Source: an actinobacterium LLX17
GTDB lineage: Bacteria; Actinomycetota; Actinomycetes; Propionibacteriales; Nocardioidaceae
Assembly (NCBI GenBank): GCA_000471045.1
Contig: KI301992.1
Coordinates: 132,900 to 196,899, forward strand
Direction of reading: 5' to 3'
Length of the DNA stretch: 64,000 nucleotides
Shown here: positions 1 to 64,000 of the stretch, in pieces
Layout: each line of letters starts with the position of its first letter
Numbering within the stretch: position 1 is the stretch's first letter
Notes under the pieces: model-generated
Database searches by the model: none
What the model was told of the DNA's origin: nothing
Seen by the model: the letters and a program-made list of their open reading frames with translations, nothing else
Translations under genes and position numbers: made by a program

Positions 1-192
1 GCTGGCGTCGGTGCTGTCGCCCCGGCCGCGCCGGTCGACGTTGACCACGCGGTGGCGTGCCGCGAGCAGGTCGGCGATCGGCCGCGTCACCCCGCGGGTG
101 CACAGCGCGCCGGGCAGGAGGATGACGGGAGACCCGTCCCCGAGGTCGTCGACGGCGATGACCGACCCGTCGGCCGACGTCACGGAGGTCAT
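1..192 (-). CDS. Alpha/beta hydrolase (N-terminal part, cut by window edge)
   Basis: Reading leftward from the ATG at 192, the first 64 residues are visible and the rest lies outside the window. The sequence has the opening of an alpha/beta-hydrolase: a beta-hairpin (SVIAVDDLGDG), then PVILLPGALCT, which is the strand and oxyanion-hole turn, then RHRVVNVDRRGRGDS, the usual second strand with the DxRGxGxS turn. The nucleophile elbow is beyond the edge, so activity cannot be judged. Its ATG overlaps the stop of the upstream minus-strand membrane protein gene in an ATGA, so the two are translationally coupled. The substrate is unknown. Confidence 0.75.
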   Translation of the reverse strand, partial: MTSVTSADGSVIAVDDLGDGSPVILLPGALCTRGVTRPIADLLAARHRVVNVDRRGRGDSTDAS

Positions 193-716
193 GCGTCACG
201 CCCGAGTCGAGCGATCGGCTCGCTGGTGGCTCCCACGAGCACCGCGCACCCGGCGAGGAACCAGACGATGCCCGAGTGCGCCGCTCCGTCGTCGGTGTTG
301 CGAGCGACCAGGGCGAGGGCGCCGGCGACGAGGCCACCGACGACGGTCAGTGCGACGACGGGTCGCACCCAGCGACGGCTCGGGGCCTCGGGCGACGGGC
401 GGCCCACCAGCCACAACGCCACGAGCGAGAGGACCGCCATCACGACGAGTCCGAGGAAGCCGACCGCGAGCAGCATCGTCGGGCCGTCGACCGCGCCCGT
501 CTCGGACCGGTAGGCGACGGCGCCGAGGCCGAACGTCAGCAACGAGTCGGTCTGGACCTCACCGTCGACGCTGCCGTCGATGTACGGCACGAGCAGCCCG
601 ACGACGAGCAGCGCGGCGGACGTGCCGCACACCGCGGCCCGGGCGCCGGACTCCAGCACCCGCACCCGCTCGCGCAGCGCACGGAGCTCTGTGTCGCGAC
701 GGAGGTCGTCTGTCAT
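189..716 (-). CDS. Small integral membrane protein, unknown function
   Basis: The 175-residue product starts with a charged, probably coiled-coil segment (residues 1-24, rich in Arg, Glu and Leu) followed by about four hydrophobic segments (near residues 28-48, 58-72, 82-104 and 118-160). No enzymatic motif is visible and I do not recognise a named family. The start at 716 is supported by a minus-strand GAATCT hexamer ending 6 nt upstream, as expected for a leaderless message. It is coupled by ATGA overlap to the downstream alpha/beta-hydrolase gene. Confidence 0.6.
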   Translation of the reverse strand: MTDDLRRDTELRALRERVRVLESGARAAVCGTSAALLVVGLLVPYIDGSVDGEVQTDSLLTFGLGAVAYRSETGAVDGPTMLLAVGFLGLVVMAVLSLVALWLVGRPSPEAPSRRWVRPVVALTVVGGLVAGALALVARNTDDGAAHSGIVWFLAGCAVLVGATSEPIARLGRDA

Positions 717-720
717 GCCC

Positions 721-1359
721 TCAGATTCGCACAGTTCCCGCGGGGGTGTCGAAGGTCAGCGCCATGATGCCGGGCAGTCCGTTCGGGGCGACCCAGTCGA
801 CGGTGATCTGCTCGAGCGCGGTGAACACGCCCTCGCCCAGCCAGTCGGCCACGCGCTGGGGGTCGCCGGCGATCTCCATGCGGGTCAGCTCGATGTCGGA
901 CGGCGCGGCCTGCGAGGGGTGCTCGTCGTCCGGGATGTCCCAGCGCGTCACGTACGGCAGCTGCGGGTCGGCCTTCATCGAGCTGGTGCCGATCTGGTGC
1001 CACTCCAGGTTGAACCCGTCGGGACGGTGGCGGTTGCCCGGGACGGCGTGCCGGCCCATGCGCTGCTCGACCTCGGCGAGGTCCGTGACCGAGACGCACC
1101 AGTGCAGCCACCCACCGCCGGCCTCGGAGCGCTGGCGCACGGCCTGGCCGAAGGCCATCTTGTCGGCCGCCGGGTGGTCGAGGACCTCGACGATCTCGAG
1201 GTACTGACGGTTGCGCAGGGGCAGGACGCGGTTGCGGGTGCCGAATCGCGGGTGGACGCCGCCGTCGAGGAACGGGGCGCCGAGGAGGCCCGACAGCTCG
1301 TCGATGGTGGCGTCGAGCCCGCGCGGTCCGACTGCAAAGGTCACGTGGTCCAGATGCAT
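721..1359 (-). CDS. VOC/glyoxalase-like domain protein
   Basis: The 212-residue protein begins MHLDHVTFAV, the first strand of a vicinal-oxygen-chelate module with its metal-ligand-type His, and continues with GGVHPRFGTRNRVLPL and YLEIVEV, as in the glyoxalase-like family often annotated in actinobacteria. A second module follows GWLHWCVSV. Such proteins range from dioxygenases to antibiotic-binding proteins, and the substrate cannot be inferred. The stop lies 4 nt before the start of the next minus-strand gene at 716, so it may be transcribed with it. Confidence 0.75.
   Translation of the reverse strand: MHLDHVTFAVGPRGLDATIDELSGLLGAPFLDGGVHPRFGTRNRVLPLRNRQYLEIVEVLDHPAADKMAFGQAVRQRSEAGGGWLHWCVSVTDLAEVEQRMGRHAVPGNRHRPDGFNLEWHQIGTSSMKADPQLPYVTRWDIPDDEHPSQAAPSDIELTRMEIAGDPQRVADWLGEGVFTALEQITVDWVAPNGLPGIMALTFDTPAGTVRI
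723..728 (-). promoter_or_regulatory. -10 element for the membrane protein/hydrolase pair
   Basis: Minus-strand GAATCT lies 6 nt before the ATG at 716, the leaderless spacing used by many genes here. No convincing -35 box is seen. Confidence 0.35.
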
Positions 1360-1423
1360 GCCTCAGTGTTGCCCGACGCCGTCGGACGGGATGACTTAGG
1401 TCACCCTCACGGGCCGGTCGGGC

Positions 1424-2170
1424 TCAGGTGGGTGGCGGCGACGCCGGGTGCGGCACCGGTGTGCCGGCGGCCTCGAACGCCACGCACTGCACCACCAGCT
1501 CGGCGTAGCCGGCCGGTCCCATCAGCTCGGTCAGCTCGGGTGCGTACGAGACGTAGACGGGCTTGGCGCCGACGTGGGCCTCGGTGTTCGACGAGCAGTA
1601 CCAGTCGAGGTCGTGGCCGCCCGGACCCCAGCCCGCCCGCACGTACTCACCGATCGTCACCTCGGTGTACTCCTCGCCGTCACCGGGGTCGACCTCGCGG
1701 AAGCCGCGCCGGATCGGCAGCTGCCAGCACACGTCCGGCTTGAGCGTCAGCGGCTCGACACCCTCGGCCAGGGCCAGCGCGTGCAACGAGCAGCCGTAGC
1801 CGCCGGGGAAGTCGCGGGCGTTGTGGAAGATGCAGGCGCCGTCGACGGCGCGGGTCTTGAGGTCGCCGTCGGCGTCGGTCTCGGTCCAGCCCTCGGCCAC
1901 GCCCTCGTCGTGCCGCTGCCACCGCTCGGGTGTCAGGCGCTCGACGGCGGCGGCGACGCGCTCGTGGTCGGCGTCGTCGGCGAAGTGCGCGCCGAGCGTG
2001 CAGCACCCGGCCTCGGGGCTGCTGTCGTAGATGCCCGGGCAGCCGGCACCGAAGATGCACGTCCAGCGCGACGTGAGCCACGTGAGGTCGCAGCGGAAGC
2101 GCTCGCTGGCGTCGTCAGGGTTCTCGAACTCCACCCACGATCGGGGGAAGCCGAGGTTGATCTCGGGCAT
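1424..2170 (-). CDS. Cysteine-rich protein, probable metal or Fe-S binding
   Basis: The start chosen is the ATG at 2170 ([11 protein letters not shown]), because a minus-strand TACAGT hexamer lies exactly 6 nt upstream; the frame is open further 5' but that part overlaps the divergent Ppx gene. The 248-residue protein has clustered cysteines: [14 protein letters not shown] near residue 34, a CC pair soon after, then [23 protein letters not shown] and DWYCSS. This spacing resembles the YkgJ/DUF3109-like class of Cys-rich cluster-binding proteins, but I would not assign a function. It is divergent from the exopolyphosphatase gene. Confidence 0.6.
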
Positions 2171-2176
2171 CGGGCC

Positions 2177-2182
2177 ACTGTA
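2177..2182 (-). promoter_or_regulatory. -10 element (TACAGT) of the Cys-rich protein gene
   Basis: Minus-strand TACAGT ends 6 nt before the ATG at 2170, predicting transcription from the A of the start codon. Confidence 0.5.
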
Positions 2183-2249
2183 CGTCGGCCGAACGTGGGC
2201 GGCGGGGCGATGACCGCCGGTCGGCCCCGCCAGTGGGACACTGGTGGCC

Positions 2250-3158
2250 ATGCGCATGGGCGTCCTCGACATCGGGTCGAACACCGGTCACCTGCTGGTC
2301 GTCGACGCCTTTCGTGGCGGACCGCCCGTGGCGGCCTTCTCCCACAAGGAGCCGCTGCGTCTCGCGCAGCACCTCGAGGGTCACACGATGACCGACGAGG
2401 GCGTCCGCCGTCTCGTGGCGTTCGCGCGCGAGGCCCGCGACGCCGCAGCGGATCAGGGCTGCACCGACGTCATCGCCTTCGCCACCTCTGCGGTGCGCGA
2501 CGCCGACAACGCCGACGACGTCATTGCCCAGGTCAACGACGCCACCGGGCTCGACCTGCAGGTGCTGGCCGGCGAGGACGAGGCGCGCCTGACGTTCCTG
2601 GCCGTGCGCCGCTGGTTCGGTTGGTCCGCCGGGCGCCTCGGTGTCTTCGACATCGGCGGGGGATCGCTCGAGATCGCCGCGGGCACCGACGAGTCGCCGG
2701 ACGTGGCGCAGTCACTGCCGCTGGGAGCCGGGCGCCTGACCCGCGACTGGCTCGACTCCGGTCGTGGCACCGACGAGCTGCGCCTCCATGTGCGGGCCCA
2801 GATCGCCAACGGCGCCGGTGCGATCCTGCGCGGTGGACCCTTCGACCGCGCCGTCGCGACCAGCAAGACCTTCCGCTCCCTGGCCCGCGTGTGCGGTGCG
2901 GCGTCGTCGACCGAGGGCCCCTTCGTCCGGCGCGTCCTGAAGCACGCCGACCTGCGCCCGCTGGTCGAGAAGCTGCGTCACCTCGATCACGCCGAGGTGG
3001 CGGAGCTGCCGGGCGTGTCGGTCGACCGCGCCCACCAAATGCTGGCCGGTGCCGTGGTGGCCGACGCGACCATGAGCCTGTTCGGGGTCGAGGAGCTCGA
3101 GATCTGCCCCTGGGCCCTCCGCGAGGGCGTCCTCCTGGAGCGCCTCGACCACCTCTGA
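2250..3158 (+). CDS. Ppx/GppA-family exopolyphosphatase
   Basis: The product (302 residues from the ATG at 2250) shows the acetate/sugar-kinase/Hsp70 fold of exopolyphosphatases and pppGpp phosphatases: phosphate-1 loop [13 protein letters not shown] at the N-terminus, [12 protein letters not shown], the [14 protein letters not shown] motif with catalytic-type Glu, and phosphate-2 loop [12 protein letters not shown]. The length is that of the short mycobacterial Ppx1 type, which hydrolyses short-chain polyphosphate. GTG 2244 and ATG 2256 are alternative starts. It heads the same gene order as the M. tuberculosis ppx1 region. Confidence 0.85.
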
Positions 3159-3168
3159 CCCCGCGACC

Positions 3169-3174
3169 TAGGCT
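3169..3174 (+). promoter_or_regulatory. -10 element TAGGCT of the TIM-barrel gene
   Basis: TAGGCT ends 6 nt before the GTG at 3181, which fixes that GTG as a leaderless start. Confidence 0.6.
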
Positions 3175-3180
3175 GGAGTC

Positions 3181-3966
3181 GTGTCCGCGCCGATCCCCGT
3201 GTCGCTCTCGACGTCATCGGTGTACCCAGGCTCGACGGCCAGCGCGTTCGAGGCCGCGGCCCGTCTGGGCTACGACGGCGTCGAGGTCATGGTGGGCACC
3301 GACGACGTGAGCGCCGACATCGACGCGGTCGTCGCCCTCGCCGACTTCCACGACATCCCGGTCGTCTCGATCCACGCCCCCACCCTGCTGCTCACGCAGC
3401 GCGTGTGGGGCACCGAGCCGTGGGGCAAGCTGCACCGTGCTGCCGAGATGGCCGAGGCCGTCGGTTGCTCGACGGTCGTGGTGCACCCCCCGTTCCGCTG
3501 GCAGCGCGAGTACGCCACCGACTTCCCGCAGGGCATCGCCGACCTCGAGGCCGAGCACGGCATCACCTACGCAGTCGAGAACATGTACCCGTGGCGCACC
3601 GGCAAGCGGGAGTTCCAGGCCTATGCGCCGGACTGGAACCCCGTCGAGCAGGACTACCGGCACGTCACGGTCGACCTCTCGCACAGCGGCACCGCCCGGC
3701 AGGACCCCGTGCAGATGGTGCGTGACCTCGGTGACAGGCTGGCCCACGTGCACATCGCCGACAGCATGGGCAGCGCGAAGGACGAGCACATGGTGCCGGG
3801 CCGCGGCCGGCAGCCCTGTGCGGAGTTCCTGCGGGCCGTGGCGGCCTCGCCCTTCGACGGTCACGTCGTGGTCGAGATCAACACGCGCAAGGCCCTCGAC
3901 ACCCGCACGCGCGAGGACGACCTGATCGAGGCGCTCGACTTCTCCCGCCGCCACCTCAGGCGTTGA
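3181..3966 (+). CDS. Sugar phosphate isomerase/epimerase-like TIM-barrel protein
   Basis: The 261-residue protein has the xylose-isomerase-like/AP-endonuclease-2 barrel pattern: [15 protein letters not shown] early on, [16 protein letters not shown], a central YAVENMYPW with a metal-ligand-type Glu, [20 protein letters not shown] and, near the end, [12 protein letters not shown]. These place Glu, His and Asp ligands at the barrel mouth as in the family. The substrate is not identifiable. The start is a GTG placed exactly at the predicted transcription start. Confidence 0.8.
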
Positions 3967-3973
3967 GCCGCTC

Positions 3974-4603
3974 GTGATCGCCCTCGACCAGCTCCTCGCC
4001 TTCAGCCTCGCGGCGGTCGTGCTGATCGTCATCCCGGGACCGAGCGTCGTGTTCGTCATCGGGCGCGCCCTCGTCTACGGGCGGAGCGTCGCGCTGGCCA
4101 CCGTGATGGGCAACTCCGCGGGGCTCCTCGTCATCGTCGTGCTGGTGGCGCTCGGTCTCGGCATCGTCGTGGCCGAGTCGATCGTGGTGCTCACGGTCGT
4201 CAAGCTGCTGGGTGCTGCGTACCTCGTGTACCTGGGCGTGCAGGCGGTGCGGCACCGACGCGCGTTCGTGGTCGACGCCGAGGGCGGACCGGCCGTGCTC
4301 TCGGGCTGGACCGCGTTCCGGCAGGGCTTCGTCGTCGGCATCACCAACCCCAAGGCGTTCATGATCTTCGCGGCCGTGCTGCCGCAGTTCGTCGACCGAT
4401 CGGCGGCGCACCTGCCGGCGCAGATGCTGGTGCTCGGGCTCGTCGCCTTCGTGATCGGCCTGGTCTCCGACAGCGTGTGGGCGATCGGCGCCAGCCAGCT
4501 GCGCACCTGGTTCGCGCGGTCCCCGCGTCGCGGCGAGGTCATGGGCACGATCGGCGGGGTGTCGATGATCGGCCTGGGCGTCGGTCTCGCTGCCCACCGC
4601 TAG
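3974..4603 (+). CDS. LysE/RhtB-family amino-acid exporter
   Basis: The 209-residue membrane protein has about six hydrophobic segments and the family hallmark near residue 16, VIPGPSVVFVIGRAL, followed by GNSAGLLVIVVLVALGLG, LGAAYLVYLGVQAVRHRRA and GFVVGITNPKAFMIFAAVLPQFVD. These match LysE/RhtB translocators that export basic or neutral amino acids by proton exchange. The GTG start lies 7 nt after the stop of the TIM-barrel gene, so the two likely share a message. Transported substrate unknown. Confidence 0.85.
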   Translation: MIALDQLLAFSLAAVVLIVIPGPSVVFVIGRALVYGRSVALATVMGNSAGLLVIVVLVALGLGIVVAESIVVLTVVKLLGAAYLVYLGVQAVRHRRAFVVDAEGGPAVLSGWTAFRQGFVVGITNPKAFMIFAAVLPQFVDRSAAHLPAQMLVLGLVAFVIGLVSDSVWAIGASQLRTWFARSPRRGEVMGTIGGVSMIGLGVGLAAHR

Positions 4604-4612
4604 GCCCGTCCA

Positions 4613-4675
4613 CGCTGAGTGTCACGTTTCGGTCGTGAAATCGCCGATTCAACGGCCAGAACGTGACACTCAGCG
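4613..4675. repeat. 63-bp palindromic repeat, family A copy 1
   Basis: Perfect 16-bp outer arms (CGCTGAGTGTCACGTT at 4613-4628 and its reverse complement at 4660-4675) enclose an imperfectly paired interior, so the whole 63 bp can fold as one long hairpin. It sits between the LysE-type gene and the proC promoter and may terminate the upstream transcript. A second 63-bp copy lies at 58530-58592 between nuoF and nuoG. Confidence 0.85.
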
Positions 4676-4682
4676 CGGCCTC

Positions 4683-4688
4683 TAGGCT
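4683..4688 (+). promoter_or_regulatory. -10 element TAGGCT of proC
   Basis: TAGGCT ends 6 nt before the ATG at 4695. It lies directly downstream of repeat A copy 1, whose right arm would cover the -35 region. Confidence 0.55.
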
Positions 4689-4694
4689 GGCGGC

Positions 4695-5495
4695 ATGAGC
4701 ACAGTCGCGATCCTCGGTGCCGGCGTGATGGGCGAGACCCTGCTCGCCGCGATCCTCCGCGCCGGTCAGGACCCGTCCACCGTCCGCATCAGCGAGAAGC
4801 GGGCCGTGCGCGCCGACGAGCTGCGGGCGAGGTACGGCGTCGAGGTGGCTGACGCGATCACCGCCGTGCGTGAAGCCGACGTCGTGCTGGTGGTGGTCAA
4901 GCCGCAGGACGTGCCGAGCCTGTTGGCCGAGGTGGGCAGCGAGATCGCCCCGACCGCGGTCGTGGTGTCGCTGGCGGCGGGCGTCCGCACCGCGACGTTC
5001 GAGGCGGTGCTGCCGCCGGGCACGGCCGTGGTGCGGGCGATGCCGAACACCCCGGCGATCGTCGGTGCCGGCATGTTCGGGGTCTCCCCGGGCGCGAGCT
5101 GCGACGACGAGCGCCTCCAGCAGGTCGTCCAGCTCCTGCGGGCCGGGGGAGAGGTCGTCGTGGTCGACGAGTCGCACCAGGACGCCCTCACCGCCGTCTC
5201 CGGCTCCGGTCCGGCCTACGTCTTCTACCTGGCCGAGCAGATGATCGCCGGCGGCATCGAGGCCGGACTCGATCCCGACGTCGCTCGTACCCTCGCGGTG
5301 CAGACGCTGGTGGGCTCTGCGCGGCTGCTAGCGGAGTCCGACGACGACGCCGCCGAGCTGCGGCGGCGCGTCACCTCGCCGAACGGCACCACGGCCGCCG
5401 CGATCGAGACCTTCGACGCGGCCGGCGTCGATGCCGGTCTGCGCTCCGGCGTCCTGGCCGCCGCTCGTCGCTCGGCGGAACTCTCCGCCGACTGA
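4695..5495 (+). CDS. proC: Pyrroline-5-carboxylate reductase
   Basis: This enzyme catalyses the last step of proline synthesis, NAD(P)H reduction of 1-pyrroline-5-carboxylate. The 266-residue protein opens with the Rossmann motif AILGAGVMGETLLAAIL, has VVKPQDV and AMPNTPAIVGAG in the middle, and carries the family signature VSGSGPAYVFYLAEQMI with the following GGIEAGL helix. Length is normal. It is monocistronic by promoter evidence and precedes acuC, as in the mycobacterial proC neighbourhood. Confidence 0.95.
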   Translation: MSTVAILGAGVMGETLLAAILRAGQDPSTVRISEKRAVRADELRARYGVEVADAITAVREADVVLVVVKPQDVPSLLAEVGSEIAPTAVVVSLAAGVRTATFEAVLPPGTAVVRAMPNTPAIVGAGMFGVSPGASCDDERLQQVVQLLRAGGEVVVVDESHQDALTAVSGSGPAYVFYLAEQMIAGGIEAGLDPDVARTLAVQTLVGSARLLAESDDDAAELRRRVTSPNGTTAAAIETFDAAGVDAGLRSGVLAAARRSAELSAD

Positions 5496-5516
5496 CGTCC
5501 CGGCGCTCCGCGTGGG

Positions 5517-5522
5517 TAGGCT
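5517..5522 (+). promoter_or_regulatory. -10 element TAGGCT of acuC
   Basis: TAGGCT ends 6 nt before the ATG at 5529, giving a leaderless start. Confidence 0.55.
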
Positions 5523-5528
5523 CGCGAC

Positions 5529-6710
5529 ATGGTCCCTGTCGAGCGCGCGTGCGTCGTCTTCGACGAGCAGCTGACCGCGTACGACTTCGGCGCCCATCAC
5601 CCCATGGCTCCGGTGCGGGTCGACCTGACGCTCTCGCTGGCTCGTGAGCTGGGGGTCTTCGACGCGCTGGACGTCGTGACGGCCACCGCCGCCACCGAGG
5701 ACGAGCTCGCGCTGATCCACCGCCCCTCGTACATCGAGCGGGTGCAGCGGATGAGCGCCCATCCGCACTTCACCGACGAGTCGGCCGGGCTCGGCACCGA
5801 GGACAACCCCGTGTTCGCCGGCATGCACGAGGCCAGCGCACTGATCGCCGGTGCCAGCGTCGAGGCCGCGCGCCGCGTCTGGACCGGCGAGGCGCCGCGC
5901 GCCGTCAACGTCGCCGGCGGTCTGCACCACGCGATGCCCGACCGGGCCAGCGGCTTCTGCATCTACAACGACGTCGCCCTGGCGATCCGGTGGCTGCTCG
6001 ACCACGGCGCCACCAAGGTCGCCTACGTCGACATCGACGCCCACCACGGTGACGGCGTGCAGGCGATGTTCTACGACGATCCTCGCGTGCTGACCATCTC
6101 GATCCACGAGGGCCCGCAGACGCTGTTCCCCGGCACCGGGTACGCCACCGAGGTCGGCGCCGAGGGGGCCGAGGGCAGCGCCGTCAACGTCCCGCTGCCG
6201 CCCGGCACCTCCGACGCCGGCTGGTTGCGTGCCTTCCACGCCGTGGTGCCCGCCGTGCTGCGCGAGTTCGAGCCCGAGATCCTCGTGACGCAGCACGGGT
6301 GCGACTCCCACATGGACGACCCGCTGACCAACCTCATGCTCAGTGTCGACGGCCAGCGGCGCTCGTACGTGGTGCTGCGCGAGCTGGCCGACGAGCTGTG
6401 CGACGGCCGCTGGGTCGCCACGGGTGGCGGCGGCTACGCGGTCTCCGACGTCGTGCCGCGGGCCTGGACGCACCTCCTCGGCATCGTCGCTGACCGCCCG
6501 ATCGACCCCGACACCCTCACGCCGGCCGGCTGGCGCGAGCACGTGCAGCAGCTGCGTGGATCGCTGGGGCCGGTGCGCATGACCGACGGCCGGCGTCCCG
6601 AGTACCGGGCCTGGGAGGAAGGGTTCGACCCCGCCAGCTGGCTGGACCGGTCGATCAACGCCGCGCGCCAGGCCGTCTTCCCGCTCCACGGGCTTGACCC
6701 GCTCTACTGA
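5529..6710 (+). CDS. acuC: AcuC-type histone-deacetylase-family protein
   Basis: The 393-residue protein belongs to the zinc deacetylase superfamily. Visible are NVAGGLHHAMPDRASGFCIYN (catalytic His pair region, about residue 125), YVDIDAHHGDGVQ (zinc ligands Asp and His), HGCDSHMDDPLTN (third zinc ligand Asp) and GGGGYAVSDV near residue 300. AcuC-type enzymes deacetylate lysines, classically reversing acetylation of acetyl-CoA synthetase. No acs or acetyltransferase gene is adjacent, so the target here is open. Function is inferred from family. Confidence 0.88.
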   Translation: MVPVERACVVFDEQLTAYDFGAHHPMAPVRVDLTLSLARELGVFDALDVVTATAATEDELALIHRPSYIERVQRMSAHPHFTDESAGLGTEDNPVFAGMHEASALIAGASVEAARRVWTGEAPRAVNVAGGLHHAMPDRASGFCIYNDVALAIRWLLDHGATKVAYVDIDAHHGDGVQAMFYDDPRVLTISIHEGPQTLFPGTGYATEVGAEGAEGSAVNVPLPPGTSDAGWLRAFHAVVPAVLREFEPEILVTQHGCDSHMDDPLTNLMLSVDGQRRSYVVLRELADELCDGRWVATGGGGYAVSDVVPRAWTHLLGIVADRPIDPDTLTPAGWREHVQQLRGSLGPVRMTDGRRPEYRAWEEGFDPASWLDRSINAARQAVFPLHGLDPLY

Positions 6711-6770
6711 GCCCTGCCACCCGCGAGGGGCATTTCGGGGAACCCCTGTACCGACGCGGTCGCGACCCAC

Positions 6771-6776
6771 TACTCT
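6771..6776 (+). promoter_or_regulatory. -10 element TACTCT upstream of the HTH gene
   Basis: TACTCT predicts a start near 6783, which is the base of the 6785-6830 hairpin, leaving an approximately 69-nt structured leader before the ATG at 6852. Confidence 0.4.
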
Positions 6777-6784
6777 CTGCCTAA

Positions 6785-6830
6785 GCACGCGCGCCGCCTC
6801 TCCGGTGGGGAAGCCGGAGAGCGCGCGTGC
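6785..6830 (+). other. Strong hairpin at the 5' end of the HTH-gene leader
   Basis: GCACGCGCG (6785-6793) pairs with 6822-6830, and CTCTCCGG (6798-6805) pairs with 6814-6821, making a 17-bp GC-rich stem with a 4-nt bulge and an 8-nt loop. No T-run follows, so it is not a classical terminator of acuC. Its position at the predicted transcript 5' end suggests a protective or regulatory leader structure. Confidence 0.5.
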
Positions 6831-6851
6831 CCCTGGTGAAAGGGTCCACCC

Positions 6852-7037
6852 ATGGCTTCCGGTGCGGAGTTCCTGACGGTCGCCGAGGTCGCGGCGCAGA
6901 TGCGCGTCTCGAAGATGACCGTCTACCGCCTCGTGCACAACGGCGAGCTCGAGGCCGTGCGTGTCGGACGGTCCTTCCGCGTGCCCGAGAAGGCCGTGCA
7001 GACGTTCCTCGAGAAGTCGTTCTTCGAGGCCGGCTGA
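6852..7037 (+). CDS. Excisionase-family small HTH DNA-binding protein
   Basis: The 61-residue protein is a single MerR/excisionase-type winged helix: [33 protein letters not shown] with the wing SFRVPEKAV. It resembles the BldC-like small regulators and occupies the same position, between proC and the bS22 gene, as the conserved mycobacterial small HTH gene. It has no integrase next to it, so a role as a regulator rather than a phage excisionase is more likely. An AAAGGG purine stretch precedes the ATG. Confidence 0.85.
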
Positions 7038-7089
7038 CCGTCCCGCCTGCCCAGCCTGCGGTCGAGTGTGAGGAATCCCTGCCGACGGG

Positions 7090-7095
7090 TAGGCT
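7090..7095 (+). promoter_or_regulatory. -10 element TAGGCT upstream of the bS22 gene
   Basis: TAGGCT would start transcription near 7102, giving a roughly 31-nt leader with GGGGAG before the GTG at 7133. This is one of the few leadered TAGGCT promoters here. Confidence 0.45.
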
Positions 7096-7132
7096 GAACC
7101 GTCATCGTCCGTACCGTCACCTGGGGAGTTCC

Positions 7133-7234
7133 GTGGGTTCCGTCATCAAGAAGCGTCGCAAGCGTATGTCCAAGAAGAAGCACCGCAAGATGCTGAAGCG
7201 CACACGCGTCCAGCGTCGCAAGCTCGGCAAGTAA
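7133..7234 (+). CDS. bS22-type small basic ribosomal protein
   Basis: The 33-residue product is almost entirely Lys/Arg ([20 protein letters not shown], then RVQRRKLGK) and matches the AURKAIP1/COX24-domain family identified as protein bS22 of the mycobacterial small ribosomal subunit. The start is the GTG at 7133 after a GGGGAG Shine-Dalgarno. Its placement between the HTH gene and the SDR gene is conserved among actinobacteria. Confidence 0.9.
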
Positions 7235-7246
7235 CCCACTCCGCTC

Positions 7247-8214
7247 ATGGGCAGGGTCGCCCTCGTCACGGGGGTGTCGGGCGCGTTCGCCACGCTCGTG
7301 GCGCGCCGCCTGGCGGACGAGTCGGACGTCGACAAGGTCGTCGGCGTCGACACGGTGCTGCCCGCGGGTGACATCACGGGCGTCAAGTTCGTCCGTGCCG
7401 ACATCCGCACCCCCGTCATCGGCAAGGTCATGGCGGTCGAGGACGTCGACACCGTCGTGCACCTCGACCTCAGCCCGTCGATGCGCGGGCGCGCGGTCGG
7501 CAAGGAGCTCAACGTCATCGGCACGATGCAGGTGCTGGCGGCCTGCCAGCGATCCTCCGTGGTCGGCAAGCTGGTGCTGGGCTCGTCGTCGGCCGTCTAC
7601 GGCACCTCTCCGCGTGACCCCGCGATGTTCCGCGAGTCCACGGCCGCCCGCGGCGGTGTCCGCACCGGCTTCCCCAAGGACGTCGTCGAGGTCGAGGCGT
7701 ATGCGCGCGGGTTCGCGCGCCGCCGTCCCGACGTCCTCATCACGACGCTGCGCTCGGCGCAGCTGCTCGACCCGGTCATCGCCTCGCCGATGAGCCAGTA
7801 CTTCCGCAACCCGGTGCTGCCCGCGGCGCTCGGGTTCGACCCCCGCCTCCAGCTCGTGCACGTCGAGGACCTCGTGGCGGTCATGGCCGAGGCGGTCCGT
7901 CGCGACCGGCCCGGCACCTTCAACGTCGCCGGTGACGGTGTGATGCTGCTGTCGCAGGCCGCCCGCCGTCTCGGGCGGCCGATCCTGCCGCTGCCGCCGT
8001 TCGGGTTCGCCACGGGCGCCCGCCGGGTCGTGCGAGCCGCCGGCTCCGACCTCTCGCCCGACCTGCACCGCATCTTGATGTACGGCCGCGCCATGGACAC
8101 CAGCGCCCTGCGTGAGGTGTTCGGGTACGACCCCACCTACTCGACCGAGCAGGTCTTCGAGCAGTTCCGGGCTGCCCTCCGGCCCGGCGTCCTCGCGATG
8201 ATGGGTGGTCGACG

Positions 8215-8218
<4 letters not shown>
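7247..8218 (+). CDS. NAD-dependent epimerase/dehydratase-like SDR protein
   Basis: The 323-residue protein has an extended short-chain dehydrogenase fold: ALVTGVSGAFATLVARRL (nucleotide loop, diverged from GxxGxxG), FVRADIRTP, VHLDLSP and LGSSSAVYGTSPRD. Around the expected YxxxK position the sequence reads RTGFPKDVVEVEAYARGFA, so the catalytic Tyr is not recognisable. It corresponds by position to the mycobacterial gene annotated as a GalE-like epimerase. The stop overlaps the acyltransferase start by 4 nt, so the two are coupled. It may bind rather than convert its ligand. Confidence 0.75.
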
Positions 8219-9585
<1,367 letters not shown>

Positions 9586-9636
9586 CGCACCACCCGCGGC
9601 GATTGACCGTGCTGACGACGCCGTGAGGCGCGGCGG

Positions 9637-10695
9637 TCACTTGCCGCCGAGCAGTCCGTTCAGGAGACCGGGCACGAGGCCCTCCTGCTCGCCGCCACCC
9701 AGCAGACCCTGGACGAGCGGCGTGACGACCGGGATGCCGGCGCTGGTCGGCGTGGGACTCGGGACGACCGGCAGGGCCGGGACGACCGGCGTGGCCGGGG
9801 GAGCAGCAGCGGTGGTGCCGCCGCCGCTGGTCGGGCGAGGAGCCGGAGCCGCCGACGGAAGCGTGGTGCCCTGCGGCACGGCGGGCTGACCGACGGTGGG
9901 GGTGACTGCCAGCTCGGGGGCGGCCGCGAACTCCACGAGCTCGGGGCTGCTGCACTCGGTGCAGAGCTGACGCGCCTGGTCGACGATCTGCCGGACGGTG
10001 TCGGCAGCACGGGTCAGCGGATCGCCGTCGCCGGCGGGCAGGGTGTCGGACAGCGACGCCAGGGTGTCGGAGGCCTCGACCGCGAAGGTGTTGACCTCCT
10101 CGACGGAGCCGGCGCCACCCTCTTCGTCGTAGTGCGCGAAGAGATCGGCGGAACCGGCCTCGGCCTGCTCGGCGAAGTCGTCCAGCGACTCGGCGGCCAG
10201 CACGGGCTCGTCGGCCTCGGCGAGAGCCTCGGCCTCGGCCAGGCGCTCACGGGCCTGGGAGAGCTGGAACTCGCCGCGCGCCTCGGGGGAGCGGTGGAGG
10301 GCGAGCTCGACGCTCTCGACGCCGCGCTTGACCGTGTAGAGCATGTCGCCGGGCAGGGCCTGGGCGCTGGAGGCGACCAGACCGACGCCACCGACGGCGA
10401 CGATCGCTGCGGCACTGAGGCGGGCGGCGCGGCGACGGATGCCGGCGCCGACGGGGGTGGCGGGCTGGGCGGACGCGACACGGGCAGCGGGCCGGCTGGC
10501 GGGCTCGAGCACGGTGGCCGCCTCGACCAAGAGGCGTTCGCGGAGCGCGAGACGGAAGTCCTGCGGGGGGCTGACCTCGGCCGCCGCGGCGCACAGGCTC
10601 TCGGCCACCCGGACGAGCTCGCGCACGTCAGCGTCACCACGACGGCCCCGCAGGGCGGCGTCGAAGCTCTCTGCCGTGTTCTTGCGCGACATCAT
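9637..10695 (-). CDS. DUF5667 protein, putative membrane anti-sigma partner
   Basis: The 352-residue protein has a cytoplasmic N-terminal region (residues 1-110) with helical segments such as VRELVRVAESLCAAAAEV, one membrane segment (SAAAIVAVGGVGLVASSAQA), then the DUF5667 hallmark ALPGDMLYTVKRGVESVELA and an Ala/Glu-rich external helix region, ending in a Pro/Thr/Ala-rich tail. It lies directly downstream of an ECF sigma gene on the same strand. That context and topology suggest an anti-sigma role comparable to RsbN of Streptomyces; this is inference. The last 80 or so residues look like a cell-wall-spanning spacer. Confidence 0.7.
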   Translation of the reverse strand: MMSRKNTAESFDAALRGRRGDADVRELVRVAESLCAAAAEVSPPQDFRLALRERLLVEAATVLEPASRPAARVASAQPATPVGAGIRRRAARLSAAAIVAVGGVGLVASSAQALPGDMLYTVKRGVESVELALHRSPEARGEFQLSQARERLAEAEALAEADEPVLAAESLDDFAEQAEAGSADLFAHYDEEGGAGSVEEVNTFAVEASDTLASLSDTLPAGDGDPLTRAADTVRQIVDQARQLCTECSSPELVEFAAAPELAVTPTVGQPAVPQGTTLPSAAPAPRPTSGGGTTAAAPPATPVVPALPVVPSPTPTSAGIPVVTPLVQGLLGGGEQEGLVPGLLNGLLGGK

Positions 10696-10775
10696 CGGTC
10701 CTGCTTCCGTCGGGATACCTCGAGTGGATCTTCCACTCGTCCAACGATGAGGAGACGGTCGAAGTTACGAGTCAT
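10692..10775 (-). CDS. Possible 27-residue leader ORF between sigma and DUF5667 genes
   Basis: An ATG at 10775 opens a 27-codon frame (MTRNFDRLLIVGRVEDPLEV and seven more mostly charged residues) whose TGA overlaps the DUF5667 ATG at 10695. A hairpin (10721-10739) lies inside it. The exact stop-start overlap is the only support; it could be chance. Confidence 0.25.
   Translation of the reverse strand: MTRNFDRLLIVGRVEDPLEVSRRKQDR
10721..10739 (-). other. Inverted repeat in the leader of the DUF5667 gene
   Basis: CGAGTGGA and TCCACTCG form a perfect 8-bp stem with a 3-nt loop, about 25 nt upstream of the DUF5667 ATG. It could be an attenuating hairpin or a regulator site. Confidence 0.4.
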
Positions 10776-10798
10776 GACGCGAGTTGCCCGAATCCTGA

Positions 10799-11494
10799 TC
10801 ATCGGACGTCCTCGGAGATGTTCTTCGCGAGGCTCCGGACGGCCCGCAGCTGCAGCTGCTTGATGGCGCCCTCGCTCCGGCCGAGGGCGGCAGCGGTCTG
10901 CGCGATCGAGAGTCCCTGGATGAAGCGCATCAGCACACAGTCGCGCTGCTCGGTGGGCAGCTGGTTGACCGCGGTGAAGAGCATCTCGTTGGAGACGAGG
11001 CTCAGCACCTCCTCCTCCGGGCTGGGCGCGGTGCGTGGCGACTCGGGGACGCTGTCGGAGACGATCTCGAGGCGGGCGCGACTCGACTTGTAGTGGTCGG
11101 TGACGAGGTTGCGCGCGATGGTGGTGAGCCACGCGCCGAAGTCCTTGCCCTGCCAGCTGAATCGCGAGATGGCGCGGAGACCGCGGACGAACGTCTCGCT
11201 GGTGATGTCCTCGGCCAGCTGGGCCGAGCCGACGCGGTAGTAGACGAAGCGGTAGATGCCGGTGACGTAGTGGTCGTAGAGCTGGCCGAAGGCCTCGGCG
11301 TCACCGTCGACCGCCAGCTCGACGAGGGCGCGGAGGCGGTCGGCCTCAGGATCGGGCGTGGGATCGGGACTGTGGGAACCGCGCGTCGAGGAGGGGCTGC
11401 GGTCGACGTGGGCCAGGGCAGCGAGCAGCGAGCCGTCGTCCGGCTGCATGCCGGCCAGGGCCACGGCCTGCCGAAGTCTCCCGAACTCAACCAC
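10799..11494 (-). CDS. ECF (sigma-70 family) RNA polymerase sigma factor, BldN-like context
   Basis: The GTG at 11494 is chosen because GGGAGGG precedes it by a few bases, giving 231 residues. Region 2 reads FGQLYDHYVTGIYRFVYYRV and LAEDITSETFVRGLRAISRF with WLTTIARNLVTDHYK; region 4 reads QLPTEQRDCVLMRFIQGLSI and AAALGRSEGAIKQLQLRAVR. The N-terminal extension of about 55 residues is unusual for a minimal ECF factor. In Streptomyces the developmental sigma BldN and its anti-sigma RsbN are encoded near rex-hemA, and this gene has the same neighbourhood, so a BldN-type factor is likely. Confidence 0.85.
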   Translation of the reverse strand: MVEFGRLRQAVALAGMQPDDGSLLAALAHVDRSPSSTRGSHSPDPTPDPEADRLRALVELAVDGDAEAFGQLYDHYVTGIYRFVYYRVGSAQLAEDITSETFVRGLRAISRFSWQGKDFGAWLTTIARNLVTDHYKSSRARLEIVSDSVPESPRTAPSPEEEVLSLVSNEMLFTAVNQLPTEQRDCVLMRFIQGLSIAQTAAALGRSEGAIKQLQLRAVRSLAKNISEDVR

Positions 11495-11519
11495 GAACGA
11501 TCCCTCCCAGATCGTGGCC

Positions 11520-11548
11520 AGTCTACGCGCCAGTACGTCGCCTGTCGC
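11520..11548 (-). promoter_or_regulatory. Promoter of the ECF sigma gene
   Basis: Minus-strand TAGACT (11520-11525) and GCGACA (11543-11548) are spaced by 17 bp, predicting a start near 11513 and a leader of about 19 nt that carries the GGGAGGG ribosome site. Confidence 0.4.
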
Positions 11549-11555
11549 GGTTTTT

Positions 11556-12452
11556 TCAGGATCGATGTCGGCGGGAGAGCCCCCAGACCGCGGCGGCCGC
11601 TCCAGCCGCCACGGCCGTCTTGGCTCCGGCGAGCGCGACACGCCGCCCCGTGCGGTAGTCACGGATCTCCCAGCCCTGGTCCTTGGCGTGCGAGCGGAGG
11701 CCGGCATCGGGGTTGACCGCGCAGGGGTGGCCGACGAGGGACAGCATCGGCAGATCGTTGCTGGAGTCGGAGTACGCCGAGCAGCGCTTGAGGTCGAGGC
11801 CCTCGCGCTCGGCGATGGCGCGGACGGCCACGGCCTTGCCCTCACCGTGCAGCATGTCGCCGACGAGGCGCCCGGTGTAGACGCCGTCGACGTGCTCGGC
11901 GACCGTGCCCAAGGCACCCGTCAGGCCGAGGCGGCGGGCGATGACCTGGGCGATCTCGATGGGCGCGGCGGTCACGAGCCAGACCCGCTCACCCCGGTCG
12001 AGGTGCGTCTGGGCGATGGCCCGGGTGCCCGGCCAGATCTTGTGGGCCATGTGCTCGTCGAAGATCTCCTCGCCGATCTGCTCGAGCTCGTCGACGCGGT
12101 GACCTGCGATGAAGGCGAGGGCGGACGCGCGGGCCTTCGCGATGTGCTCGGGGTCCTCGACCCCGGCGATGCGGAAGTACGTCTGCTGCCAGAGGGCGCC
12201 GAGAATCTCGCGCGGACCGAAGAAGTCGCGGCGGTAGAGCCCGCGGGCGAGGTGGAAGATCGACGCGCCCTGCATCAGCGTGTTGTCGACGTCGAAGAAC
12301 GCGGCGGCACGGGGATCCATGCGGGAGAGAAGGGCGGTCTCGACCTCGGCGGCGGCGGCCGCCGCCTGCCCGGCCAGCACGGAGCGTGACTGCAGGTTGC
12401 GGCGTCGGTCGGCCGTGGCGGCCGGCCGCGGGCGGTGCACCGGGCGACTCAT
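11556..12452 (-). CDS. HAD-IB family phosphatase (SerB-like)
   Basis: The 298-residue protein has HAD motif I FFDVDNTLMQGASIF, a helical cap, motif II WLVTAAPIEIA, motif III HGEGKAVAVRAIA with the conserved Lys, and motif IV AYSDSSNDLPML. This is the SerB/HAD-IB subfamily that dephosphorylates phosphoserine or lysophospholipid-type substrates. The C-terminus (VALAGAKTAVAAGAAAAVWG) could form one membrane helix. It corresponds by position to the mycobacterial serB1 gene. Substrate uncertain. Confidence 0.82.
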   Translation of the reverse strand: MSRPVHRPRPAATADRRRNLQSRSVLAGQAAAAAAEVETALLSRMDPRAAAFFDVDNTLMQGASIFHLARGLYRRDFFGPREILGALWQQTYFRIAGVEDPEHIAKARASALAFIAGHRVDELEQIGEEIFDEHMAHKIWPGTRAIAQTHLDRGERVWLVTAAPIEIAQVIARRLGLTGALGTVAEHVDGVYTGRLVGDMLHGEGKAVAVRAIAEREGLDLKRCSAYSDSSNDLPMLSLVGHPCAVNPDAGLRSHAKDQGWEIRDYRTGRRVALAGAKTAVAAGAAAAVWGLSRRHRS

Positions 12453-12458
12453 GTCGGG

Positions 12459-12464
12459 AGGCTA
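12459..12464 (-). promoter_or_regulatory. -10 element TAGCCT of the HAD gene
   Basis: Minus-strand TAGCCT ends 6 nt before the ATG at 12452, a leaderless arrangement. Confidence 0.5.
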
Positions 12465-12504
12465 CCGCGCTGACGCGACCCGGGGGCTGTGGAAGAGTGG
12501 AACC

Positions 12505-14073
12505 GTGACCGTGAACGTCAGTCAGATCCTGCGGACGGCCGCGGAGCGCGACCCGTCGGGCACCGCGCTGGTGGAGACCAGTTCGGGAGTTCGCCGCGCC
12601 GTCACGTGGGCCGAGCTGGACGCCGCGGCCGACGCCGTCTCCCAGGGGTTGTCGGCCCGCGGCCTGCGGGCGGGGCACCGGGTGGCGCTCGTGATGGCCA
12701 ACCGGATCGATCTCGTGGTGGCCTACTTCGCGGTGCTGCGTGGCGGCATGGTCGCGGTGCCCGTCAATCCGCGCTCGACCGCGCGGGAGATCGGCCGGAT
12801 GCTGGGCGACTCGCGTGCTCGTCTGGTGCTCGCCGACCAGACCGCCGTCGACGCCGTCCGTGCGGCCGCCGCCGAGATCGAGAACGTGACCGTCGTCGTC
12901 GACGGCCCGGAGCCCGAGCCGGGCGAGATCGGCTTCGCCGACTTCCTCGATTCCGCGGTCACGGCCGAGCCCGTCGCCCCGGCCGATCCCGAGGCGTTGG
13001 CCGTCATCCTCTACACCTCCGGCACCAGCGGTCAGCCCCGCGGCGTGATGCTGTCGCACCGCGCCCTGCTGGCCAACATCGAGCAGGTCGCGCAGCTGGC
13101 GGTCGTCGCGTCCACCGACGTGTGCCTGGGCCTGCTGCCGATGTTCCACATCTATGGCCTCAACTGCGTGCTCGGCCAGGCCGTGCACCAGGGTGTGCCG
13201 CTGGTGATGGTCGACGGCTTCGACCCCCGCGGTCTGCTCGAGCTCGTCCGCGCCGAGGGCATCACGAACCTCGCCGTCGCGCCGCCGGTCATCGCCGCGT
13301 GGTCAGGCCTCGAGGGGCTGCGGGACGCGCTCGCCGACGTGCGGGTCGTGGTCTCGGGGGCCTCGCCGCTCGACCCGGACCTCGCCGACGACTTCCGGCA
13401 GTCCTCGGGCCATGTCGTCGAGCAGGGCTACGGCCTCACGGAGGCCTCACCGGTCGTCGCCGTGACGATCGGTGCCAGCCGCACGGCTGACGGTGCGCCG
13501 AAGCCGCACTCCGTCGGACGTCCCCCGCCGGGCATCGAGGTGCGCATCGTCGAGGGCGGCGCCACCGGCGAGGGACGCGACGCCGGCCCGGACGACCCGG
13601 CCGAGATCTGGGTGCGGGGCGACAACCTGCTCACGGGCTACTGGCCGGACGGCTCCGACGGCCCGCGGGCCGACGGCTGGTACGCCACGGGCGACGTCGG
13701 GATGCTCGACGCCGATGGTGAGCTCTACCTGGTCGACCGTCTCCGCGAGCTGGTGATCGTGTCGGGCTTCAACGTCTACCCCCGCGAGGTCGAGGACGTC
13801 GTCTCGGAGGCGTACGGCGTCGCGCAGGTGGCCGTGGTCGGCCTGCCGCACGAGGAGACCGGCGAGCAGGTCGTCGCCTTCGTCGTCCCGCTGCCCGACA
13901 TCGCCGAGTCCGAGGTCCGGGAGTCGGTCGCGGCCATCAGCCGCACCCGCCTGGCCCGGTTCAAGCAGCCCACCCGCATCGAGGTCGTCGAGGGCCTGCC
14001 GTACTCCGCCACCGGCAAGGTCGCCAAGGGCCGCCTCCGCGCCATGGCCCGCCGCTCGGACCTGAATCTGTGA
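12505..14073 (+). CDS. Long-chain acyl-CoA ligase (AMP-binding)
   Basis: The 522-residue protein activates a carboxylic acid through an acyl-adenylate. Visible are the P-loop-like LYTSGTSGQPRGVMLSHR (about residue 170), MFHIYGLNC, the adenine-binding EQGYGLTEASPV, YATGDVGMLDADGELYLVDR with the hinge Asp, SGFNVYPREVED and the catalytic-Lys motif SATGKVAKGRLR at the C-terminus. GTG 12505 is used because it lies about 6 nt after a weak -10-like hexamer; GTG 12511 is also possible. It overlaps the glutaredoxin-like gene by 4 nt. The acid substrate is unknown. Confidence 0.85.
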   Translation: MTVNVSQILRTAAERDPSGTALVETSSGVRRAVTWAELDAAADAVSQGLSARGLRAGHRVALVMANRIDLVVAYFAVLRGGMVAVPVNPRSTAREIGRMLGDSRARLVLADQTAVDAVRAAAAEIENVTVVVDGPEPEPGEIGFADFLDSAVTAEPVAPADPEALAVILYTSGTSGQPRGVMLSHRALLANIEQVAQLAVVASTDVCLGLLPMFHIYGLNCVLGQAVHQGVPLVMVDGFDPRGLLELVRAEGITNLAVAPPVIAAWSGLEGLRDALADVRVVVSGASPLDPDLADDFRQSSGHVVEQGYGLTEASPVVAVTIGASRTADGAPKPHSVGRPPPGIEVRIVEGGATGEGRDAGPDDPAEIWVRGDNLLTGYWPDGSDGPRADGWYATGDVGMLDADGELYLVDRLRELVIVSGFNVYPREVEDVVSEAYGVAQVAVVGLPHEETGEQVVAFVVPLPDIAESEVRESVAAISRTRLARFKQPTRIEVVEGLPYSATGKVAKGRLRAMARRSDLNL

Positions 14074-14351
14074 GGCGTGGGCCCGGGAGCACGCCTCCCG
14101 ACGACCGCCTGTCCGCTGCGCGCGTCGTGCTGCTGACCCGTGAGGGGTGCCACCTGTGCGAGGTCGCGCAGTCCGTCGTCGAGGCCGTCGTGGCCGAGAC
14201 CGGCGACACGTTCGCGACGGTCGACATCGACCGGCATCCGGACCTCGGGGCCCGGCACTCCGACGAGGTCCCGGTCACGTTCGTCGACGGCCGGCAGCAC
14301 GACTTCTGGCGCGTCGACCCTGTGCGGCTGCGAAAAGCGCTCGCCCGCTGA
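14070..14351 (+). CDS. Glutaredoxin-family protein
   Basis: The 93-residue thioredoxin-fold protein begins with VVLLTREGCHLCEVAQSVVE (active-site-type Cys-x-x-Cys as CHLC), continues FATVDIDRHPDL and has the cis-Pro motif DEVPVTFVDG. The size fits the DUF836/glutaredoxin-like group found immediately upstream of hemA in mycobacteria. Its GTG overlaps the ligase stop (GTGA). Confidence 0.85.
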   Translation: MRRGPGSTPPDDRLSAARVVLLTREGCHLCEVAQSVVEAVVAETGDTFATVDIDRHPDLGARHSDEVPVTFVDGRQHDFWRVDPVRLRKALAR

Positions 14352-14384
14352 GAGGGACCGGCCGGTGCCGGGAGCGTGACGATT

Positions 14385-14413
14385 TTGTGAACGAGGGGGC
14401 GCGCTCGTAGACT
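14385..14413 (+). promoter_or_regulatory. rex promoter with a Rex-type half-site
   Basis: TTGTGA (14385-14390) and TAGACT (14408-14413) are 17 bp apart and make a good sigma-A promoter. The -35 box is part of TTGTGAAC, which is exactly one half of the Rex operator consensus; the second half is not recognisable (GAGGGGG). Autoregulation of rex-hemACD is known in Streptomyces. Here it would depend on half-site binding. Confidence 0.5.
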
Positions 14414-14475
14414 GTGTGGGCGTCGCGAGCCTGTCCCGTCAGGGAAATCCCGGGGTTCATCGGCGCAGGAGCCTC

Positions 14476-15165
14476 GTGACACTACTTCCCGATGACCGGT
14501 CGGCTGCGCCGTGGGCGCGCGCCATCCCGGACGCGACGGTGGCCCGTCTGCCGGTCTACCTGCGGGCGCTGACCGCGCTCGCAGGCTCTGGCACTGCCAC
14601 CTGCTCGTCGAGCGCTCTCGCGTCCGCCGTGGGCGTCAACCCGGCGCAGGTGCGCAAGGACCTGTCGTTCCTCGGCTCTCACGGTACTCGGGGGGTCGGG
14701 TACGACGTGCAGCGCCTCCGCGACGAGGTCGCCGGCACCATCGGCCTGACCCGTGAGTGGCGTGTCGTCATCGTGGGCGTGGGGCACCTGGGCACGGCGC
14801 TGTCGGCCTACCAGGGCTTTGACTCACGCGGCATCCACGTGGCGGCCCTGGTCGATGCCGACCCCCGCCAGGTCGGCACCCGCATCGGCGACCTCGTCGT
14901 CGAGCCCGCCGACCAGCTGGCCACCGTCGTCGCCGAGCGCGGCATCGACATCGCCGTCATCGCCACCCCCGGTGAGGCGGCCCAGCAGGTCGCCGACGCC
15001 CTGGTGGCCGCGGGCATCCGCAGCATCCTGAACTTCGCACCGGCGCACCTCGACGTGCCGGCCGGCGTGGACGTGCGCAAGGTCGACCTCTCGATCGAGC
15101 TGCAGATCCTCGCCTACCACGAGCAGCGCCGTGACCCGGCCGCTGAGGAGGCGGTCACTGCATGA
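14476..15165 (+). CDS. rex: Redox-sensing transcriptional repressor Rex
   Basis: Rex binds NADH or NAD+ and represses respiratory genes when the NADH ratio is low. The protein (229 residues from GTG 14476, preceded by AGGAG) has the N-terminal winged helix, ALASAVGVNPAQVRKDLSFLG then GTRGVGYDV, and the Rossmann domain VVIVGVGHLGTALSAYQGF with ALVDADPRQVG and IAVIATPGEAAQQVADAL. Upstream in-frame codons exist, but the promoter and Shine-Dalgarno favour 14476. It is coupled by overlap to hemA, the same order as in Streptomyces. A matching operator is present upstream of nuoA at 53146. Confidence 0.93.
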   Translation: MTLLPDDRSAAPWARAIPDATVARLPVYLRALTALAGSGTATCSSSALASAVGVNPAQVRKDLSFLGSHGTRGVGYDVQRLRDEVAGTIGLTREWRVVIVGVGHLGTALSAYQGFDSRGIHVAALVDADPRQVGTRIGDLVVEPADQLATVVAERGIDIAVIATPGEAAQQVADALVAAGIRSILNFAPAHLDVPAGVDVRKVDLSIELQILAYHEQRRDPAAEEAVTA

Positions 15166-16448
15166 GCGTTCTAGTGGTCGGGATGTCGCACCGGTCGGCG
15201 CCGATCGACGTGCTCGAGCGCGCGTCGATGGACACCGACGACGGCGTCAAGCTGTCGCACCGGGTGCTGGAGTCGCCCTACATCACCGAGTCCGTCGTCA
15301 TCTCCACCTGCAACCGGGTCGAGGTCTACGTCGAGGCCGAGAAGTTCCACGGCGCCATCGAGGAGCTGTCGCGCCTGTTCGCCGAGCACGCAGGGCTGAC
15401 GCGTGAAGAGCTCGTGCACCACCTCTACGTGCACTACGACGACGCCGCCGTCGCGCACCTGTTCTCGGTGGCGGCCGGCATGGACTCGATGATCCTCGGC
15501 GAGAGCCAGATCCTGGGCCAGGTCCGCCAGTCGCTGCAGTCGGCGCAGGCCGAGTCGACCGTGGGCACCGCGCTCAACGTTCTCTTTCAGCAGGCCCTGC
15601 GCATCGGCAAGCGCGGCCATGCCGAGACCGGCATCGACCGTCTCGCGCCGTCGGTCGTCACCGCGGCGCTCGACGCTGCTGGCACGCCCGACGACCGCAC
15701 CCGCTTCCTGGTCGCCGGCGCCGGCACGATGGCCAACCTCGCGGTCCGCACGCTGATCGACCGCGGTGTCGCGCCGCACCGCATCATGGTCGCCAACCGC
15801 ACCTACCAGCGCGCCTACGAGCTCGTGGCCGCGTTCGGCGTCAGCGCGGTGCGCTGGGAGTCGCTCGACGTCGAGCTGTCGGTCGCCGACGTGCTCATCA
15901 GCTGCACGGGCGCCACCGGCGTGGTCTTCGACGCCGAGCGGGTCAGCGCCGCCGCCCAGGGGCGTCCGATGACGCTGGTCGACCTTGCGCTGCCGCGCGA
16001 CATCGCTCCCGCCACGGCCGACCTGCCCGGTGTGCGTCTGGTCGACCTCGAGGTCCTGGCCGAGCGGGCCGAGCACACCGACGTCGCTGCCGACGTGCAG
16101 GCCGTCCGGCAGATCGTCGACGGCGAGGTGCAGAGCTTCCTGGCCGCGAAGGCCGCCGGTCGCGTCACGCCCACCGTCGTGGCACTGCGCAGCATGGCCA
16201 CCGAGATCGTCGCCGCCGAGACCGCGCGTCTCGAGTCGCGCCTCGGCGACCTCGAGGACCAGCAGCTCGCCGAGATCCGCACGGCCCTGCGTCGCGTCTC
16301 CGACAAGCTGCTGCACGCGCCCACCGTGCGGGTCCAGCAGCTGATCGACGGACCGGCCGGGCTCACCTACGCCGACGCGCTCGCCGACCTCTTCGCGCTC
16401 GACCCCGCCACGGTCGACGCCGTCTCCAGCGTGGGGGAGGGCTCATGA
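15162..16448 (+). CDS. hemA: Glutamyl-tRNA reductase
   Basis: This is the first committed enzyme of C5 heme synthesis, reducing glutamyl-tRNA to glutamate-1-semialdehyde. The 428-residue protein has the catalytic Cys in VISTCNRVEVYVEAE, the signature AGMDSMILGESQILGQVRQS, a Rossmann motif VAGAGTMANLAVRTL and the C-terminal dimerisation helices. It overlaps rex and hemC by ATGA contacts, so rex-hemA-hemC form one translational unit. Confidence 0.95.
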   Translation: MSVLVVGMSHRSAPIDVLERASMDTDDGVKLSHRVLESPYITESVVISTCNRVEVYVEAEKFHGAIEELSRLFAEHAGLTREELVHHLYVHYDDAAVAHLFSVAAGMDSMILGESQILGQVRQSLQSAQAESTVGTALNVLFQQALRIGKRGHAETGIDRLAPSVVTAALDAAGTPDDRTRFLVAGAGTMANLAVRTLIDRGVAPHRIMVANRTYQRAYELVAAFGVSAVRWESLDVELSVADVLISCTGATGVVFDAERVSAAAQGRPMTLVDLALPRDIAPATADLPGVRLVDLEVLAERAEHTDVAADVQAVRQIVDGEVQSFLAAKAAGRVTPTVVALRSMATEIVAAETARLESRLGDLEDQQLAEIRTALRRVSDKLLHAPTVRVQQLIDGPAGLTYADALADLFALDPATVDAVSSVGEGS

Positions 16449-17413
16449 CCGCACCCGTCACGACCAACGCGCCCGCGCCCCTCGGTGAGGGCACCGTGCT
16501 GCGGCTCGGCACGCGTGCGAGCCAGCTGGCCCGCACCCAGTCCGGCCACGTCGCCGCGCGCCTGACCGAGCTCACCGGCCGCGAGGTCGAGCTCGTCACC
16601 ATCAGCACCCTGGGCGACCGTTCCAGCCTGCCGCTCGAGACGATCGGCGGCACGGGCGTGTTCGTCGCCGCGCTCCGTGAGGCCTTGGTGGCCGACGAGG
16701 TCGACCTGGCCGTCCATTCGCTGAAGGACCTGCCCACCGCACCCGACGAGCGGCTGACCGTGGCGGCCGTCCCGCCCCGCGAGGACGTGCGCGACGCCTT
16801 GGTGGCGCGCGACGGCCTCACGCTGGGTGAGCTGCCCACCGGCTCTCGTGTGGGCACCGGATCCCCCCGCCGGGCCGCGCAGATCAACGCGCTCGGGCTC
16901 GGCATCGAGATCGTTCCCATCCGTGGCAACGTCGACACCCGTATCGGCAAGGTCGCCTCCGGTGAGGTCGACGCCGTCGTGCTCGCCCGCGCCGGACTGC
17001 TGCGTCTCGAGCGCGCCGACGAGGCCACCGAGGTGCTCGACCCCATCCAGGTGCTGCCGGCCCCGGGCCAGGGCGCCTTGGCCGTCGAGTGCCGTTCTGA
17101 CCGACCTGACCTCGTCCAGCTCCTCGCGACGCTCGACGACGCCGACACGCGCGCCGCCGTCACCGCCGAGCGCTCGCTGCTCGCGACGCTCGAGGCGGGG
17201 TGCACCGCGCCGGTCGGCGCGCTCGCCGACATCGCCGAGGGCGACGACGGCGACGAGCTCTGGCTGCGCGCCGTCGTGGCCGACCCCTCCGGTTCACCAT
17301 CCATCCGGCTCTCGGCGAGCGGTTCGCCCGCCGATGCCGCCGCCATCGGCGAACGTCTCGCGACCGAGATGCTCGCCGAGGGGGCTGACCAGATCGTGGC
17401 CTCCGAGCCCTGA
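16445..17413 (+). CDS. hemC: Porphobilinogen deaminase
   Basis: This enzyme condenses four porphobilinogens into hydroxymethylbilane. The 322-residue protein shows RLGTRASQLARTQSG at the N-terminus, AVHSLKDLPT, the substrate-binding RGNVDTRIGKV, and the dipyrromethane-cofactor Cys in EAGCTAPVGALADIA near residue 250. Length is normal. The gene starts inside the hemA stop (ATGA). Confidence 0.95.
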   Translation: MTAPVTTNAPAPLGEGTVLRLGTRASQLARTQSGHVAARLTELTGREVELVTISTLGDRSSLPLETIGGTGVFVAALREALVADEVDLAVHSLKDLPTAPDERLTVAAVPPREDVRDALVARDGLTLGELPTGSRVGTGSPRRAAQINALGLGIEIVPIRGNVDTRIGKVASGEVDAVVLARAGLLRLERADEATEVLDPIQVLPAPGQGALAVECRSDRPDLVQLLATLDDADTRAAVTAERSLLATLEAGCTAPVGALADIAEGDDGDELWLRAVVADPSGSPSIRLSASGSPADAAAIGERLATEMLAEGADQIVASEP

Positions 17414-17470
17414 TCAACGCCACGCCCCCACCCGTCCGCAGTACCCGCTGCACCAGTAAGGAAGTGCCAC

Positions 17471-19141
17471 GTGACCATCACCACCGCGACGCAGGACGTC
17501 CCCGCGACGCCCTCGGGTCGACCCAGCAGGGCAGCTGCATCGACGAACGGCAGCAAGGGATCGGCTCGCGCCAAGGCCCTCGGCCACGTCAGCTTCGTCG
17601 GCGCCGGCCCGGGTGACGCGAGCCTGCTCACCGTGCGTGCGGCCGAGCTCCTGGCCCAGGCCGACGTCGTCATCACCGAGCTGCCCGAGCAGACGGCCCT
17701 CGTCACCACCGACGCGCAGATCGTCGACGGCGGGGTCGGTGAGGACGGCGAGCTGCTCACGCACGCCGCCCGCGCCCGTCTGGTCGTCAAGCACGCCAAG
17801 ACCGGTGCGCACGTCGTGCGCCTGATCTCGGGCGACCCGTTCACCTACGCCACCGCACCCGAGGAGGCCGCCGCCTGCGCCAAGGCCGGCATCGGCTTCG
17901 AGATCGTGCCCGGCATCTCGTCGGTCTCGGCCGTTCCCGCCTACGCGGGCGTGCCGCTGACCAACCGTCAGCACCGCGAGTACCGCGTGGTCAGCGTCGG
18001 CGACACGTCGGTCAACTGGTCCGACCTCAGCGGCGACGACACCCTCGTGCTGCTCTCGGCCGTCGGCCGCATCGCCGAGGTCGCCGACGGCCTCATCGCT
18101 GCCGGCCGCTCCGCCGAGACACCCGTGGCGATGACCCGCGTGGGCACCACCACCGAGCAGGTCACGGTGGTCTCGACGCTGGCCGACATCGCCGCCGAGG
18201 CGAAGGCCGCGGGCATGACGTCGCCGGCCATCACCGTGGTCGGTGGGGTCGTCACGATGCGCGAGGCGCTGTCGTGGTTCGAGACCAAGCCGCTGTACGG
18301 CTGGCGCATCCTGGTGCCGCGCACCAAGGAGCAGTCGGCCGGGCTCGCCGCGCGCCTGCGTGGCTACGGTGCGCTGTCGGAGGAGGTCCCGACCATCTCG
18401 GTCGAGCCGCCCCGCAACCCGCAGCAGATGGACAAGGCCGTCCGCGGTCTCGTCGAGGGCCGGTACGAGTGGGTTGCCTTCACGAGCGTCAACGCCGTCA
18501 AGGCCGTGCGCGAGAAGTTCGAGGAGTACGGGCTCGACGCCCGCGCCTTCTCGGGCCTGAAGATCGCCGCGGTCGGTGAGAAGACCGCCGAGGCCATCGC
18601 CACGTGGGGCATCCGCGCCGACCTGGTCCCCTCGGGCGAGCAGTCGGCCCGGGGCCTGCTCGAGGACTGGCCGCCCTACGACGACTCGCTCGACCCGATC
18701 AACCGGGTCTTCCTGCCCCGCGCCGACATCGCGACCGAGACCCTCGTGGCCGGTCTGGTCGACCTGGGCTGGGAGGTCGACGACGTGACGGCCTACCGCA
18801 CCGTGCGGGCCGCGCCGCCGCCGGCGCCGACGCGCGAGGCGATCAAGTCGGGCAAGTTCGACGCCGTGCTGTTCACGTCGAGCTCCACCGTGCGCAACCT
18901 GGTCGGCATCGCCGGCAAGCCGCACACGTCGACGATCATCGCCTGCATCGGTCCGGCCACGGCCAAGACCGCCGAGGAGCACGGCCTGCGGGTCGACGTG
19001 CTGGCCGAGTCGCCGTCGGTCGACGTGCTGGCCGACGCCCTGGCCGAGTTCGGCTCGGCGCGCCGCATCGCGTTCCTGGAGGCCGGCGAGCCGGTCACCA
19101 AGCCGTCGCAGCGCCGTCCCTCCTCGCGCCGCAAGGCGTGA
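17471..19141 (+). CDS. hemD: Fused uroporphyrinogen-III C-methyltransferase/uroporphyrinogen-III synthase
   Basis: The 556-residue protein joins two activities. Residues 38-270 are an SUMT-type methylase: SFVGAGPGDASLLTVRAAEL, the GDPF core in RLISGDPFTYATAPEE, and VPGISSVSAVPAYAGVPLT, although the usual RLKGGDPF reads RLISGDPF here. Residues 280-545 are HemD: ILVPRTKEQSAGLAARLRG, FTSVNAVKAVREK, AAVGEKTAEAI and LFTSSSTVRNLVG. The fusion lets uroporphyrinogen-III go to siroheme/cobalamin or heme and is common in actinobacteria. The GTG start has AAGGAAG upstream and follows hemC by 57 nt. Confidence 0.9.
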   Translation: MTITTATQDVPATPSGRPSRAAASTNGSKGSARAKALGHVSFVGAGPGDASLLTVRAAELLAQADVVITELPEQTALVTTDAQIVDGGVGEDGELLTHAARARLVVKHAKTGAHVVRLISGDPFTYATAPEEAAACAKAGIGFEIVPGISSVSAVPAYAGVPLTNRQHREYRVVSVGDTSVNWSDLSGDDTLVLLSAVGRIAEVADGLIAAGRSAETPVAMTRVGTTTEQVTVVSTLADIAAEAKAAGMTSPAITVVGGVVTMREALSWFETKPLYGWRILVPRTKEQSAGLAARLRGYGALSEEVPTISVEPPRNPQQMDKAVRGLVEGRYEWVAFTSVNAVKAVREKFEEYGLDARAFSGLKIAAVGEKTAEAIATWGIRADLVPSGEQSARGLLEDWPPYDDSLDPINRVFLPRADIATETLVAGLVDLGWEVDDVTAYRTVRAAPPPAPTREAIKSGKFDAVLFTSSSTVRNLVGIAGKPHTSTIIACIGPATAKTAEEHGLRVDVLAESPSVDVLADALAEFGSARRIAFLEAGEPVTKPSQRRPSSRRKA

Positions 19142-19314
19142 CTCGCGGCGTCGCCGCGAAGCGGCCCGTTCGCGGGTCGCGGGTCGAGTAGGCGCGAGCT
19201 CGGTCGGGTGTCCTGCGAGGAACGAGCAGGGCGCCCGGCCGGCGACGTGCCGTCCGAGGCCACCCGAGCGGGCGAGCTCGGCCGCGTCGGACCAAGCCGA
19301 CTAGCCTCGGACGC
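19142..19314. other. Gap between hemD and hemB with GC-rich inverted repeats
   Basis: This 173-bp gap holds short imperfect palindromes (for example GGCGTCGCCGCGAAGCGGCC near 19147, and GCGAGCTCGG at 19194 echoed by GCGAGCTCGG at 19272) and the hemB -10 element at its end. No open frame of interest is seen. Confidence 0.4.
19302..19307 (+). promoter_or_regulatory. -10 element TAGCCT of hemB
   Basis: TAGCCT ends 7 nt before the ATG at 19315, so hemB can be transcribed separately from hemACD as a leaderless message. Confidence 0.5.
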
Positions 19315-20286
19315 ATGACGTTCCCGAACCACCGACCCCGTCGACTCCGCGCGACCCCGGCCACGCGCCGCATCGTGCGTGAGACGCAGGTCCGTCCCGA
19401 GCAGCTGATCCTGCCGATGTTCGTGGCCGAGGGACTCCGGGAGCCGCGCCCCATCAGCAGCATGCCGGGCGTCGTCCAGCACACCCGCGACTCCGCCAAG
19501 GCGGCCGTCGCCGAGGCCGCCGCGCTCGGCCTGGGGGGCGTCATGCTCTTCGGCGTGCCCGAGCACAAGGACGCCGAGGGGTCGGGTGCCCTCGATCCGC
19601 AGGGCATCCTCAACCTGGCGATCGCCGACGCGCGAGCCGAGGTGGGCGACGACCTGCTCGTGATGAGCGACCTGTGCCTCGACGAGTTCACCGACCACGG
19701 TCACTGTGGCGTGCTCGACGCCGCCGGTCGCGTCGACAACGACGCGACCCTCGAGATCTACGCCCGCATGGGGGTGGCCCAGGCCGAGGCCGGCGCCCAC
19801 TGGGTCGGGCCCAGCGGCATGATGGACGGACAAGTTGCGGCTGTCCGCTCGGCTCTCGACGGGGCTGGGTGGTCCATGGTCGCGATCTTGGCGTACTCCG
19901 CGAAATATGCTTCAGCCTTCTATGGCCCGTTCCGCGAGGCGGTCGACTCGACGCTGCAGGGTGACCGGCGCACGTACCAGCAGGACCCCGCCAACGCCCG
20001 CGAGGCGCTGCGGGAGGTGGCGCTGGACGTGGCCGAGGGCGCCGACGTCGTCATGGTCAAGCCGGCCCTCGGCTACCTCGACCTGATCGCCCGCATCCGC
20101 GACGCCGTCGACCTTCCCGTCGCGGCCTACAACGTGTCGGGCGAGTACGCGATGGTCGAGGCTGCGGCGGCCCAAGGCTGGATCGACCGCGACCGGGCGA
20201 TCGACGAGACGATCACGTCGATCCGCCGGGCCGGAGCCGACATCGTGCTGACGTACTGGGCTGCCGAGCTCGCCCGCCGCGCCTGA
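19315..20286 (+). CDS. hemB: Delta-aminolevulinic acid dehydratase
   Basis: HemB condenses two 5-aminolevulinates to porphobilinogen. The 323-residue protein has both Schiff-base lysines, in [16 protein letters not shown] and [11 protein letters not shown]. The metal loop reads [14 protein letters not shown], a mixed Cys/Asp version of the zinc site (fully Cys enzymes have Cys-x-Cys here). Codons 173-206 (19831-19932) are atypical for the gene, with CAA, GTT, GCT, TTG, AAA, TAT and TCA clustered around the first active-site Lys. It is separated from hemACD by its own promoter. Confidence 0.95.
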
Positions 20287-20295
20287 CGGAGTCCG

Positions 20296-21504
20296 TCAGG
20301 ACAGCAGCCGGGTGATGCAGGAGCCGAGCTTCGCCACGTCCAGCACGCTGATGCCGGATGCCAGGCACTGGACCTGCGCCTCGGCCCACGAGAGCGTGTT
20401 GGTGATGGGGTTCGTCGGCGTGGTGGTGCCCGGGGCAGGCTGGCCGGTGAGGCCGCCGACGAGACCGGTCAGCCCCTGCGGGGGCGCCGGGGTGCCCGGC
20501 ACCGGGACCGGCGTGCCGCCGCCCGTGCCACCACCGGTGCTGCCGCCCGGCGTGGTGCCGCCGGTGGAACCGCCGCCAGCAGCAGGGGTGCCGGCGCCGT
20601 TGCCGCCCGCGGCCGCGTCGTTGTTGAACTGCTGCTCGGCCTGCACCGCCGCCTGACGGTCGGAGGCCGAGATCGACTGATCGGAGCTGCGACGGACGAG
20701 CGGCGCCGAGCTGCTGAGCCCGTTGGGGGTCTGCGTGAAGTCGCCCTTCGCGTACGCCTGCGAGATGGCGATGACCGTGTCGGCGTAGGCGCCGGAACGG
20801 TTGTAGCGCAGGACGGCGGCGCGGAGGTCGGTCGGATCGGAGAGGTTGCCCTCGCCGGCGCACAGGTAGATGCCGGCCGCGGTGGCGGCGTCGTTGATGT
20901 TCTGGGGGTTCTTGCTGCCGTCGTTGTCGGAGTCGACGGCGACGGACGACCACGTGCCCGGGATGAACTGCATCGGGCCGACCGCGCGGTCGAAGACGGG
21001 GTCGTCGTCGAGGGCGCCACCGTCGGTGTCGGTGATCTTGGCGGTGCCGTTCTTGCCGTCGAGCAGCGGGCCGTAGATGGGCGGAGTGGCGGTGCCGGAG
21101 GCATCGAGCTCACTGCCGTTGATGCGGCCGTGGTTGGACTCGACGCGGCCGACGGCGGCCAGCAGGTGCCAGGGCAGCTGGCAGGCGGCGTCGGCCTGCG
21201 CGAGCAGCGTCTCGCCGCGGCGGTAGGCCGACAGCGCGGAGACGGGGATGCCGTTGGTGGCCAAGGTGGCGAGGGTGCCGTCGGTGCCGGCGCGCGGGTC
21301 GATGCCGGCCGGCGCGTCCTGCACGCTGGCGGGCTGGTCGAAGGCGGTGCCGGGCACCGAGGGGATCGAGCTGGCGTCGTCGGTGCCGTCGATGGCCGAG
21401 GCGAGTCCGCCGGTACCCAGAGCAGCACCCCAGGCTCCCACCAGGACCGCCATCGGGACCAGTGCGCTGGCCTTCTGCCAGCGCGACAGCTTGCGAGTTC
21501 GCAT
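20296..21504 (-). CDS. Secreted lytic murein transglycosylase (SLT/MltB type)
   Basis: The 402-residue protein starts with a signal sequence (basic MRTRKLSRWQK, then a hydrophobic stretch to ASAID). The catalytic domain (about 95-270) has HLLAAVGRVESNHGRI with the catalytic Glu, GPLLDGKNG, FDRAVGPMQFIPGTWS, DSDNDGSKNPQNINDAA and AAVLRYNRSGAYADTVIA, as in soluble MltB-like transglycosylases that cleave peptidoglycan glycan strands. Residues 305-370 are a Gly/Thr/Pro linker with Gly-Gly-Thr repeats. The last 35 residues contain two Cys. It is divergent from hemL. Confidence 0.85.
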   Translation of the reverse strand: MRTRKLSRWQKASALVPMAVLVGAWGAALGTGGLASAIDGTDDASSIPSVPGTAFDQPASVQDAPAGIDPRAGTDGTLATLATNGIPVSALSAYRRGETLLAQADAACQLPWHLLAAVGRVESNHGRINGSELDASGTATPPIYGPLLDGKNGTAKITDTDGGALDDDPVFDRAVGPMQFIPGTWSSVAVDSDNDGSKNPQNINDAATAAGIYLCAGEGNLSDPTDLRAAVLRYNRSGAYADTVIAISQAYAKGDFTQTPNGLSSSAPLVRRSSDQSISASDRQAAVQAEQQFNNDAAAGGNGAGTPAAGGGSTGGTTPGGSTGGGTGGGTPVPVPGTPAPPQGLTGLVGGLTGQPAPGTTTPTNPITNTLSWAEAQVQCLASGISVLDVAKLGSCITRLLS

Positions 21505-21661
21505 CGAGTGCCCTCCCCATGCTCGCGAGCCCGGCTCTCGGGCGCACGATGTCGTGCCATGTTACCGCCGACACACTGGCCGGCCAATCGGACGAGTACA
21601 CGTGACCAACGAGCCAAGGTGACCCAGGTTACGTCTCAGTAGCGCCTGCGACAATGGGCAG
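21505..21661. promoter_or_regulatory. Divergent promoter region, transglycosylase/hemL
   Basis: For hemL, GACAAT at 21650-21655 ends 6 nt before the ATG at 21662. Upstream lies GTGACCCAGGTTAC (21619-21632), an imperfect inverted repeat with a further GTGACC at 21602 and GTTACC near 21558 (read GTTACCGCCG). Such GTnACC repeats resemble sites of cell-wall response regulators such as MtrA, which would fit the transglycosylase gene; this is speculative. Confidence 0.35.
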
Positions 21662-22972
21662 ATGCCCTCCACCGACGCCTCGCAACAGCTGTTCGACCGC
21701 GCCCGTGCCGTCTCCCCGGGCGGCGTCAACTCCCCGGTCCGCGCCTTCCGCGCCGTCGGCGGGGTCCCGCGCTTCATGGCGTCGGCGTCCGGACCTTGGC
21801 TGACGGACGTCGACGGCCAGCGGTACGCCGACCTCGTGGGGTCGTGGGGGCCGATGCTGCTGGGCCACGCCCACCCGGAGGTGCTGGCCGCCGTCAACGA
21901 GGCCGTCGCGCGCGGCACGTCGTTCGGCACGCCCAGCGAGCCGGAGGTGCTGCTGGCCGAGGAGATCGTCGCCCGGGTGCCGGTGCAGAGCGTGCGGATG
22001 GTCTCGTCGGGCACCGAGGCCACGATGTCGGCCATCCGCCTGGCGCGGGGCGCCACGGGTCGCGACACGATCGTCAAGTTCGCCGGGTGCTACCACGGGC
22101 ACGTCGACCCGCTGCTGGCCGAGGCCGGCTCGGGCGTCGTCACGCTGGGGCTGCCCGGGACGCCGGGCGTGCCGGCGCACGTCGCCGCCGACACCGTGGT
22201 GCTGCCCTACAACGACCGCGAGGCCGTGACCGCGGCGTTCGCCGAGCTGGGTGACCGCATCGCGTGCGTCATCACCGAGGCGGCGCCCGGCAACATGGGC
22301 GTCGTCCCGCCCGAGCCGGGCTTCAACGCCTTCCTGTCCGCCACCTGCCGCCAGCACGGGGCGCTGTTCATCAGCGACGAGGTCATGACCGGGTTCCGCG
22401 CCAGCCGCTCCGGACAGTGGGGGCTCGACGGGGCGGTCGAGGGCTGGGTGCCCGACCTCATGACGTTCGGCAAGGTCATGGGCGGCGGCTTCCCGGCCGC
22501 CGCGTTCGGTGGCCGCGCCGATCTGATGGACCTGCTCGCACCGAGCGGCCCGGTCTACCAGGCCGGCACGCTGGCCGGGAACCCCGTGGCCACGACGGCT
22601 GGCCTCACGACGCTGCGCCTGGCCACCCCGGCCGTCTACGAGCGTCTGCTCGAGGTCGCGGCCACGATCAAGGCCGCGGTCACCGAGTCGCTCGACGCCG
22701 CCGGGGTCGCCCACGTCGTGCAGTCCACCGGATCGATGTTCAGCGTGTTCTGGGGGCCCGACCCGGTGCGCGACTTCGCTGGTGCGCAGGCGCAGGAGAC
22801 GTGGCGCTACGGCCCGTTCTTCCACGCGATGCTCGACGCCGGCGTGTACCTGCCGCCGAGCGCCTTCGAGGCCTGGTTCGTCTCGGCGGCGCACGATGAG
22901 GAGGCGCTCTCTAGAATCGTGGCGGCACTGCCCGCCGCTGCGCGGGCTGCCGCCGCTGCCCAGCCCGCCTGA
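21662..22972 (+). CDS. hemL: Glutamate-1-semialdehyde 2,1-aminomutase
   Basis: HemL converts glutamate-1-semialdehyde, the hemA product, to 5-aminolevulinate using PLP. The 436-residue protein shows [20 protein letters not shown], the PLP-binding [49 protein letters not shown] and the Schiff-base Lys in [18 protein letters not shown]. Length is standard. It leads the operon for cytochrome c maturation, as in mycobacteria (hemL-phosphatase-tlpA-ccdA-resB-ccsB). Confidence 0.95.
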
Positions 22973-23016
22973 CGCCCAGCCCGAATGACACCGGCCCCTA
23001 CTCGATCGAGGACACC

Positions 23017-23667
23017 ATGAGCACTCGCACCATCGTGCACCTGATGCGACACGGAGAGGTCGAGAACCCCGACGGCGTGCTGTACGGCCGTCTGCCGGAG
23101 TTCTACCTCAGCGACCTGGGTCACCAGATGGCCGAGCGCGCCGCCGACTTCCTCGGCAAGAACGAGATCAAGCACATCGTGGCGTCGCCGTTGGAGCGAG
23201 CCCAGCAGACCGCGCAGCCCCTGGCGACGCTGCTTGAGGCCCCCATCACGACCGATCCGCGGGTCATCGAGGCCGACAACCTCTTCGAGGGCCGCACGGT
23301 CGGCGCAGGACCCAAGGCCTTCCTGCACCCGAAGAACTGGTGGAAGCTGCGCAACTGGCGCCGGCCGTCGTGGGGCGAGCCGTACGTCGAGATCGCCGAG
23401 CGGATGCAGGCCGCCGTGGCCGACGCGCGCGAGGCGGCCCGCGGCCACGAGGCGGTCATCGTCTCCCACCAGCTGCCGGTCTGGATCGCCCGCCAGGCGT
23501 ACGAGGACAAGTCGTTCATCCACGACCCCCGCAAGCGCCAGTGCACGCTGGCCAGCATCACGAGCCTGACGTTCGACGGCGACGACTACGTGGGCTTCAC
23601 CTACGCCGAGCCCGCGGGCGACCTGCTGCCCGACGCCCTCAAGGGAAAGTTCGTCGGCGGAGCATGA
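23017..23667 (+). CDS. Histidine phosphatase family protein
   Basis: The 216-residue protein carries the phosphohistidine motif HLMRHGEVENPDGVLYGRLP at the N-terminus and the second His region GHEAVIVSHQLPVWIARQA near residue 150. It resembles phosphoglycerate-mutase-like phosphatases of unknown substrate conserved between hemL and the TlpA gene. It ends in an ATGA overlap with the TlpA-like gene. Confidence 0.85.
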   Translation: MSTRTIVHLMRHGEVENPDGVLYGRLPEFYLSDLGHQMAERAADFLGKNEIKHIVASPLERAQQTAQPLATLLEAPITTDPRVIEADNLFEGRTVGAGPKAFLHPKNWWKLRNWRRPSWGEPYVEIAERMQAAVADAREAARGHEAVIVSHQLPVWIARQAYEDKSFIHDPRKRQCTLASITSLTFDGDDYVGFTYAEPAGDLLPDALKGKFVGGA

Positions 23668-24248
23668 CCCTGCGCTCGTCCGCCACCTGTGTGGTGGCCC
23701 TCGTCGCGAGCCTCGCCGTGGTGGCGGGGTGCAGCGGCGTCGGCAACGCGGGCTCGACGGGCGGGTACGTCAGCGGTGACGGCACGGTCACCATCGTCGA
23801 TCCCGGTGATCGCGAGCCGGCGCCCACGCTGACGGGCACCGACCTCGACGGCGAGCCGCTCTCGACCGATGACTACGCCGGCCAGGTGCTCGTCATCAAC
23901 GTGTGGGGATCGTGGTGCCCGCCGTGCCGCGCCGAGGCGCCGGTGCTGAAGGAGCTCTCGGAGTCGTACGCGGACTCGAACCCCGACGAGGTGCAGTTCC
24001 TGGGCGTCCTCAACCGCACGAAGCCGGCCGCCGCCAAGGCGTTCAACGACAAGGTCGGCATCACGTACCCGAGCTTCACCGACGAGGGCGGCAGCCTCGA
24101 GCTGCGCTTCGTCGACACCTTGCCGTCGCAGGCCATCCCCACCACGTGGGTCATCGACCAGCAGGGCCGCGTCGCCGCCCGCCTGCTCGACGAGGTCAGC
24201 GCCGCGACGCTGGGGGGCATCGTCGACGACGTGCTCGCGGAGGGCTGA
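23664..24248 (+). CDS. TlpA/ResA-like thiol-disulfide lipoprotein
   Basis: The 194-residue protein has a lipoprotein signal ([20 protein letters not shown] then Cys) and a thioredoxin fold with active site [19 protein letters not shown] and cis-Pro TTWVIDQQG. ResA-type proteins reduce apocytochrome c cysteines outside the membrane using electrons from CcdA, encoded next. The start overlaps the upstream stop (ATGA) and its last codon overlaps the ccdA ATG. Confidence 0.9.
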
Positions 24249-24994
24249 TGGACGACTGGCTCCAGGGCACGATGCTGTCCGGCTCGTTGCTGCTGGCCGT
24301 GCCCGTGGCGATCCTGGCCGGGCTGGTCTCGTTCTTCTCCCCGTGCGTGCTGCCGCTCGTGCCGGGCTACCTGTCGTACGTGTCGGGCGTCGGCGTGCAG
24401 GACCTAGACCGCGGCAACCGGCCGCGCATCGTGCTGGGCGCCACGCTGTTCGTGCTCGGCTTCTCCAGCGTCTTCGTCGCCGGCGGTGCGCTGTTCGGCG
24501 CGGTGGGTCTGCGGCTGGCGCAGCACCAGCGGACGTTCTCGATCGTCGCCGGCATCCTCGTCATCCTGCTGGCCCTGGTGTTCCTGGGGCTCGTGCCGAG
24601 GCTGCAGCGCGAGTGGCGCGTGCACGCCGTGCCCACGGTGGGCATCGCGATCGCACCGGTCCTCGGTGTCTTCTTCGGTCTCGGCTGGCTCCCGTGCATC
24701 GGCCCGACACTCGGCGCCGTGCTGGCGCTCGCCGGCAACGAGGCCACGGCTGCGCGGGGAGCAGCGTTGACGGCCGTCTACTGCGTGGGCCTCGGTGTGC
24801 CGTTCATCCTGGCGGCGCTCGGCTTCGCGCGGTTCGCCCGCACGGCCGGTTGGGTGCGCAAGCACCAGCGGGCCATCTCGACGGCCGGCGGCGTGCTGCT
24901 GCTGGTGGTGGGCATCCTGCTCGTCACCGGGTGGTGGGACGTGCTGATCGCCGACCTGCAGACCTGGGCCGGCGGATTCGGGACGCCCCTATGA
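24248..24994 (+). CDS. ccdA: CcdA-type cytochrome c biogenesis membrane protein
   Basis: CcdA moves reducing equivalents from cytoplasmic thioredoxin across the membrane. The 248-residue protein has six hydrophobic segments and the two redox-active cysteines in [19 protein letters not shown] and [20 protein letters not shown]. Chosen start ATG 24248 overlaps the TlpA stop by one base. Confidence 0.92.
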
Positions 24995-26568
24995 GTCAGA
25001 AGGTGAGCGACAGCAAGCGCGACGTCGTGCCCGCGCTCAACCGCCGCGAGTTCGCCCGGTGGATCTGGCGCCAGCTCACCTCGATGCGCACGGCCCTGGT
25101 GCTCCTGCTGCTGCTGGCCGTTGCCGCGCTCCCGGGCTCGCTCGTGCCGCAGACCGGTGTCGACGCCCGCGCCGTCGAGGCGTTCAAGAGCCGGCACCCC
25201 GACCTCTCGCCGGTGCTCGAGGTGCTGGGCGTCTTCAACGTGTTCGGCTCGCCGTGGTTCAGCGCCATCTACCTGTTGCTGATGGTCTCGCTGATCGGCT
25301 GCATCGTGCCGCGCTCGATGGTCTACCTGCGCGCCGTGCGGGCCCGGCCGCCGAAGGCCCCGCGCCGCTTCGAGCGCATGCCCGCGTCGGGGCGGTTCGA
25401 GACCGACGCCTCGGTCGAGGACGTGCTGGCCGCCGGTCGCCGGGCGATCGGTCGCGGCCGCATCGACGTCGTGACCGAGCCCGACGGGCAGTCGGGCGAG
25501 GTGCGCGCCGAGCGCGGCCACCTGCGCGAGCTGGGCAACCTCGTCTTCCACATCAGCGTCGTCGTGGTGCTGGTCGGCGTCGCCGCCGGGGCACTGCTGG
25601 GATACCGCGGCGCCGTCATCGTCACCGAGGGTGACCGCTTCTCCAACGTCCTCACGCAGTACGACGACTTCAGCTCCGGCGCCTCGTTCGACGCCAACGA
25701 CCTGCCGCCGTTCAGCCTCGAGCTCGACGACCTGACGGCCGAGTTCCAGCTGGAGGGCCCGCAACGCGGCGCCCCCCGGTTGTTCGAGGCCGAGGGCACG
25801 TACCGCGAGGGTCTCGACGGTCCGGAGCAGGACTACGCGATCCGCGTCAACCACCCGTTGTCGGTCGGCTCGACCGACGTCTTTCTCGTGGGCCAGGGGT
25901 ACTCGCCGGTCATCACGGTGACCGACCCCGAGGGCAACGTGGTCTTCGACGAGGCGGTGCCGTTCCTGCCCTCCGACGGCACCTACACCTCCAGCGGCGT
26001 GGTCAAGATCCCGGACGCTCCCGAGCAACTGGGCCTGACCGGCTTCTTCCTGCCCACGGCGGTCAGCCCGGGCGAGGGCCAGGCGTCGATCTCGGCCTTC
26101 CCCGGTGCCGCGAACCCCTACCTGGCGATGCAGGCCTTCACCGGCGACCTCGGCCTCGACGACGGCACCGCGCAGTCGGTCTTCGTGCTCGACACCAGCG
26201 ACATGACCCAGGTCATGAACGACGCGGGCGACCCGTTCCGCATCGAGCTGCAGCCGGGCCAGGAGACGACGCTGCCCGACGGCACCGTGGTCGCGTTCAG
26301 CGAGCTGCGCCAGTTCGCCCGCTTCCAGGTCAGCTCCAGCCCGCTGGCGGTGCTGCCGCTGGGCGGCGTGATCGCCGGCCTCGTCGGCATCAGCCTGTCG
26401 TTGTTCATCCGCCCCCGGCGGACCTGGGTCCGGGCCCGTCGCGAGGACTCACGTACCGTGGTGGAGGTCGCCGCGCTCGACCGCGTGCCCCGTGACGAGC
26501 TGCCGGACGACCTCGACGAACTCCTCGAGCGGCTTCGTGACGCTCTCGACGATCGGCAGACGCCATGA
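24991..26568 (+). CDS. resB: ResB (Ccs1) cytochrome c synthetase subunit
   Basis: The 525-residue protein has membrane segments near residues 30-50, 85-110, 185-208 and 445-470 around a large external domain. Family features include [20 protein letters not shown] followed by VPQTGVD, and [20 protein letters not shown]. ResB with CcsB forms the System II heme lyase. The ATG overlaps the ccdA stop (ATGA). The C-terminal 55 residues are acidic and cytoplasmic. Confidence 0.9.
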
Positions 26569-27515
26569 CCTTGGCCGACTACGCGAACTTCTCCAACTAC
26601 GCGGTCGCCTCCGCGACGGTGGTGCTGGCGCTGGCGTTCCTCGCCCACGTGGCCGAGCTGGTCTTCGTGCGCCGCGAGGCGGTGCAACCGGTGGGGCAAC
26701 CGGTGGGGCAGCCCGTGCCGGTCGGTGCCGGCGAGGGCTCCGCGCTCGGACAGGACGAGGAGTCCGAGCCGCGCAGCGCCGTGCTCACCCGCATTGCCAC
26801 GGCGCTCGTGGTCGTGTCGTCGTTGGTGCTCGTGGCCGGCGTGGTCACCCGCGCGCTCGCCGCCGAGCGGGTGCCGTGGGGCAACATGTACGAGTTCGGC
26901 GTCACGGGCACCGCGATCGCGCTGGTGGTCTACCTCGCGCTCGCCGCCCGCATCGAGGTCACCTGGCTCGGGTCGATCGTCACCGGCTTCGGGCTCGTGG
27001 TGCTCGGGCTCGCGTCGACGACGTACGTGCCGGCCGGCCCGCTGGTCCCCGCCCTGCACTCGTACTGGCTCGTCATCCACGTGGCCGCCGTGATGATCGC
27101 CGGCGCGCTGTTCCTCATCGGCACGGCGTCGTCGATCCTCTACATCGTCAAGGAGCGCGCCGAGAAGCGCGGATCCGCCGGGGCCATCCTCGACCGGTTC
27201 CCGACGATCGCCGCCATGGACCGGCTCGCCTACCGCGTCATCGCCGTCGGCTTCGTCATGTGGACCTTCGGCGCGCTCATCTCCGGGCCCATCTGGGCGC
27301 AGTACGCCTGGGGCCGGTACTGGGGCTGGGACCCCAAGGAGGTCTGGGCGTTCATCACCTGGGTCGTCTACGCGGGCTACCTGCACGCGCGGGCTACCGC
27401 CGGTTGGCGCGGACGGCGCGCCGCGATCATCGCCCTCATCGGCTTCGCGACGTTCCTGTTCAGCTACTACGGCGTCAACATCTTCGTCCCGGGCCTGCAC
27501 TCCTACGCCAAGTAA
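26565..27515 (+). CDS. ccsB: CcsB/CcsA c-type cytochrome biogenesis heme handling protein
   Basis: The 316-residue protein has about eight membrane helices and the external tryptophan-rich heme-binding segment YWGWDPKEVWAFITWVVYAG typical of CcsA/CcsB (heme-handling family). Residues 40-55 form a short repeat VQPVGQPVGQPVPVG encoded by near-identical 12-bp units. It completes the hemL-tlpA-ccdA-resB-ccsB operon and overlaps resB by 4 nt. Confidence 0.92.
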   Translation: MTLADYANFSNYAVASATVVLALAFLAHVAELVFVRREAVQPVGQPVGQPVPVGAGEGSALGQDEESEPRSAVLTRIATALVVVSSLVLVAGVVTRALAAERVPWGNMYEFGVTGTAIALVVYLALAARIEVTWLGSIVTGFGLVVLGLASTTYVPAGPLVPALHSYWLVIHVAAVMIAGALFLIGTASSILYIVKERAEKRGSAGAILDRFPTIAAMDRLAYRVIAVGFVMWTFGALISGPIWAQYAWGRYWGWDPKEVWAFITWVVYAGYLHARATAGWRGRRAAIIALIGFATFLFSYYGVNIFVPGLHSYAK

Positions 27516-27683
27516 CCGAAGGGGCGCACGACTCGCTCCGCTCGTCGTATCCGCGGCTCGTTCCTCACCGCGGCCAGGCTGCGCCTGGGCGCCTGCCTCG
27601 CTGCGCTCGGCCCATGGTTGCGTCTCCCACAACTATCCGAAGGTTGGACGCTCAGCCCCACAGGCCCTCGATAGCGTGGGGGC
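27516..27683. repeat. Palindrome-rich spacer after ccsB plus ABC promoter
   Basis: The spacer contains chained palindromes such as ACTCGCTCCGCTCGTCG (27532) and GCCTCGCTGCGCTCGGCC (27595-27612). The 28 bp at 27595-27622 match 56351-56378 in the nuoD/nuoE junction at 23 positions, so this belongs to a dispersed repeat family. TAGCGT at 27672-27677 ends 6 nt before the ABC ATPase ATG. Confidence 0.6.
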
Positions 27684-28586
27684 ATGGGGGCACGCATCTC
27701 GGTCCAGGGGCTGACCATGACCTACGGGTCGCACACGGTCGTCGACGACGTCTCGTTCACCGTCGAGCCAGGGGAGTTCTTCGGGCTGCTCGGTCCGAAC
27801 GGCGCGGGCAAGACCACGGCGCTCGAGATGATCGAGGGGCTGCGCAAGCCGGTGGCGGGCACGGTCGACATCGACGGGCACGACCCGTGGAAACGTGAGC
27901 CCGCGCTGCAGCGACGCATCGGCGTCCAGCTGCAGGCCTCGTCGTTCTTCGAGCGGCTCACCGCGGTCGAGCAGCTGCAGACCTTCGGCGCCATCTACGG
28001 CGTGGGGAAGGCCCGCATCGCCGACCTGCTCGAGGAGGTCGGGCTCAGTGACAAGGCCGACAGCCAGGTCGAGAAGCTCTCCGGCGGCCAGAAGCAGCGC
28101 CTCTCCATCGCCTGCGCGCTGGTGCACGACCCCGAGATCGTCTTCCTCGACGAGCCGACGGCGGCGCTCGACCCGCAGGCCCGTCGCAACCTCTGGGACG
28201 TGCTGCGCGGCATCAACGACGCAGGGCGCACCGTGATGCTCACGACGCACTACATGGAGGAGGCCGAGATCCTGTGCGACCGCGTGGCGATCATCGACTC
28301 CGGCCGCCTGCTCGAGATGGACACCCCCCAGGCGCTCATCCGAGGGCTCGACGTGCCCACCCGCATCGCCCTCGCGCCTGACGCCGCCCGGCTCGACGAC
28401 CTGCGCACCATCCCCGGCGTCGAGGTCGCCACGGCCGACGACGGCGGGCTGCAGCTCGAGACCCACGATCCTGCCGCGGTGCTGGCCGAGCTGGCCCGCC
28501 GTGAGGCGCTGGAGGGACTCAGCGTCTCGAAGGGCACGCTCGAGGACGTCTTCCTCCACCTGACCGGACGGGAGTACCGGGCGTGA
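27684..28586 (+). CDS. ABC-2 type exporter ATP-binding protein
   Basis: The 300-residue ATPase has Walker A GLLGPNGAGKTTALEMIEGL, Q-loop VQLQASSFFERL, signature KLSGGQKQRLSIACAL and Walker B EIVFLDEPTAALDPQA. It belongs to the daunorubicin/multidrug export ATPase class. The permease gene follows with a 4-nt overlap. The substrate is unknown. Confidence 0.92.
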   Translation: MGARISVQGLTMTYGSHTVVDDVSFTVEPGEFFGLLGPNGAGKTTALEMIEGLRKPVAGTVDIDGHDPWKREPALQRRIGVQLQASSFFERLTAVEQLQTFGAIYGVGKARIADLLEEVGLSDKADSQVEKLSGGQKQRLSIACALVHDPEIVFLDEPTAALDPQARRNLWDVLRGINDAGRTVMLTTHYMEEAEILCDRVAIIDSGRLLEMDTPQALIRGLDVPTRIALAPDAARLDDLRTIPGVEVATADDGGLQLETHDPAAVLAELARREALEGLSVSKGTLEDVFLHLTGREYRA

Positions 28587-29674
28587 CGGAGACCGACCGC
28601 GCCCCGCGACCGCTGAGGGCCCTCACGATCGCGATGTTCAAGGGCTTCGTGCGCGACCGCATGACGCTGTTCTGGGCCGTCGTCTTCCCGCTGATGTTCC
28701 TGGTGCTGTTCGGTGGCATCTTCACCGACCAGGGCGCCTCCCGGGCCGAGGTGCTCGTGGTGGGCGACGTCGCCCTGATCGACGACCTGCCGGACGAGGC
28801 GCGGGAAGGCATCGAGGAGGCTCTCGAGATCACTCGCAGCGACGACCTGGACGATGCCGTCGAGCGGGTGCGCAAGGGCGACGCCGACGCGGTCCTCACG
28901 CAGGACGGCGACGAGGTCGTCGTGCAGTACTCGCAGGCCGACCAGGTCACCGCGGCGCAGGTGCAGGGCACCCTCCGGGCGATCGTGCAGGAGACCAACA
29001 CCGCCGTCTACCAGGGGCAGACCGGCGAGGCGCCCCGGTTCGCGCTGAGCACCGAGCAGGTCGAGGACGACTCGCTCAAGGCCATCCAGTACGTGACGCC
29101 GTCGCTCCTCGGCTGGGCCGTCGCGATGAGCGCCACGTTCGGCGCGGCGGTCAACCTGGTGGTGTGGCGCAAGAACGGCCTGCTGCGCCGGTTGCGGCTC
29201 GCGCCCATACGCACGTCGTCGGTCGTGCTGGCGCGCGTGGGGGTCAGCCTCGTCGTCGCGCTGATCCAGGCCGCGATCTTCATCGGGCTCGGCGTCTTCG
29301 CGTTCGGGCTGCAGCTCAGCGGCTGGTGGTTCCTGGCGGTGCCGCTGTTGCTGGCCGGCACGCTGTCGTTCCTGTCGATCGGCATGCTCGCGGGGTCGGT
29401 CTCGAAGACCGACGAGGGGGCCGTGGGGCTCGCCAACTTCGTGGTGCTGCCGATGGCGTTCCTGTCGGGGTCGTTCTTCCCGCTCGACGGGGCGCCCGGC
29501 TGGCTGCAGGCGGTCAGTCAGGCGCTGCCGCTGCGCCACCTCAACGACGGCATGCTCGACGTCATGGTGCGTGGCGAGGGCCCCGGAGCCATCGTCCTGC
29601 CGATCCTCATCCTGCTCGGCTTCACCGTGGTGCTGGCCGCGATCGCCGCCCGCCTCTTCCGCTGGGACGCCTGA
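28583..29674 (+). CDS. ABC-2 type exporter permease
   Basis: The 363-residue protein has one N-terminal membrane helix (LFWAVVFPLMFLVLFGGIF), an extracytoplasmic domain of about 130 residues, and five C-terminal helices, the usual ABC-2 layout. It pairs with the preceding ATPase. Repeat family B copy 1 begins 4 nt after the stop and can serve as terminator. Confidence 0.88.
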   Translation: MTETDRAPRPLRALTIAMFKGFVRDRMTLFWAVVFPLMFLVLFGGIFTDQGASRAEVLVVGDVALIDDLPDEAREGIEEALEITRSDDLDDAVERVRKGDADAVLTQDGDEVVVQYSQADQVTAAQVQGTLRAIVQETNTAVYQGQTGEAPRFALSTEQVEDDSLKAIQYVTPSLLGWAVAMSATFGAAVNLVVWRKNGLLRRLRLAPIRTSSVVLARVGVSLVVALIQAAIFIGLGVFAFGLQLSGWWFLAVPLLLAGTLSFLSIGMLAGSVSKTDEGAVGLANFVVLPMAFLSGSFFPLDGAPGWLQAVSQALPLRHLNDGMLDVMVRGEGPGAIVLPILILLGFTVVLAAIAARLFRWDA

Positions 29675-29678
29675 ACCT

Positions 29679-29741
29679 CCAGATGTGATGCCTTGCCGGG
29701 GCTTCGCGCCGGAGGACACCCCGGAAAGGCATCACATCTGG
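29679..29741. repeat. 63-bp palindromic repeat, family B copy 1
   Basis: Perfect 16-bp arms (CCAGATGTGATGCCTT at 29679-29694 and its complement at 29726-29741) enclose a partly paired interior. It matches copy 2 at 30753-30815 over nearly the whole length. It sits between the exporter permease and the DUF559-type gene. Confidence 0.85.
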
Positions 29742-29829
29742 TCGTCCACAGGAGGGCGGACGGGCGTGGGTGTCCACAGTCCCCGCGGCTGCGCTGGCTG
29801 CCCCGGATCTTGGCTTCGATCGTCGGAGC

Positions 29830-30762
29830 ATGACCGCGACGACGCTTCCGCCTGGCCGGCCGTTCACCACACAGATGGCCCTCGACTCGGGGGTCAGTCC
29901 CGACGCTCTGCGGACCAAGCGCTACCGGCGGCTGTTCCGCGGTGTTTACGTGTCGGCCGACGTGGAGCCGGACCTGTTCACCTGGCTGCATGCCGCATTG
30001 CTCCTGATGCCCGGCGACGCCGTGGTCAGCCACGTCAGCGCGATGGCGCTGTACGACCTGTCACCACCGAGACGGTTCGAGCGCCTGTCGTTCAGCACGG
30101 CCACGCCCCGCGTGGTCAAGGACCGCCGCATCGAGCTTCACCGGCGTCGTGGTCGGTTGACTCATCACGTTCGGCACCACCTGCCGGTCACGGGCCCCGA
30201 CCGGACATTCGTCGACTGCGCGCTGCGCCTGACTTTCGTCGAGCTGGTGCAACTGGGTGACCACCTGGTGCACCTGGGTCTGACCACTCCAGCTCGGCTG
30301 GCCGAGTACGCCGCCGCGCGGCACCTCGACGGTGTGCGCAGGGCTCGTCGCGTCGTCCGCTGGGTCCGGGAGGGCGTCGAGTCCCCCCGCGAGACGTCGC
30401 TACGGCTGATGCTGGTGTTGTCACGGCTGCCGGAGCCCGAGTGCAACCCGGAAATCACCGACGCGGCAGGGCGGTTCCTGGCACGCGCCGACCTCGTCTA
30501 TTGGCGGTGGCGGATCGTGGTCGAGTACGACGGTTGGCACCACGAACGCGATGCGGCGCAGCGTGCCAAGGACATTCGGCGACGCGAACGTCTGGAGGCC
30601 GAGGGTTGGCGAGTGATCGTGGTGACGTCAGGCGACTTCTCGGACCCACGGTCGATCCCGTGGCGTGTGTTCGTGGCGCTCCGAAGCCGAGGCTACGACG
30701 GTCCCGGACCGGTATTGAACGACAGCTGGTGCCGCTGGTTCGGCGTCCGCTTCCACAAGTGA
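29830..30762 (+). CDS. AbiEi-like N-terminus fused to DUF559 (Vsr-type) nuclease-like domain
   Basis: From ATG 29830 the protein has 310 residues. Residues 1-100 resemble the winged-helix start of AbiEi/DUF559 proteins (FTTQMALDSGVSPDALRTKR, FRGVYVSADV, VVSHVSAMALYDL). Residues 210-300 are a Vsr/restriction-like fold: RADLVYWRWRIVVEYDGWHH, then RAKDIRRRERLEAEGWRVIV, with the Asp and Glu of a metal site. GTG 29770 is an alternative start. The gene is bracketed by the two family B repeats, and its TGA stop lies inside copy 2. It may be a mobile or defence-type orphan; the role is unproven. Confidence 0.72.
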   Translation: MTATTLPPGRPFTTQMALDSGVSPDALRTKRYRRLFRGVYVSADVEPDLFTWLHAALLLMPGDAVVSHVSAMALYDLSPPRRFERLSFSTATPRVVKDRRIELHRRRGRLTHHVRHHLPVTGPDRTFVDCALRLTFVELVQLGDHLVHLGLTTPARLAEYAAARHLDGVRRARRVVRWVREGVESPRETSLRLMLVLSRLPEPECNPEITDAAGRFLARADLVYWRWRIVVEYDGWHHERDAAQRAKDIRRRERLEAEGWRVIVVTSGDFSDPRSIPWRVFVALRSRGYDGPGPVLNDSWCRWFGVRFHK

Positions 30763-30815
30763 TGCCTTGTCGGGGCTTCGCGCCGGAGAACACCCCGCAA
30801 AGGCATCACATCTGG
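30753..30815. repeat. 63-bp palindromic repeat, family B copy 2
   Basis: Left arm 30753-30768 (CCACAAGTGATGCCTT) and right arm 30800-30815 differ from copy 1 at a few positions. The last codons and TGA of the DUF559-type gene are formed by the left arm. The element lies between convergent genes and could terminate both. Confidence 0.85.
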
Positions 30816-30821
30816 CAGGGG

Positions 30822-31088
30822 TCAGAGGTCGCGGAGGTAGTCGGGGTCGTCGTCGGGACCGCGGGGGCCGGAGGGACGGGGACGCGGCGTGCCACCGCGA
30901 CCGGGGCGCATCCGTGCCGTGCCGAGCAGGAGCCAGCCCAGCGCTCCGACGTACGGGACGAGCAGCACCACGACGACCCAGCCCCACTTGGGGAGGTACT
31001 TGACCTGGTGTCGAGGGGTCGCCAGGACGTCAAAGATCGAATAGATGACGAGAACGACTGCGATGACGACCAGCAGGGCCTTACCCAT
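30822..31088 (-). CDS. PLDc_N domain small membrane protein
   Basis: The 88-residue protein has two hydrophobic helices (VVIAVVLVIYSIFDVLA and WVVVVLLVPYVGALGWLLLG) separated by TPRHQVKYLPKWG, the pattern of the phospholipase-D nuclease N-terminal domain found alone in many actinobacterial small membrane proteins. A Pro/Arg/Gly-rich tail follows. No catalytic domain is present. Start ATG 31088 fits the family length. Confidence 0.8.
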   Translation of the reverse strand: MGKALLVVIAVVLVIYSIFDVLATPRHQVKYLPKWGWVVVVLLVPYVGALGWLLLGTARMRPGRGGTPRPRPSGPRGPDDDPDYLRDL

Positions 31089-31130
31089 GGCGCACACGGT
31101 AGCGAATGAGGCCCAACGCGGCCGCCCAAC

Positions 31131-31136
31131 TAGGCT
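31131..31136 (+). promoter_or_regulatory. -10 element TAGGCT of the DUF4229 gene
   Basis: TAGGCT ends 6 nt before the ATG at 31143. Confidence 0.55.
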
Positions 31137-31142
31137 GGGGGC

Positions 31143-31415
31143 ATGACGGCGTTCTGGAAGTACACGTTCGCGCGACTCGCGCTGTTCGCCGTGACGTACG
31201 GCGTGTTGGCCCTGATCGCGTATCCCACCGGCCTGGTCGAGTTCGCCGAGCTGACCAACCTGGTCGTGCTGCTGCTCGCCCTCGTCATCTCGTCGGTGGC
31301 GGGGTTCTTCGTGCTCGCTCCCCAGCGCGACGCCCTGGCGCTCGAGGTCCAGGCCCGTCACGAGCGGGTCACCGCCCGCATCGAGGAGTCGCGTCGTGCC
31401 GAAGACGTCGACTGA
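31143..31415 (+). CDS. DUF4229 family small membrane protein
   Basis: The 90-residue protein has two or three hydrophobic segments ([39 protein letters not shown]) and a charged C-terminal helix ([14 protein letters not shown]), matching DUF4229, a conserved actinobacterial family near menaquinone genes. Function unknown. Its 3' end overlaps the next gene by 20 nt in another frame. Confidence 0.75.
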
Positions 31416-32472
31416 GGACCGCGCCTGGATCGCCGAGGCGATCCGGCGGGTCGAGGCCGATGCCAACCGCAGCGCCGACACGCACCTGCACGTCCTGCCG
31501 TTGCCGATCGAGGGCGTCCACCTGTACCTGAAGGACGAGTCGGTGCACCCCACCGGCAGCCTCAAGCACCGGCTCGCGCGCTCGCTGTTCCTCTACGCGT
31601 TGTGCAACGGGTGGGTCGGTCCGGGCACCACGATCGTCGAGGCGTCCAGCGGCTCGACGGCCGTCAGCGAGGCCTACTTCGCGCGCCTGCTGGGCCTGCC
31701 GTTCATCGCGGTCATGCCGGCGGGCACGAGTCGCGAGAAGGTGTCGCTGATCGAGTGGCACGGCGGCAGCTGCCACTTCGTCGCGTCCGCCAGTGACATC
31801 TACGCCGAGGCCGAGCGGCTCGCCGCCGAGTGCGGCGGGCACTACATGGACCAGTTCACGTACGCCGAGCGCGCCACCGACTGGCGGGGCAACAACAACA
31901 TCGCCGAGTCGATCTTCGAGCAGATGTCTGCCGAGCCGCACCCCATCCCGACGTGGATCGTGGTGGGCGCCGGCACCGGTGGCACGTCGGCGACGATCGG
32001 GCGGTTCGTGCGGTACCAGCGGCACGCCACGCGGCTCATGGTGGCCGACCCCGAGTACTCAGCGTTCCTCGACGGATGGGCCACCGACTCCTCCGACGTC
32101 ACCACCGGCGTGCAGTCGCGCATCGAGGGCATCGGCCGCCCGCGCATCGAGCCGTCGTTCGTCGGGGGCGTGGTCGACGACATGATGCGCGTGCCCGACG
32201 GTGCGTCGATCGCCGCCATGCGCTGGACCAGCACCAAGGTGGGTCGCAGCGTCGGCGCCTCCACCGGCACGAACGTCTGGGCGTCGTTGCAGCTGGCCAG
32301 CACGATGGCCGAGGCGGGCGAGTCCGGCAGCATCGTCACGCTGCTGTGCGACGGCGGCGAGCGGTACGTGGGTCGTTACGACGACGATGCCTGGCTCGCC
32401 GACCACAAGGTGCGCCCCGAGGTCTACACGCCCCAGCTCGAGTCGTTCGACCTCACCGGCCGCCTCGGCTGA
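31396..32472 (+). CDS. PLP-dependent cysteine synthase-family enzyme (Cds1-like)
   Basis: The 358-residue fold-type II PLP enzyme has the Schiff-base Lys in [19 protein letters not shown], the substrate loop [19 protein letters not shown], and the phosphate-binding loop [14 protein letters not shown]. It resembles the mycobacterial cysteine desulfhydrase Cds1 more than CysK or CysM, because of the N-terminal [12 protein letters not shown] segment and the SLKHRLARS core. That would release H2S and pyruvate from cysteine; the assignment is from memory of the family. The GTG start lies inside the DUF4229 gene. Confidence 0.7.
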
Positions 32473-32479
32473 GCCTGCC

Positions 32480-33376
32480 TCAGGCGAGGCAGAGGCCGAC
32501 GGCGAGACCCACGGCGTAGACGAGCTCGAGCAGGCCGGTGTCGCGCAGCACGGGAATGAGCGCGGGGCCGGTCGCGCCGGTCGTCACGACCCGCACGGCG
32601 CGCACGGCGAGAGGCGCCGAGACGAGCGCGAGCAGCGCCCATGGCGTCACGAACGCGGCCGCCACCGCGCAGGCGGCAGCGATCGCCACCAGGACCACGT
32701 ACAGCCGCCGCGAGCCGGCGTCGCCCAGCAGCACCGCCAGGGTCCGCTTGCCGCTCGCGGTGTCGGTGGGGATGTCGCGCAGGTTGTTGGCCACGAGGAT
32801 CGCGCAGGCCAGCGCACCCACGCCGATGGCGGCCGCGACGCTCGCCGCGGTGATCTCCTCGGCCTGCACGTACGTGGTGCCCAGCACCGCGACGAGCCCG
32901 AAGAAGATGAACACGCTGACCTCGCCGAGCGCGCGGTACCCGTAGGGGCTCGGGCCGCCGGTGTAGGTCCAGGCGGCGCCGAGGGCGGCGGCACCCACGA
33001 GCAGCAGCCACCAGGTCGTGGTGGCGGCCAGCACGACGCCGAGTGCGCCACCGAGGGCGAGGAATCCGAGCGCTGCCATCTTCACCTGGCGCGCAGGTAC
33101 GAGGCCCGATCCGACGAGCCGCAGGGGGCCGACGCGATCGTCGTCGGTGCCACGGATGCCGTCGGAGTAGTCGTTGGCGTAGTTGACGCCGATCTGCAGG
33201 GCGAGCGAGACCCCCAGCGCCACGAGCGCCTTCCACGCGACGAACCCGTCGGCCTGCACGGCCGCTCCGGTACCGGCCGCGACGGGCGCGATCGCGGCGG
33301 GAAGGGTGCGGGGGCGGGCCCCGGCGATCCAGAGCTGGGTGCGGGTGGGGGTCGTCACGGGTGACGAGTCTGCCAC
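32480..33376 (-). CDS. menA: 1,4-dihydroxy-2-naphthoate polyprenyltransferase
   Basis: MenA attaches the polyprenyl tail to DHNA to make demethylmenaquinone. The 298-residue UbiA-fold protein has RPRTLPAAIAPVAAGTGAAV, the first Asp-rich motif NYANDYSDGIRGTDDDRVGP, the second region LANNLRDIPTDTASGKRTLA and about eight membrane helices. The start is a GTG; GTG 33358 (TTPTRTQLWIAG) is a shorter alternative that fits family length. It is divergent from a small membrane protein gene. Confidence 0.92.
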   Translation of the reverse strand: MADSSPVTTPTRTQLWIAGARPRTLPAAIAPVAAGTGAAVQADGFVAWKALVALGVSLALQIGVNYANDYSDGIRGTDDDRVGPLRLVGSGLVPARQVKMAALGFLALGGALGVVLAATTTWWLLLVGAAALGAAWTYTGGPSPYGYRALGEVSVFIFFGLVAVLGTTYVQAEEITAASVAAAIGVGALACAILVANNLRDIPTDTASGKRTLAVLLGDAGSRRLYVVLVAIAAACAVAAAFVTPWALLALVSAPLAVRAVRVVTTGATGPALIPVLRDTGLLELVYAVGLAVGLCLA

Positions 33377-33392
33377 CTGACCCCTGTCAAGC

Positions 33393-33398
33393 TACGGT
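33393..33398 (+). promoter_or_regulatory. -10 element TACGGT for the 33.4 kb operon
   Basis: TACGGT ends 6 nt before the ATG at 33405. On the opposite strand TTGACA (33385-33390) could serve as -35 for menA. Confidence 0.45.
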
Positions 33399-33404
33399 TG
33401 ACAC

Positions 33405-33641
33405 ATGGATCGCCCCTTCCCGTACGGCCTCCTCGTCGCCCTCGCCGTCATCGGCTGGGGGACCTGGTCGCTCGACGACGGCTGGGCGCGCTACGGCGGT
33501 CTGGCGGCGGTGGTCGTGCTGGCCGTCGCCCTCGCGGTCCAGGTCCAGCAACGCGACAAGGCGCGCGCCGACGCCCGTCGCCGCGCCGCAGAGCCCGAGG
33601 CCCCCGACAGGTGGGACGACGGGGAGGAGCACGACCGGTGA
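33405..33641 (+). CDS. Small membrane protein, unknown function
   Basis: The 78-residue product has two hydrophobic segments (PYGLLVALAVIGWGTW and GLAAVVVLAVALAVQVQ) and a charged tail (RDKARADARRRAAEPEAPDR). It is not recognised as a named family. Its stop overlaps the next GTG, so it is the first gene of a short operon leading to menE. Confidence 0.6.
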   Translation: MDRPFPYGLLVALAVIGWGTWSLDDGWARYGGLAAVVVLAVALAVQVQQRDKARADARRRAAEPEAPDRWDDGEEHDR

Positions 33642-34216
33642 CCGAGGACGACCGCCTCGTCGACCTGCTCGCGGCTGCGATCGCCCAGGTCGACCCGACC
33701 ATCGCCAAGCGCATCGAGACCGATCCGCAGGCCCACCTCGACCTGCTGGCCCTGACCGCCCGCGCCGACGCGGCGGTCGGTGACCTGTTGCACCGCTCGG
33801 TCGTCGCGGCCCGCGCGGCCGGCTGGTCCTGGGAGGCCGTCGGCACCGTGCTGGGCATGAGCCGGCAGGCGGCGCACCAACGCTTCGGTGGACCGCCCGG
33901 GGACGACCCGGCGTACGACGACACCGTGCCCGGTGGGGTGGAACGACGCCGACTGGTGGGTCTGCTGCCGATGGACGAGATCACGACGCTCGACCTCTGG
34001 GGACGTCACGGTTGGCGCGCCGTGGCCGCCGGCCCGGGCTATCACGACATCGAGCACACCACGGTGGTCTGGGAGCACGAGCGCGCCTTCGTCGGCACCC
34101 GGCGCATCAAGACGCTGGAGGGCCAGGGGTGGCAGCGCGTCGGCGGCACCTGGTTCCCGTGGGTCTACCTCGAGCGTCGCCGCGACGAGACGCCGCTGCC
34201 GGGCGAGCCGGAATGA
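33638..34216 (+). CDS. Putative HTH protein with C-terminal conserved domain
   Basis: The 192-residue product has a sigma-region-4-like helix-turn-helix at about residues 45-75 (AARAAGWSWEAVGTVLGMSR then QAAHQRFGG), a form common in actinobacterial orphan regulators. The C-terminal 90 residues (ITTLDLWGRHGWRAVAAGPG, DIEHTTVVWEHERAFVGTRR) form an unrecognised compact domain. The start is a GTG overlapping the previous stop. Its position before menE suggests joint expression, without proof of a regulatory role. Confidence 0.6.
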   Translation: MTEDDRLVDLLAAAIAQVDPTIAKRIETDPQAHLDLLALTARADAAVGDLLHRSVVAARAAGWSWEAVGTVLGMSRQAAHQRFGGPPGDDPAYDDTVPGGVERRRLVGLLPMDEITTLDLWGRHGWRAVAAGPGYHDIEHTTVVWEHERAFVGTRRIKTLEGQGWQRVGGTWFPWVYLERRRDETPLPGEPE

Positions 34217-34226
34217 TGGGACCGGA

Positions 34227-35252
34227 GTGACGGTGCCGGGGGGCCTGCACCCGGTGCAGGGGGACGCGGCCGAGCTGATCCCGCTGCTGCGGGACTGGCT
34301 CGATGGTGACGAGCCGCTGTGGGTCCGCACCTCCGGCAGCACGGGACGTCCCAAGGACGTCGTCCTGTCGCCGCGGGCCGTGCGCGCCTCGGCCACCGCG
34401 ACGCACGCGCGGCTCGGCGGCCCGGGGCAGTGGTTGCTCGCCGTGCCGCCGTCCGGCGTGGCAGGTCTGCAGGTGCTGGTGCGCTCGCTGCTGGCGGGTT
34501 GCGACCCGGTCACCGACGTCACCGCGTACGACGCCGACCGGCGTTACGCCTCGCTCGTGCCCACCCAGCTGCACCGCCTCCTCGAGGGCGCGGAGATCGC
34601 GGGAGGCGGGGTCGATGCCTGGGCCGCGCTCGACACCGTGCTGGTCGGCGGCGGTCCCGTCCCGGCAGACCTGGTCGACCGTGCCGCGGCGGCCGGACTC
34701 ACCGTCGTGCGCACCTATGGCATGTCCGAGACGTGCGGCGGCTGCGTCTACGACGGCGTGCCGCTCGACGGGGTGCAGATGCGCGTCGACGACACCGGCC
34801 AGGTGCTGCTCGCCGGATCCGTGCTGTTCGACGGCTACCTCGACGCCCCCCGCACGGAGGAGTGGTTCGCCACGGCCGACCTCGGCGAGATCGTCGACGG
34901 CCGTCTGAGCATCCGGGGACGCGTCGACGACGTCGTGGTGAGCGGTGGCGTCAACGTGCCGCTGCCGGCTGTCACCGACGCCCTGCAGCGGGCCGAGGGC
35001 GTCGGCGACGCGTTCGCGGTGGGCGTGCCCGACCCCGAGTGGGGGCAGGTCGTCGCCGCGCTGGTCGTGCCGGCCGACGCCGTCTGCCTCGATGCCGTGC
35101 AGCTCGACCGGTTGCGCGACGCGGTGGAGGAGGCCGGGCACCCCCGCACGTGGGCGCCGCGTCGTGTGGTGCTGGTCGACGCCGTGCCGATGCTGCCGAA
35201 CGGCAAGCCCGACCGGATCGCCGCGCGTGACGTCGCAGCCCGCGCGAGCTGA
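34227..35252 (+). CDS. menE: o-Succinylbenzoate-CoA ligase
   Basis: MenE activates o-succinylbenzoate with CoA and ATP. The 341-residue protein is shorter than typical acyl-CoA ligases, as actinobacterial MenE proteins are. It has WVRTSGSTGRPKDVVLSPRA, VRTYGMSETCGGCVYDG, TADLGEIVDGRLSIRGRVDD and the catalytic MLPNGKPDRIAARD. The start is GTG 34227 (GTG 34233 possible), 10 nt after the upstream stop. The menA and menC-menD genes flank it within 9 kb. Confidence 0.9.
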   Translation: MTVPGGLHPVQGDAAELIPLLRDWLDGDEPLWVRTSGSTGRPKDVVLSPRAVRASATATHARLGGPGQWLLAVPPSGVAGLQVLVRSLLAGCDPVTDVTAYDADRRYASLVPTQLHRLLEGAEIAGGGVDAWAALDTVLVGGGPVPADLVDRAAAAGLTVVRTYGMSETCGGCVYDGVPLDGVQMRVDDTGQVLLAGSVLFDGYLDAPRTEEWFATADLGEIVDGRLSIRGRVDDVVVSGGVNVPLPAVTDALQRAEGVGDAFAVGVPDPEWGQVVAALVVPADAVCLDAVQLDRLRDAVEEAGHPRTWAPRRVVLVDAVPMLPNGKPDRIAARDVAARAS

Positions 35253-35293
35253 AGATCATCCTCGGGGCTGACGACCGGCGGCCGCGGCTGGCC

Positions 35294-35299
35294 TAGGGT
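35294..35299 (+). promoter_or_regulatory. -10 element TAGGGT of the two-component operon
   Basis: TAGGGT ends 7 nt before the ATG at 35307. Confidence 0.5.
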
Positions 35300-35306
35300 C
35301 GGCGGC

Positions 35307-36527
35307 ATGGGTGACGGCATCGACGACGGGGCCGCGGTGAGCGCACCCTGGCGTCCGGGTCCGCGCCTGCGATGGGTGCTCGACGTGGTGCCGGTGGGCC
35401 TGCTCGCCCTCGCCGCCGTCGCTGCCGGGCTGTTCGCCGGCGAGCTGTGGTGGATCGTCCTGGGGCTCGTGCAGACCGTCCCGCTCGTGGCCCGGCGCAT
35501 CCGGCCGGCCACGGTCTACGCGATCGTGGCGGCCGCCAGCGCGGTGCAGGCCCTGGTCGTCGACATTCCGCTCATCAGTCAGCTGGGCTACCCGATCGCC
35601 CTCTACAACCTGGCGCGGCACCGGGGGCCCGTCGCCGGTGCCCTCGGTCTGGGGGTCGGGCTCGTCGCCGCGGTCGTCGCGTCCGTCGCCTGGGTGAACG
35701 GCTACGCCTACGACTACGTTGCTGCCCCCAGGCTGTCGGACTTCGTGCCCTACTCGGTCACGATCGGCGCCGTCGTCACGGTGTCCTGGGCCATGGGCAC
35801 GCTGGGCCGCACCCGGCAGGCCTACGTCGAGGCGCTGGTCGAGAGCGGCGAACGACGCGTGCGGGAGGCCGAGCAACGCATCTTGGTGGCGGCCGGCCAG
35901 GAGCGCACCCGCATCGCGCGGGAGATGCACGACGTCGTGGCCCACGGTCTGTCGGTGATCGTCGTGCAGTCCGACGGCGCGCGGTACGCCGCGGAGCGCG
36001 ACCCGGCCGTGGCAGTCCGGACGCTCGAGACGATCGGTGAGACCGGGCGAGCAGCCCTCACCGACATGCGGCTCCTCCTCGGCCTGCTGCGGTCGGGGGA
36101 CGAGGCCGGGCGAGCGCCGCAGCCGGGGCTCGCCGACCTGCCCGCGCTCGTCGACCTGGCTCGCCGCGCCGGCACGCCCGTGAGCCTGCGGCTGCCCGCC
36201 GACCTGACACTGCCGGACGCGATGGCGCTGACGGTCTTCCGGGTCGTGCAGGAGGCCCTGACGAACGTGCGCAAGCACGCGGCGCCGGAGGCCACCGTCG
36301 AGGTCACGGTGGACGTGGGGCGACAGGTCGTCGTGACGATCGTCGACAGCGGACCGCGTCGCACGGACGCCCCGCCGCCGGGCGACACCGGGCTCGGTCT
36401 CGTGGGCATGACCGAACGGGTCGCCGTCCACGGCGGTGAGCTCGCGGCAGGGCCCACGCCCGAGGGCGGTTGGTCGGTGAGAGCCCGATGGAGTCGAGAG
36501 CAGGGGACGCGAGGAGAGACACGATGA
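35307..36527 (+). CDS. NarL/DesK-class sensor histidine kinase
   Basis: The 406-residue kinase has about five membrane helices in residues 25-165, with no large external domain, so it probably senses an intramembrane signal such as a drug or lipid stress. The HisKA_3 phosphoacceptor reads ERTRIAREMHDVVAHGLSVI, followed by an ATPase with N-box VVQEALTNVRKHA and G-box GLGLVGMTERVAVHGG. The response regulator gene overlaps its stop by ATGA. An ABC exporter follows, so the kinase likely controls it. Confidence 0.88.
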   Translation: MGDGIDDGAAVSAPWRPGPRLRWVLDVVPVGLLALAAVAAGLFAGELWWIVLGLVQTVPLVARRIRPATVYAIVAAASAVQALVVDIPLISQLGYPIALYNLARHRGPVAGALGLGVGLVAAVVASVAWVNGYAYDYVAAPRLSDFVPYSVTIGAVVTVSWAMGTLGRTRQAYVEALVESGERRVREAEQRILVAAGQERTRIAREMHDVVAHGLSVIVVQSDGARYAAERDPAVAVRTLETIGETGRAALTDMRLLLGLLRSGDEAGRAPQPGLADLPALVDLARRAGTPVSLRLPADLTLPDAMALTVFRVVQEALTNVRKHAAPEATVEVTVDVGRQVVVTIVDSGPRRTDAPPPGDTGLGLVGMTERVAVHGGELAAGPTPEGGWSVRARWSREQGTRGETR

Positions 36528-37231
36528 CGGACCAGCCGATCCGGGTGTTCCTGGTCGACGACCAGCAGATGGTGCGGGCCGGCTTCCGCATGCTGGTCGA
36601 GAGCCAGGACGACATGGTCGTCGTGGGCGAGGCGGGCGACGGTGGCGAGGCCCTCGACCTGCTGGCCGTCACGACGGCCGACGTGGTGCTCATGGACGTC
36701 CGCATGCCGCGTCTCGACGGCGTCGAGGCCACGCGGCGCCTGCTCGAGCGGTCGATGGCCGAAGGCCGGGAGGACGGGGCCGGGGGTGAGGGTCCGCGGG
36801 TCATCGTGCTGACGACGTTCGACCTCGACGAGTACGCCTTCGCGGCCTTGCGGGCCGGGGCCTCGGCCTTCCTGCTGAAGGACGCCGCGCCGCCGGAGCT
36901 GCTCGGCTCGATCCGTTCGGTGCACGCCGGTGATGCGGTGGTGGCGCCGTCGACGACCCGCCGCCTGCTGGAGCACTTCGTGCAGGCGGCTCCCGAGTCG
37001 CCACGGCCGGCCCCGGACGTCTCGGCCCGGCTAGCCGACCTGACCCAGCGCGAGCGCGAGGTGCTGCTGCTCATCGCGCAGGGCCGCTCCAACAGCGAGA
37101 TCGCCGCCGACCTCGTCGTCGCGGAGGCCACGGTCAAGACGCACGTCGGCCGTCTGCTCGCCAAGACCGGCTCGCGGGACCGCGTGCAGCTGGTCGTCCT
37201 CGCGTACGACGCAGGTCTGACGGGCCGCTGA
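36524..37231 (+). CDS. LuxR-family (NarL-type) response regulator
   Basis: The start ATG 36524 is set by its ATGA overlap with the kinase gene, giving 235 residues. The receiver has the acidic pair in VFLVDDQQMVRAGFRML and the phosphoacceptor Asp in VVLMDVRMPRLDGVEATRRL. After that comes an unusual loop of about ten residues rich in Glu and Gly (AEGREDGAGGEG) before VIVLTTFD. The HTH is LTQREREVLLLIAQGRSNSE with IAADLVVAEATVKTHVGRLL. Confidence 0.88.
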   Translation: MTDQPIRVFLVDDQQMVRAGFRMLVESQDDMVVVGEAGDGGEALDLLAVTTADVVLMDVRMPRLDGVEATRRLLERSMAEGREDGAGGEGPRVIVLTTFDLDEYAFAALRAGASAFLLKDAAPPELLGSIRSVHAGDAVVAPSTTRRLLEHFVQAAPESPRPAPDVSARLADLTQREREVLLLIAQGRSNSEIAADLVVAEATVKTHVGRLLAKTGSRDRVQLVVLAYDAGLTGR

Positions 37232-37306
37232 GCGCACGCCCCCCGTACGACCACGGGTGGACACAGGTAGGTCCCCGAGGCTGACGATCGTGGGGCGCTG
37301 CGTCCA

Positions 37307-37312
37307 TAGCGT
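37307..37312 (+). promoter_or_regulatory. -10 element TAGCGT of the MacB/FtsX-type exporter
   Basis: TAGCGT ends 7 nt before the ATG at 37320. Just upstream, CCCCGAGGC and ATCGTGGGGC (37273-37296) form an imperfect inverted repeat that could bind the adjacent response regulator. Confidence 0.4.
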
Positions 37313-37319
37313 CGAAGGC

Positions 37320-38123
37320 ATGAACCAGAACGTCTCGTCCCCCTTCCCTCCGCCCACCCCGCCGCATCCCAACGCCGGGGAGATCGCCGCGTCGGCACGC
37401 GGCCTGTCCAAGACCTACGGTGACGGTCCTGCCGCGGTCCACGCCCTGCGTGAGGTCGACGTCGACCTGCCCGCGGGCCGGTTCACCGCCGTGATGGGAC
37501 GCTCCGGGTCGGGCAAGTCCACGCTGATGCACTGCCTCGCCGGCCTCGACCGGCCCAGCGAGGGCACCGTCTCGATCGCGGGCACCGTCATCACAGGCCT
37601 CGACGACGACACGCTGACGCGATTCCGTCGCGACCACCTGGGCTTCGTCTTCCAGGCCTTCAACCTGCTGCCGATGCTGACCGCGCGGCAGAACATGCTG
37701 CTGCCCTTCGAGCTGGCCGGTCGTCGCCTCGACGCCTCGGTGCGGGCGCGCCTGCACCACGTGGCCGAGGTGCTGGACCTCGGCGACCGGCTGGACCACC
37801 GGCCCGGTGAGCTGTCGGGCGGTCAGCAGCAGCGTGTCGCGATCGCCCGTGCCCTGGTGACCGATCCCGACCTGGTGTTCGCCGACGAGCCGACCGGCAA
37901 CCTGGACAGCGAGACGTCCGCCGAGGTACTGGGTCTGCTGCGCCACGGTGTGCACCAGCTGGGCCAGACCGTCGTCATGGTGACCCACGAGCTGGAGGCC
38001 GCCTCCTACGCCGACGACGTCGTCGTCCTGGCCGACGGGCGGGTGCGCCAGCACCTCTTGTCGCCCGACGCGGCCACCGTGGCCGGCGCCCTGCACGGCG
38101 ACACGGTTGGCGTGGCCCGATGA
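37320..38123 (+). CDS. LolD/MacB-type ABC transporter ATP-binding protein
   Basis: The 267-residue ATPase has Walker [22 protein letters not shown]-loop [19 protein letters not shown], signature [17 protein letters not shown] and Walker [17 protein letters not shown]. The residues NLLPMLTA are typical of the MacB/FtsE-like class working with FtsX permeases. It overlaps its permease gene by 4 nt. Confidence 0.92.
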
Positions 38124-40576
38124 GGACCGTGCTGCTCGCGTCCCTCCGCGTCCACACCCGCCGCTACGTCGCGGCCGTGCTGGCGGTGACGCTGGCCGTC
38201 GCCTTCGTGGTGGCCACCGACGCGCTGTCGTCGTCCGCGCGCGCGGGCCTGACCGCCGGCGTGGCTGGTCCGTACTCCTCGGCCGACCTCGTGGTGGGGG
38301 AGTCCTACGGCATCGAGGCCGAGGAGGTCGATCGCGCCGTGGCGGCGGCCGAGGAGCAGGGCGCCTCGACCGCCACGATCGGCTCGGCCTTCGAGGCGCT
38401 GGTCGCCGCCGACGGGCGTCAGCTCGACGGTGAGACCTCGATCGGGACGGTCAGCCTCGACCCCGACCACCGGTGGCAGGACGTGGTCTCCGGCCGCGCC
38501 CCCGAGACGGTCGACGAGGCGATCGTCGACGAGAACGCCGCACGCTCGCGCGCGGTGCAGGTCGGTGATGTGGTCACGATCGGGACCGGCAGCAGCGCCG
38601 TGGACGTCGAGGTCGTCGGCCTGTCCGCGCCAGCGGCCTACCTCTCGGCCACCGTCTACGTGCCCTGGGAGACCCTGAGAGCCCTTCCATCGGTCTACCC
38701 GGACTCGGTGCTCGTCACCGCAGGAGCGGGCGACCCCGAGACCGTGCAGCAGGCGGTCGACGAGGCGGTCGCCGCACCCGTCGTGCCGCGCGAGACCTTC
38801 GTCGACGAGCGGCAGACCGAGGTCAGCCAGGGCGTCGACGTGATCTCCTACCTCGTGCTGGTCTTCGCCGCGATCGCCGCGTTCGTCGCCGTGCTGGTGG
38901 TGGCCAACACGTTCACCATCCTGTTCGCCCAACGCTCCCGCGACCTCGCGCTGCTGCGCGCGGTCGGTGCCGGACGCCGGCAGCTGCGGCGATCGGTGCG
39001 GCTGGAGGCGCTCGCGATCGGCGTGCTCGCCTCGGCGATCGGACTGTTGGTCGGTGCCCTCGTCGGTGTCGGCGTGGTCGCGCTGGCCCGAGCCCTCGCC
39101 GGGAGCGAGCGGATCGGTGCGATCTCCTGGTCGCCGTCGTGGTGGATCGCGGCGTTCGTCGGTGGCGTCGTGACCACGATGCTGGCCGCGTGGTGGCCGA
39201 CCCGCGCGGTGACCCGAGTCAGTCCGCTCGCGGCGCTCCGGCCCGAGGCGGCCACCGACGCCCGCAGCCGCGTCGGCCGGGTGCGCATCGCGCTCGGACT
39301 GGCGCTGGCCCTGGTCGGCATCGCGTTCCTGGCCATGGGCATCTCCACGACGACGGCCCAGCTGACGATCGCCGGGTGCTTCACGACCTTCACGGGTGTC
39401 CTGGCGCTCGGACCGGTGGTCGTGCCGGCCGTGATCCGGCTGCTCGGCCTGGCCATCGGTCGTACCGGTGCACCGGCCCGGCTGGCCGTCGACAACGCGG
39501 TGCGCAACCCGCGCCGGACGGCGGCCACCACGGCGTCGCTGCTGGTCGGCGTCACGCTGACCTCCGCGGTGCTGACGGTCATGGCGAGCGGCCGCGGGGC
39601 GATCGAGGCCGAGCAGGACGTCCAGTACCCCGTCGACCTCGTGCTGTCGACGACGTCAGAGGTGCCCGACGGGCTGGTGGGCCGCGTCACGTCGACGCCT
39701 GGCGTGGACGCGGCGGCGGCCGTGCCGGGGGTGACGGTGACGGCCACCGCCGAGACGCCGGGCGACCTGGGCGACGTCTCGGTGGTCGCGCCCGATGCCG
39801 CGGCGGTCGCCGCGACGCGGGACGGGGGCGTGGCCACGGACATCGCGGCCGGCGAGGTGCTGATGACCTCGCCGTACATCAACGACCTGGGCGGACTGGT
39901 CCCCGAGACACTGACCTTGGCCGGCCCGGCCGGGATGATCGAGCTCGACGTCGTCACGTCGAGTGCGGACGTGGGTGAGACCCTCGTCGTCGCGCCCGAG
40001 ACGCTGGAGCAGCTCGTCGACACACCTCGGCCGCAGGCGATCTGGGCCCTGGCGGAGGAGGGTGCCGACGCCGACGAGCTGGGTGGCGACCTCGGGCTGG
40101 TTGCGCGCGAGGGCGGCATGGAGCTGGCGAACCAGCTCGAGCGCCGGGCGTGGGTGACCACGCAGCTGGACGTGGTGGTGGGCGCGGTGGTCGGGCTGCT
40201 CGGCATCGCGGTGCTCATCGCCCTGGCCGGCATCGGCAACACGTTGGGGTTGTCGGTGCTGGAACGCGGGCGGGAGAATGCGCTCGTCCGCGCACTGGGC
40301 CTCACGCGCGGGCAGCTGCGCCGGTCTCTGGGCGTCGAAGGGCTGCTGCTCGCACTGACGGCCACCGTGATGGGTGTGGCGCTGGGCGTGGTCTACGGCT
40401 GGACCGGGGTCCGCACGATCGTCGAGGTCGCGACGCCGGACGCCCAGCTGGTGATCCCCGTGGGCCAGGTCGCCGCAGTGGCAGCGGTCGCGACCGCCGC
40501 CGGCGTCATCGCGTGCATCCTGCCGGCCCGGCGAGCCGGACGGGTCCCGCCGGCAGCCGGCCTGGTGGTCGACTAG
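38120..40576 (+). CDS. FtsX-family ABC transporter permease (eight-helix type)
   Basis: The 818-residue protein has an N-terminal helix, an external domain (residues 40-250), a first FtsX domain with three helices around 250-370 (VVANTFTILFAQRSRDLALL then RAVGAGRRQLRRSV), a further helix pair near 395-450, a second external domain (500-690) and a second FtsX domain (690-810, containing VLERGRENALVRALGLTRGQ). This duplicated FtsX layout is typical of actinobacterial peptide/lipid stress exporters. Its TAG stop overlaps the stop of the convergent gene. Confidence 0.88.
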   Translation: MRTVLLASLRVHTRRYVAAVLAVTLAVAFVVATDALSSSARAGLTAGVAGPYSSADLVVGESYGIEAEEVDRAVAAAEEQGASTATIGSAFEALVAADGRQLDGETSIGTVSLDPDHRWQDVVSGRAPETVDEAIVDENAARSRAVQVGDVVTIGTGSSAVDVEVVGLSAPAAYLSATVYVPWETLRALPSVYPDSVLVTAGAGDPETVQQAVDEAVAAPVVPRETFVDERQTEVSQGVDVISYLVLVFAAIAAFVAVLVVANTFTILFAQRSRDLALLRAVGAGRRQLRRSVRLEALAIGVLASAIGLLVGALVGVGVVALARALAGSERIGAISWSPSWWIAAFVGGVVTTMLAAWWPTRAVTRVSPLAALRPEAATDARSRVGRVRIALGLALALVGIAFLAMGISTTTAQLTIAGCFTTFTGVLALGPVVVPAVIRLLGLAIGRTGAPARLAVDNAVRNPRRTAATTASLLVGVTLTSAVLTVMASGRGAIEAEQDVQYPVDLVLSTTSEVPDGLVGRVTSTPGVDAAAAVPGVTVTATAETPGDLGDVSVVAPDAAAVAATRDGGVATDIAAGEVLMTSPYINDLGGLVPETLTLAGPAGMIELDVVTSSADVGETLVVAPETLEQLVDTPRPQAIWALAEEGADADELGGDLGLVAREGGMELANQLERRAWVTTQLDVVVGAVVGLLGIAVLIALAGIGNTLGLSVLERGRENALVRALGLTRGQLRRSLGVEGLLLALTATVMGVALGVVYGWTGVRTIVEVATPDAQLVIPVGQVAAVAAVATAAGVIACILPARRAGRVPPAAGLVVD

Positions 40577-41238
40577 CGGCCAGCGGTCGCGGCGGTGACG
40601 GCCTCGAGGATCGGGGTCGGACCCCCGACGAGCTCCCACTGACGGCGCACGGCGCGGCCGTCGTCGAGCACGGCGGCGATGGTCGCGGCGACGTCGGCGC
40701 GCGGGATCTCGCCGCGCTCGAGCTCGGGCGCCAGGGAGATGTGGCCGGTGGCCTCGTCGTCGGTGAGGCCACCGGGACGCAGGATCGTCCACGACAGGTC
40801 TGAATCACGCAGCGCCGCGTCGGCATCGCGCTTCGCCTCGACGTAGGCCTTCCAGACGTCGCCGGCGTCGTCCGGGAGAGGGCTGTCGACGCCGATGGCC
40901 GAGACCTGCACGAAGCGCTTGATGCCGTGCTCGGTGGCCGCGGCGATCGACTTGGTCGAGCCCTCGAGGTCGACGGTGCGCTTGCGCTCGATGTCTCCGT
41001 CGGGTCCGCCGCCGGCGGCGAAGACGACGGCATCGGCGCCGCGGAAGGCCTCGCCGTAGGTGGCGACGTCGGCCGCCTCGAGGTCGAGCAGGCGAGCGGC
41101 GACGCCCTGCTCCTTGAGCTCCGCGGCCTGCTCCTCCCGGCGGACGAGCGCGACGGGGCGGTGCCCGGCGGCGATGAGACGGGGATGGAGGAGGCGAGCG
41201 ATCTGCCCTGCCCCTCCGACGACTGCGATCGTGGCCAT
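40573..41238 (-). CDS. NmrA/SDR-like NAD(P)-binding protein
   Basis: The 221-residue atypical SDR has IAVVGGAGQIARLLHPRLIA (dinucleotide loop), RLLDLEAADVATYGEAFRGA, VVFAAGG and VQVSAIGVDSPLP, then WTILRPGGLTDDEATG. It resembles YwnB/NmrA-type oxidoreductases or sensors acting on flavins or quinones. Minus-strand TAGGGT at 41245-41250 lies 6 nt before its ATG. Confidence 0.82.
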   Translation of the reverse strand: MATIAVVGGAGQIARLLHPRLIAAGHRPVALVRREEQAAELKEQGVAARLLDLEAADVATYGEAFRGADAVVFAAGGGPDGDIERKRTVDLEGSTKSIAAATEHGIKRFVQVSAIGVDSPLPDDAGDVWKAYVEAKRDADAALRDSDLSWTILRPGGLTDDEATGHISLAPELERGEIPRADVAATIAAVLDDGRAVRRQWELVGGPTPILEAVTAATAGR

Positions 41239-41244
41239 GCATCC

Positions 41245-41250
41245 ACCCTA
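41245..41250 (-). promoter_or_regulatory. -10 element TAGGGT of the NmrA-like gene
   Basis: Minus-strand TAGGGT ends 6 nt before the ATG at 41238. Confidence 0.5.
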
Positions 41251-41273
41251 GGAGCCACAGCAAGCCCGCGCCC

Positions 41274-41374
41274 TTCGTGGCTCCTCGCTGCGCTCGTCGC
41301 ACCTCAGGGAGCGAGGTCGCGCGACCGTCCGCTCGTTGAGGTGTGAGGGCGCTCCGCGCCCGAGCCACGAAACG
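41274..41374. repeat. Inverted pair of family C repeats
   Basis: The minus-strand unit (41328-41374) matches 61041-61087 in the nuoG/nuoH junction at 43 of 47 positions. A diverged plus-strand unit (41274-41316, sharing TTCGTGGCTC and GCACCTCA) faces it, so the whole is a head-to-head mosaic separated by TCGCGCGACC. It lies between the divergent NmrA-like and menC genes. Confidence 0.75.
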
Positions 41375-41401
41375 CGTCGCACCTCAGGCTCCGGTCAGCA
41401 C

Positions 41402-41407
41402 TAGGCT
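41402..41407 (+). promoter_or_regulatory. -10 element TAGGCT of menC-menD
   Basis: TAGGCT ends 6 nt before the GTG at 41414. Confidence 0.55.
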
Positions 41408-41413
41408 CGCGTC

Positions 41414-42370
41414 GTGACGCCGCACGTGTTCTCGATCCCCATGCCGACGCGGTTCCGCGGTGTCACGCGGCGCGAGGGCATCGTGCTGGAGGGCCCGGCC
41501 GGCTGGGGTGAGTTCAGCCCGTTCCGTGAGTACGACGACGCCGAGGCCCTGGCGTGGTGGCGGGCCGCACGAGCCTCCGCCGAGCAGCCCTGGCCGGCGG
41601 CTCGCCGGACGGCGATCCCGGTCAACTGCACCGTCCCCGCCGTCGATCCCGTCCGGGCCGCCGCGATCGTGCGCGCCAGTGGCTGCGCGACGGCGAAGGT
41701 GAAGGTCGCCGAGTCGGGACAGGATCTCGCCGACGACCTCGCCCGGGTCGAGGCCGTGCGTGAGGCGCTGGGCTCGCGAGGCCACCTGCGGATCGACGCC
41801 AACGGCGGCTGGGGAATCGCGGAGGCCGCGATCGCCATCGCCACGCTCCACGAGGCCGTCGGCCTCGAGTACGTCGAGCAGCCTTGCGCCACGGTCGAGG
41901 AGCTCGCCACGGTCCGCGGCGAGACCGACGTGCTGATCGCCGCCGACGAGTCGATCCGGCGGGCCGACGACCCCTTCCGGGTGGCCGAGCTCGAGGCCGC
42001 CGACATCGCGGTGCTGAAGGTCCATCCGTTGGGTGGAGTCCTGGCGTGCCTCGACATCGCCGAGCAGATCGGTCTGCCCGTGGTGGTCTCCAGCGCTGTC
42101 GACTCGTCGGTGGGCCTGGCCGCGGGGCTGGCGCTCGCCGCGGCACTGCCCGAGCTGCCCTACGCCTGCGGCCTGGCGACGACCTCGCTGCTCGGCGGCG
42201 ACGTGGTGGCGGAGCCGTTGCGGCCGGTCGCCGGCGTCATCCCCGTGGTCCGTCCGGAGGTCGACCCCGACGCCCTCGCCGCCGTGCGGGCCGACGCCGA
42301 CACGACGCGGTGGTGGCTCGAGCGACTCGAGCGGGTGCGTGCGCTCGACGCGACCGGGGGAGCGGCGTGA
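41414..42370 (+). CDS. menC: o-Succinylbenzoate synthase
   Basis: MenC dehydrates SHCHC to o-succinylbenzoate. The 318-residue enolase-superfamily protein has the catalytic Lys in CATAKVKVAESGQ, metal ligands in LRIDANGGW, VEQPCATVEEL and IAADESIRRADD, and the second Lys in IAVLKVHPLGGV. Length fits the short actinobacterial type. Its stop overlaps the menD GTG. Confidence 0.92.
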   Translation: MTPHVFSIPMPTRFRGVTRREGIVLEGPAGWGEFSPFREYDDAEALAWWRAARASAEQPWPAARRTAIPVNCTVPAVDPVRAAAIVRASGCATAKVKVAESGQDLADDLARVEAVREALGSRGHLRIDANGGWGIAEAAIAIATLHEAVGLEYVEQPCATVEELATVRGETDVLIAADESIRRADDPFRVAELEAADIAVLKVHPLGGVLACLDIAEQIGLPVVVSSAVDSSVGLAAGLALAAALPELPYACGLATTSLLGGDVVAEPLRPVAGVIPVVRPEVDPDALAAVRADADTTRWWLERLERVRALDATGGAA

Positions 42371-43953
42371 GCCCGGAACACACGTCTGAACGTTCCGTCG
42401 ACGTCGCCCGCCGGCTGCTGGAGACGCTGCTGGCGCACGGCACCCGTGAGCTCGTGCTGGCCCCGGGCTCGCGCTCGGGCCCGCTGGCACTCGCGGCGCA
42501 CGCCGCCGACGCGCAGGGGTTCGTGCGCCTGCACGTGCGTGTCGACGAGCGGGAGGCCGGCTTCCTGGCCCTCGGGCTCGCGGCCGCCTCGGGCCTGCCG
42601 GTGCCAGTCGTCACGACGTCGGGGACGGCTGTCGCCAACCTGCACCCGGCGATGCTCGAGGCCCTGCACGCGCGAGTCCGGGTCGTGGCGGTGACGGCCG
42701 ACCGGCCCGCGCGCCTGCGCGGCACCGGCGCGAACCAGACCACCGACCAACGCGACATCTTCCCGCGTGTTCCGTTCGCCGGCTCGCTCGACGAGCTCGA
42801 GCTGCCTGAGGACGGCCCGGTCCACCTGAACCTCGAGCTCGACGAGCCGCTGGTCGAGGCCGTCGACTGGGCCTTCACGCCACGGCAGCACCCGGCCTCG
42901 GCCACCGCCACCGCACGTTCGTCGTTCCGGCTGGCCGGTCGGGCGCGCACGCTCGTCGTCGCGGGCGACACCCGGCACGACGGCGTGCTGGCGCGGGCGA
43001 CCGCCGAGGCCGGGGGATGGCCCCTCCTGGCCGAGCCCAGCTCCAACGCCCGCGACGGTGAGTGCGTCGTCGACGCCTACCGGCATGTGCTGGCCCACCT
43101 GCCCGAGGCCGCCGGCGTCGAGCGCGTCGTGTCGTTCGGCCACCCGACGCTGTCCCGACCGATCGCCCGCCTGCTGGCCCGCGACGACCTCGACGTCGTG
43201 CACGTCGGGACCCAGGCCACGTTCCCGCTGCCCGCCGGCGCGCACGTGACGTTTGCCGAGACCGTCGAGGTCGACGAGCCGGGCGACCCGGCGTGGACGC
43301 GAACCTGGATCGATGCCGGACGTCGCGCCGCGGAGGCGATCGAGGGCGTGCTGGACCCGGACGCGCCGCACCGCGTGGCTGCCGCCGTCTGGGAGGCGGT
43401 GGGCGCCGACGACCTGCTGGTGCTCGGCTCGTCCAACCCGGTGCGCGACGTCGACCTGCTCGCGCGGGCCGCGCCCCATCGCGTGCTGGCGAACCGGGGC
43501 CTGGCCGGCATCGACGGCATGGTCTCGACCGCCGTCGGGGCTGCGTTGGCGCACGGGAGCTCGGGTGGTGGTCCGGCCTGGGCGCTGATGGGCGACCTCA
43601 CCTTCCTGCACGGCGCGAACGGCTTGCTCATCGGTCCAGACGAGCCGCGTGCCGACCTGACCATCGTGGTGGTCTCCGATGACGGCGGCAGCATCTTCAG
43701 CACCCTGGAGCAGGGCGGACCCGAGCACGCGGCGGCCTTCGAGCGCGTCTTCGGCACGCCCACCCGCACCCACCTCGATCGGCTCTGCGCGGCGCACGAC
43801 GTGCCGCACGAGCGCGTGGCTCCCGCCGAGCTGCCGCTGGCTCTGCGCGCGCGCCCGACAGGCCTGCGCGTGATCGAGGTGCCCGTGCGCCGGGACGACC
43901 GGCGCGCGGTCGAGGCCCGGATCACCGCAGCGGTGCGCGACGCCCTCACCTGA
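42367..43953 (+). CDS. menD: SEPHCHC synthase
   Basis: MenD is the thiamin-diphosphate enzyme that joins isochorismate and 2-oxoglutarate. The 528-residue protein starts at GTG 42367 inside the menC stop. Visible are ELVLAPGSRSGPLALAAHAA, the catalytic-type Glu region VDEREAGFLALGLAAASG, VPVVTTSGTAVANLHPAM, and the ThDP/Mg site WALMGDLTFLHGANGLLIGP. menC-menD are the only two genes on the message by promoter evidence. Confidence 0.95.
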   Translation: MSPEHTSERSVDVARRLLETLLAHGTRELVLAPGSRSGPLALAAHAADAQGFVRLHVRVDEREAGFLALGLAAASGLPVPVVTTSGTAVANLHPAMLEALHARVRVVAVTADRPARLRGTGANQTTDQRDIFPRVPFAGSLDELELPEDGPVHLNLELDEPLVEAVDWAFTPRQHPASATATARSSFRLAGRARTLVVAGDTRHDGVLARATAEAGGWPLLAEPSSNARDGECVVDAYRHVLAHLPEAAGVERVVSFGHPTLSRPIARLLARDDLDVVHVGTQATFPLPAGAHVTFAETVEVDEPGDPAWTRTWIDAGRRAAEAIEGVLDPDAPHRVAAAVWEAVGADDLLVLGSSNPVRDVDLLARAAPHRVLANRGLAGIDGMVSTAVGAALAHGSSGGGPAWALMGDLTFLHGANGLLIGPDEPRADLTIVVVSDDGGSIFSTLEQGGPEHAAAFERVFGTPTRTHLDRLCAAHDVPHERVAPAELPLALRARPTGLRVIEVPVRRDDRRAVEARITAAVRDALT

Positions 43954-43957
43954 CAGC

Positions 43958-43999
43958 ACCGTGACAGTTGTTGTGTCACGGTCGTACCCGGAGTACGGT
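43958..43999 (+). promoter_or_regulatory. Operator-promoter of the GMC/aldehyde dehydrogenase operon
   Basis: ACCGTGACA (43958-43966) and TGTCACGGT (43974-43982) form a perfect 9-bp inverted repeat with a 7-nt centre. It overlaps TTGTGT (43971-43976), which is 17 bp from TACGGT (43994-43999), a plausible promoter. The position over the -35 box suggests a repressor operator of TetR size; no regulator gene is adjacent on the same side. Confidence 0.55.
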
Positions 44000-44040
44000 G
44001 GTGGTCCAGGTCACAGCCTGGGCCCACGCGAGGAGGTCCG

Positions 44041-45612
44041 ATGGTCTCGGAACGGTACGACTACATCGTCATCGGCTCGGGGAGCGCGGGAGGTGTGGTC
44101 GCCACTCGCCTCAGCGAGGACCCGGCCATCTCCGTCCTGCTGCTCGAAGCAGGCCCGATGGACGACGACGACATGATCCACCTGCCGGCGGGGTTCTCCT
44201 CGCTGTTCCGCACCAAGTGGGACTGGTCGTACCGCACGACGCCGCAGAAGCAGCTGGGCGGCCGACGCGCCGACTGGCCGCGGATGAAGGGCCTCGGCGG
44301 CTGCTCCTCGATGAACGCCATGATCTACATCCGCGGCAACGCCGCCGACTACGACGAGTGGCGCGACGTGCACGGCGGTGTGGGCTGGGGCTACGACGAC
44401 GTCCTGCCCTACTTCAAGCGCGCTGAGGGCAACCAGCGTCTCGGCTCGCCGTTCCACGGCACCGACGGCCCGCTGCACGTCGAGGACCGGCGCTACACGC
44501 ACGAGATGAGCCACGCGTTCGTCGAGTCGGCCGTCGCCGCCGGGTTCAAGCGCACCGACGACTTCAACGGTGCCGAGCAGGAGGGCACGGGCCTCTATCA
44601 GGTCACCTGCCGCAAGGGTCGCCGCTGGTCGGTCGCCGACGCCTACATCCGGCCCGCCATGTCACGACCGAACCTCACGGTGCGGACCGAGGCCATGGTC
44701 CAGCGCATCGAGGTCGAGGGTGGCCGGGCCACCGGCGTCACCTACCACCGCCACGGCACCACCGAGACGGTCAACGCCGACGCCGAGATCGTGCTCTCCG
44801 GTGGCGCCATCAACAGCCCTCAGCTGCTGATGCTCTCCGGCATCGGTCCCGGTGCGCACCTGCGTGAGCACGGCATCGACGTGCTGGTCGACTCGCCCGA
44901 GGTCGGCCGCAACCTCCAGGACCACCCCGTCTCCGGCGCCCTGTTCGACACCCAGGGCACCACGGACGTCGCCGAGCAGCTCACCACCGGCAACCTGCTC
45001 AAGGCCCAGAAGCTCGGTCGCGGCCCGCTCAGCTCCAACATCGCCGAGGCCGGCGCATTCTTCCGCAGCCGCGACGACCTCGACGCCCCCGACCTGCAGG
45101 TCCACGTGGTGCCGGCGGCGTTCTGGGACAACGGCCTGCACGAGACCACCAAGCGCGGACTGACGATCGCCCCCACCGTGGTGCGGGTCGAGAGCACCGG
45201 CGCCCTGACGCTGCGCTCGGCCGATCCGACGTGGCACCCCGAGATCGACCCGGCCTACTACAGCGAGCCGGCCGACCTCGACGCCATGCTCGCGGGCTAC
45301 CGGCGCGTGCTCGAGATCGCGTCCGACGGCCCGATCGCGAAGTTCATCGCCCAGCCGTGGGCGCCGCGTGCCATGAACCCCACCGACGACGAGATCCTCG
45401 CCGTCATCAGCCGCATCGGCCAGACCCTGTACCACCCGGTCGGCACCTGCTCGATGGGCAAGGTCGTCGACGCGGAGCTGCGCGTCCTCGGCGTCGAGGG
45501 CCTGCGGGTCGCCGACGCCTCCGTCATGCCACGCGTCCCGCGAGGCAACACCAACGCACCCACGATCATGGTCGGCGAGAAGGCCGCCGACCTCCTGAAG
45601 GAGTCCCGATGA
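44041..45612 (+). CDS. GMC-family FAD oxidoreductase (choline/alcohol dehydrogenase-like)
   Basis: The 523-residue flavoenzyme has the FAD motif YIVIGSGSAGGVVATRLSED, the second GMC signature in GLGGCSSMNAMIYIRGN, SGGAINSPQLLMLSGIGP and the C-terminal catalytic His/Asn region HPVGTCSMGKV and PRGNTNAPTIM. The GAGGAGG ribosome site is 6 nt upstream. The neighbouring aldehyde dehydrogenase implies alcohol to aldehyde to acid oxidation. Choline is only one possible substrate. Confidence 0.88.
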   Translation: MVSERYDYIVIGSGSAGGVVATRLSEDPAISVLLLEAGPMDDDDMIHLPAGFSSLFRTKWDWSYRTTPQKQLGGRRADWPRMKGLGGCSSMNAMIYIRGNAADYDEWRDVHGGVGWGYDDVLPYFKRAEGNQRLGSPFHGTDGPLHVEDRRYTHEMSHAFVESAVAAGFKRTDDFNGAEQEGTGLYQVTCRKGRRWSVADAYIRPAMSRPNLTVRTEAMVQRIEVEGGRATGVTYHRHGTTETVNADAEIVLSGGAINSPQLLMLSGIGPGAHLREHGIDVLVDSPEVGRNLQDHPVSGALFDTQGTTDVAEQLTTGNLLKAQKLGRGPLSSNIAEAGAFFRSRDDLDAPDLQVHVVPAAFWDNGLHETTKRGLTIAPTVVRVESTGALTLRSADPTWHPEIDPAYYSEPADLDAMLAGYRRVLEIASDGPIAKFIAQPWAPRAMNPTDDEILAVISRIGQTLYHPVGTCSMGKVVDAELRVLGVEGLRVADASVMPRVPRGNTNAPTIMVGEKAADLLKESR

Positions 45613-47144
45613 CCGAGCACCTGACCCCGTCCACCGAGCCCGCCGTCTCCTCGACGGTCGTCCGCGAGGGGCCGACGTTCGAGTCCCTCAACCCGCGCAA
45701 CGGCGACGTCGTCGGCGTGCATCCGATCCACTCGGCCGACGAGGTCAACGCCGCCGTCGAGCGCGCCCGTCTGGCCGCCATCTGGTGGCGTGACCTCGGC
45801 TTCGAGGGGCGCGAGGACTTCCTGCTGCAGTGGCGCAGCGTCGTCACCCGCCGCATGGCGCAGCTGGCGCACATCAGCCACCTCGAGACCGGCAAGCCGC
45901 ACAGCGACGCGCAGCTCGAGATCGCCCTGGCCATCGACCACATCCACTGGGCCGCCAAGAACGCCAAGAAGTCGCTCGGCCAGCACAAGGTCCCCTCGGG
46001 CATCATGATGGCCAACCAGCACGCCAGCGTGCGCTACAACCCGCTCGGCGTGGTCGGCGTCATCGGGCCGTGGAACTACCCGGTCTTCACCCCGCTGGGC
46101 TCCATCACGTACGCGCTGGCGGCCGGCAACGCCGTCGTGTTCAAGCCCAGCGAGTACACCCCCGGCGTTGGTCAGTGGCTCGTCGACACCTTCACCGAGG
46201 TCGTCGGCGGACGCCCTGTGCTGCAGCTGGTCACGGGCATGGGTGAGACCGGCAACGCGCTCTGCACCGCCAACATCGACAAGCTGGCGTTCACCGGCTC
46301 CACGGCCACCGGCAAGAAGGTCATGGCCGCGTGCGCCGAGAACCTCACCCCGGTCGTCATCGAGGCCGGGGGCAAGGACTCGCTGATCGTCGACGAGGAC
46401 GCCGACCTGTCGGCCGCCGCCGACGCCGCGCTGTGGGCCGGCATGGCCAACGCCGGGCAGACCTGCATCGGCACCGAGCGCGTCTACGTCCACCGGGCCG
46501 TCTTCGAGCCGTTCATGGACGAGCTGCTGCAGCGTGCCCGCGCCCTGCGCGCGGCCGACGACACCGAGTCCAAGATCGGGCCCATCACGATGCCGTCGCA
46601 GCTCGACGTCATCTCGCGGCACATCGACGACGCGATCGCCCAGGGCGGCCGGGTCGTGCTCGGCGGTCCCGAGGCCGTCGGCGAGCGGTTCGTCCAGCCG
46701 ACGATCATCACGCACGTGCCCGAGACCTCCAGCGCCGTCACCGAGGAGACCTTCGGCCCGACGCTCGTGGTCAACCCCGTCGACGACATGGACGAGGCCG
46801 TCCGGCTGACCAACGCCACCAGCTACGCGCTGGCCGGCGCGGTGTTCAGCAAGCGCAACGGCGTGCGCATCGCCGAGCGCATCCGCTCGGGCATGACGTC
46901 GGTCAACTCCGTCATCGCGTTCGCCGCGGTGCCCGGGCTGCCGTTCGGCGGCGTGGGGGAGTCGGGCTTCGGCCGCATCCACGGCGTCGACGGGCTGCGG
47001 GAGTTCACCTACGCCAAGTCGATCACCCGCCAGCGTTTCAAGCCGCTGCTGAACCTGACGACGTTCGATCGCGACGCCAAGACCGACAAGACGGCCGCGA
47101 CGCTGATCAGCCTGCTCTACGGAGGCCGCAAGACCATCCGCTGA
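45609..47144 (+). CDS. Aldehyde dehydrogenase
   Basis: The 511-residue NAD(P)-dependent enzyme has GVVGVIGPWNYPVFTPLGSI, VFKPSEYTP, LAFTGSTATGKKVM, the general-base Glu in VVIEAGGKDSLIV (the common ELGGK reads EAGGK here), and the catalytic Cys in MANAGQTCIGTERVYV. The C-terminal 45 residues (ITRQRFKPLLNLTTFDRDAK) extend past the usual end and are typical of the succinic-semialdehyde/long-chain class. The ATG overlaps the GMC stop. Confidence 0.9.
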   Translation: MTEHLTPSTEPAVSSTVVREGPTFESLNPRNGDVVGVHPIHSADEVNAAVERARLAAIWWRDLGFEGREDFLLQWRSVVTRRMAQLAHISHLETGKPHSDAQLEIALAIDHIHWAAKNAKKSLGQHKVPSGIMMANQHASVRYNPLGVVGVIGPWNYPVFTPLGSITYALAAGNAVVFKPSEYTPGVGQWLVDTFTEVVGGRPVLQLVTGMGETGNALCTANIDKLAFTGSTATGKKVMAACAENLTPVVIEAGGKDSLIVDEDADLSAAADAALWAGMANAGQTCIGTERVYVHRAVFEPFMDELLQRARALRAADDTESKIGPITMPSQLDVISRHIDDAIAQGGRVVLGGPEAVGERFVQPTIITHVPETSSAVTEETFGPTLVVNPVDDMDEAVRLTNATSYALAGAVFSKRNGVRIAERIRSGMTSVNSVIAFAAVPGLPFGGVGESGFGRIHGVDGLREFTYAKSITRQRFKPLLNLTTFDRDAKTDKTAATLISLLYGGRKTIR

Positions 47145-47192
47145 TCACCGGACGTTCACGGGGCGCTCGGTCTGGGGAGCGGTGTCGAGCCG

Positions 47193-47198
47193 TAGGCT
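47193..47198 (+). promoter_or_regulatory. -10 element TAGGCT of the first SGNH gene
   Basis: TAGGCT ends 7 nt before the GTG at 47206. Confidence 0.5.
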
Positions 47199-47205
47199 CG
47201 GCGCC

Positions 47206-48135
47206 GTGACCCGCCGCATCCTGCACCGTCGATTCGTGGCGCTGGGCGACTCCTTCACCGAGGGCATGGGCGATCCCGACCCGTCGCTGCCCAACGGGGT
47301 GCGGGGGTGGGCCGACCGGGTGGCCGAGCAGCTGTCGTTGAACGCCCCCGGGTTCCAGTACGCCAACTTCGCCATCCGCGGCAAGCGGCTCGAGCACGTC
47401 GTGGCCGAGCAGCTCGAGCCGGCGCTGGCCCTGCGTCCCGATCTGGTCGCGATGTTCGCCGGCATCAACGACCTCATGCACCTGCGCGTGCACGTCAACG
47501 AGCTGATGACGAGCTACGAGGCCGCCGTCGCCCGCATCACCGCCACCGGCGCCCGCGTCGTGGTCTTCACCATCTGCGACCCCGACTCCGTGCTGCTGTT
47601 CCGGGTGTTCCGGGGCCGCGTGGCCATCTACAACGAGCTCGTGCGCGAGATCGCCCGCCGGCATGACGCGACGGTCGTCGACCTGTGGTCGCTGCGCGCG
47701 CTGACCGACCGCCGCATGTGGGGCGACGACCGCCTCCACCTCGCGACGCCCGGCCACGAGGTGGTGGCGCGCGAGGTGTGCGAGGTGCTGGGCATCGAGC
47801 ACCGGCTGCCGGCCGTCGAGCCGACCACGCGGGTCCGCCGCGTGGGGCGCGTGACCTGGCTGCTCCGGCACGCGCTGCCGTGGATCGTGCGCCGCACGCG
47901 AGGCACCTCGCTGGGCGACGGGCTGCGGCCCCGGTTCCCCGAGCTGACGTTGCCGGTGCTGCCGGACGACCTGGGTGTCGCCACTAGCCTGTCCGGATGC
48001 AGTTCGGACGTTACGTCGCCCTCGGCGACTCCTTCACCGAAGGTGTCGGTGACCCCGACCCTCATCGCCCCAACGGTGTCCGAGGGTGGGCCGATCGCGC
48101 TGCCGCCGCTCTCGCCGGAGACCACCCCGACCTGA
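47206..48135 (+). CDS. SGNH/GDSL hydrolase, paralog 1, with out-of-frame C-terminal tail
   Basis: The 309-residue protein has SGNH blocks FVALGDSFTEGMGDPDP (Ser), NFAIRGKRL (Gly), FAGINDLMH (Asn) and DDRLHLATPGHEVVA (Asp/His). Homology to the next gene ends near residue 263. No stop follows, and the frame continues 139 nt into that gene in a different reading frame, adding about 46 Ser/Thr/Pro-rich residues (SATPSPKVSVTPTLIAP). The native stop was probably lost. Confidence 0.82.
   Translation: MTRRILHRRFVALGDSFTEGMGDPDPSLPNGVRGWADRVAEQLSLNAPGFQYANFAIRGKRLEHVVAEQLEPALALRPDLVAMFAGINDLMHLRVHVNELMTSYEAAVARITATGARVVVFTICDPDSVLLFRVFRGRVAIYNELVREIARRHDATVVDLWSLRALTDRRMWGDDRLHLATPGHEVVAREVCEVLGIEHRLPAVEPTTRVRRVGRVTWLLRHALPWIVRRTRGTSLGDGLRPRFPELTLPVLPDDLGVATSLSGCSSDVTSPSATPSPKVSVTPTLIAPTVSEGGPIALPPLSPETTPT
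47985..47990 (+). promoter_or_regulatory. -10 element TAGCCT of the second SGNH gene
   Basis: TAGCCT ends 6 nt before the ATG at 47997 and lies inside the first SGNH gene's coding frame. Confidence 0.5.
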
Positions 48136-48755
48136 CGTACGCGAACCTCGCGATCCGTGGCCGCAAGATGCGACCGATCCTCGCCGAGCAGATCGAGCCC
48201 GCGCTGGCGCTCGACCCGGACCTGGTGACGATCTACGCCGGGGCCAACGACGTGCTGCGTCCCCGGATCGCGATCGACGACCTGATGGCCGAGTACGACC
48301 AGGCCATCGGACGCCTCAGCCAGCAGGCGCACGTCGTGATGTTCACGGCGTACGACCCCGGCAAGGCTCCGGTCTTCGGTGCGCTGCGCGGCCGGTTCGC
48401 CATCTACAGCGAGCTGGTCCGCGAGATCGCCGACCGGCACGGCGCGACCCTCGTCGACTTCTGGCGGATGCGTGACTATCGCGACGACCGGCTGTGGGAC
48501 ACCGATCGCATGCACATGTCGAGCGCCGGGCACCAGCGCATGGCGATCGGCGTGCTCGATGCCCTGGGCGTCACGCACGACCTGCAGCCGTTGCCGCTCC
48601 CGGACGTGCCGCAGCTCAGTGCGGCCGAGCGCCGTGCCGCAAGCCTGGCCTGGGCCCGGGAGCACGCGGGCCCGTGGGTGGGCCGCCGTCTGCGCGGCAC
48701 CTCGTCCGGCGACAACCTCTCGCCGCGCCGCCCCACCCTCACCCCGCCGTCCTGA
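47997..48755 (+). CDS. SGNH/GDSL hydrolase, paralog 2
   Basis: The 252-residue protein parallels its neighbour block for block: YVALGDSFTEGVGDPDPHRP, NLAIRGRKMRPILAEQIEPA, IYAGANDVLRP, and DTDRMHMSSAGHQRMA. No signal peptide is visible in either copy, so both are probably cytoplasmic esterases or lipases. Substrate unknown. The 3' end overlaps the convergent membrane protein gene by 17 nt. Confidence 0.88.
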   Translation: MQFGRYVALGDSFTEGVGDPDPHRPNGVRGWADRAAAALAGDHPDLTYANLAIRGRKMRPILAEQIEPALALDPDLVTIYAGANDVLRPRIAIDDLMAEYDQAIGRLSQQAHVVMFTAYDPGKAPVFGALRGRFAIYSELVREIADRHGATLVDFWRMRDYRDDRLWDTDRMHMSSAGHQRMAIGVLDALGVTHDLQPLPLPDVPQLSAAERRAASLAWAREHAGPWVGRRLRGTSSGDNLSPRRPTLTPPS

Positions 48756-49164
48756 CCTCGGCGCGGAGGGCGAGGAGCTGGAGGGCGGCGAAGGTGGCGA
48801 CCACGGCGGCCTGCAGGAGGGTCCAGACCTGCCCGGTCGTGGTCAGGTCGAGCCAGCCGAAGGTGACCAGGGCGACCGACCCCACGGCCCAGGCGATGTT
48901 GAAGTCGGCGGCGAACATCGCCCAGCCGCCGGGGATGGGCCGCCGGCTGCCGATCGTCGCCAGGATCACCGCGCAGGCGGACAGGAATGCGCCCACCAGC
49001 AGCAGGTGGCCGGTCGTCGGCCCCAGCAGGGAGTCGAGGACGACCGCGCCGGCCAGATAGGCGAGTCCGTTCGCCCCGGTGACGGCAGCGTCGAGGAGGA
49101 GCGCGGTCCTGAGGGAGACCGGGCCCGTGGTGGTGGTGGAAGGGTGCGTCGTCGTCGTGTTCAT
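48739..49164 (-). CDS. Four-helix membrane protein, unknown function
   Basis: From ATG 49164 the 141-residue protein has a Thr-rich start (MNTTTTHPSTTTTGP) and four hydrophobic helices, with GLAYLAGAVVLDSLLGPTTG and FAADFNIAWAVGSVALVTFG as the clearest. I do not recognise a named family. It is divergent from an XRE-type regulator with a palindromic intergenic region, so it is probably that regulator's target. Confidence 0.65.
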   Translation of the reverse strand: MNTTTTHPSTTTTGPVSLRTALLLDAAVTGANGLAYLAGAVVLDSLLGPTTGHLLLVGAFLSACAVILATIGSRRPIPGGWAMFAADFNIAWAVGSVALVTFGWLDLTTTGQVWTLLQAAVVATFAALQLLALRAEVRTAG

Positions 49165-49183
49165 GGCTCGAGTCTCGAACCCG

Positions 49184-49212
49184 GAGGTAGGTGCGGCAAT
49201 TACCTCGGAGGT
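49184..49212. promoter_or_regulatory. Palindromic operator between membrane protein and XRE regulator
   Basis: GAGGTA (49184-49189) and TACCTC (49201-49206) are inverted with 11 bp between, and ACCTCGGAGGT (49202-49212) is itself a perfect palindrome. The three GAGGT-type half-sites in 29 bp between divergent genes look like an autoregulatory operator. Confidence 0.5.
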
Positions 49213-49249
49213 CATGGTCAAGCCGACGGTGATCGACCAGACTCGCCCC

Positions 49250-50062
49250 ATGACCAGCACCGTGACGAGTACTGGGACCTCGCCCGTCGGACCCCTGCTG
49301 CGCGAGTGGCGGCAGCGTCGTCGCGTGAGCCAGCTCGACCTCTCGATCCAGGCCGAGGTGTCGTCGCGTCATCTCAGCTTCGTCGAGACGGGTCGGGCCC
49401 GACCGAGCCGGGCGATGGTGCTGCACCTGGCGACGGCCCTCGACGTGCCCAAGCGGGAGCAGAACCAGCTGCTGATCGCGGCCGGGTTCGCGCCCGCCTT
49501 CACCGAGCGTCCGCTCGACGATCCCGACCTGGCGCCGATCCGCGCCGGCCTCGACCGAGTGCTCACGGCGTACGAGCCCTTCCCGTGCCTGGTCGTCGAC
49601 CGCGGGTGGAGCATGGTGATGGCCAACGCCGGCGTGACTGCGGTGCTCGAGGGTGTCTCGCCGGACCTGCTGGCCCCGCCGAATGCCCCACCCAATGCAC
49701 TGCGCATCAGCCTGCACCCTGAGGGACTGGCGCCGCGCATTCTCAACCTGGCGGAGTGGCGCTCCCCCGTGCTGGGTCGCCTGGCTCGGGAGGCGGCGTC
49801 CAGCGGGTCGGAGGTCCTGCGGGCGCTGCACGACGAGCTTGCGGCCTATCCCGGGGGTCTCGACGCTGGACTCGACGACCGGCTCGACGACGGGGCGATC
49901 GCCGTGACGATGGTGCTCGACGCTCCAGCGGGCCCGTTGTCGTTCCTCAGCACCGTCACCACGTTCGGCACGGCGCTCGACCTCACTGCCGCCGAGCTGA
50001 GCATCGAGGCGTTCCTGCCGGCCGACGAGCACACCGCCCGGGCGCTGCAGGACCAGACCTAG
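49250..50062 (+). CDS. XRE-family regulator with MmyB-like ligand domain
   Basis: The 270-residue protein has an N-terminal lambda-repressor-type HTH (LREWRQRRRVSQLDLSIQAE then VSSRHLSFVETGRARPSRAM) and a C-terminal domain (from about residue 100: AYEPFPCLVVDRGWSMVMAN, LRISLHPEGLAPRILNLAEW) of the MmyB-like ligand-binding class, which may bind fatty-acid-like ligands. It is divergent from the four-helix membrane protein. The stop is 12 nt from the convergent menF gene. Confidence 0.85.
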   Translation: MTSTVTSTGTSPVGPLLREWRQRRRVSQLDLSIQAEVSSRHLSFVETGRARPSRAMVLHLATALDVPKREQNQLLIAAGFAPAFTERPLDDPDLAPIRAGLDRVLTAYEPFPCLVVDRGWSMVMANAGVTAVLEGVSPDLLAPPNAPPNALRISLHPEGLAPRILNLAEWRSPVLGRLAREAASSGSEVLRALHDELAAYPGGLDAGLDDRLDDGAIAVTMVLDAPAGPLSFLSTVTTFGTALDLTAAELSIEAFLPADEHTARALQDQT

Positions 50063-50074
50063 CGCAGGACAGGT

Positions 50075-51340
50075 CTAACGTTGCGCGAGGGCGTCGCTGA
50101 CCGGCACGAACTTGGCGTCGGACTCGGCCAGCTCGTCGGTCGGCACCGAGTCGGCGACGATGCCGCAGCCGGCGAACAACCGTGCCTGCCGGGAGTCGTC
50201 GCTGAGCTCGGCCGAACGCAGGCCGATGCCCCACTCGCCGTCGCCGCGACCGTCGATCCACCCGACGGGGCCGGCGTAGCGTCCGCGGTCGAGGCGCTCG
50301 ATCTCGGCGATGAGCTGCACGGCCTCGGCCGTCGGCGTGCCACCCACGGCCGCCGAGGGGTGGAGGTCGGCCACGAGCGCCAGGGCGTCGGTGCCATCAG
50401 CCAGCACGCCGGCGACGTCGGTGGCCAGGTGCATGACGTTGGGCAGGTGCAGCACGAACGGCGTCTCGGACCGGTTGACCGCCGAGCAGTGCGGCGCCAA
50501 GGAGTCGGCCACCGAGCGCACCGCGTACTCGTGCTCCTCGAGGTCCTTGCTGGACCGCGCCAACGACCCGGCCAGGGCGAGGTCCTGGACGTCGTCGCCG
50601 GTGCGCCGGATGGTGCCGGCCAGCACGCGGGAGGTGACCAGGCCACGGTCGAGACGCACCAGCATCTCGGGCGTGGAGCCGAAGAAGCCGTCGACGTGGA
50701 AGGTCCAGCAGGCGGGGTAGTCGTCGGCCAGCCGGCGCAACGGCAGTCGCACGTCGAGAGGGCGTTCGAAGCTGGCGACCCGCTCGCGCGCCAGCACGAC
50801 CTTGTCGAGGTCCTCGGCGGCGATCCGCTGCACGGCGTCGGCGACGATCGAGGTCCACTGCGCGGCGTCGACCCCGCCGTCGCGGAAGCTGACCTCGCCG
50901 GCGTCCTGCGGCTCGGGGCGGGACCGCAGCGTGGGCACGGCGCGGATGGTGGTGCCCACGACGCTGACCCAGCAGACACCGTCGCGGCGACCGACGACGA
51001 CCTCCGGCACGACGAGGCGGCCCGCGCCGTCGGCCGCGAAGTCGAAGGTGCCGAAGGCGGTGAGTCCCGAGCCGGGCACGTCGACCTCGTCGCGCACCAC
51101 GGCGCGACGACGCAGGCTGTCCCACCAGGCGCGGGCCTGGTCGAAGCGCTCGGGGCCCTCGACGGTCAGCTCGGCCGCACGGCCCCATCCGACCAGTCCG
51201 TCGCGACCGTGGACCCACGCCAGCGACTCGCGCCCCGAGGGCAGCAGGGCCAGCAGGTCACCCGGGTCGTCGACGCGGACGGTTCGCACGAGCACCGATC
51301 CGGGCTCGCCCGGGGCGTCCGGGACCACGGGGTTGGTCAC
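50075..51340 (-). CDS. menF: Isochorismate synthase
   Basis: MenF isomerises chorismate to isochorismate, feeding MenD. The start is GTG 51340 (VTNPVVPDAPGEPGS), giving 421 residues; the open frame continues 5' but only as the antisense of menG. The chorismate-binding domain has LDKVVLARERVASFERPLDV, FFGSTPEMLVRLDRG, AGTIRRTGDDVQDLALAGSL, LHPSAAVGGTPTAEAVQLI and AGPVGWIDGRGDGEWGIGLR. It is divergent from menG with only 33 bp between starts. Confidence 0.9.
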   Translation of the reverse strand: MTNPVVPDAPGEPGSVLVRTVRVDDPGDLLALLPSGRESLAWVHGRDGLVGWGRAAELTVEGPERFDQARAWWDSLRRRAVVRDEVDVPGSGLTAFGTFDFAADGAGRLVVPEVVVGRRDGVCWVSVVGTTIRAVPTLRSRPEPQDAGEVSFRDGGVDAAQWTSIVADAVQRIAAEDLDKVVLARERVASFERPLDVRLPLRRLADDYPACWTFHVDGFFGSTPEMLVRLDRGLVTSRVLAGTIRRTGDDVQDLALAGSLARSSKDLEEHEYAVRSVADSLAPHCSAVNRSETPFVLHLPNVMHLATDVAGVLADGTDALALVADLHPSAAVGGTPTAEAVQLIAEIERLDRGRYAGPVGWIDGRGDGEWGIGLRSAELSDDSRQARLFAGCGIVADSVPTDELAESDAKFVPVSDALAQR

Positions 51341-51361
51341 AGCCAATGAGCCTACCCGTGG

Positions 51362-51367
51362 CACAGT
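51362..51367 (+). promoter_or_regulatory. -10-like CACAGT of menG
   Basis: CACAGT ends 6 nt before the GTG at 51374. It lies in the 33-bp menF/menG divergent gap, so the two promoters must overlap. Confidence 0.35.
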
Positions 51368-51373
51368 GACAGG

Positions 51374-52069
51374 GTGAGTCGAGCCGGACTGGACAAGGAC
51401 CCCCACGACGTCGCGCGCATGTTCGACCAGGTGGCCCAGCGGTACGACCTGACGAACGACGTGCTCTCGCTGGGGCAGGACCGACGTTGGCGCAAGCGCG
51501 TCGTCGAGCTGGTCGATCCGCGACGCGGCGAGCGCGTGCTCGACCTCGCGGCCGGCACCGGCACCTCGAGCGAGCCGTTCGCCGAGGCGGGCGCGATGGT
51601 GGTGCCCTGCGACTTCTCGCTCGGCATGCTCGACGTCGGCAAGAAGCAGCTGCCCGGTCTGCCCTTCACCGCCGGTGACGGCATGCGACTCCCGTTCGCC
51701 GACGGCGTGTTCGACGCCGTCACGATCTCCTTCGGTCTGCGCAACATCCACGAGCCGCTGCAGGGCCTGCATGAGCTGCTGCGCGTCACCCGGCCCGGCG
51801 GCCGCATCGTGGTGTGCGAGTTCAGCACCCCCACCTGGCGCCCCTTCGCTGCGGTCTACACGAACTACCTGATGAAGGCGCTGCCGCCGATCGCGCGCGC
51901 CGTGTCGTCGAACCCCGAGTCGTACGTCTACCTGGCGGAGTCCATCCGCTCGTGGCCGGACCAGAAGGGCCTTGCGCTGCGCATGGTCGAGGCCGGCTGG
52001 GGCCGCGTGGAGTGGCACAACCTCTCCGGCGGTGTGGTCGCACTGCACCACTCGATCAAGCCGAGCTGA
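51374..52069 (+). CDS. menG: Demethylmenaquinone methyltransferase
   Basis: MenG (UbiE family) methylates demethylmenaquinone with SAM, the last step of menaquinone synthesis. The 231-residue protein has [23 protein letters not shown] motif [20 protein letters not shown], and [20 protein letters not shown]. It lies upstream of the complex I operon, whose product reduces menaquinone. Confidence 0.93.
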
Positions 52070-52998
52070 GAGTGCGGGCCTGGACGGCCTGGTAGCGGGT
52101 GAGGATGTCGTCCCAGACGCCGTGGCCCTTGAGGGCGTGGTCGCGTCGGCATCGTGGGTCGAGGTTGGTCCCCGTGGTGGGCCCTTGGGGCCAGGGTTGT
52201 CGGTGGTCGAGGTCGCACTCGGCTGCGGGTGCCCGTCGACCGCTCCGGCAAGGACCGGGGCGTCGATCGTGACGCCGATGTCGATCCGCAGGCCGCTCTC
52301 GCTGGCCTCGCGGCTGGGCTCGGCGGTCAACGCCCACTGGGTGAGGAGGTCGGCCTCGAGCTGGGCCCGGGTGCGGTCGTCACCGGCCGCGCGGGCAGCG
52401 CGTGCGGATCGGCGGAGTCGGGTGGCGACGGCCGCGGCCTCGTGGGCGGGCAGTAGGCGTTGAGCCAGGCCATGCCGTCCTCGACCTGGGTGACCTCGAC
52501 GTGCCGCTTGGTCCGTTCGGCGTTGGCGCGTTCGATGGCGAGGTCGGCCTCGACCCGGGTGACGAACCGGCGCAACCACTGCCTGGTCTCCGCGGTCGTG
52601 TGGGTGCAGGCGTAGGCGACGGCCACCTCGTTCAGCCGCTGGCGTGACTCGGGGCGTTCCAGTTTGGACAGGGCACCGCCGATCTCGCGGACCCGGGCGG
52701 TGTCGATGACGCCGCGGCCGAACGCCGCCCACACTTGGGGCACGTCGTCGCGAATCCGATCGGCCACCGACAGGCGGTGCTCGACCTGACCGACCGACAA
52801 ATTGCAGTGCATGGCGATCTCGATCGCGACACCGGTGCGTTCGAGGTACTGACGCATCGGCGGATCGTCCGACGCCGCGATGCGGGCGTGCTCGGCGTCG
52901 CGGTAGGCCAGCATGACCCGCCACTCGCGGGCCTCGGCGGCCGCGCGGACCTGCGCAGCGGGCGCCAAGGCGGCCAGGAGGTCGAGGTTCGTGGACAT
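52056..52998 (-). pseudogene. DUF222-HNH endonuclease gene, frameshifted and internally deleted
   Basis: From ATG 52998 the DUF222 part reads normally (ERTGVAIEIAMHCNLSVGQV, VAVAYACTHTTAETRQWLRR, EDGMAWLNAY). Near 52455 one base appears to be lost and the frame moves (LLPAHEAAAVATRLRRSARA, SESGLRIDIGVTIDAPVLAG). Between about 52225 and 52245 the usual approximately 100-residue region before HNH is missing and the frame changes again, to the HNH motif AECDLDHRQPWPQGPTTGTN and CRRDHALKGHG, ending at 52056. Such genes are multicopy in actinobacteria. The remnant overlaps the menG 3' end by 14 nt. Confidence 0.8.
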
Positions 52999-53203
52999 GA
53001 CTCCACCCTCGAGCCCACCGCCGACACCGTCCGGCGGGCGTCGTCGAGCCGGTGGATAAGTGCTCCGAGAAAACTGCTCCGAAGAACTTAGTGTGACCTC
53101 ACTTACACCCGGGGCCTGCCCGGGCGTACGGTGACAACCGAGACTTTGTGACGCGCTTCACAAAGTCCCTGCACAGTCATCCGCACGTGGTCCGGGAGGT
53201 GAC
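52999..53203. promoter_or_regulatory. nuo operon control region
   Basis: A candidate promoter is TTACAC (53103-53108) with TACGGT (53127-53132), 18 bp apart, predicting a start near 53139. The palindrome described separately at 53142-53167 lies immediately downstream. GTGACCTCAC (53093-53102) is a second short palindrome upstream of the -35 box. Between 53003 and 53060 I see nothing specific apart from a TGCTCCGA direct repeat (53066 and 53082). Confidence 0.5.
53142..53167 (+). promoter_or_regulatory. Rex-type operator upstream of nuoA
   Basis: The 26-bp palindrome has the core TTGTGACGCGCTTCACAA (53146-53163), which agrees with the Rex operator consensus TTGTGAA-N4-TTCACAA at all fixed positions but one. 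Both arms extend symmetrically (GAC...GTC). CRP-family sites (TGTGA-N6-TCACA) are also satisfied, so CRP/GlxR binding cannot be excluded. The site lies just past the predicted transcription start, fitting repression. Confidence 0.75.
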
Positions 53204-53563
53204 ATGGACGCCTACGTCCCGATCCTGGTGCTGGGCGCGCTCGCCGCCGGGTTCGCCTGCTTCAGCATCGCCATCGCGCCCCTCACGGGACCGCGCCGCT
53301 ACAACCGGGCCAAGCTCGACCGGTACGAGTCGGGCATCTCGCCCAGCCCGTTGCCGGACGGCGGCGGCAAGGTCAGCATCAAGTACTTCTTCACCGCGAT
53401 GATGTTCATCGTCTTCGACATCGAGATCGTGTTCCTGTACCCGTTCGCGGTCGCGTTCGACCAGCTCTCGTGGTTCGCGGTCTTCGCGGTGATGCTCTTC
53501 CTCGTCAACATCACGATCGCCTACGCGTACGAGTGGCGCCGCGGCGGAATGGAGTGGACCTGA
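53204..53563 (+). CDS. nuoA: NADH-quinone oxidoreductase subunit A
   Basis: The 119-residue membrane subunit has three helices: near 5-25, 62-84 ([20 protein letters not shown], with the conserved Asp-Glu pair) and 88-108. [20 protein letters not shown] is the conserved loop that contacts NuoB and NuoD. GGGAGGTGAC precedes the ATG. The nuoB ATG overlaps its stop by one base. Confidence 0.95.
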
Positions 53564-54117
53564 TGGGACTCGAGGAGAAGCTGCCCAGCGGCGTCCTGCT
53601 CTCGACCGTCGAGGGGCTCGCCGGCTACATGCGCAAGGCCTCGTTCTGGCCCGCGACGTTCGGCCTGGCCTGCTGCGCCATCGAGATGATGACGTTCGGC
53701 GCGCCCCGGTTCGACTCCTCCCGCTTCGGCATGGAGGTGTTCCGCCCCAGCCCGCGCCAGGCCGACCTGATGATCGTCGCCGGCCGCGTGAGCAACAAGA
53801 TGGCACCGGTCCTGCGGCAGATCTACGACCAGATGGCCGAGCCCAAGTACGTGCTCGCGATGGGCGTCTGCGCCAGCTCCGGCGGGATGTTCAACAACTA
53901 CGCGATCGTGCAGGGCGTCGACCACGTCGTGCCGGTCGACATGTACCTGCCCGGCTGCCCGCCGCGCCCCGAGATGCTGATCGACGCGGTGCTCAAGCTG
54001 CACGACAAGATCCAGCACACCAAGCTCGGCGTGAACCGTGAGAACGAGATCATCGAGCAGGAGACCGCCGCCCTCCAGGCCGTGCCCACCTCGGCGATGA
54101 AGGGCCTGCTGCGGTGA
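53563..54117 (+). CDS. nuoB: NADH-quinone oxidoreductase subunit B
   Basis: NuoB carries the terminal N2 [4Fe-4S] cluster that reduces quinone. The 184-residue protein has the tandem Cys in [19 protein letters not shown], a third Cys in [15 protein letters not shown] and the fourth in [21 protein letters not shown] 53563 is chosen from the overlap with nuoA. nuoC follows with a GTGA overlap. Confidence 0.96.
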
Positions 54118-54863
54118 GCGCGGACGACAAGGAGGACCAGCAGCCGAGCGCGGGCCACGTCGACGAGGACACCCCTGAGGGGTCCGACGTGACCGACGTC
54201 GTGCCGTCCGACGCACAGACGCTCGAGGTCGTCGGGGTCCGCGAGGGTGCCTTCGGCGTGGCCGGCACCGGCGACACCAGCGGCTTCGGCGGGCTGACGA
54301 AGCCGATCCTCATGCCGCCGGCCAGCGTCCCGCCGTTCGGGGGCTGGTTCGACGAGGTCGCCGAGGGTCTGGTGCGCGGCGTCGGGGGCGAGGCGATCGA
54401 GAAGGTCGTCGTCGACCGCGGCGAGATCACCTTCCACGTCCGACGCGAGCGCCTGGTCGAGGTCGTGCAGCACCTGCGCGACGACCCCGCCCTGCGCTTC
54501 GAGCTCTGCTCCTCGCTGTCGGGTGTCCACTACCCGGCCGACGCGGGCCGCGAGCTGCACGTCGTGCTGCACCTGCTGTCGATGACGCACCGCCGCCGCA
54601 TCCGCGTCGAGGCCTCGGCCCCGGAGGGCGACCCCCACGTGCCCAGCGTCGTGTCCGTCTACCCGACCGCCGACTGGCACGAGCGCGAGACCTGGGACAT
54701 GTTCGGCATCGTCTTCGACGGCCACCCTGCCTTGACGCGCATCCTCATGCCGGACGACTGGCCCGGCCACCCGCAGCGCAAGGACTACCCGTTGGGCGGC
54801 ATCCCGGTCGAGTACAAGGGCGCCACGATCCCGCCGCCGGACGAGCGCAGGAGGTACTCATGA
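54114..54863 (+). CDS. nuoC: NADH-quinone oxidoreductase subunit C
   Basis: The 249-residue subunit has an acidic 30-residue start ([20 protein letters not shown]) not found in short homologs, followed by the conserved core ending [40 protein letters not shown]. The start is the GTG overlapping the nuoB stop. Its own stop overlaps the ATG of the first mini-ORF at 54860. Confidence 0.93.
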
Positions 54864-54943
54864 GCGAGCTTGCGAGCGAACATTCAGGCCGTGTCATGAC
54901 GGCACCGCCTACCCTCACGTCCTTCAAGGCGGTGACGTCATGA
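54860..54943 (+). CDS. 27-codon mini-ORF filling the nuoC/nuoD junction
   Basis: ATG 54860 overlaps the nuoC TGA, and the mini-ORF's own TGA (54941-54943) overlaps the nuoD ATG (54940). The product would be [20 protein letters not shown] plus seven residues (SFKAVTS). The 5' part GAGCGAGCTTGCGAGCG is an imperfect palindrome of a type repeated at actinobacterial gene starts. Both ends share the sequence TCATGAGCG, consistent with a duplicated junction. No known function. Confidence 0.5.
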
Positions 54944-56274
54944 GCGCCACCACGGATCCCTACGCGGGCACCACGGAGTCGACGTCGGGGCCGGTCTTCA
55001 CCGTCACTGGTCAGGACTGGGACACGATCAACGCGGGTGCCGCCGACGGCGACCACATCGTCGTCAACATGGGCCCGCAGCACCCCTCGACGCACGGCGT
55101 GCTGCGCCTGATCCTCGAGATCGACGGCGAGCAGGTCGTCGACGCCCGCGCGGGCATCGGCTACCTGCACACCGGCATCGAGAAGAACATGGAGTACCGC
55201 ACCTGGACGCAGGGCGTCACGTTCTGCACCCGCATGGACTACGTGGCTCCATTCTCGAACGAGGCGGCCTACGTCGGCGCCGTCGAGCGGCTGCTGCAGA
55301 TCGAGGACTCCATCCCGCAGCGTGCCCTCGACATCCGGGTGCTGATGCTGGAGCTCAACCGCATCAGCTCGCACCTGGTCTGCATCGCCACCGGCGGCAT
55401 GGAGATCGGCGCGCTGACGGTCATGACGTGCGGCTTCCGCGACCGCGAGCTGATCCTCGACCTGTTCGAGGCGATCAGCGGCCTGCGCATGAACCACGCC
55501 TACTTCCGGCCCGGCGGCGTGGCGCAGGACCTGCCCGACGACGCCATCGGCCAGCTGCGCGACACCGTGGCGCTGCTGCGCAAGCGCCTGCCCGAGTACG
55601 CGGCCCTGTGCAACGCCAACCCGATCTTCAAGGGACGCCTCAAGGAGGTCGGACACCTCGACCTCGCCGGCTGCCTCGCCCTGGGCATCACCGGGCCGGC
55701 GGTCCGTGCCACCGGCTACGACTGGGACCTGCGCCGCACCCAGCCCTACTGGGGCTACGACACCTACGACTTCGACGTCGTCACGTGGGACGAGCCCGAC
55801 GCGTACGGCCGCTTCCGCGTGCGCCTCGACGAGATGACCGAGAGCCTCCGCATCGTCGACCAGGCCATCGACCGCCTCGAGGCGAGCGTCGGTGAGCCGA
55901 TCATGATCGCCGACCGCAAGATCGCCTGGCCGTCGCAGCTCAGCGTCGGCGCCGACGGGCAGGGCAACTCCGCACAGCACATCAAGCACATCATGGGCGA
56001 GTCGATGGAGGCCCTGATCCACCACTTCAAGCTGGTCACCGAGGGCTTCCGCGTCCCGCCCGGCCAGGCCTACTTCGCGGTCGAGTCGCCCCGCGGCGAG
56101 ATCGGCTGCCACGCGGTCTCGGACGGTGGCACCCGCCCGTACCGCGTGCACTTCCGCGACCCGTCGTTCGTCAACCTGCAGGGCACCTCGGTCATGAGCG
56201 AGGGCGGCATGATCTCCGACGTCATCGTCGCGATCGCCAGCATCGATCCCGTCATGGGGGGTGTCGATCGATGA
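54940..56274 (+). CDS. nuoD: NADH-quinone oxidoreductase subunit D
   Basis: NuoD forms the quinone pocket with NuoB. The 444-residue protein has a short extra N-terminus, then [20 protein letters not shown] with the quinone-site His, [20 protein letters not shown], and the C-terminal [20 protein letters not shown]. An upstream GGCGGTGACG inside the mini-ORF acts as ribosome site. The TGA overlaps an ATG that opens the next mini-ORF. Confidence 0.96.
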
Positions 56275-56402
56275 GCCTCACTCGCTGCGCTCCCTCGGCC
56301 CACCGATCGCCGCGCGACTCCGTCGCGCCCGCGCTCCGCGCGGACCCCTGCCCTCGCTTCGCTCGGGCCATGGTCACGTCGATGGGGGGAGGAGCCCAAT
56401 GA
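56271..56402 (+). CDS. 43-codon mini-ORF filling the nuoD/nuoE junction
   Basis: ATG 56271 overlaps the nuoD TGA, and the TGA at 56400-56402 overlaps the nuoE ATG at 56399. The 43 residues ([20 protein letters not shown] and onward) are Arg/Pro/Ala-rich because the DNA is a chain of palindromes such as CGCTGCGCTCCCTCGGCC and CCTCGCTTCGCTCGGGCC, related to 27595-27622. A second frame is also open without stop, from GTG 56261 into nuoE, and would add 46 residues to NuoE. GGGGGAGGAG before 56399 favours initiation at nuoE itself. Confidence 0.45.
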
Positions 56403-57196
56403 CGCTTCCTGATACGACCCTCGACGAGCAGACCATCGGTGAGCTGCGGGAGCTGATGGGGCGCTACCCGCAGGCGCGTTCGGCGCTGCTGCCGATGCTG
56501 CACCTCGTGCAGTCGGTGCAGGGCCACGTGACGGCCGAGGGCATCCAGACCTGCGCCGAGCTGCTGGGCCTCAGCGCTGCCGAGGTCTCCGGCGTCGCCA
56601 CGTTCTACACGATGTACAAGCGCCGGCCGATGGGCACGCACCACGTGGGCGTCTGCACCAACACGCTGTGCGCCGTCATGGGTGGCGACGTCATCCTCGA
56701 GCGGCTCAAGGACCACCTCGGCGTGGGCAACGACGAGACCACCGACGACGGCCAGGTGACGCTCGAGCACATCGAGTGCAACGCCGCGTGCGACTTCGCG
56801 CCGGTGCTGACGGTCAACTGGGAGTTCATGGACCAGCAGACCCCCGAGTCGGCCGTCGAGCTGGTCGACCGGCTGCGCGCCGGCGAGGAGGTCCGCAGCA
56901 CGCGCGGCGCCACCATCACCTCGTGGCGCGAGGCCGAGCGCGTGCTGGCCGGGTTCGAGGACGGTCGCGCCGACGAGGGTCCCGCCGCGGCTGGCCCGTC
57001 GCTGGTGGGTCTGGAGATCGCGCACGAGCGCGGCTGGGCGGCCCCGGACTACCCGGAGCAGGCCGATCGCGACGGGTCCGACACGTCCAAGACCAAGCTG
57101 GGTGCCGACGAGCAGGCCGACACCTCGCGCGCCGAGTCCGAGACCGTGGCCGAGCAGTCCGGCGCCGATGTCGAGGGAGGCAAGTCCGATGAGTGA
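56399..57196 (+). CDS. nuoE: NADH-quinone oxidoreductase subunit E
   Basis: NuoE carries the N1a [2Fe-2S] cluster of the NADH module. The 265-residue protein (ATG 56399, after GGGGGAGGAG) has the ligands in GVCTNTLCAVMGGD and HIECNAACDFAPVLTV. The last 70 residues, after the normal end, are an acidic Asp/Glu/Ser-rich extension (GADEQADTSRAESETVAEQS). The 3' end overlaps nuoF by 8 nt. Confidence 0.94.
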   Translation: MTLPDTTLDEQTIGELRELMGRYPQARSALLPMLHLVQSVQGHVTAEGIQTCAELLGLSAAEVSGVATFYTMYKRRPMGTHHVGVCTNTLCAVMGGDVILERLKDHLGVGNDETTDDGQVTLEHIECNAACDFAPVLTVNWEFMDQQTPESAVELVDRLRAGEEVRSTRGATITSWREAERVLAGFEDGRADEGPAAAGPSLVGLEIAHERGWAAPDYPEQADRDGSDTSKTKLGADEQADTSRAESETVAEQSGADVEGGKSDE

Positions 57197-58514
57197 TGTC
57201 CTGACGCCGGTGCTGAGCGCCAACTGGGCCGACGACCGCGCCTGGACGCTGCCCGTCTACGCCGAGCGCGGCGGGTACGAGGCGCTGCGCACGGCCATGG
57301 CGATGGAGCCGGCCGACCTCATCACCCTGGTCAAGGACTCCGGCCTGCGCGGTCGCGGCGGCGCCGGGTTCCCCACGGGCATGAAGTGGAGCTTCATCCC
57401 CACCGACAACCCCAACCCCACCTACCTGGTGGTCAACGCCGACGAGTCCGAGCCGGGCACCTGCAAGGACATCCCGCTCATGATGGCCAATCCGCACGTG
57501 CTGGTGGAGGGCGTCATCATCGCCGCCCGCGCGATCCAGGCGCAGCGGGCGTTCATCTACGTGCGCGGCGAGGTGCTGCACGTCGTGCGCCGCCTGCGCG
57601 CCGCCGTGCGCGAGGCCTACGAGGCCGGCTACCTGGGGCCGAACATCCTGGGGTCCGGCATGAACCTCGACCTCGTGGTGCACGCCGGTGCCGGTGCCTA
57701 CATCTGCGGCGAGGAGACGGCGCTGCTCGACTCGCTCGAGGGTCGTCGCGGCCAGCCCCGCCTGCGGCCGCCGTTCCCCGCCGTCGCCGGACTGTACGCG
57801 AGCCCCACGGTCATCAACAACGTCGAGTCCATCGCCTCGGTGCCGGCCATCGTGCGCGGTGGGATCGACTGGTTCGGCTCGATGGGCACCGAGAAGAGCA
57901 AGGGCTTCACGCTCTACTCGCTGTCGGGCCACGTGAAGCGTCCCGGTCAGTACGAGGCGCCGCTCGGCATCACGTTGCGTCAGCTGCTCGACCTCGGCGG
58001 CGGTCTGCGCGCCAATCCTGACGGCTCCAGCTCGGAGCTGAAGTTCTGGACGCCCGGCGGATCGTCCACCCCGCTGTTGACGGCCGAGCACCTCGACGTG
58101 CCGCTCGACTACGAAGGCGTCGGCGCCGCCGGCTCGATGCTGGGCACCAAGGCGCTGCAGGTCTTCGACCAGACCACGTCGGTCGTGCGCTGCGTGCTGA
58201 GGTGGACCGAGTTCTACAAGCACGAGTCCTGCGGCAAGTGCACACCGTGCCGCGAGGGCACGTGGTGGCTCGTGCAGGTGCTGCGTCGCCTCGACGAGGG
58301 CCAGGGCCGCGAAGGCGACATCGAGCTGCTGCTCGACCTGTGCGACAACATCCTGGGCCGCTCGTTCTGCGCGCTCGGCGACGGCGCCACCAGCCCCATC
58401 ACGTCGGCCATCCAGTACTTCCGCGACGAGTTCGAGGCCGGCATGCACACCCCGTCGCGCGAGCTCTTCCCGCCGGCGGCCTCCACCCTCTTCCCCCAGG
58501 AGGTGACGGCATGA
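57189..58514 (+). CDS. nuoF: NADH-quinone oxidoreductase subunit F
   Basis: NuoF binds NADH, FMN and the N3 [4Fe-4S] cluster. The 441-residue protein has GLRGRGGAGFPTGMKWSFIP (NADH/FMN glycine-rich loop), NADESEPGTCKDIPLMM, CGEETALLDSLEGRRGQPRL and cluster ligands in HESCGKCTPCREGTWW and FCALGDGATSP. ATG 57189 has GGAGGCAAG upstream. The TGA overlaps the mini-ORF ATG at 58511. Confidence 0.96.
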   Translation: MSDVLTPVLSANWADDRAWTLPVYAERGGYEALRTAMAMEPADLITLVKDSGLRGRGGAGFPTGMKWSFIPTDNPNPTYLVVNADESEPGTCKDIPLMMANPHVLVEGVIIAARAIQAQRAFIYVRGEVLHVVRRLRAAVREAYEAGYLGPNILGSGMNLDLVVHAGAGAYICGEETALLDSLEGRRGQPRLRPPFPAVAGLYASPTVINNVESIASVPAIVRGGIDWFGSMGTEKSKGFTLYSLSGHVKRPGQYEAPLGITLRQLLDLGGGLRANPDGSSSELKFWTPGGSSTPLLTAEHLDVPLDYEGVGAAGSMLGTKALQVFDQTTSVVRCVLRWTEFYKHESCGKCTPCREGTWWLVQVLRRLDEGQGREGDIELLLDLCDNILGRSFCALGDGATSPITSAIQYFRDEFEAGMHTPSRELFPPAASTLFPQEVTA

Positions 58515-58528
58515 CGGTCATCCAGTCC
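58499..58528 (+). repeat. 30-bp direct repeat, left copy (old nuoF/nuoG junction)
   Basis: 58499-58528 matches 58594-58623 at 28 of 30 positions, including GGAGGTGACGGCATGACGGT. It contains the nuoF stop and a false nuoG start. It flanks repeat A copy 2, like a duplication made on insertion. Confidence 0.9.
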
Positions 58529-58609
58529 CCGCTGACTGTCACGATTCGGTCGCGTTTCGGGCCATTTCGCGACCAGAACGTGACACTCAGCGTGGAGGTG
58601 ACGGCATGA
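58511..58609 (+). CDS. 32-codon mini-ORF filling the nuoF/nuoG junction
   Basis: ATG 58511 overlaps the nuoF TGA, and the TGA at 58607-58609 overlaps the nuoG ATG at 58606. The product begins MTVIQSPLTVTIRSRFGPF and ends [10 protein letters not shown], being the translation of repeat A copy 2 and its flanks. Its ribosome site and start are the duplicated nuoG ones, so it is likely to be initiated. Confidence 0.5.
   Translation: MTVIQSPLTVTIRSRFGPFRDQNVTLSVEVTA
58530..58592. repeat. 63-bp palindromic repeat, family A copy 2
   Basis: The element has the same length and the same right arm as copy 1 at 4613-4675 (AACGTGACACTCAGCG), with a left arm differing at two of 16 positions. It is inserted between nuoF and nuoG, flanked by the 30-bp direct repeat. 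Confidence 0.88.
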
Positions 58610-58623
58610 CGGTCGACCAGTCC
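58594..58623 (+). repeat. 30-bp direct repeat, right copy (functional nuoG start)
   Basis: This copy contains GGAGGTGACG and the ATG actually used by nuoG. It differs from the left copy (58499-58528) only at two adjacent bases. Confidence 0.9.
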
Positions 58624-61032
58624 GGACACGACGTCCACGAGGCAGAGCTGCCGGTCGAGATGGTGACGCTGACCATCGACGACGTCAGCGTCAGCGTCCC
58701 CAAGGGCACGCTCCTGATCCGTGCCGCCGAGCTGATCGGCGTCGAGATCCCGCGCTTCTGCGACCACCCGCTGCTGGAGCCCGTCGGCGCCTGCCGCCAG
58801 TGCCTGGTGGAGGTGCCCGATGCCGGCAACGGGCGCGGGTTCCCCAAGCCGCAGGCCTCGTGCACGCTCGAGGTCGCCGAGGGCATGGTGGCCCGCACGC
58901 ACCTCACGTCCGAGGTCGCCACCAAGGCCCAGGTCGGCACCATGGAGTTCCTGCTGATCAACCACCCGCTCGACTGCCCGGTCTGCGACAAGGGCGGCGA
59001 GTGCCCGCTGCAGAACCAGGCCATGTCGCACGGGCGCGGTGAGTCCCGGTTCACCGAGACCAAGCGCACCTTCCCCAAGCCCGTCCCGGTCTCGGCGCAG
59101 GTGCTGCTCGACCGCGAGCGCTGCGTGCTGTGCGCCCGCTGCACCCGCTTCTCCGAGCAGATCGCCGGTGACCCGTTCATCGCGCTGGTCGAGCGCGGTG
59201 CCGAGCAGCAGGTCGGCATCGGTCCGAACATCGACGGTGGCGACGAGCCCTTCCACTCTTACTTCTCGGGCAACACGATCCAGATCTGCCCGGTCGGCGC
59301 CCTGACCAGCGCCGACTACCGCTTCCGCTCGCGCCCGTTCGACCTCGTCTCGACGCCGGCCGTCGCCGAGCACGACTCCTGCGGTGCGGCCATCCGTGTC
59401 GACCACCGCCGCGGCCGCGTCATGCGGCGCCTCGCCGGTGACGACCCCGAGGTCAACGAGGAGTGGATCACCGACAAGGACCGGTTCGCGTTCACGTGGT
59501 CCGGTGGCGACGACCGCGTCCGCACGCCACTGGTGCGCAACGCCGAGACCGGAGAGCTCGAGCCGGCCTCGTGGCCGGCCGCACTCGCCACGGCCGCCCG
59601 GCTGCTGCAGCAGGTCCACGGCTCCGCGGGTGTGCTGCCCGGTGGCCGCCTCACGCTCGAGGACGCCTACGCGTGGTCGAAGTTCGCCCGCCTCGCGCTC
59701 GGCACCAACGACGTCGACTTTCGCAGCCGCGCCGTCGGCGCGGGGGAGGCCGACGCGCTCGCCGCAGCCGTCGCCGGCGTGCCGGCCAGCGTCACCTACC
59801 GCGACCTCGAGCGCGCCCGGCACGTCGTGCTGGTGGGCCTGGAGCCCGAGGACGAGGCCGGCACGCTCTTCCTGCGCCTGCGCAAGGCCGTGCGGGAGCA
59901 CGGCACCAAGGTCATCACGGTGGCCAGCCACCGCAGCCGCGGCACCACCAAGCTGCAGGCCCGCCTCGTGCAGGTCGTGCCCGGCAACGAGGCCGTCGCG
60001 CTGGCCGACCTCGAGCTGGGGCCGGACGACGTGCTGCTCGCCGGTGAGCGGCTCGGCCTCGTGCCGGGCGGGCTCGCCGCGGCCGTCGAGGCCACGGGTC
60101 GGTCGGGCGCCCGGTTCGCCTGGGTCCCGCGTCGCGCCGGCGACCGCGGCGCGGTGGAGGCTGGACTGCTGCCCAACCTGCTGCCTGCCGGACGACCCGT
60201 CGTCGATGCCGAGGCTCGAGCCGATCTCGCCGCCGCGTGGGACGTCAACGCGGTGCCGGGCACCGTGGGTCGCGACACCGCCGCCATCATCGCCGGCGTC
60301 GCCGACCGCACCCTGCGTGGACTGCTCGTCGGTGGCGTCGAGATCGCCGACCTGCCCGACCCCGCGCTGGCGCGCGCCGCCCTCGCGGCCGCCGACGTGG
60401 TGGTCAGCCTCGAGGTCCGCCACAGCGAGGTCACCGCAGTCGCCGACATCGTGCTGCCGATCGCTCCCATGGTCGAGAAGCCCGGCACGTTCGTCACCTG
60501 GGACGGTCGCCGCCGCTCGTTCGACGCCGTGCTCGACGAGCCCAACTCCGTCACCGACACCCGCGTGCTGGCCGGCATCGCCGAGGAGCTCGGGCGTCCC
60601 CTGGGGTTCCGCACCATCGCCGGCGCCCGCGACGACCTCGCCTCGCTCGGCGGCTGGGACGGCACGCGGGCCGACCTGCCGGCGGTTCGCCGCGAGCCGG
60701 TCGTCCCCGCGGCCGGACAGCTCGTGCTCTCCACCTGGCGCCAGCTGATCGACGACGCACGCGGCCAGGACGGGCAGCCCGAGTACAGCGCCACCGCCCG
60801 GCCGCCGGTCCTGCGAGCCAGTGCCGCCACGTGGGACGCGCACGGCGTGATTCCGGGCGAGGTCGCCACGCTGACCGCCCCCGGACGCGACCTGCGGGTC
60901 GCCCTCCCCACCGAGGTCGACGATCTCCCCGACGGTGTGATCTGGGCCCCCGGCAACAACGGCACCAACCTGCGCGAGCTGGGCCTCGGCCACGGCTCCG
61001 CCGTCCAGGTCACCTCTGGGGGTCTGGCATGA
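58606..61032 (+). CDS. nuoG: NADH-quinone oxidoreductase subunit G
   Basis: The 808-residue subunit has the N-terminal ferredoxin part with [20 protein letters not shown], the HxxxC region [20 protein letters not shown] and [20 protein letters not shown], then the molybdopterin-oxidoreductase fold without cofactor ([39 protein letters not shown]). Length is normal for actinobacteria. The TGA overlaps the ATG of the next mini-ORF at 61029. Confidence 0.95.
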
Positions 61033-61100
61033 GAGAGCGTCGTTTCGTGGCTCGGGCGCTGGGCGCCCTCGCACCTCATCGAGCGGAGGGTGTCGCATGA
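61029..61100 (+). CDS. 23-codon mini-ORF filling the nuoG/nuoH junction
   Basis: ATG 61029 overlaps the nuoG TGA, and the TGA at 61098-61100 overlaps the nuoH ATG at 61097. The product ([23 protein letters not shown]) is the translation of a family C repeat unit (61041-61087). GCGGAGGGTG near its end is the nuoH ribosome site. Confidence 0.5.
61041..61087 (+). repeat. Family C repeat unit in the nuo operon
   Basis: These 47 bp match the minus-strand unit at 41328-41374 at 43 positions. The unit contains a GGGCGC...GCGCCC inverted core. Confidence 0.85.
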
Positions 61101-62350
61101 GCTCTGAGTACTTCGGGAACGAGGACTTCTGGGTCATCCTGCTGAAGGCCGTGCTGGTCTTCGTGGTGCTGGTGGTCTTCACGCTCTTCAACATCTGGTT
61201 CGAGCGTCGCGTCGTGGCCCGCATGCAGCACCGCGTCGGCCCCAACGTGCACGGCCCCTTCGGTCTCCTGCAGAGCCTCGCCGACGGCGTGAAGCTGGCG
61301 CTGAAGGAGGACATCGTCGTCACGGCGGCCAACAAGGGCATCTACGTGCTCGCGCCGATCCTCGCGACCATCCCGGCCTTCCTGGCCTGGGCGGTCATCC
61401 CGTTCGGGCCGGTCGTCACGATCCCGTTCACCGACACCCAGACCCCGCTGCAGCTCACCGACCTGCCCGTGGCGGTGCTCTACATCCTGGCCGTCACGTC
61501 GATCGGCGTGTACGGCATCGTGCTCGCGGGTTGGTCGTCCGGCTCCACCTACGCCCTGCTCGGCGGCCTGCGCTCCAGCGCCCAGGTCATCAGCTACGAG
61601 GTGGCGATGGGCCTGAGCTTCGTCACCGTCTTCCTCTACGCCGGCACGATGTCGACCAGCGAGATCGTCGCCGCGCAGGAGGACATGTGGTACTTCCTGC
61701 CGCTGCTGCCGTCGTTCCTCATCTACCTGATCGCGATGGTCGGCGAGACCAACCGTGCGCCCTTCGACCTCCCCGAGGCCGAGGGTGAGCTGGTCGGCGG
61801 GTTTCACACCGAGTACAGCTCGCTGAAGTTCGCGCTGTTCTTCCTGGCCGAGTACATCAACATGGTCACCGTCTCGGCGCTGGCCACGACGCTGTTCCTG
61901 GGCGGCTGGCGCGCCCCGTTCGGCATCGCCCAGGTCTGGGAGGGCGCCAACGAGGGCTACGTGCCGGTCATCTGGTTCCTCGGCAAGACGCTGTTCTTCA
62001 TCTTCCTGTTCGTCTGGCTGCGCGGCACGCTGCCCCGCATGCGCTACGACCAGTTCATGGCGCTGGGCTGGAAGGTGCTCATCCCGATCTCGCTGGTGTG
62101 GATCGTGGCGGTCACCTTCATCCGCAAGCTGCAGAACGAGGACATGCTCGACCGCGACGCCGTCATCTGGATCGCGGCCATCGCCGCCGTCGTGCTGCTG
62201 ATCAGCCTGTTCATCCCGGAGAAGAAGCCCGCTCCGGAGGAGGAGGTCGAGGCGGCTGAGCCCGACGCCTTCGCCGGTGGCTACCCCGTCCCGCCCATGC
62301 CCGACACGCCGCCCCGCAGCAGCACCCCGACCAAGGAGGGCAAGCGATGA
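61097..62350 (+). CDS. nuoH: NADH-quinone oxidoreductase subunit H
   Basis: NuoH links the quinone site to the proton channels. The 417-residue protein has eight membrane helices, [20 protein letters not shown], the conserved loop [20 protein letters not shown] followed by HTEYSS, and [20 protein letters not shown]. The C-terminal tail ([12 protein letters not shown]) is acidic and then Pro-rich. The ATG overlaps the preceding mini-ORF stop. Confidence 0.96.
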
Positions 62351-62967
62351 CGCTCAAGGAGTCCGTCTGGGACCCGGTAGCGGGATTCGGAGTCACCTTC
62401 CGCACGATGTTCAAGAAGGTCGTCACCGAGCAGTACCCGTTCGAGAAGGTCCCCACCGCGCCGCGCTTCCACGGCCGGCACCAGCTGAACCGCTGGCCCG
62501 ACGGGCTGGAGAAGTGCATCGGCTGCGAGCTGTGCGCGTGGGCCTGTCCGGCCGACGCCATCTACGTCGAGGGCGCCTCGAACGTCGACGTGCCCGACGG
62601 GTCCGAACGCTTCAGCCCCGGCGAGCGCTACGGCCGCGTCTACCAGATCAACTACCTGCGCTGCATCCTGTGCGGCCTGTGCATCGAGGCGTGCCCCACC
62701 CGCGCGCTGACCATGACGAACGAGTACGAGCTGGCCGACGACAACCGTGCCGACCTCATCTACGAGAAGACCGACCTGCTGGGCCCGCTGCTGCCGGGCA
62801 TGGTCGAGCCGCCGCACGCGATGCTGATCAGCGACGACGACCAGGATTACTACCGCGGCAAGAACCTGCCGATCCTCGACGCCGACCCGATCGAGAGCGC
62901 CGACGTGAACCCGGCCGGCATGCCCGGCACCCCGGCCACCGACGCCGCGCGGAAGGGTCAGGCATGA
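62347..62967 (+). CDS. nuoI: NADH-quinone oxidoreductase subunit I
   Basis: The 206-residue subunit carries the N6a and N6b [4Fe-4S] clusters in [20 protein letters not shown] and [20 protein letters not shown]. The N-terminal helix [20 protein letters not shown] lies on the membrane. It overlaps nuoH and nuoJ by 4 nt each. Confidence 0.96.
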
Positions 62968-63731
62968 CGACGTTCTGGATCGTCGCGCCGCTGATCGTCC
63001 TGGCGTCGCTGGGGCTGCTGTTCGCCCGCAAGGCGGTGCACGCGGCGCTCGGCCTGGCCGTGGTGATGATCGGCCTCGCGGTGCTCTACGCCGTGCAGGA
63101 CGCCCCGTTCCTGTTCGCGGTGCAGATCATCGTCTACACCGGCGCCATCATGATGCTGTTCCTGTTCGTGGTGATGCTCGTGGGCGTCGACTCCGGCGTC
63201 AGCCTGCGCGAGACGCTGTCCGGTCAGAAAGTCGCGGCCGCCGTCGTCGGGATCGGCTTCGGCCTGTTGCTGGTGCTCGGCGTCGCGCAGCTCTCGCTCG
63301 GTCCCGTCACGGGCCTGGCCGAGGCCAACCAGCACGGCAACGTCTACGGGCTCGCCGAACTGATGTTCGGCCCGTTCGTGCTGGCCTTCCAGTTCACCGC
63401 CGCCCTGCTGGTCACCGCCGTGCTGGGCGCGATGGTGCTGGCCCACCGTGAGCGCCTCACGCCGCGTTCGTCGCAGGCCGAGCTCGCGGCGCAGCGCCTG
63501 CGTGACTACGCCGAGTCCGGCAAGCACCCCGGCAACCCGCCGACACCCGGCGTCTTCGCCCGGCACAACGCGGTCGACTCACCGGCGCTGCTGCCCGACG
63601 GCTCGCCCGCGCCCGGGTCGGTGCCCGACAGCCTCGTCGACCGCGGTCAGGTGCTCGACGTCACCACCGATGACGTCGATGACGTGCACCGTCAGATCGG
63701 CCGGCGCGGCGAGGGGGAGGACGAGAAGTGA
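62964..63731 (+). CDS. nuoJ: NADH-quinone oxidoreductase subunit J
   Basis: The 255-residue subunit has five helices: [40 protein letters not shown] (the conserved pi-bulge helix) and three more to residue 165. After the last helix there is an unusually long hydrophilic tail of about 90 residues. The ATG overlaps the nuoI stop. Confidence 0.93.
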
Positions 63732-64000
63732 ACGAGTACCTCGCCCTGTCGATGATCCTGTTCACCATCGGCGCCGTCGGCGTGCTGGTGCGGCGCAACG
63801 CGATCATCGTCTTCATGTGTGTCGAGCTGATGCTCAACGCGACGAATCTCGCGCTCGTCTCGTTCTCACGCCAGCACGGCAACCTCGACGGCCAGCTCGC
63901 GGCCTTCTTCGTCATGGTCGTCGCGGCCGCCGAGGTCGTCGTCGGCCTGGCCATCATCGTGTCCATCCACCGCGCGCGTCGATCGGTCTCGGTCGACGAC
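63728..64000 (+). CDS. nuoK: NADH-quinone oxidoreductase subunit K (3' end outside window)
   Basis: GTG 63728 overlaps the nuoJ stop. The first 91 residues are visible: [20 protein letters not shown], then [14 protein letters not shown] with the conserved membrane Glu, and [19 protein letters not shown] with the second Glu. NuoK proteins usually have about 100 residues, so only a few codons are missing. Confidence 0.93.

Follow-up and report, generated by a model that had tools for sequence, protein, structure and literature searches.

Supply et al. reportedly found in 1997 that mycobacterial interspersed repetitive units (MIRUs) carry a DTGA-like target at both ends. MIRUs are the closest known kind of element to the inserts described here, and the two are compared by description. 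One section of PMC12548453 presents MIRUs as short units scattered over the genome, in places in tandem, that sit at start codons and carry an ORF coupled at −4, and an excerpt of PMC4213456 names units of 77 and 53 bp. Leader genes, according to a passage of PMC4833913, are thought to raise translation by reinitiation and show a distance peak in Actinobacteria, and in Haloferax and E. coli re-initiation almost ceases at gaps of ~20–38 nt (PMC10666635, in excerpt). The debate over whether stop–start overlaps play a role in vivo or simply follow from genome compactness has drawn mostly on reporters and on statistics of gene distance. No earlier description of repeats such as those reported below was found for Aeromicrobium or Nocardioides among the matches listed from the open-access literature.

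Mini-ORFs at four nuo junctions

The window, the whole 64,000-nt stretch of Aeromicrobium DNA that was analysed, holds a nuo operon in which four junctions are occupied by inserts:

54114..54863, + strand, nuoC
54860..54943, + strand, nuoC/D mini-ORF, 27 codons; dispersed Aeromicrobium family A member, 80-nt unit plus DTGA
54940..56274, + strand, nuoD
56271..56402, + strand, nuoD/E mini-ORF, 43 codons; REP-like insert
56399..57196, + strand, nuoE
57189..58514, + strand, nuoF
58511..58609, + strand, nuoF/G mini-ORF, 32 codons; built of a dispersed palindromic repeat
58606..61032, + strand, nuoG
61029..61100, + strand, nuoG/H mini-ORF, 23 codons; dispersed intergenic repeat
61097..62350, + strand, nuoH

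All four mini-ORFs of the preliminary description are present, with the upstream TGA in the first ATGA and the downstream ATG in the last ATGA. The remaining junctions overlap directly, as it had stated: A/B by −1, B/C by −4 (GTGA), E/F by −8, and H/I, I/J and J/K by −4 each. Counted by geometry, the nuo junctions show the stop–start overlap or few-nucleotide gap that marks coupled pairs. The inserts had been given as multiples of three; from ATG to ATG they measure 80, 128, 95 and 68 nt, all 2 mod 3, and in these four only the mini-ORF including its stop has a length divisible by three. A Shine–Dalgarno site near the insert 3′ end, claimed for all four, is clear in D/E, F/G and G/H and weak in C/D (GGCGGTG). 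From phase alone the chance of four such inserts is (1/3)^4, and the comparative counts given below are far stronger against chance than this argument from the window. Reading from GTG 56261, the nuoE frame also runs open through the D/E insert, and an N-terminally extended NuoE is possible at that junction.

The inserts are repeat-derived, as first described. The C/D insert belongs, as a divergent copy, to a dispersed family of 80/83-nt units (family A), and an HMM made without it recovers it at E 4e-8. Partial copies of F/G, G/H and D/E number 8, 5 and 3 elsewhere in the genome (E <= 0.05; 864 kb searched). Shuffled queries gave 0.12, 0.46 and 1.12 matches per query, respectively, so that D/E, with 3 copies against 1.12, is the weakest repeat case. 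The F/G insert is flanked by a direct repeat, its copies 93% identical, and contains a palindrome with a predicted fold of −50.5 kcal/mol (z −4.3):

58499..58528, + strand, 30-nt direct repeat, copy 1; Shine–Dalgarno plus ATGA context
58526..58554, + strand, palindrome, left arm
58568..58596, + strand, palindrome, right arm
58594..58623, + strand, 30-nt direct repeat, copy 2, at the nuoG start

The predicted folding of the D/E and G/H inserts of the window is no better than that of shuffled sequences, and an Rfam 15 search of the whole window returned no match at gathering score.

Bridging of inserted junctions in relatives

We compared junctions B/C to J/K across the Nocardioidaceae, scoring an insert as bridged when start and stop lay within −14..+6; three start codons were accepted, and the test is permissive. 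With a narrower interval of −11..+6 and one ORF allowed, several C/D inserts appeared unbridged; chains account for these, and the wider interval admits L095 D/E, which closes with a 14-nt overlap. Coupled mini-ORFs, one to three per insert, bridge all 92 usable inserted rows, all 76 distinct inserts (a single one in 71, two in 3, three in 2) and all 42 insert clusters; some genomes are present twice among the rows, a redundancy removed in the counts by distinct sequence and by cluster. Where no single ORF spans a C/D insert, as in five distinct sequences, two or three coupled mini-ORFs follow one another in a chain. Sampling 60 genomes across the class (59 from outside the Nocardioidaceae) gave 24 inserted junctions, 23 of them bridged (2 and 4 in shifted frames); at 6 further non-direct junctions the earliest possible start comes at <25 nt, and 3 of these are bridged. 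The preliminary description had proposed this comparison and held that inserts are tolerated only where coupling is kept; inserts in the relatives have many lengths, yet random phase was not seen among the usable rows, and both samples support the claim within the limits of coupled junctions.

Chance, or an artefact of gene calling or assembly, is a most improbable source of this pattern. A few apparent mini-ORFs are indeed frameshifted gene ends (L014 and L116 G/H, L126 I/J, several in L076) and were dropped, but the bridges were read from the raw DNA of many genomes. Frame controls in the family and class-wide sets also speak against chance: among cluster representatives one ORF spans the insert in 41/42 in the real frame and in 3/42 and 7/42 in the shifted frames. 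By a rough estimate, chance would leave ~60–80% of inserts at coupled junctions unbridged. The rows dropped before the nuo count were L014 G/H, L116 G/H and L126 I/J (bridged), L064 H/I (unbridged) and those of L076, where several nuo genes are truncated (C/D and E/F unbridged; G/H, H/I and J/K bridged). The upstream gene is truncated in all but L076 C/D; this unbridged junction, which contains the Nocardioides repeat, may be a genuine exception, and counting it would give 92/93. A further 54 rows were set aside for an in-frame start close to the stop of the upstream gene; 18 of them, D/E of the window included, are bridged.

The nuo inserts are of several unrelated kinds and many lengths. One palindromic repeat type is found in both orientations (5 inverted and 4 direct pairwise matches) within bridged inserts of 137–218 nt, and bridges also span duplicated nuoC 3′ ends. 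A Nocardioides type, CACCCCAC..GGGGACCCCG, contributes 20 bridged nuo copies, all in one orientation; 19 are 2 mod 3 and the other has the −8 geometry. Phase tracks the overlap, −4 overlaps going with 2 mod 3 and the −8 overlap (E/F) with 1 mod 3.

Such regularity could be built into the element, with MIRU-like units fixed at 2 mod 3 inserting via DTGA duplication, so that no later selection would be needed. The one-way Nocardioides copies agree with this, as do the nearly constant family A unit (below) and the duplication flanking nuo inserts, which often extends scarcely beyond DTGA. We regard a built-in phase as doubtful, since the phase is kept just as well by unrelated inserts, by a repeat lying in both orientations and by gene-end duplications, it shifts with overlap geometry, and family A subtypes carry frame-restoring indels.

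Selection might alternatively act on ribosome cover of the RNA, preventing Rho-dependent polarity or a terminator-like hairpin, and not on coupled initiation. The inserts are high-GC, the F/G palindrome is predicted to fold stably, and Rho polarity on untranslated RNA is established according to a section of PMC12548453. Cover has no need of stop–start overlaps at both ends, yet strict −4/−1/−8 geometry at the first start and last stop is present in 64 of the 76 distinct inserts, and most ordinary gaps of 21–300 nt have no bridge; we consider this explanation unlikely. The overlaps at both ends may partly stem from target duplication on insertion, which tempers the argument from geometry.

Among co-directional genes of this genome, ordinary gaps of 21–300 nt are bridged in 17/201 cases (3 and 8 in shifted frames), which rules out bridging as a general property of its gaps. 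The arg and his junctions, mostly coupled in Aeromicrobium, are bridged in 17/20 rows (gap at least 12 nt, not clustered), and the uncoupled junction hisH/A in 0/17; hisA/F is bridged in 1/11. At argJ/argB, 3 of 4 inserted rows are unbridged, and in the genome of the window the element lies at argB's own ATG, 17 nt past the argJ stop. The nuoA/B junction, bridged in 12/18 clusters, forms a partial contrast with the coupled junctions. The bridging rule applies to coupled junctions, not to all gaps.

The family A repeat and its hairpin

Family A has 16 matches in this genome and is present in 44/49 Aeromicrobium genomes, this one included. The unit measures 80 or 83 nt in 147 of 150 listed genus copies; these 150 are the top scorers of a longer list, with our own copies and those used to build the model among them. 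Of 41 Nocardioidaceae genomes sampled, 4 contain the repeat at E <= 1e-7, 3 of them Aeromicrobium with our own included. DTGA lies at both ends of 14 of the 16 own matches, and in all 14 the mini-ORF closes on the second DTGA. That second DTGA begins an ORF with coding-like codon usage in 11 copies and a further tandem unit in 2; in 1 (L268) no ORF of coding-like usage starts there. At the first DTGA, a coding-like ORF ends in 9/14. Tandem arrangements comprise three units at G000:C1:2352254-2352497 and two at hisD/C of L265, and small compensating indels, read off the alignment, restore the frame in family A subtypes.

Tiny peptides had been suggested as a product of the mini-ORFs; a function for such peptides finds no support. 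The mini-ORFs are open and start at stop–start overlaps with the old initiation site retained, as functional micropeptides would have it, but in nine own family A copies, all equally long, divergence is as high at the first and second codon positions as at the third (0.46/0.43/0.41). Their likeness is 0.405 in the real frame against 0.395 and 0.427 in the shifted frames, in an ungapped comparison that the compensating indels blur. The same junctions are moreover served by unrelated sequences, and functional micropeptides are improbable. At the sequence level, the mini-ORF frame is conserved and the peptide is not.

The 3′ half of family A is a strongly covarying hairpin across the downstream Shine–Dalgarno region and AUGA, represented at C/D by:

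54894..54910, + strand, hairpin 5′ arm; fold, covariation in family A
54927..54943, + strand, hairpin 3′ arm, containing the nuoD Shine–Dalgarno region, mini-ORF stop and nuoD start (AUGA); covariation

Across 29 copies, 90.5% of cells in the 17-bp hairpin are paired, and both partners have changed in 12 of the pairs, a count reached in 1/500 shuffles; on the four remaining measures no shuffle (0/500) did as well. The 39 G-U cells, against 5 A-C cells, fit a hairpin that folds in the mRNA strand. In nuo, predicted openness of the downstream start falls below the shuffled mean in 7 of 8 family A copies, the exception being L109 B/C. This covariation suggests that the hairpin likely gates the downstream start. 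Hiding of the start by all inserts was rejected (median rank 0.475 over 69 inserts); among those tested it is regular only in family A. The Nocardioides-type repeat has a covarying stem, yet mostly leaves the start open.

Proposed ribosome hand-over and known systems

Inserts at coupled junctions have overlaps at both ends, an open frame and a phase rule; the phase rule is absent at uncoupled junctions, and the peptide is not conserved. We propose, with a probability of about 0.8, that these inserts are relays kept by selection for ribosome hand-over, and infer both that the mini-ORFs are translated and that selection removes variants in which the relay is lost. Short repeats, in some relatives small duplications, would have entered ancestral stop–start overlaps of a translationally coupled operon, and an insert would persist only if hand-over between the genes survived. 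At the first ATGA, where the upstream gene ends, the mini-ORF would begin; it would read across the insert to a stop overlapping the next gene's start, where the ribosome would re-initiate. In the C/D family the hairpin would cover the downstream Shine–Dalgarno and AUG, and mainly ribosomes coming from the mini-ORF would open it.

We lean slightly towards a wider proposal, that actinobacterial operons have been colonised by relay modules and that any insert at a coupled junction must become a relay, hand-over being needed in vivo. Such a module is conceived as a non-autonomous repeat with a start codon, open frame, Shine–Dalgarno and stop–start overlap, in Aeromicrobium with a covarying hairpin that keeps the following gene locked unless the module is translated. 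Operons would then record many natural tests of hand-over between respiratory and biosynthetic subunits. Evolution has placed DNA into such overlaps repeatedly, and nearly all testable survivors keep the relay, even in chains of three mini-ORFs. The question of what the overlaps do thereby becomes testable in one operon, and a natural set of coupling parts is available. The mini-ORF relays also suggest how short repeats spread within operons at little harm.

Among known systems, MIRUs share the most. Their 77- and 53-bp units, as given in the excerpt, are also 2 mod 3, and family A is likewise short (80/83 nt, within about 40–100 bp) and dispersed, with DTGA at both ends and occasional tandem chains. 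Unlike MIRUs, the inserts here belong to other genera, Aeromicrobium and Nocardioides, several unrelated families and plain duplications follow one rule, and family A has a covarying hairpin over the downstream start. Termination–reinitiation coupling, as set out in passages of PMC6728339 and PMC10666635, offers the same ATGA/TGATG overlaps, strong distance dependence and masking structure opened by upstream translation, but its partners in those passages are both ordinary genes, whereas here an inserted repeat between them is the coupling unit. Rickettsia palindromic elements are also palindromic repeats kept in reading frame; in the portion of PMC10969869 concerned they lie inside genes and are fused to the protein, while ours form separate intergenic mini-ORFs. 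Leader genes, in the passage cited above (PMC4833913), resemble the mini-ORFs as short ORFs near a gene start that supply ribosomes, but they precede one gene, whereas the mini-ORFs bridge two genes within an operon.

Inserted mini-ORFs and their sources

The 3.0-Mb genome to which the window belongs has its closest kin in Aeromicrobium, and its nuo operon starts at window position 53204. The preliminary description had reported mini-ORFs with ATGA coupling at both ends at four junctions, and all four are present, each sharing the four-base overlap ATGA with both neighbouring genes. They are listed with the close relatives (L-numbers denote loci or regions compared) in which the same two genes overlap directly.

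Mini-ORFs at nuo junctions of the window
nuoC/D: 27 codons; ATG-to-ATG 80 nt; direct overlap in L082, L084 and L085
nuoD/E: 43 codons; ATG-to-ATG 128 nt; direct overlap in L085
nuoF/G: 32 codons; ATG-to-ATG 95 nt; direct overlap in L082, L083 and L085
nuoG/H: 23 codons; ATG-to-ATG 68 nt; direct overlap in L082 and L084

Because the same junctions overlap directly in these relatives, the four units are insertions. Their length had been described as a multiple of three, which does not hold: all four ATG-to-ATG distances are 2 mod 3, the spacing needed for a frame to open in the first ATGA and terminate in the following one. An extra bridging mini-ORF lies outside nuo:
10692-10802, minus strand: 36 codons, overlapping by -4 at both ends, between co-directional genes

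The nuoC/D insert belongs to family A, a dispersed Aeromicrobium repeat with an 80/83-nt unit plus DTGA, and is matched over its full length (E 4e-8) by a family HMM built without this copy. A family-A model has 16 matches in the window's genome and, with that genome counted, hits 44 of 49 genomes of the genus, with a maximum of 77 matches per genome. Family A is rare beyond the genus, reaching E <= 1e-7 in 4 of 41 family genomes, three of which are of the same genus, own included. Among the 150 best-scoring genus copies listed, 94 units measure 80 nt, 53 measure 83 nt and three measure 79 or 82 nt. DTGA stands at both ends of 14 own copies, all of which close on the second DTGA, where a coding-like ORF starts in 11 and the next tandem unit in two. 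Two further loci of the window's genome (contig G000:C1) contain family-A sequence:
G000:C1:2352254-2352497 (L272/L275/L280): three tandem units between two genes, forming a chain of three coupled mini-ORFs
G000:C1:1066207-1066262 (L282): a predicted gene (MSERQRAMEQ..) has the 5′ part of the element as its in-frame beginning, as though the repeat had turned into a protein N-terminus

Overall, the nuo inserts are of several unrelated kinds, including duplications of the nuoC 3′ end, a palindromic repeat found in both orientations and a Nocardioides type with the ends CACCCCAC and GGGGACCCCG. The suggestion that the window's inserts are repeat-derived is borne out by the family membership of nuoC/D and by copies of the F/G palindrome and of the G/H and D/E repeats elsewhere in the genome, including convergent and divergent sites, which place no demand on phase. 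A 30-nt direct repeat (93% identity) flanks the F/G insert; the flanks of most inserts elsewhere have little common sequence apart from DTGA. Three other copies are of note:
L133 13883-13990, plus strand: at another ATGA junction, a copy of the F/G palindromic repeat, alike in orientation and frame, with a mini-ORF of 35 codons
Window 4605-4698: a further copy of this repeat, downstream of a TAG stop and unbridged
L244 1918-1977 (argC/J), on a genome belonging to the same genus as the window: an insert with the Nocardioides-type ends, which suggests from its sequence that this type crosses genera

Bridging as a property of coupled junctions

We call an insert bridged when one to three mini-ORFs, coupled by stop-start overlaps to both neighbouring genes, cross it. 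The nuo comparison covered the best 80 of 588 loci found and 45 further regions of the genus, with gene frames set by homology and annotation unused. Junctions from B/C to J/K were counted, artefacts removed, when they lacked a direct start and their homology gap was 20 nt or more. This yielded 92 usable rows, representing 76 distinct sequences in 42 clusters. The preliminary description had proposed that insertions are tolerated only with coupling kept; inserts of random length or phase were looked for in relatives, and every usable row (92/92) was bridged, the distinct inserts by one mini-ORF in 71 cases, by two in three and by three in two. With the start codon unchanged, a single-ORF reading closes in 41 of the 42 cluster representatives in the real frame, and in 3 and 7 of them in frames moved by one and two bases. 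In 64 of the 76 distinct inserts the outermost start and the outermost stop both show a strict -4, -1 or -8 overlap.

Nine rows were removed as artefacts (five from L076, L064 H/I, L014 G/H, L116 G/H and L126 I/J), three of them unbridged. In two of these, L076 E/F and L064 H/I, the upstream gene is truncated; in L076 C/D it is not, so this junction may be a true exception. In L014, L116 (both nuoG) and L126 (nuoI), the gene appears to be broken towards its C-terminal end, with ATGA linking the two overlapping frames, likely a frameshift or sequencing error. A further 54 rows, 18 of them bridged, were set aside for an in-frame start near the upstream stop; the window's D/E is among them because of a GTG in the nuoE frame near the nuoD stop. 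At the looser nuoA/B junction, 12 of 18 clusters are bridged.

A fixed insert length does not account for the way phase follows overlap geometry, nor for the chains. Inserts with -4 at both ends have a gap of 1 mod 3, those with -8, the common overlap at E/F, at both ends have 2 mod 3, and mixed -4/-8 inserts fall into the third phase class. Where a single ORF fails to bridge a C/D insert, the insert is a chain of 42+42, 44+44 or 43+36 codons, or a triple such as 44+44+57.

The arg operon was compared in 20 congeners and the his operon in 19, each together with the window's genome. At those of their junctions that mostly overlap within the genus, 17 of 20 rows with an insert (gap of 12 nt or more) are bridged. 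All three unbridged rows are argJ/argB; the window genome's own element there is coupled to argB, lying at that gene's own start 17 nt past the argJ stop. A class-wide sample of 60 genomes across families (59 outside the family, from 186 NuoD-bearing of 197 searched) has direct nuo junctions in 504 of 534 cases. Where the first possible start is at least 25 nt away, 23 of 24 are bridged (2 and 4 in shifted frames); where it is nearer, three of six. Bridging is scarce at the uncoupled hisH/A (0/17) and hisA/F (1/11) junctions and in ordinary 21-300-nt gaps across 864 kb of the window's genome (only 17/201; shifted frames 3 and 8), and the rule is thus a property of coupled junctions.

A hairpin over the next start, and a frame without a conserved peptide

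The 3′ half of family A is predicted to form a stem of up to 17 bp, whose 3′ arm holds the downstream Shine-Dalgarno region and AUGA (fold z -2.65 for C/D and -3.15 for the own argJ/B copy). Across 29 copies, 90.5% of cells are paired and 12 of 17 pairs have changes on both sides. None of 500 shuffles reached the observed pairing, doubly changed cells or covariation score, and the pairing is lost when the partner is slid by 1 to 3 columns. The excess of G-U pairs (39) over A-C mismatches (5) argues for a structure formed in the mRNA rather than a mere DNA palindrome. In seven of eight family-A nuo copies, the exception being L109 B/C, the downstream start is less unpaired than the shuffled-interior mean, and in six of these seven its unpaired chance is lower than in at least 95% of shuffles. 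Such hiding is not general, with a median rank of 0.475 over 69 inserts, and shuffled sequences fold at least as well as the D/E and G/H inserts of the window. A covarying stem is also seen in 18 aligned Nocardioides-type copies (5 of 11 pairs with both partners changed), which despite it mostly leave the downstream start accessible.

The idea that the mini-ORFs function through tiny peptides finds no support in nine equal-length own family-A copies compared without gaps: codon positions 1, 2 and 3 diverge by 0.46, 0.43 and 0.41, and shifting the frame does not lower the amino-acid identity. As judged from these alignments, the frame is kept and the peptide is not. The anatomy of the mini-ORFs and its constraint are plain in the sequence. 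By analogy with established work on coupling, from which we infer translation and its effect, the upstream ribosome would terminate at the first DTGA and re-initiate on the mini-ORF, whose translation would traverse the insert, opening any structure, before termination at the second DTGA and re-initiation on the following gene. Re-initiation is described as near zero at gaps of ~20-38 nt (PMC10666635), and upstream translation as able to open masking structures (PMC6728339).

Comparison with mycobacterial repeats

An Rfam match was not found within the window. As far as our literature searches show, the novelty lies in the host groups, in a rule shared by unrelated inserts and by chains, in how uncoupled junctions differ from coupled ones, and in the covarying hairpin. 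A 2025 review describes mycobacterial interspersed repetitive units (MIRUs) as inserting at start codons and carrying an ORF coupled at -4 (PMC12548453), and PMC4213456 names 77- and 53-bp units; both lengths are 2 mod 3. In the features tested, family A works like a MIRU, and its tandem triple at G000:C1:2352254-2352497 resembles MIRU-VNTR.
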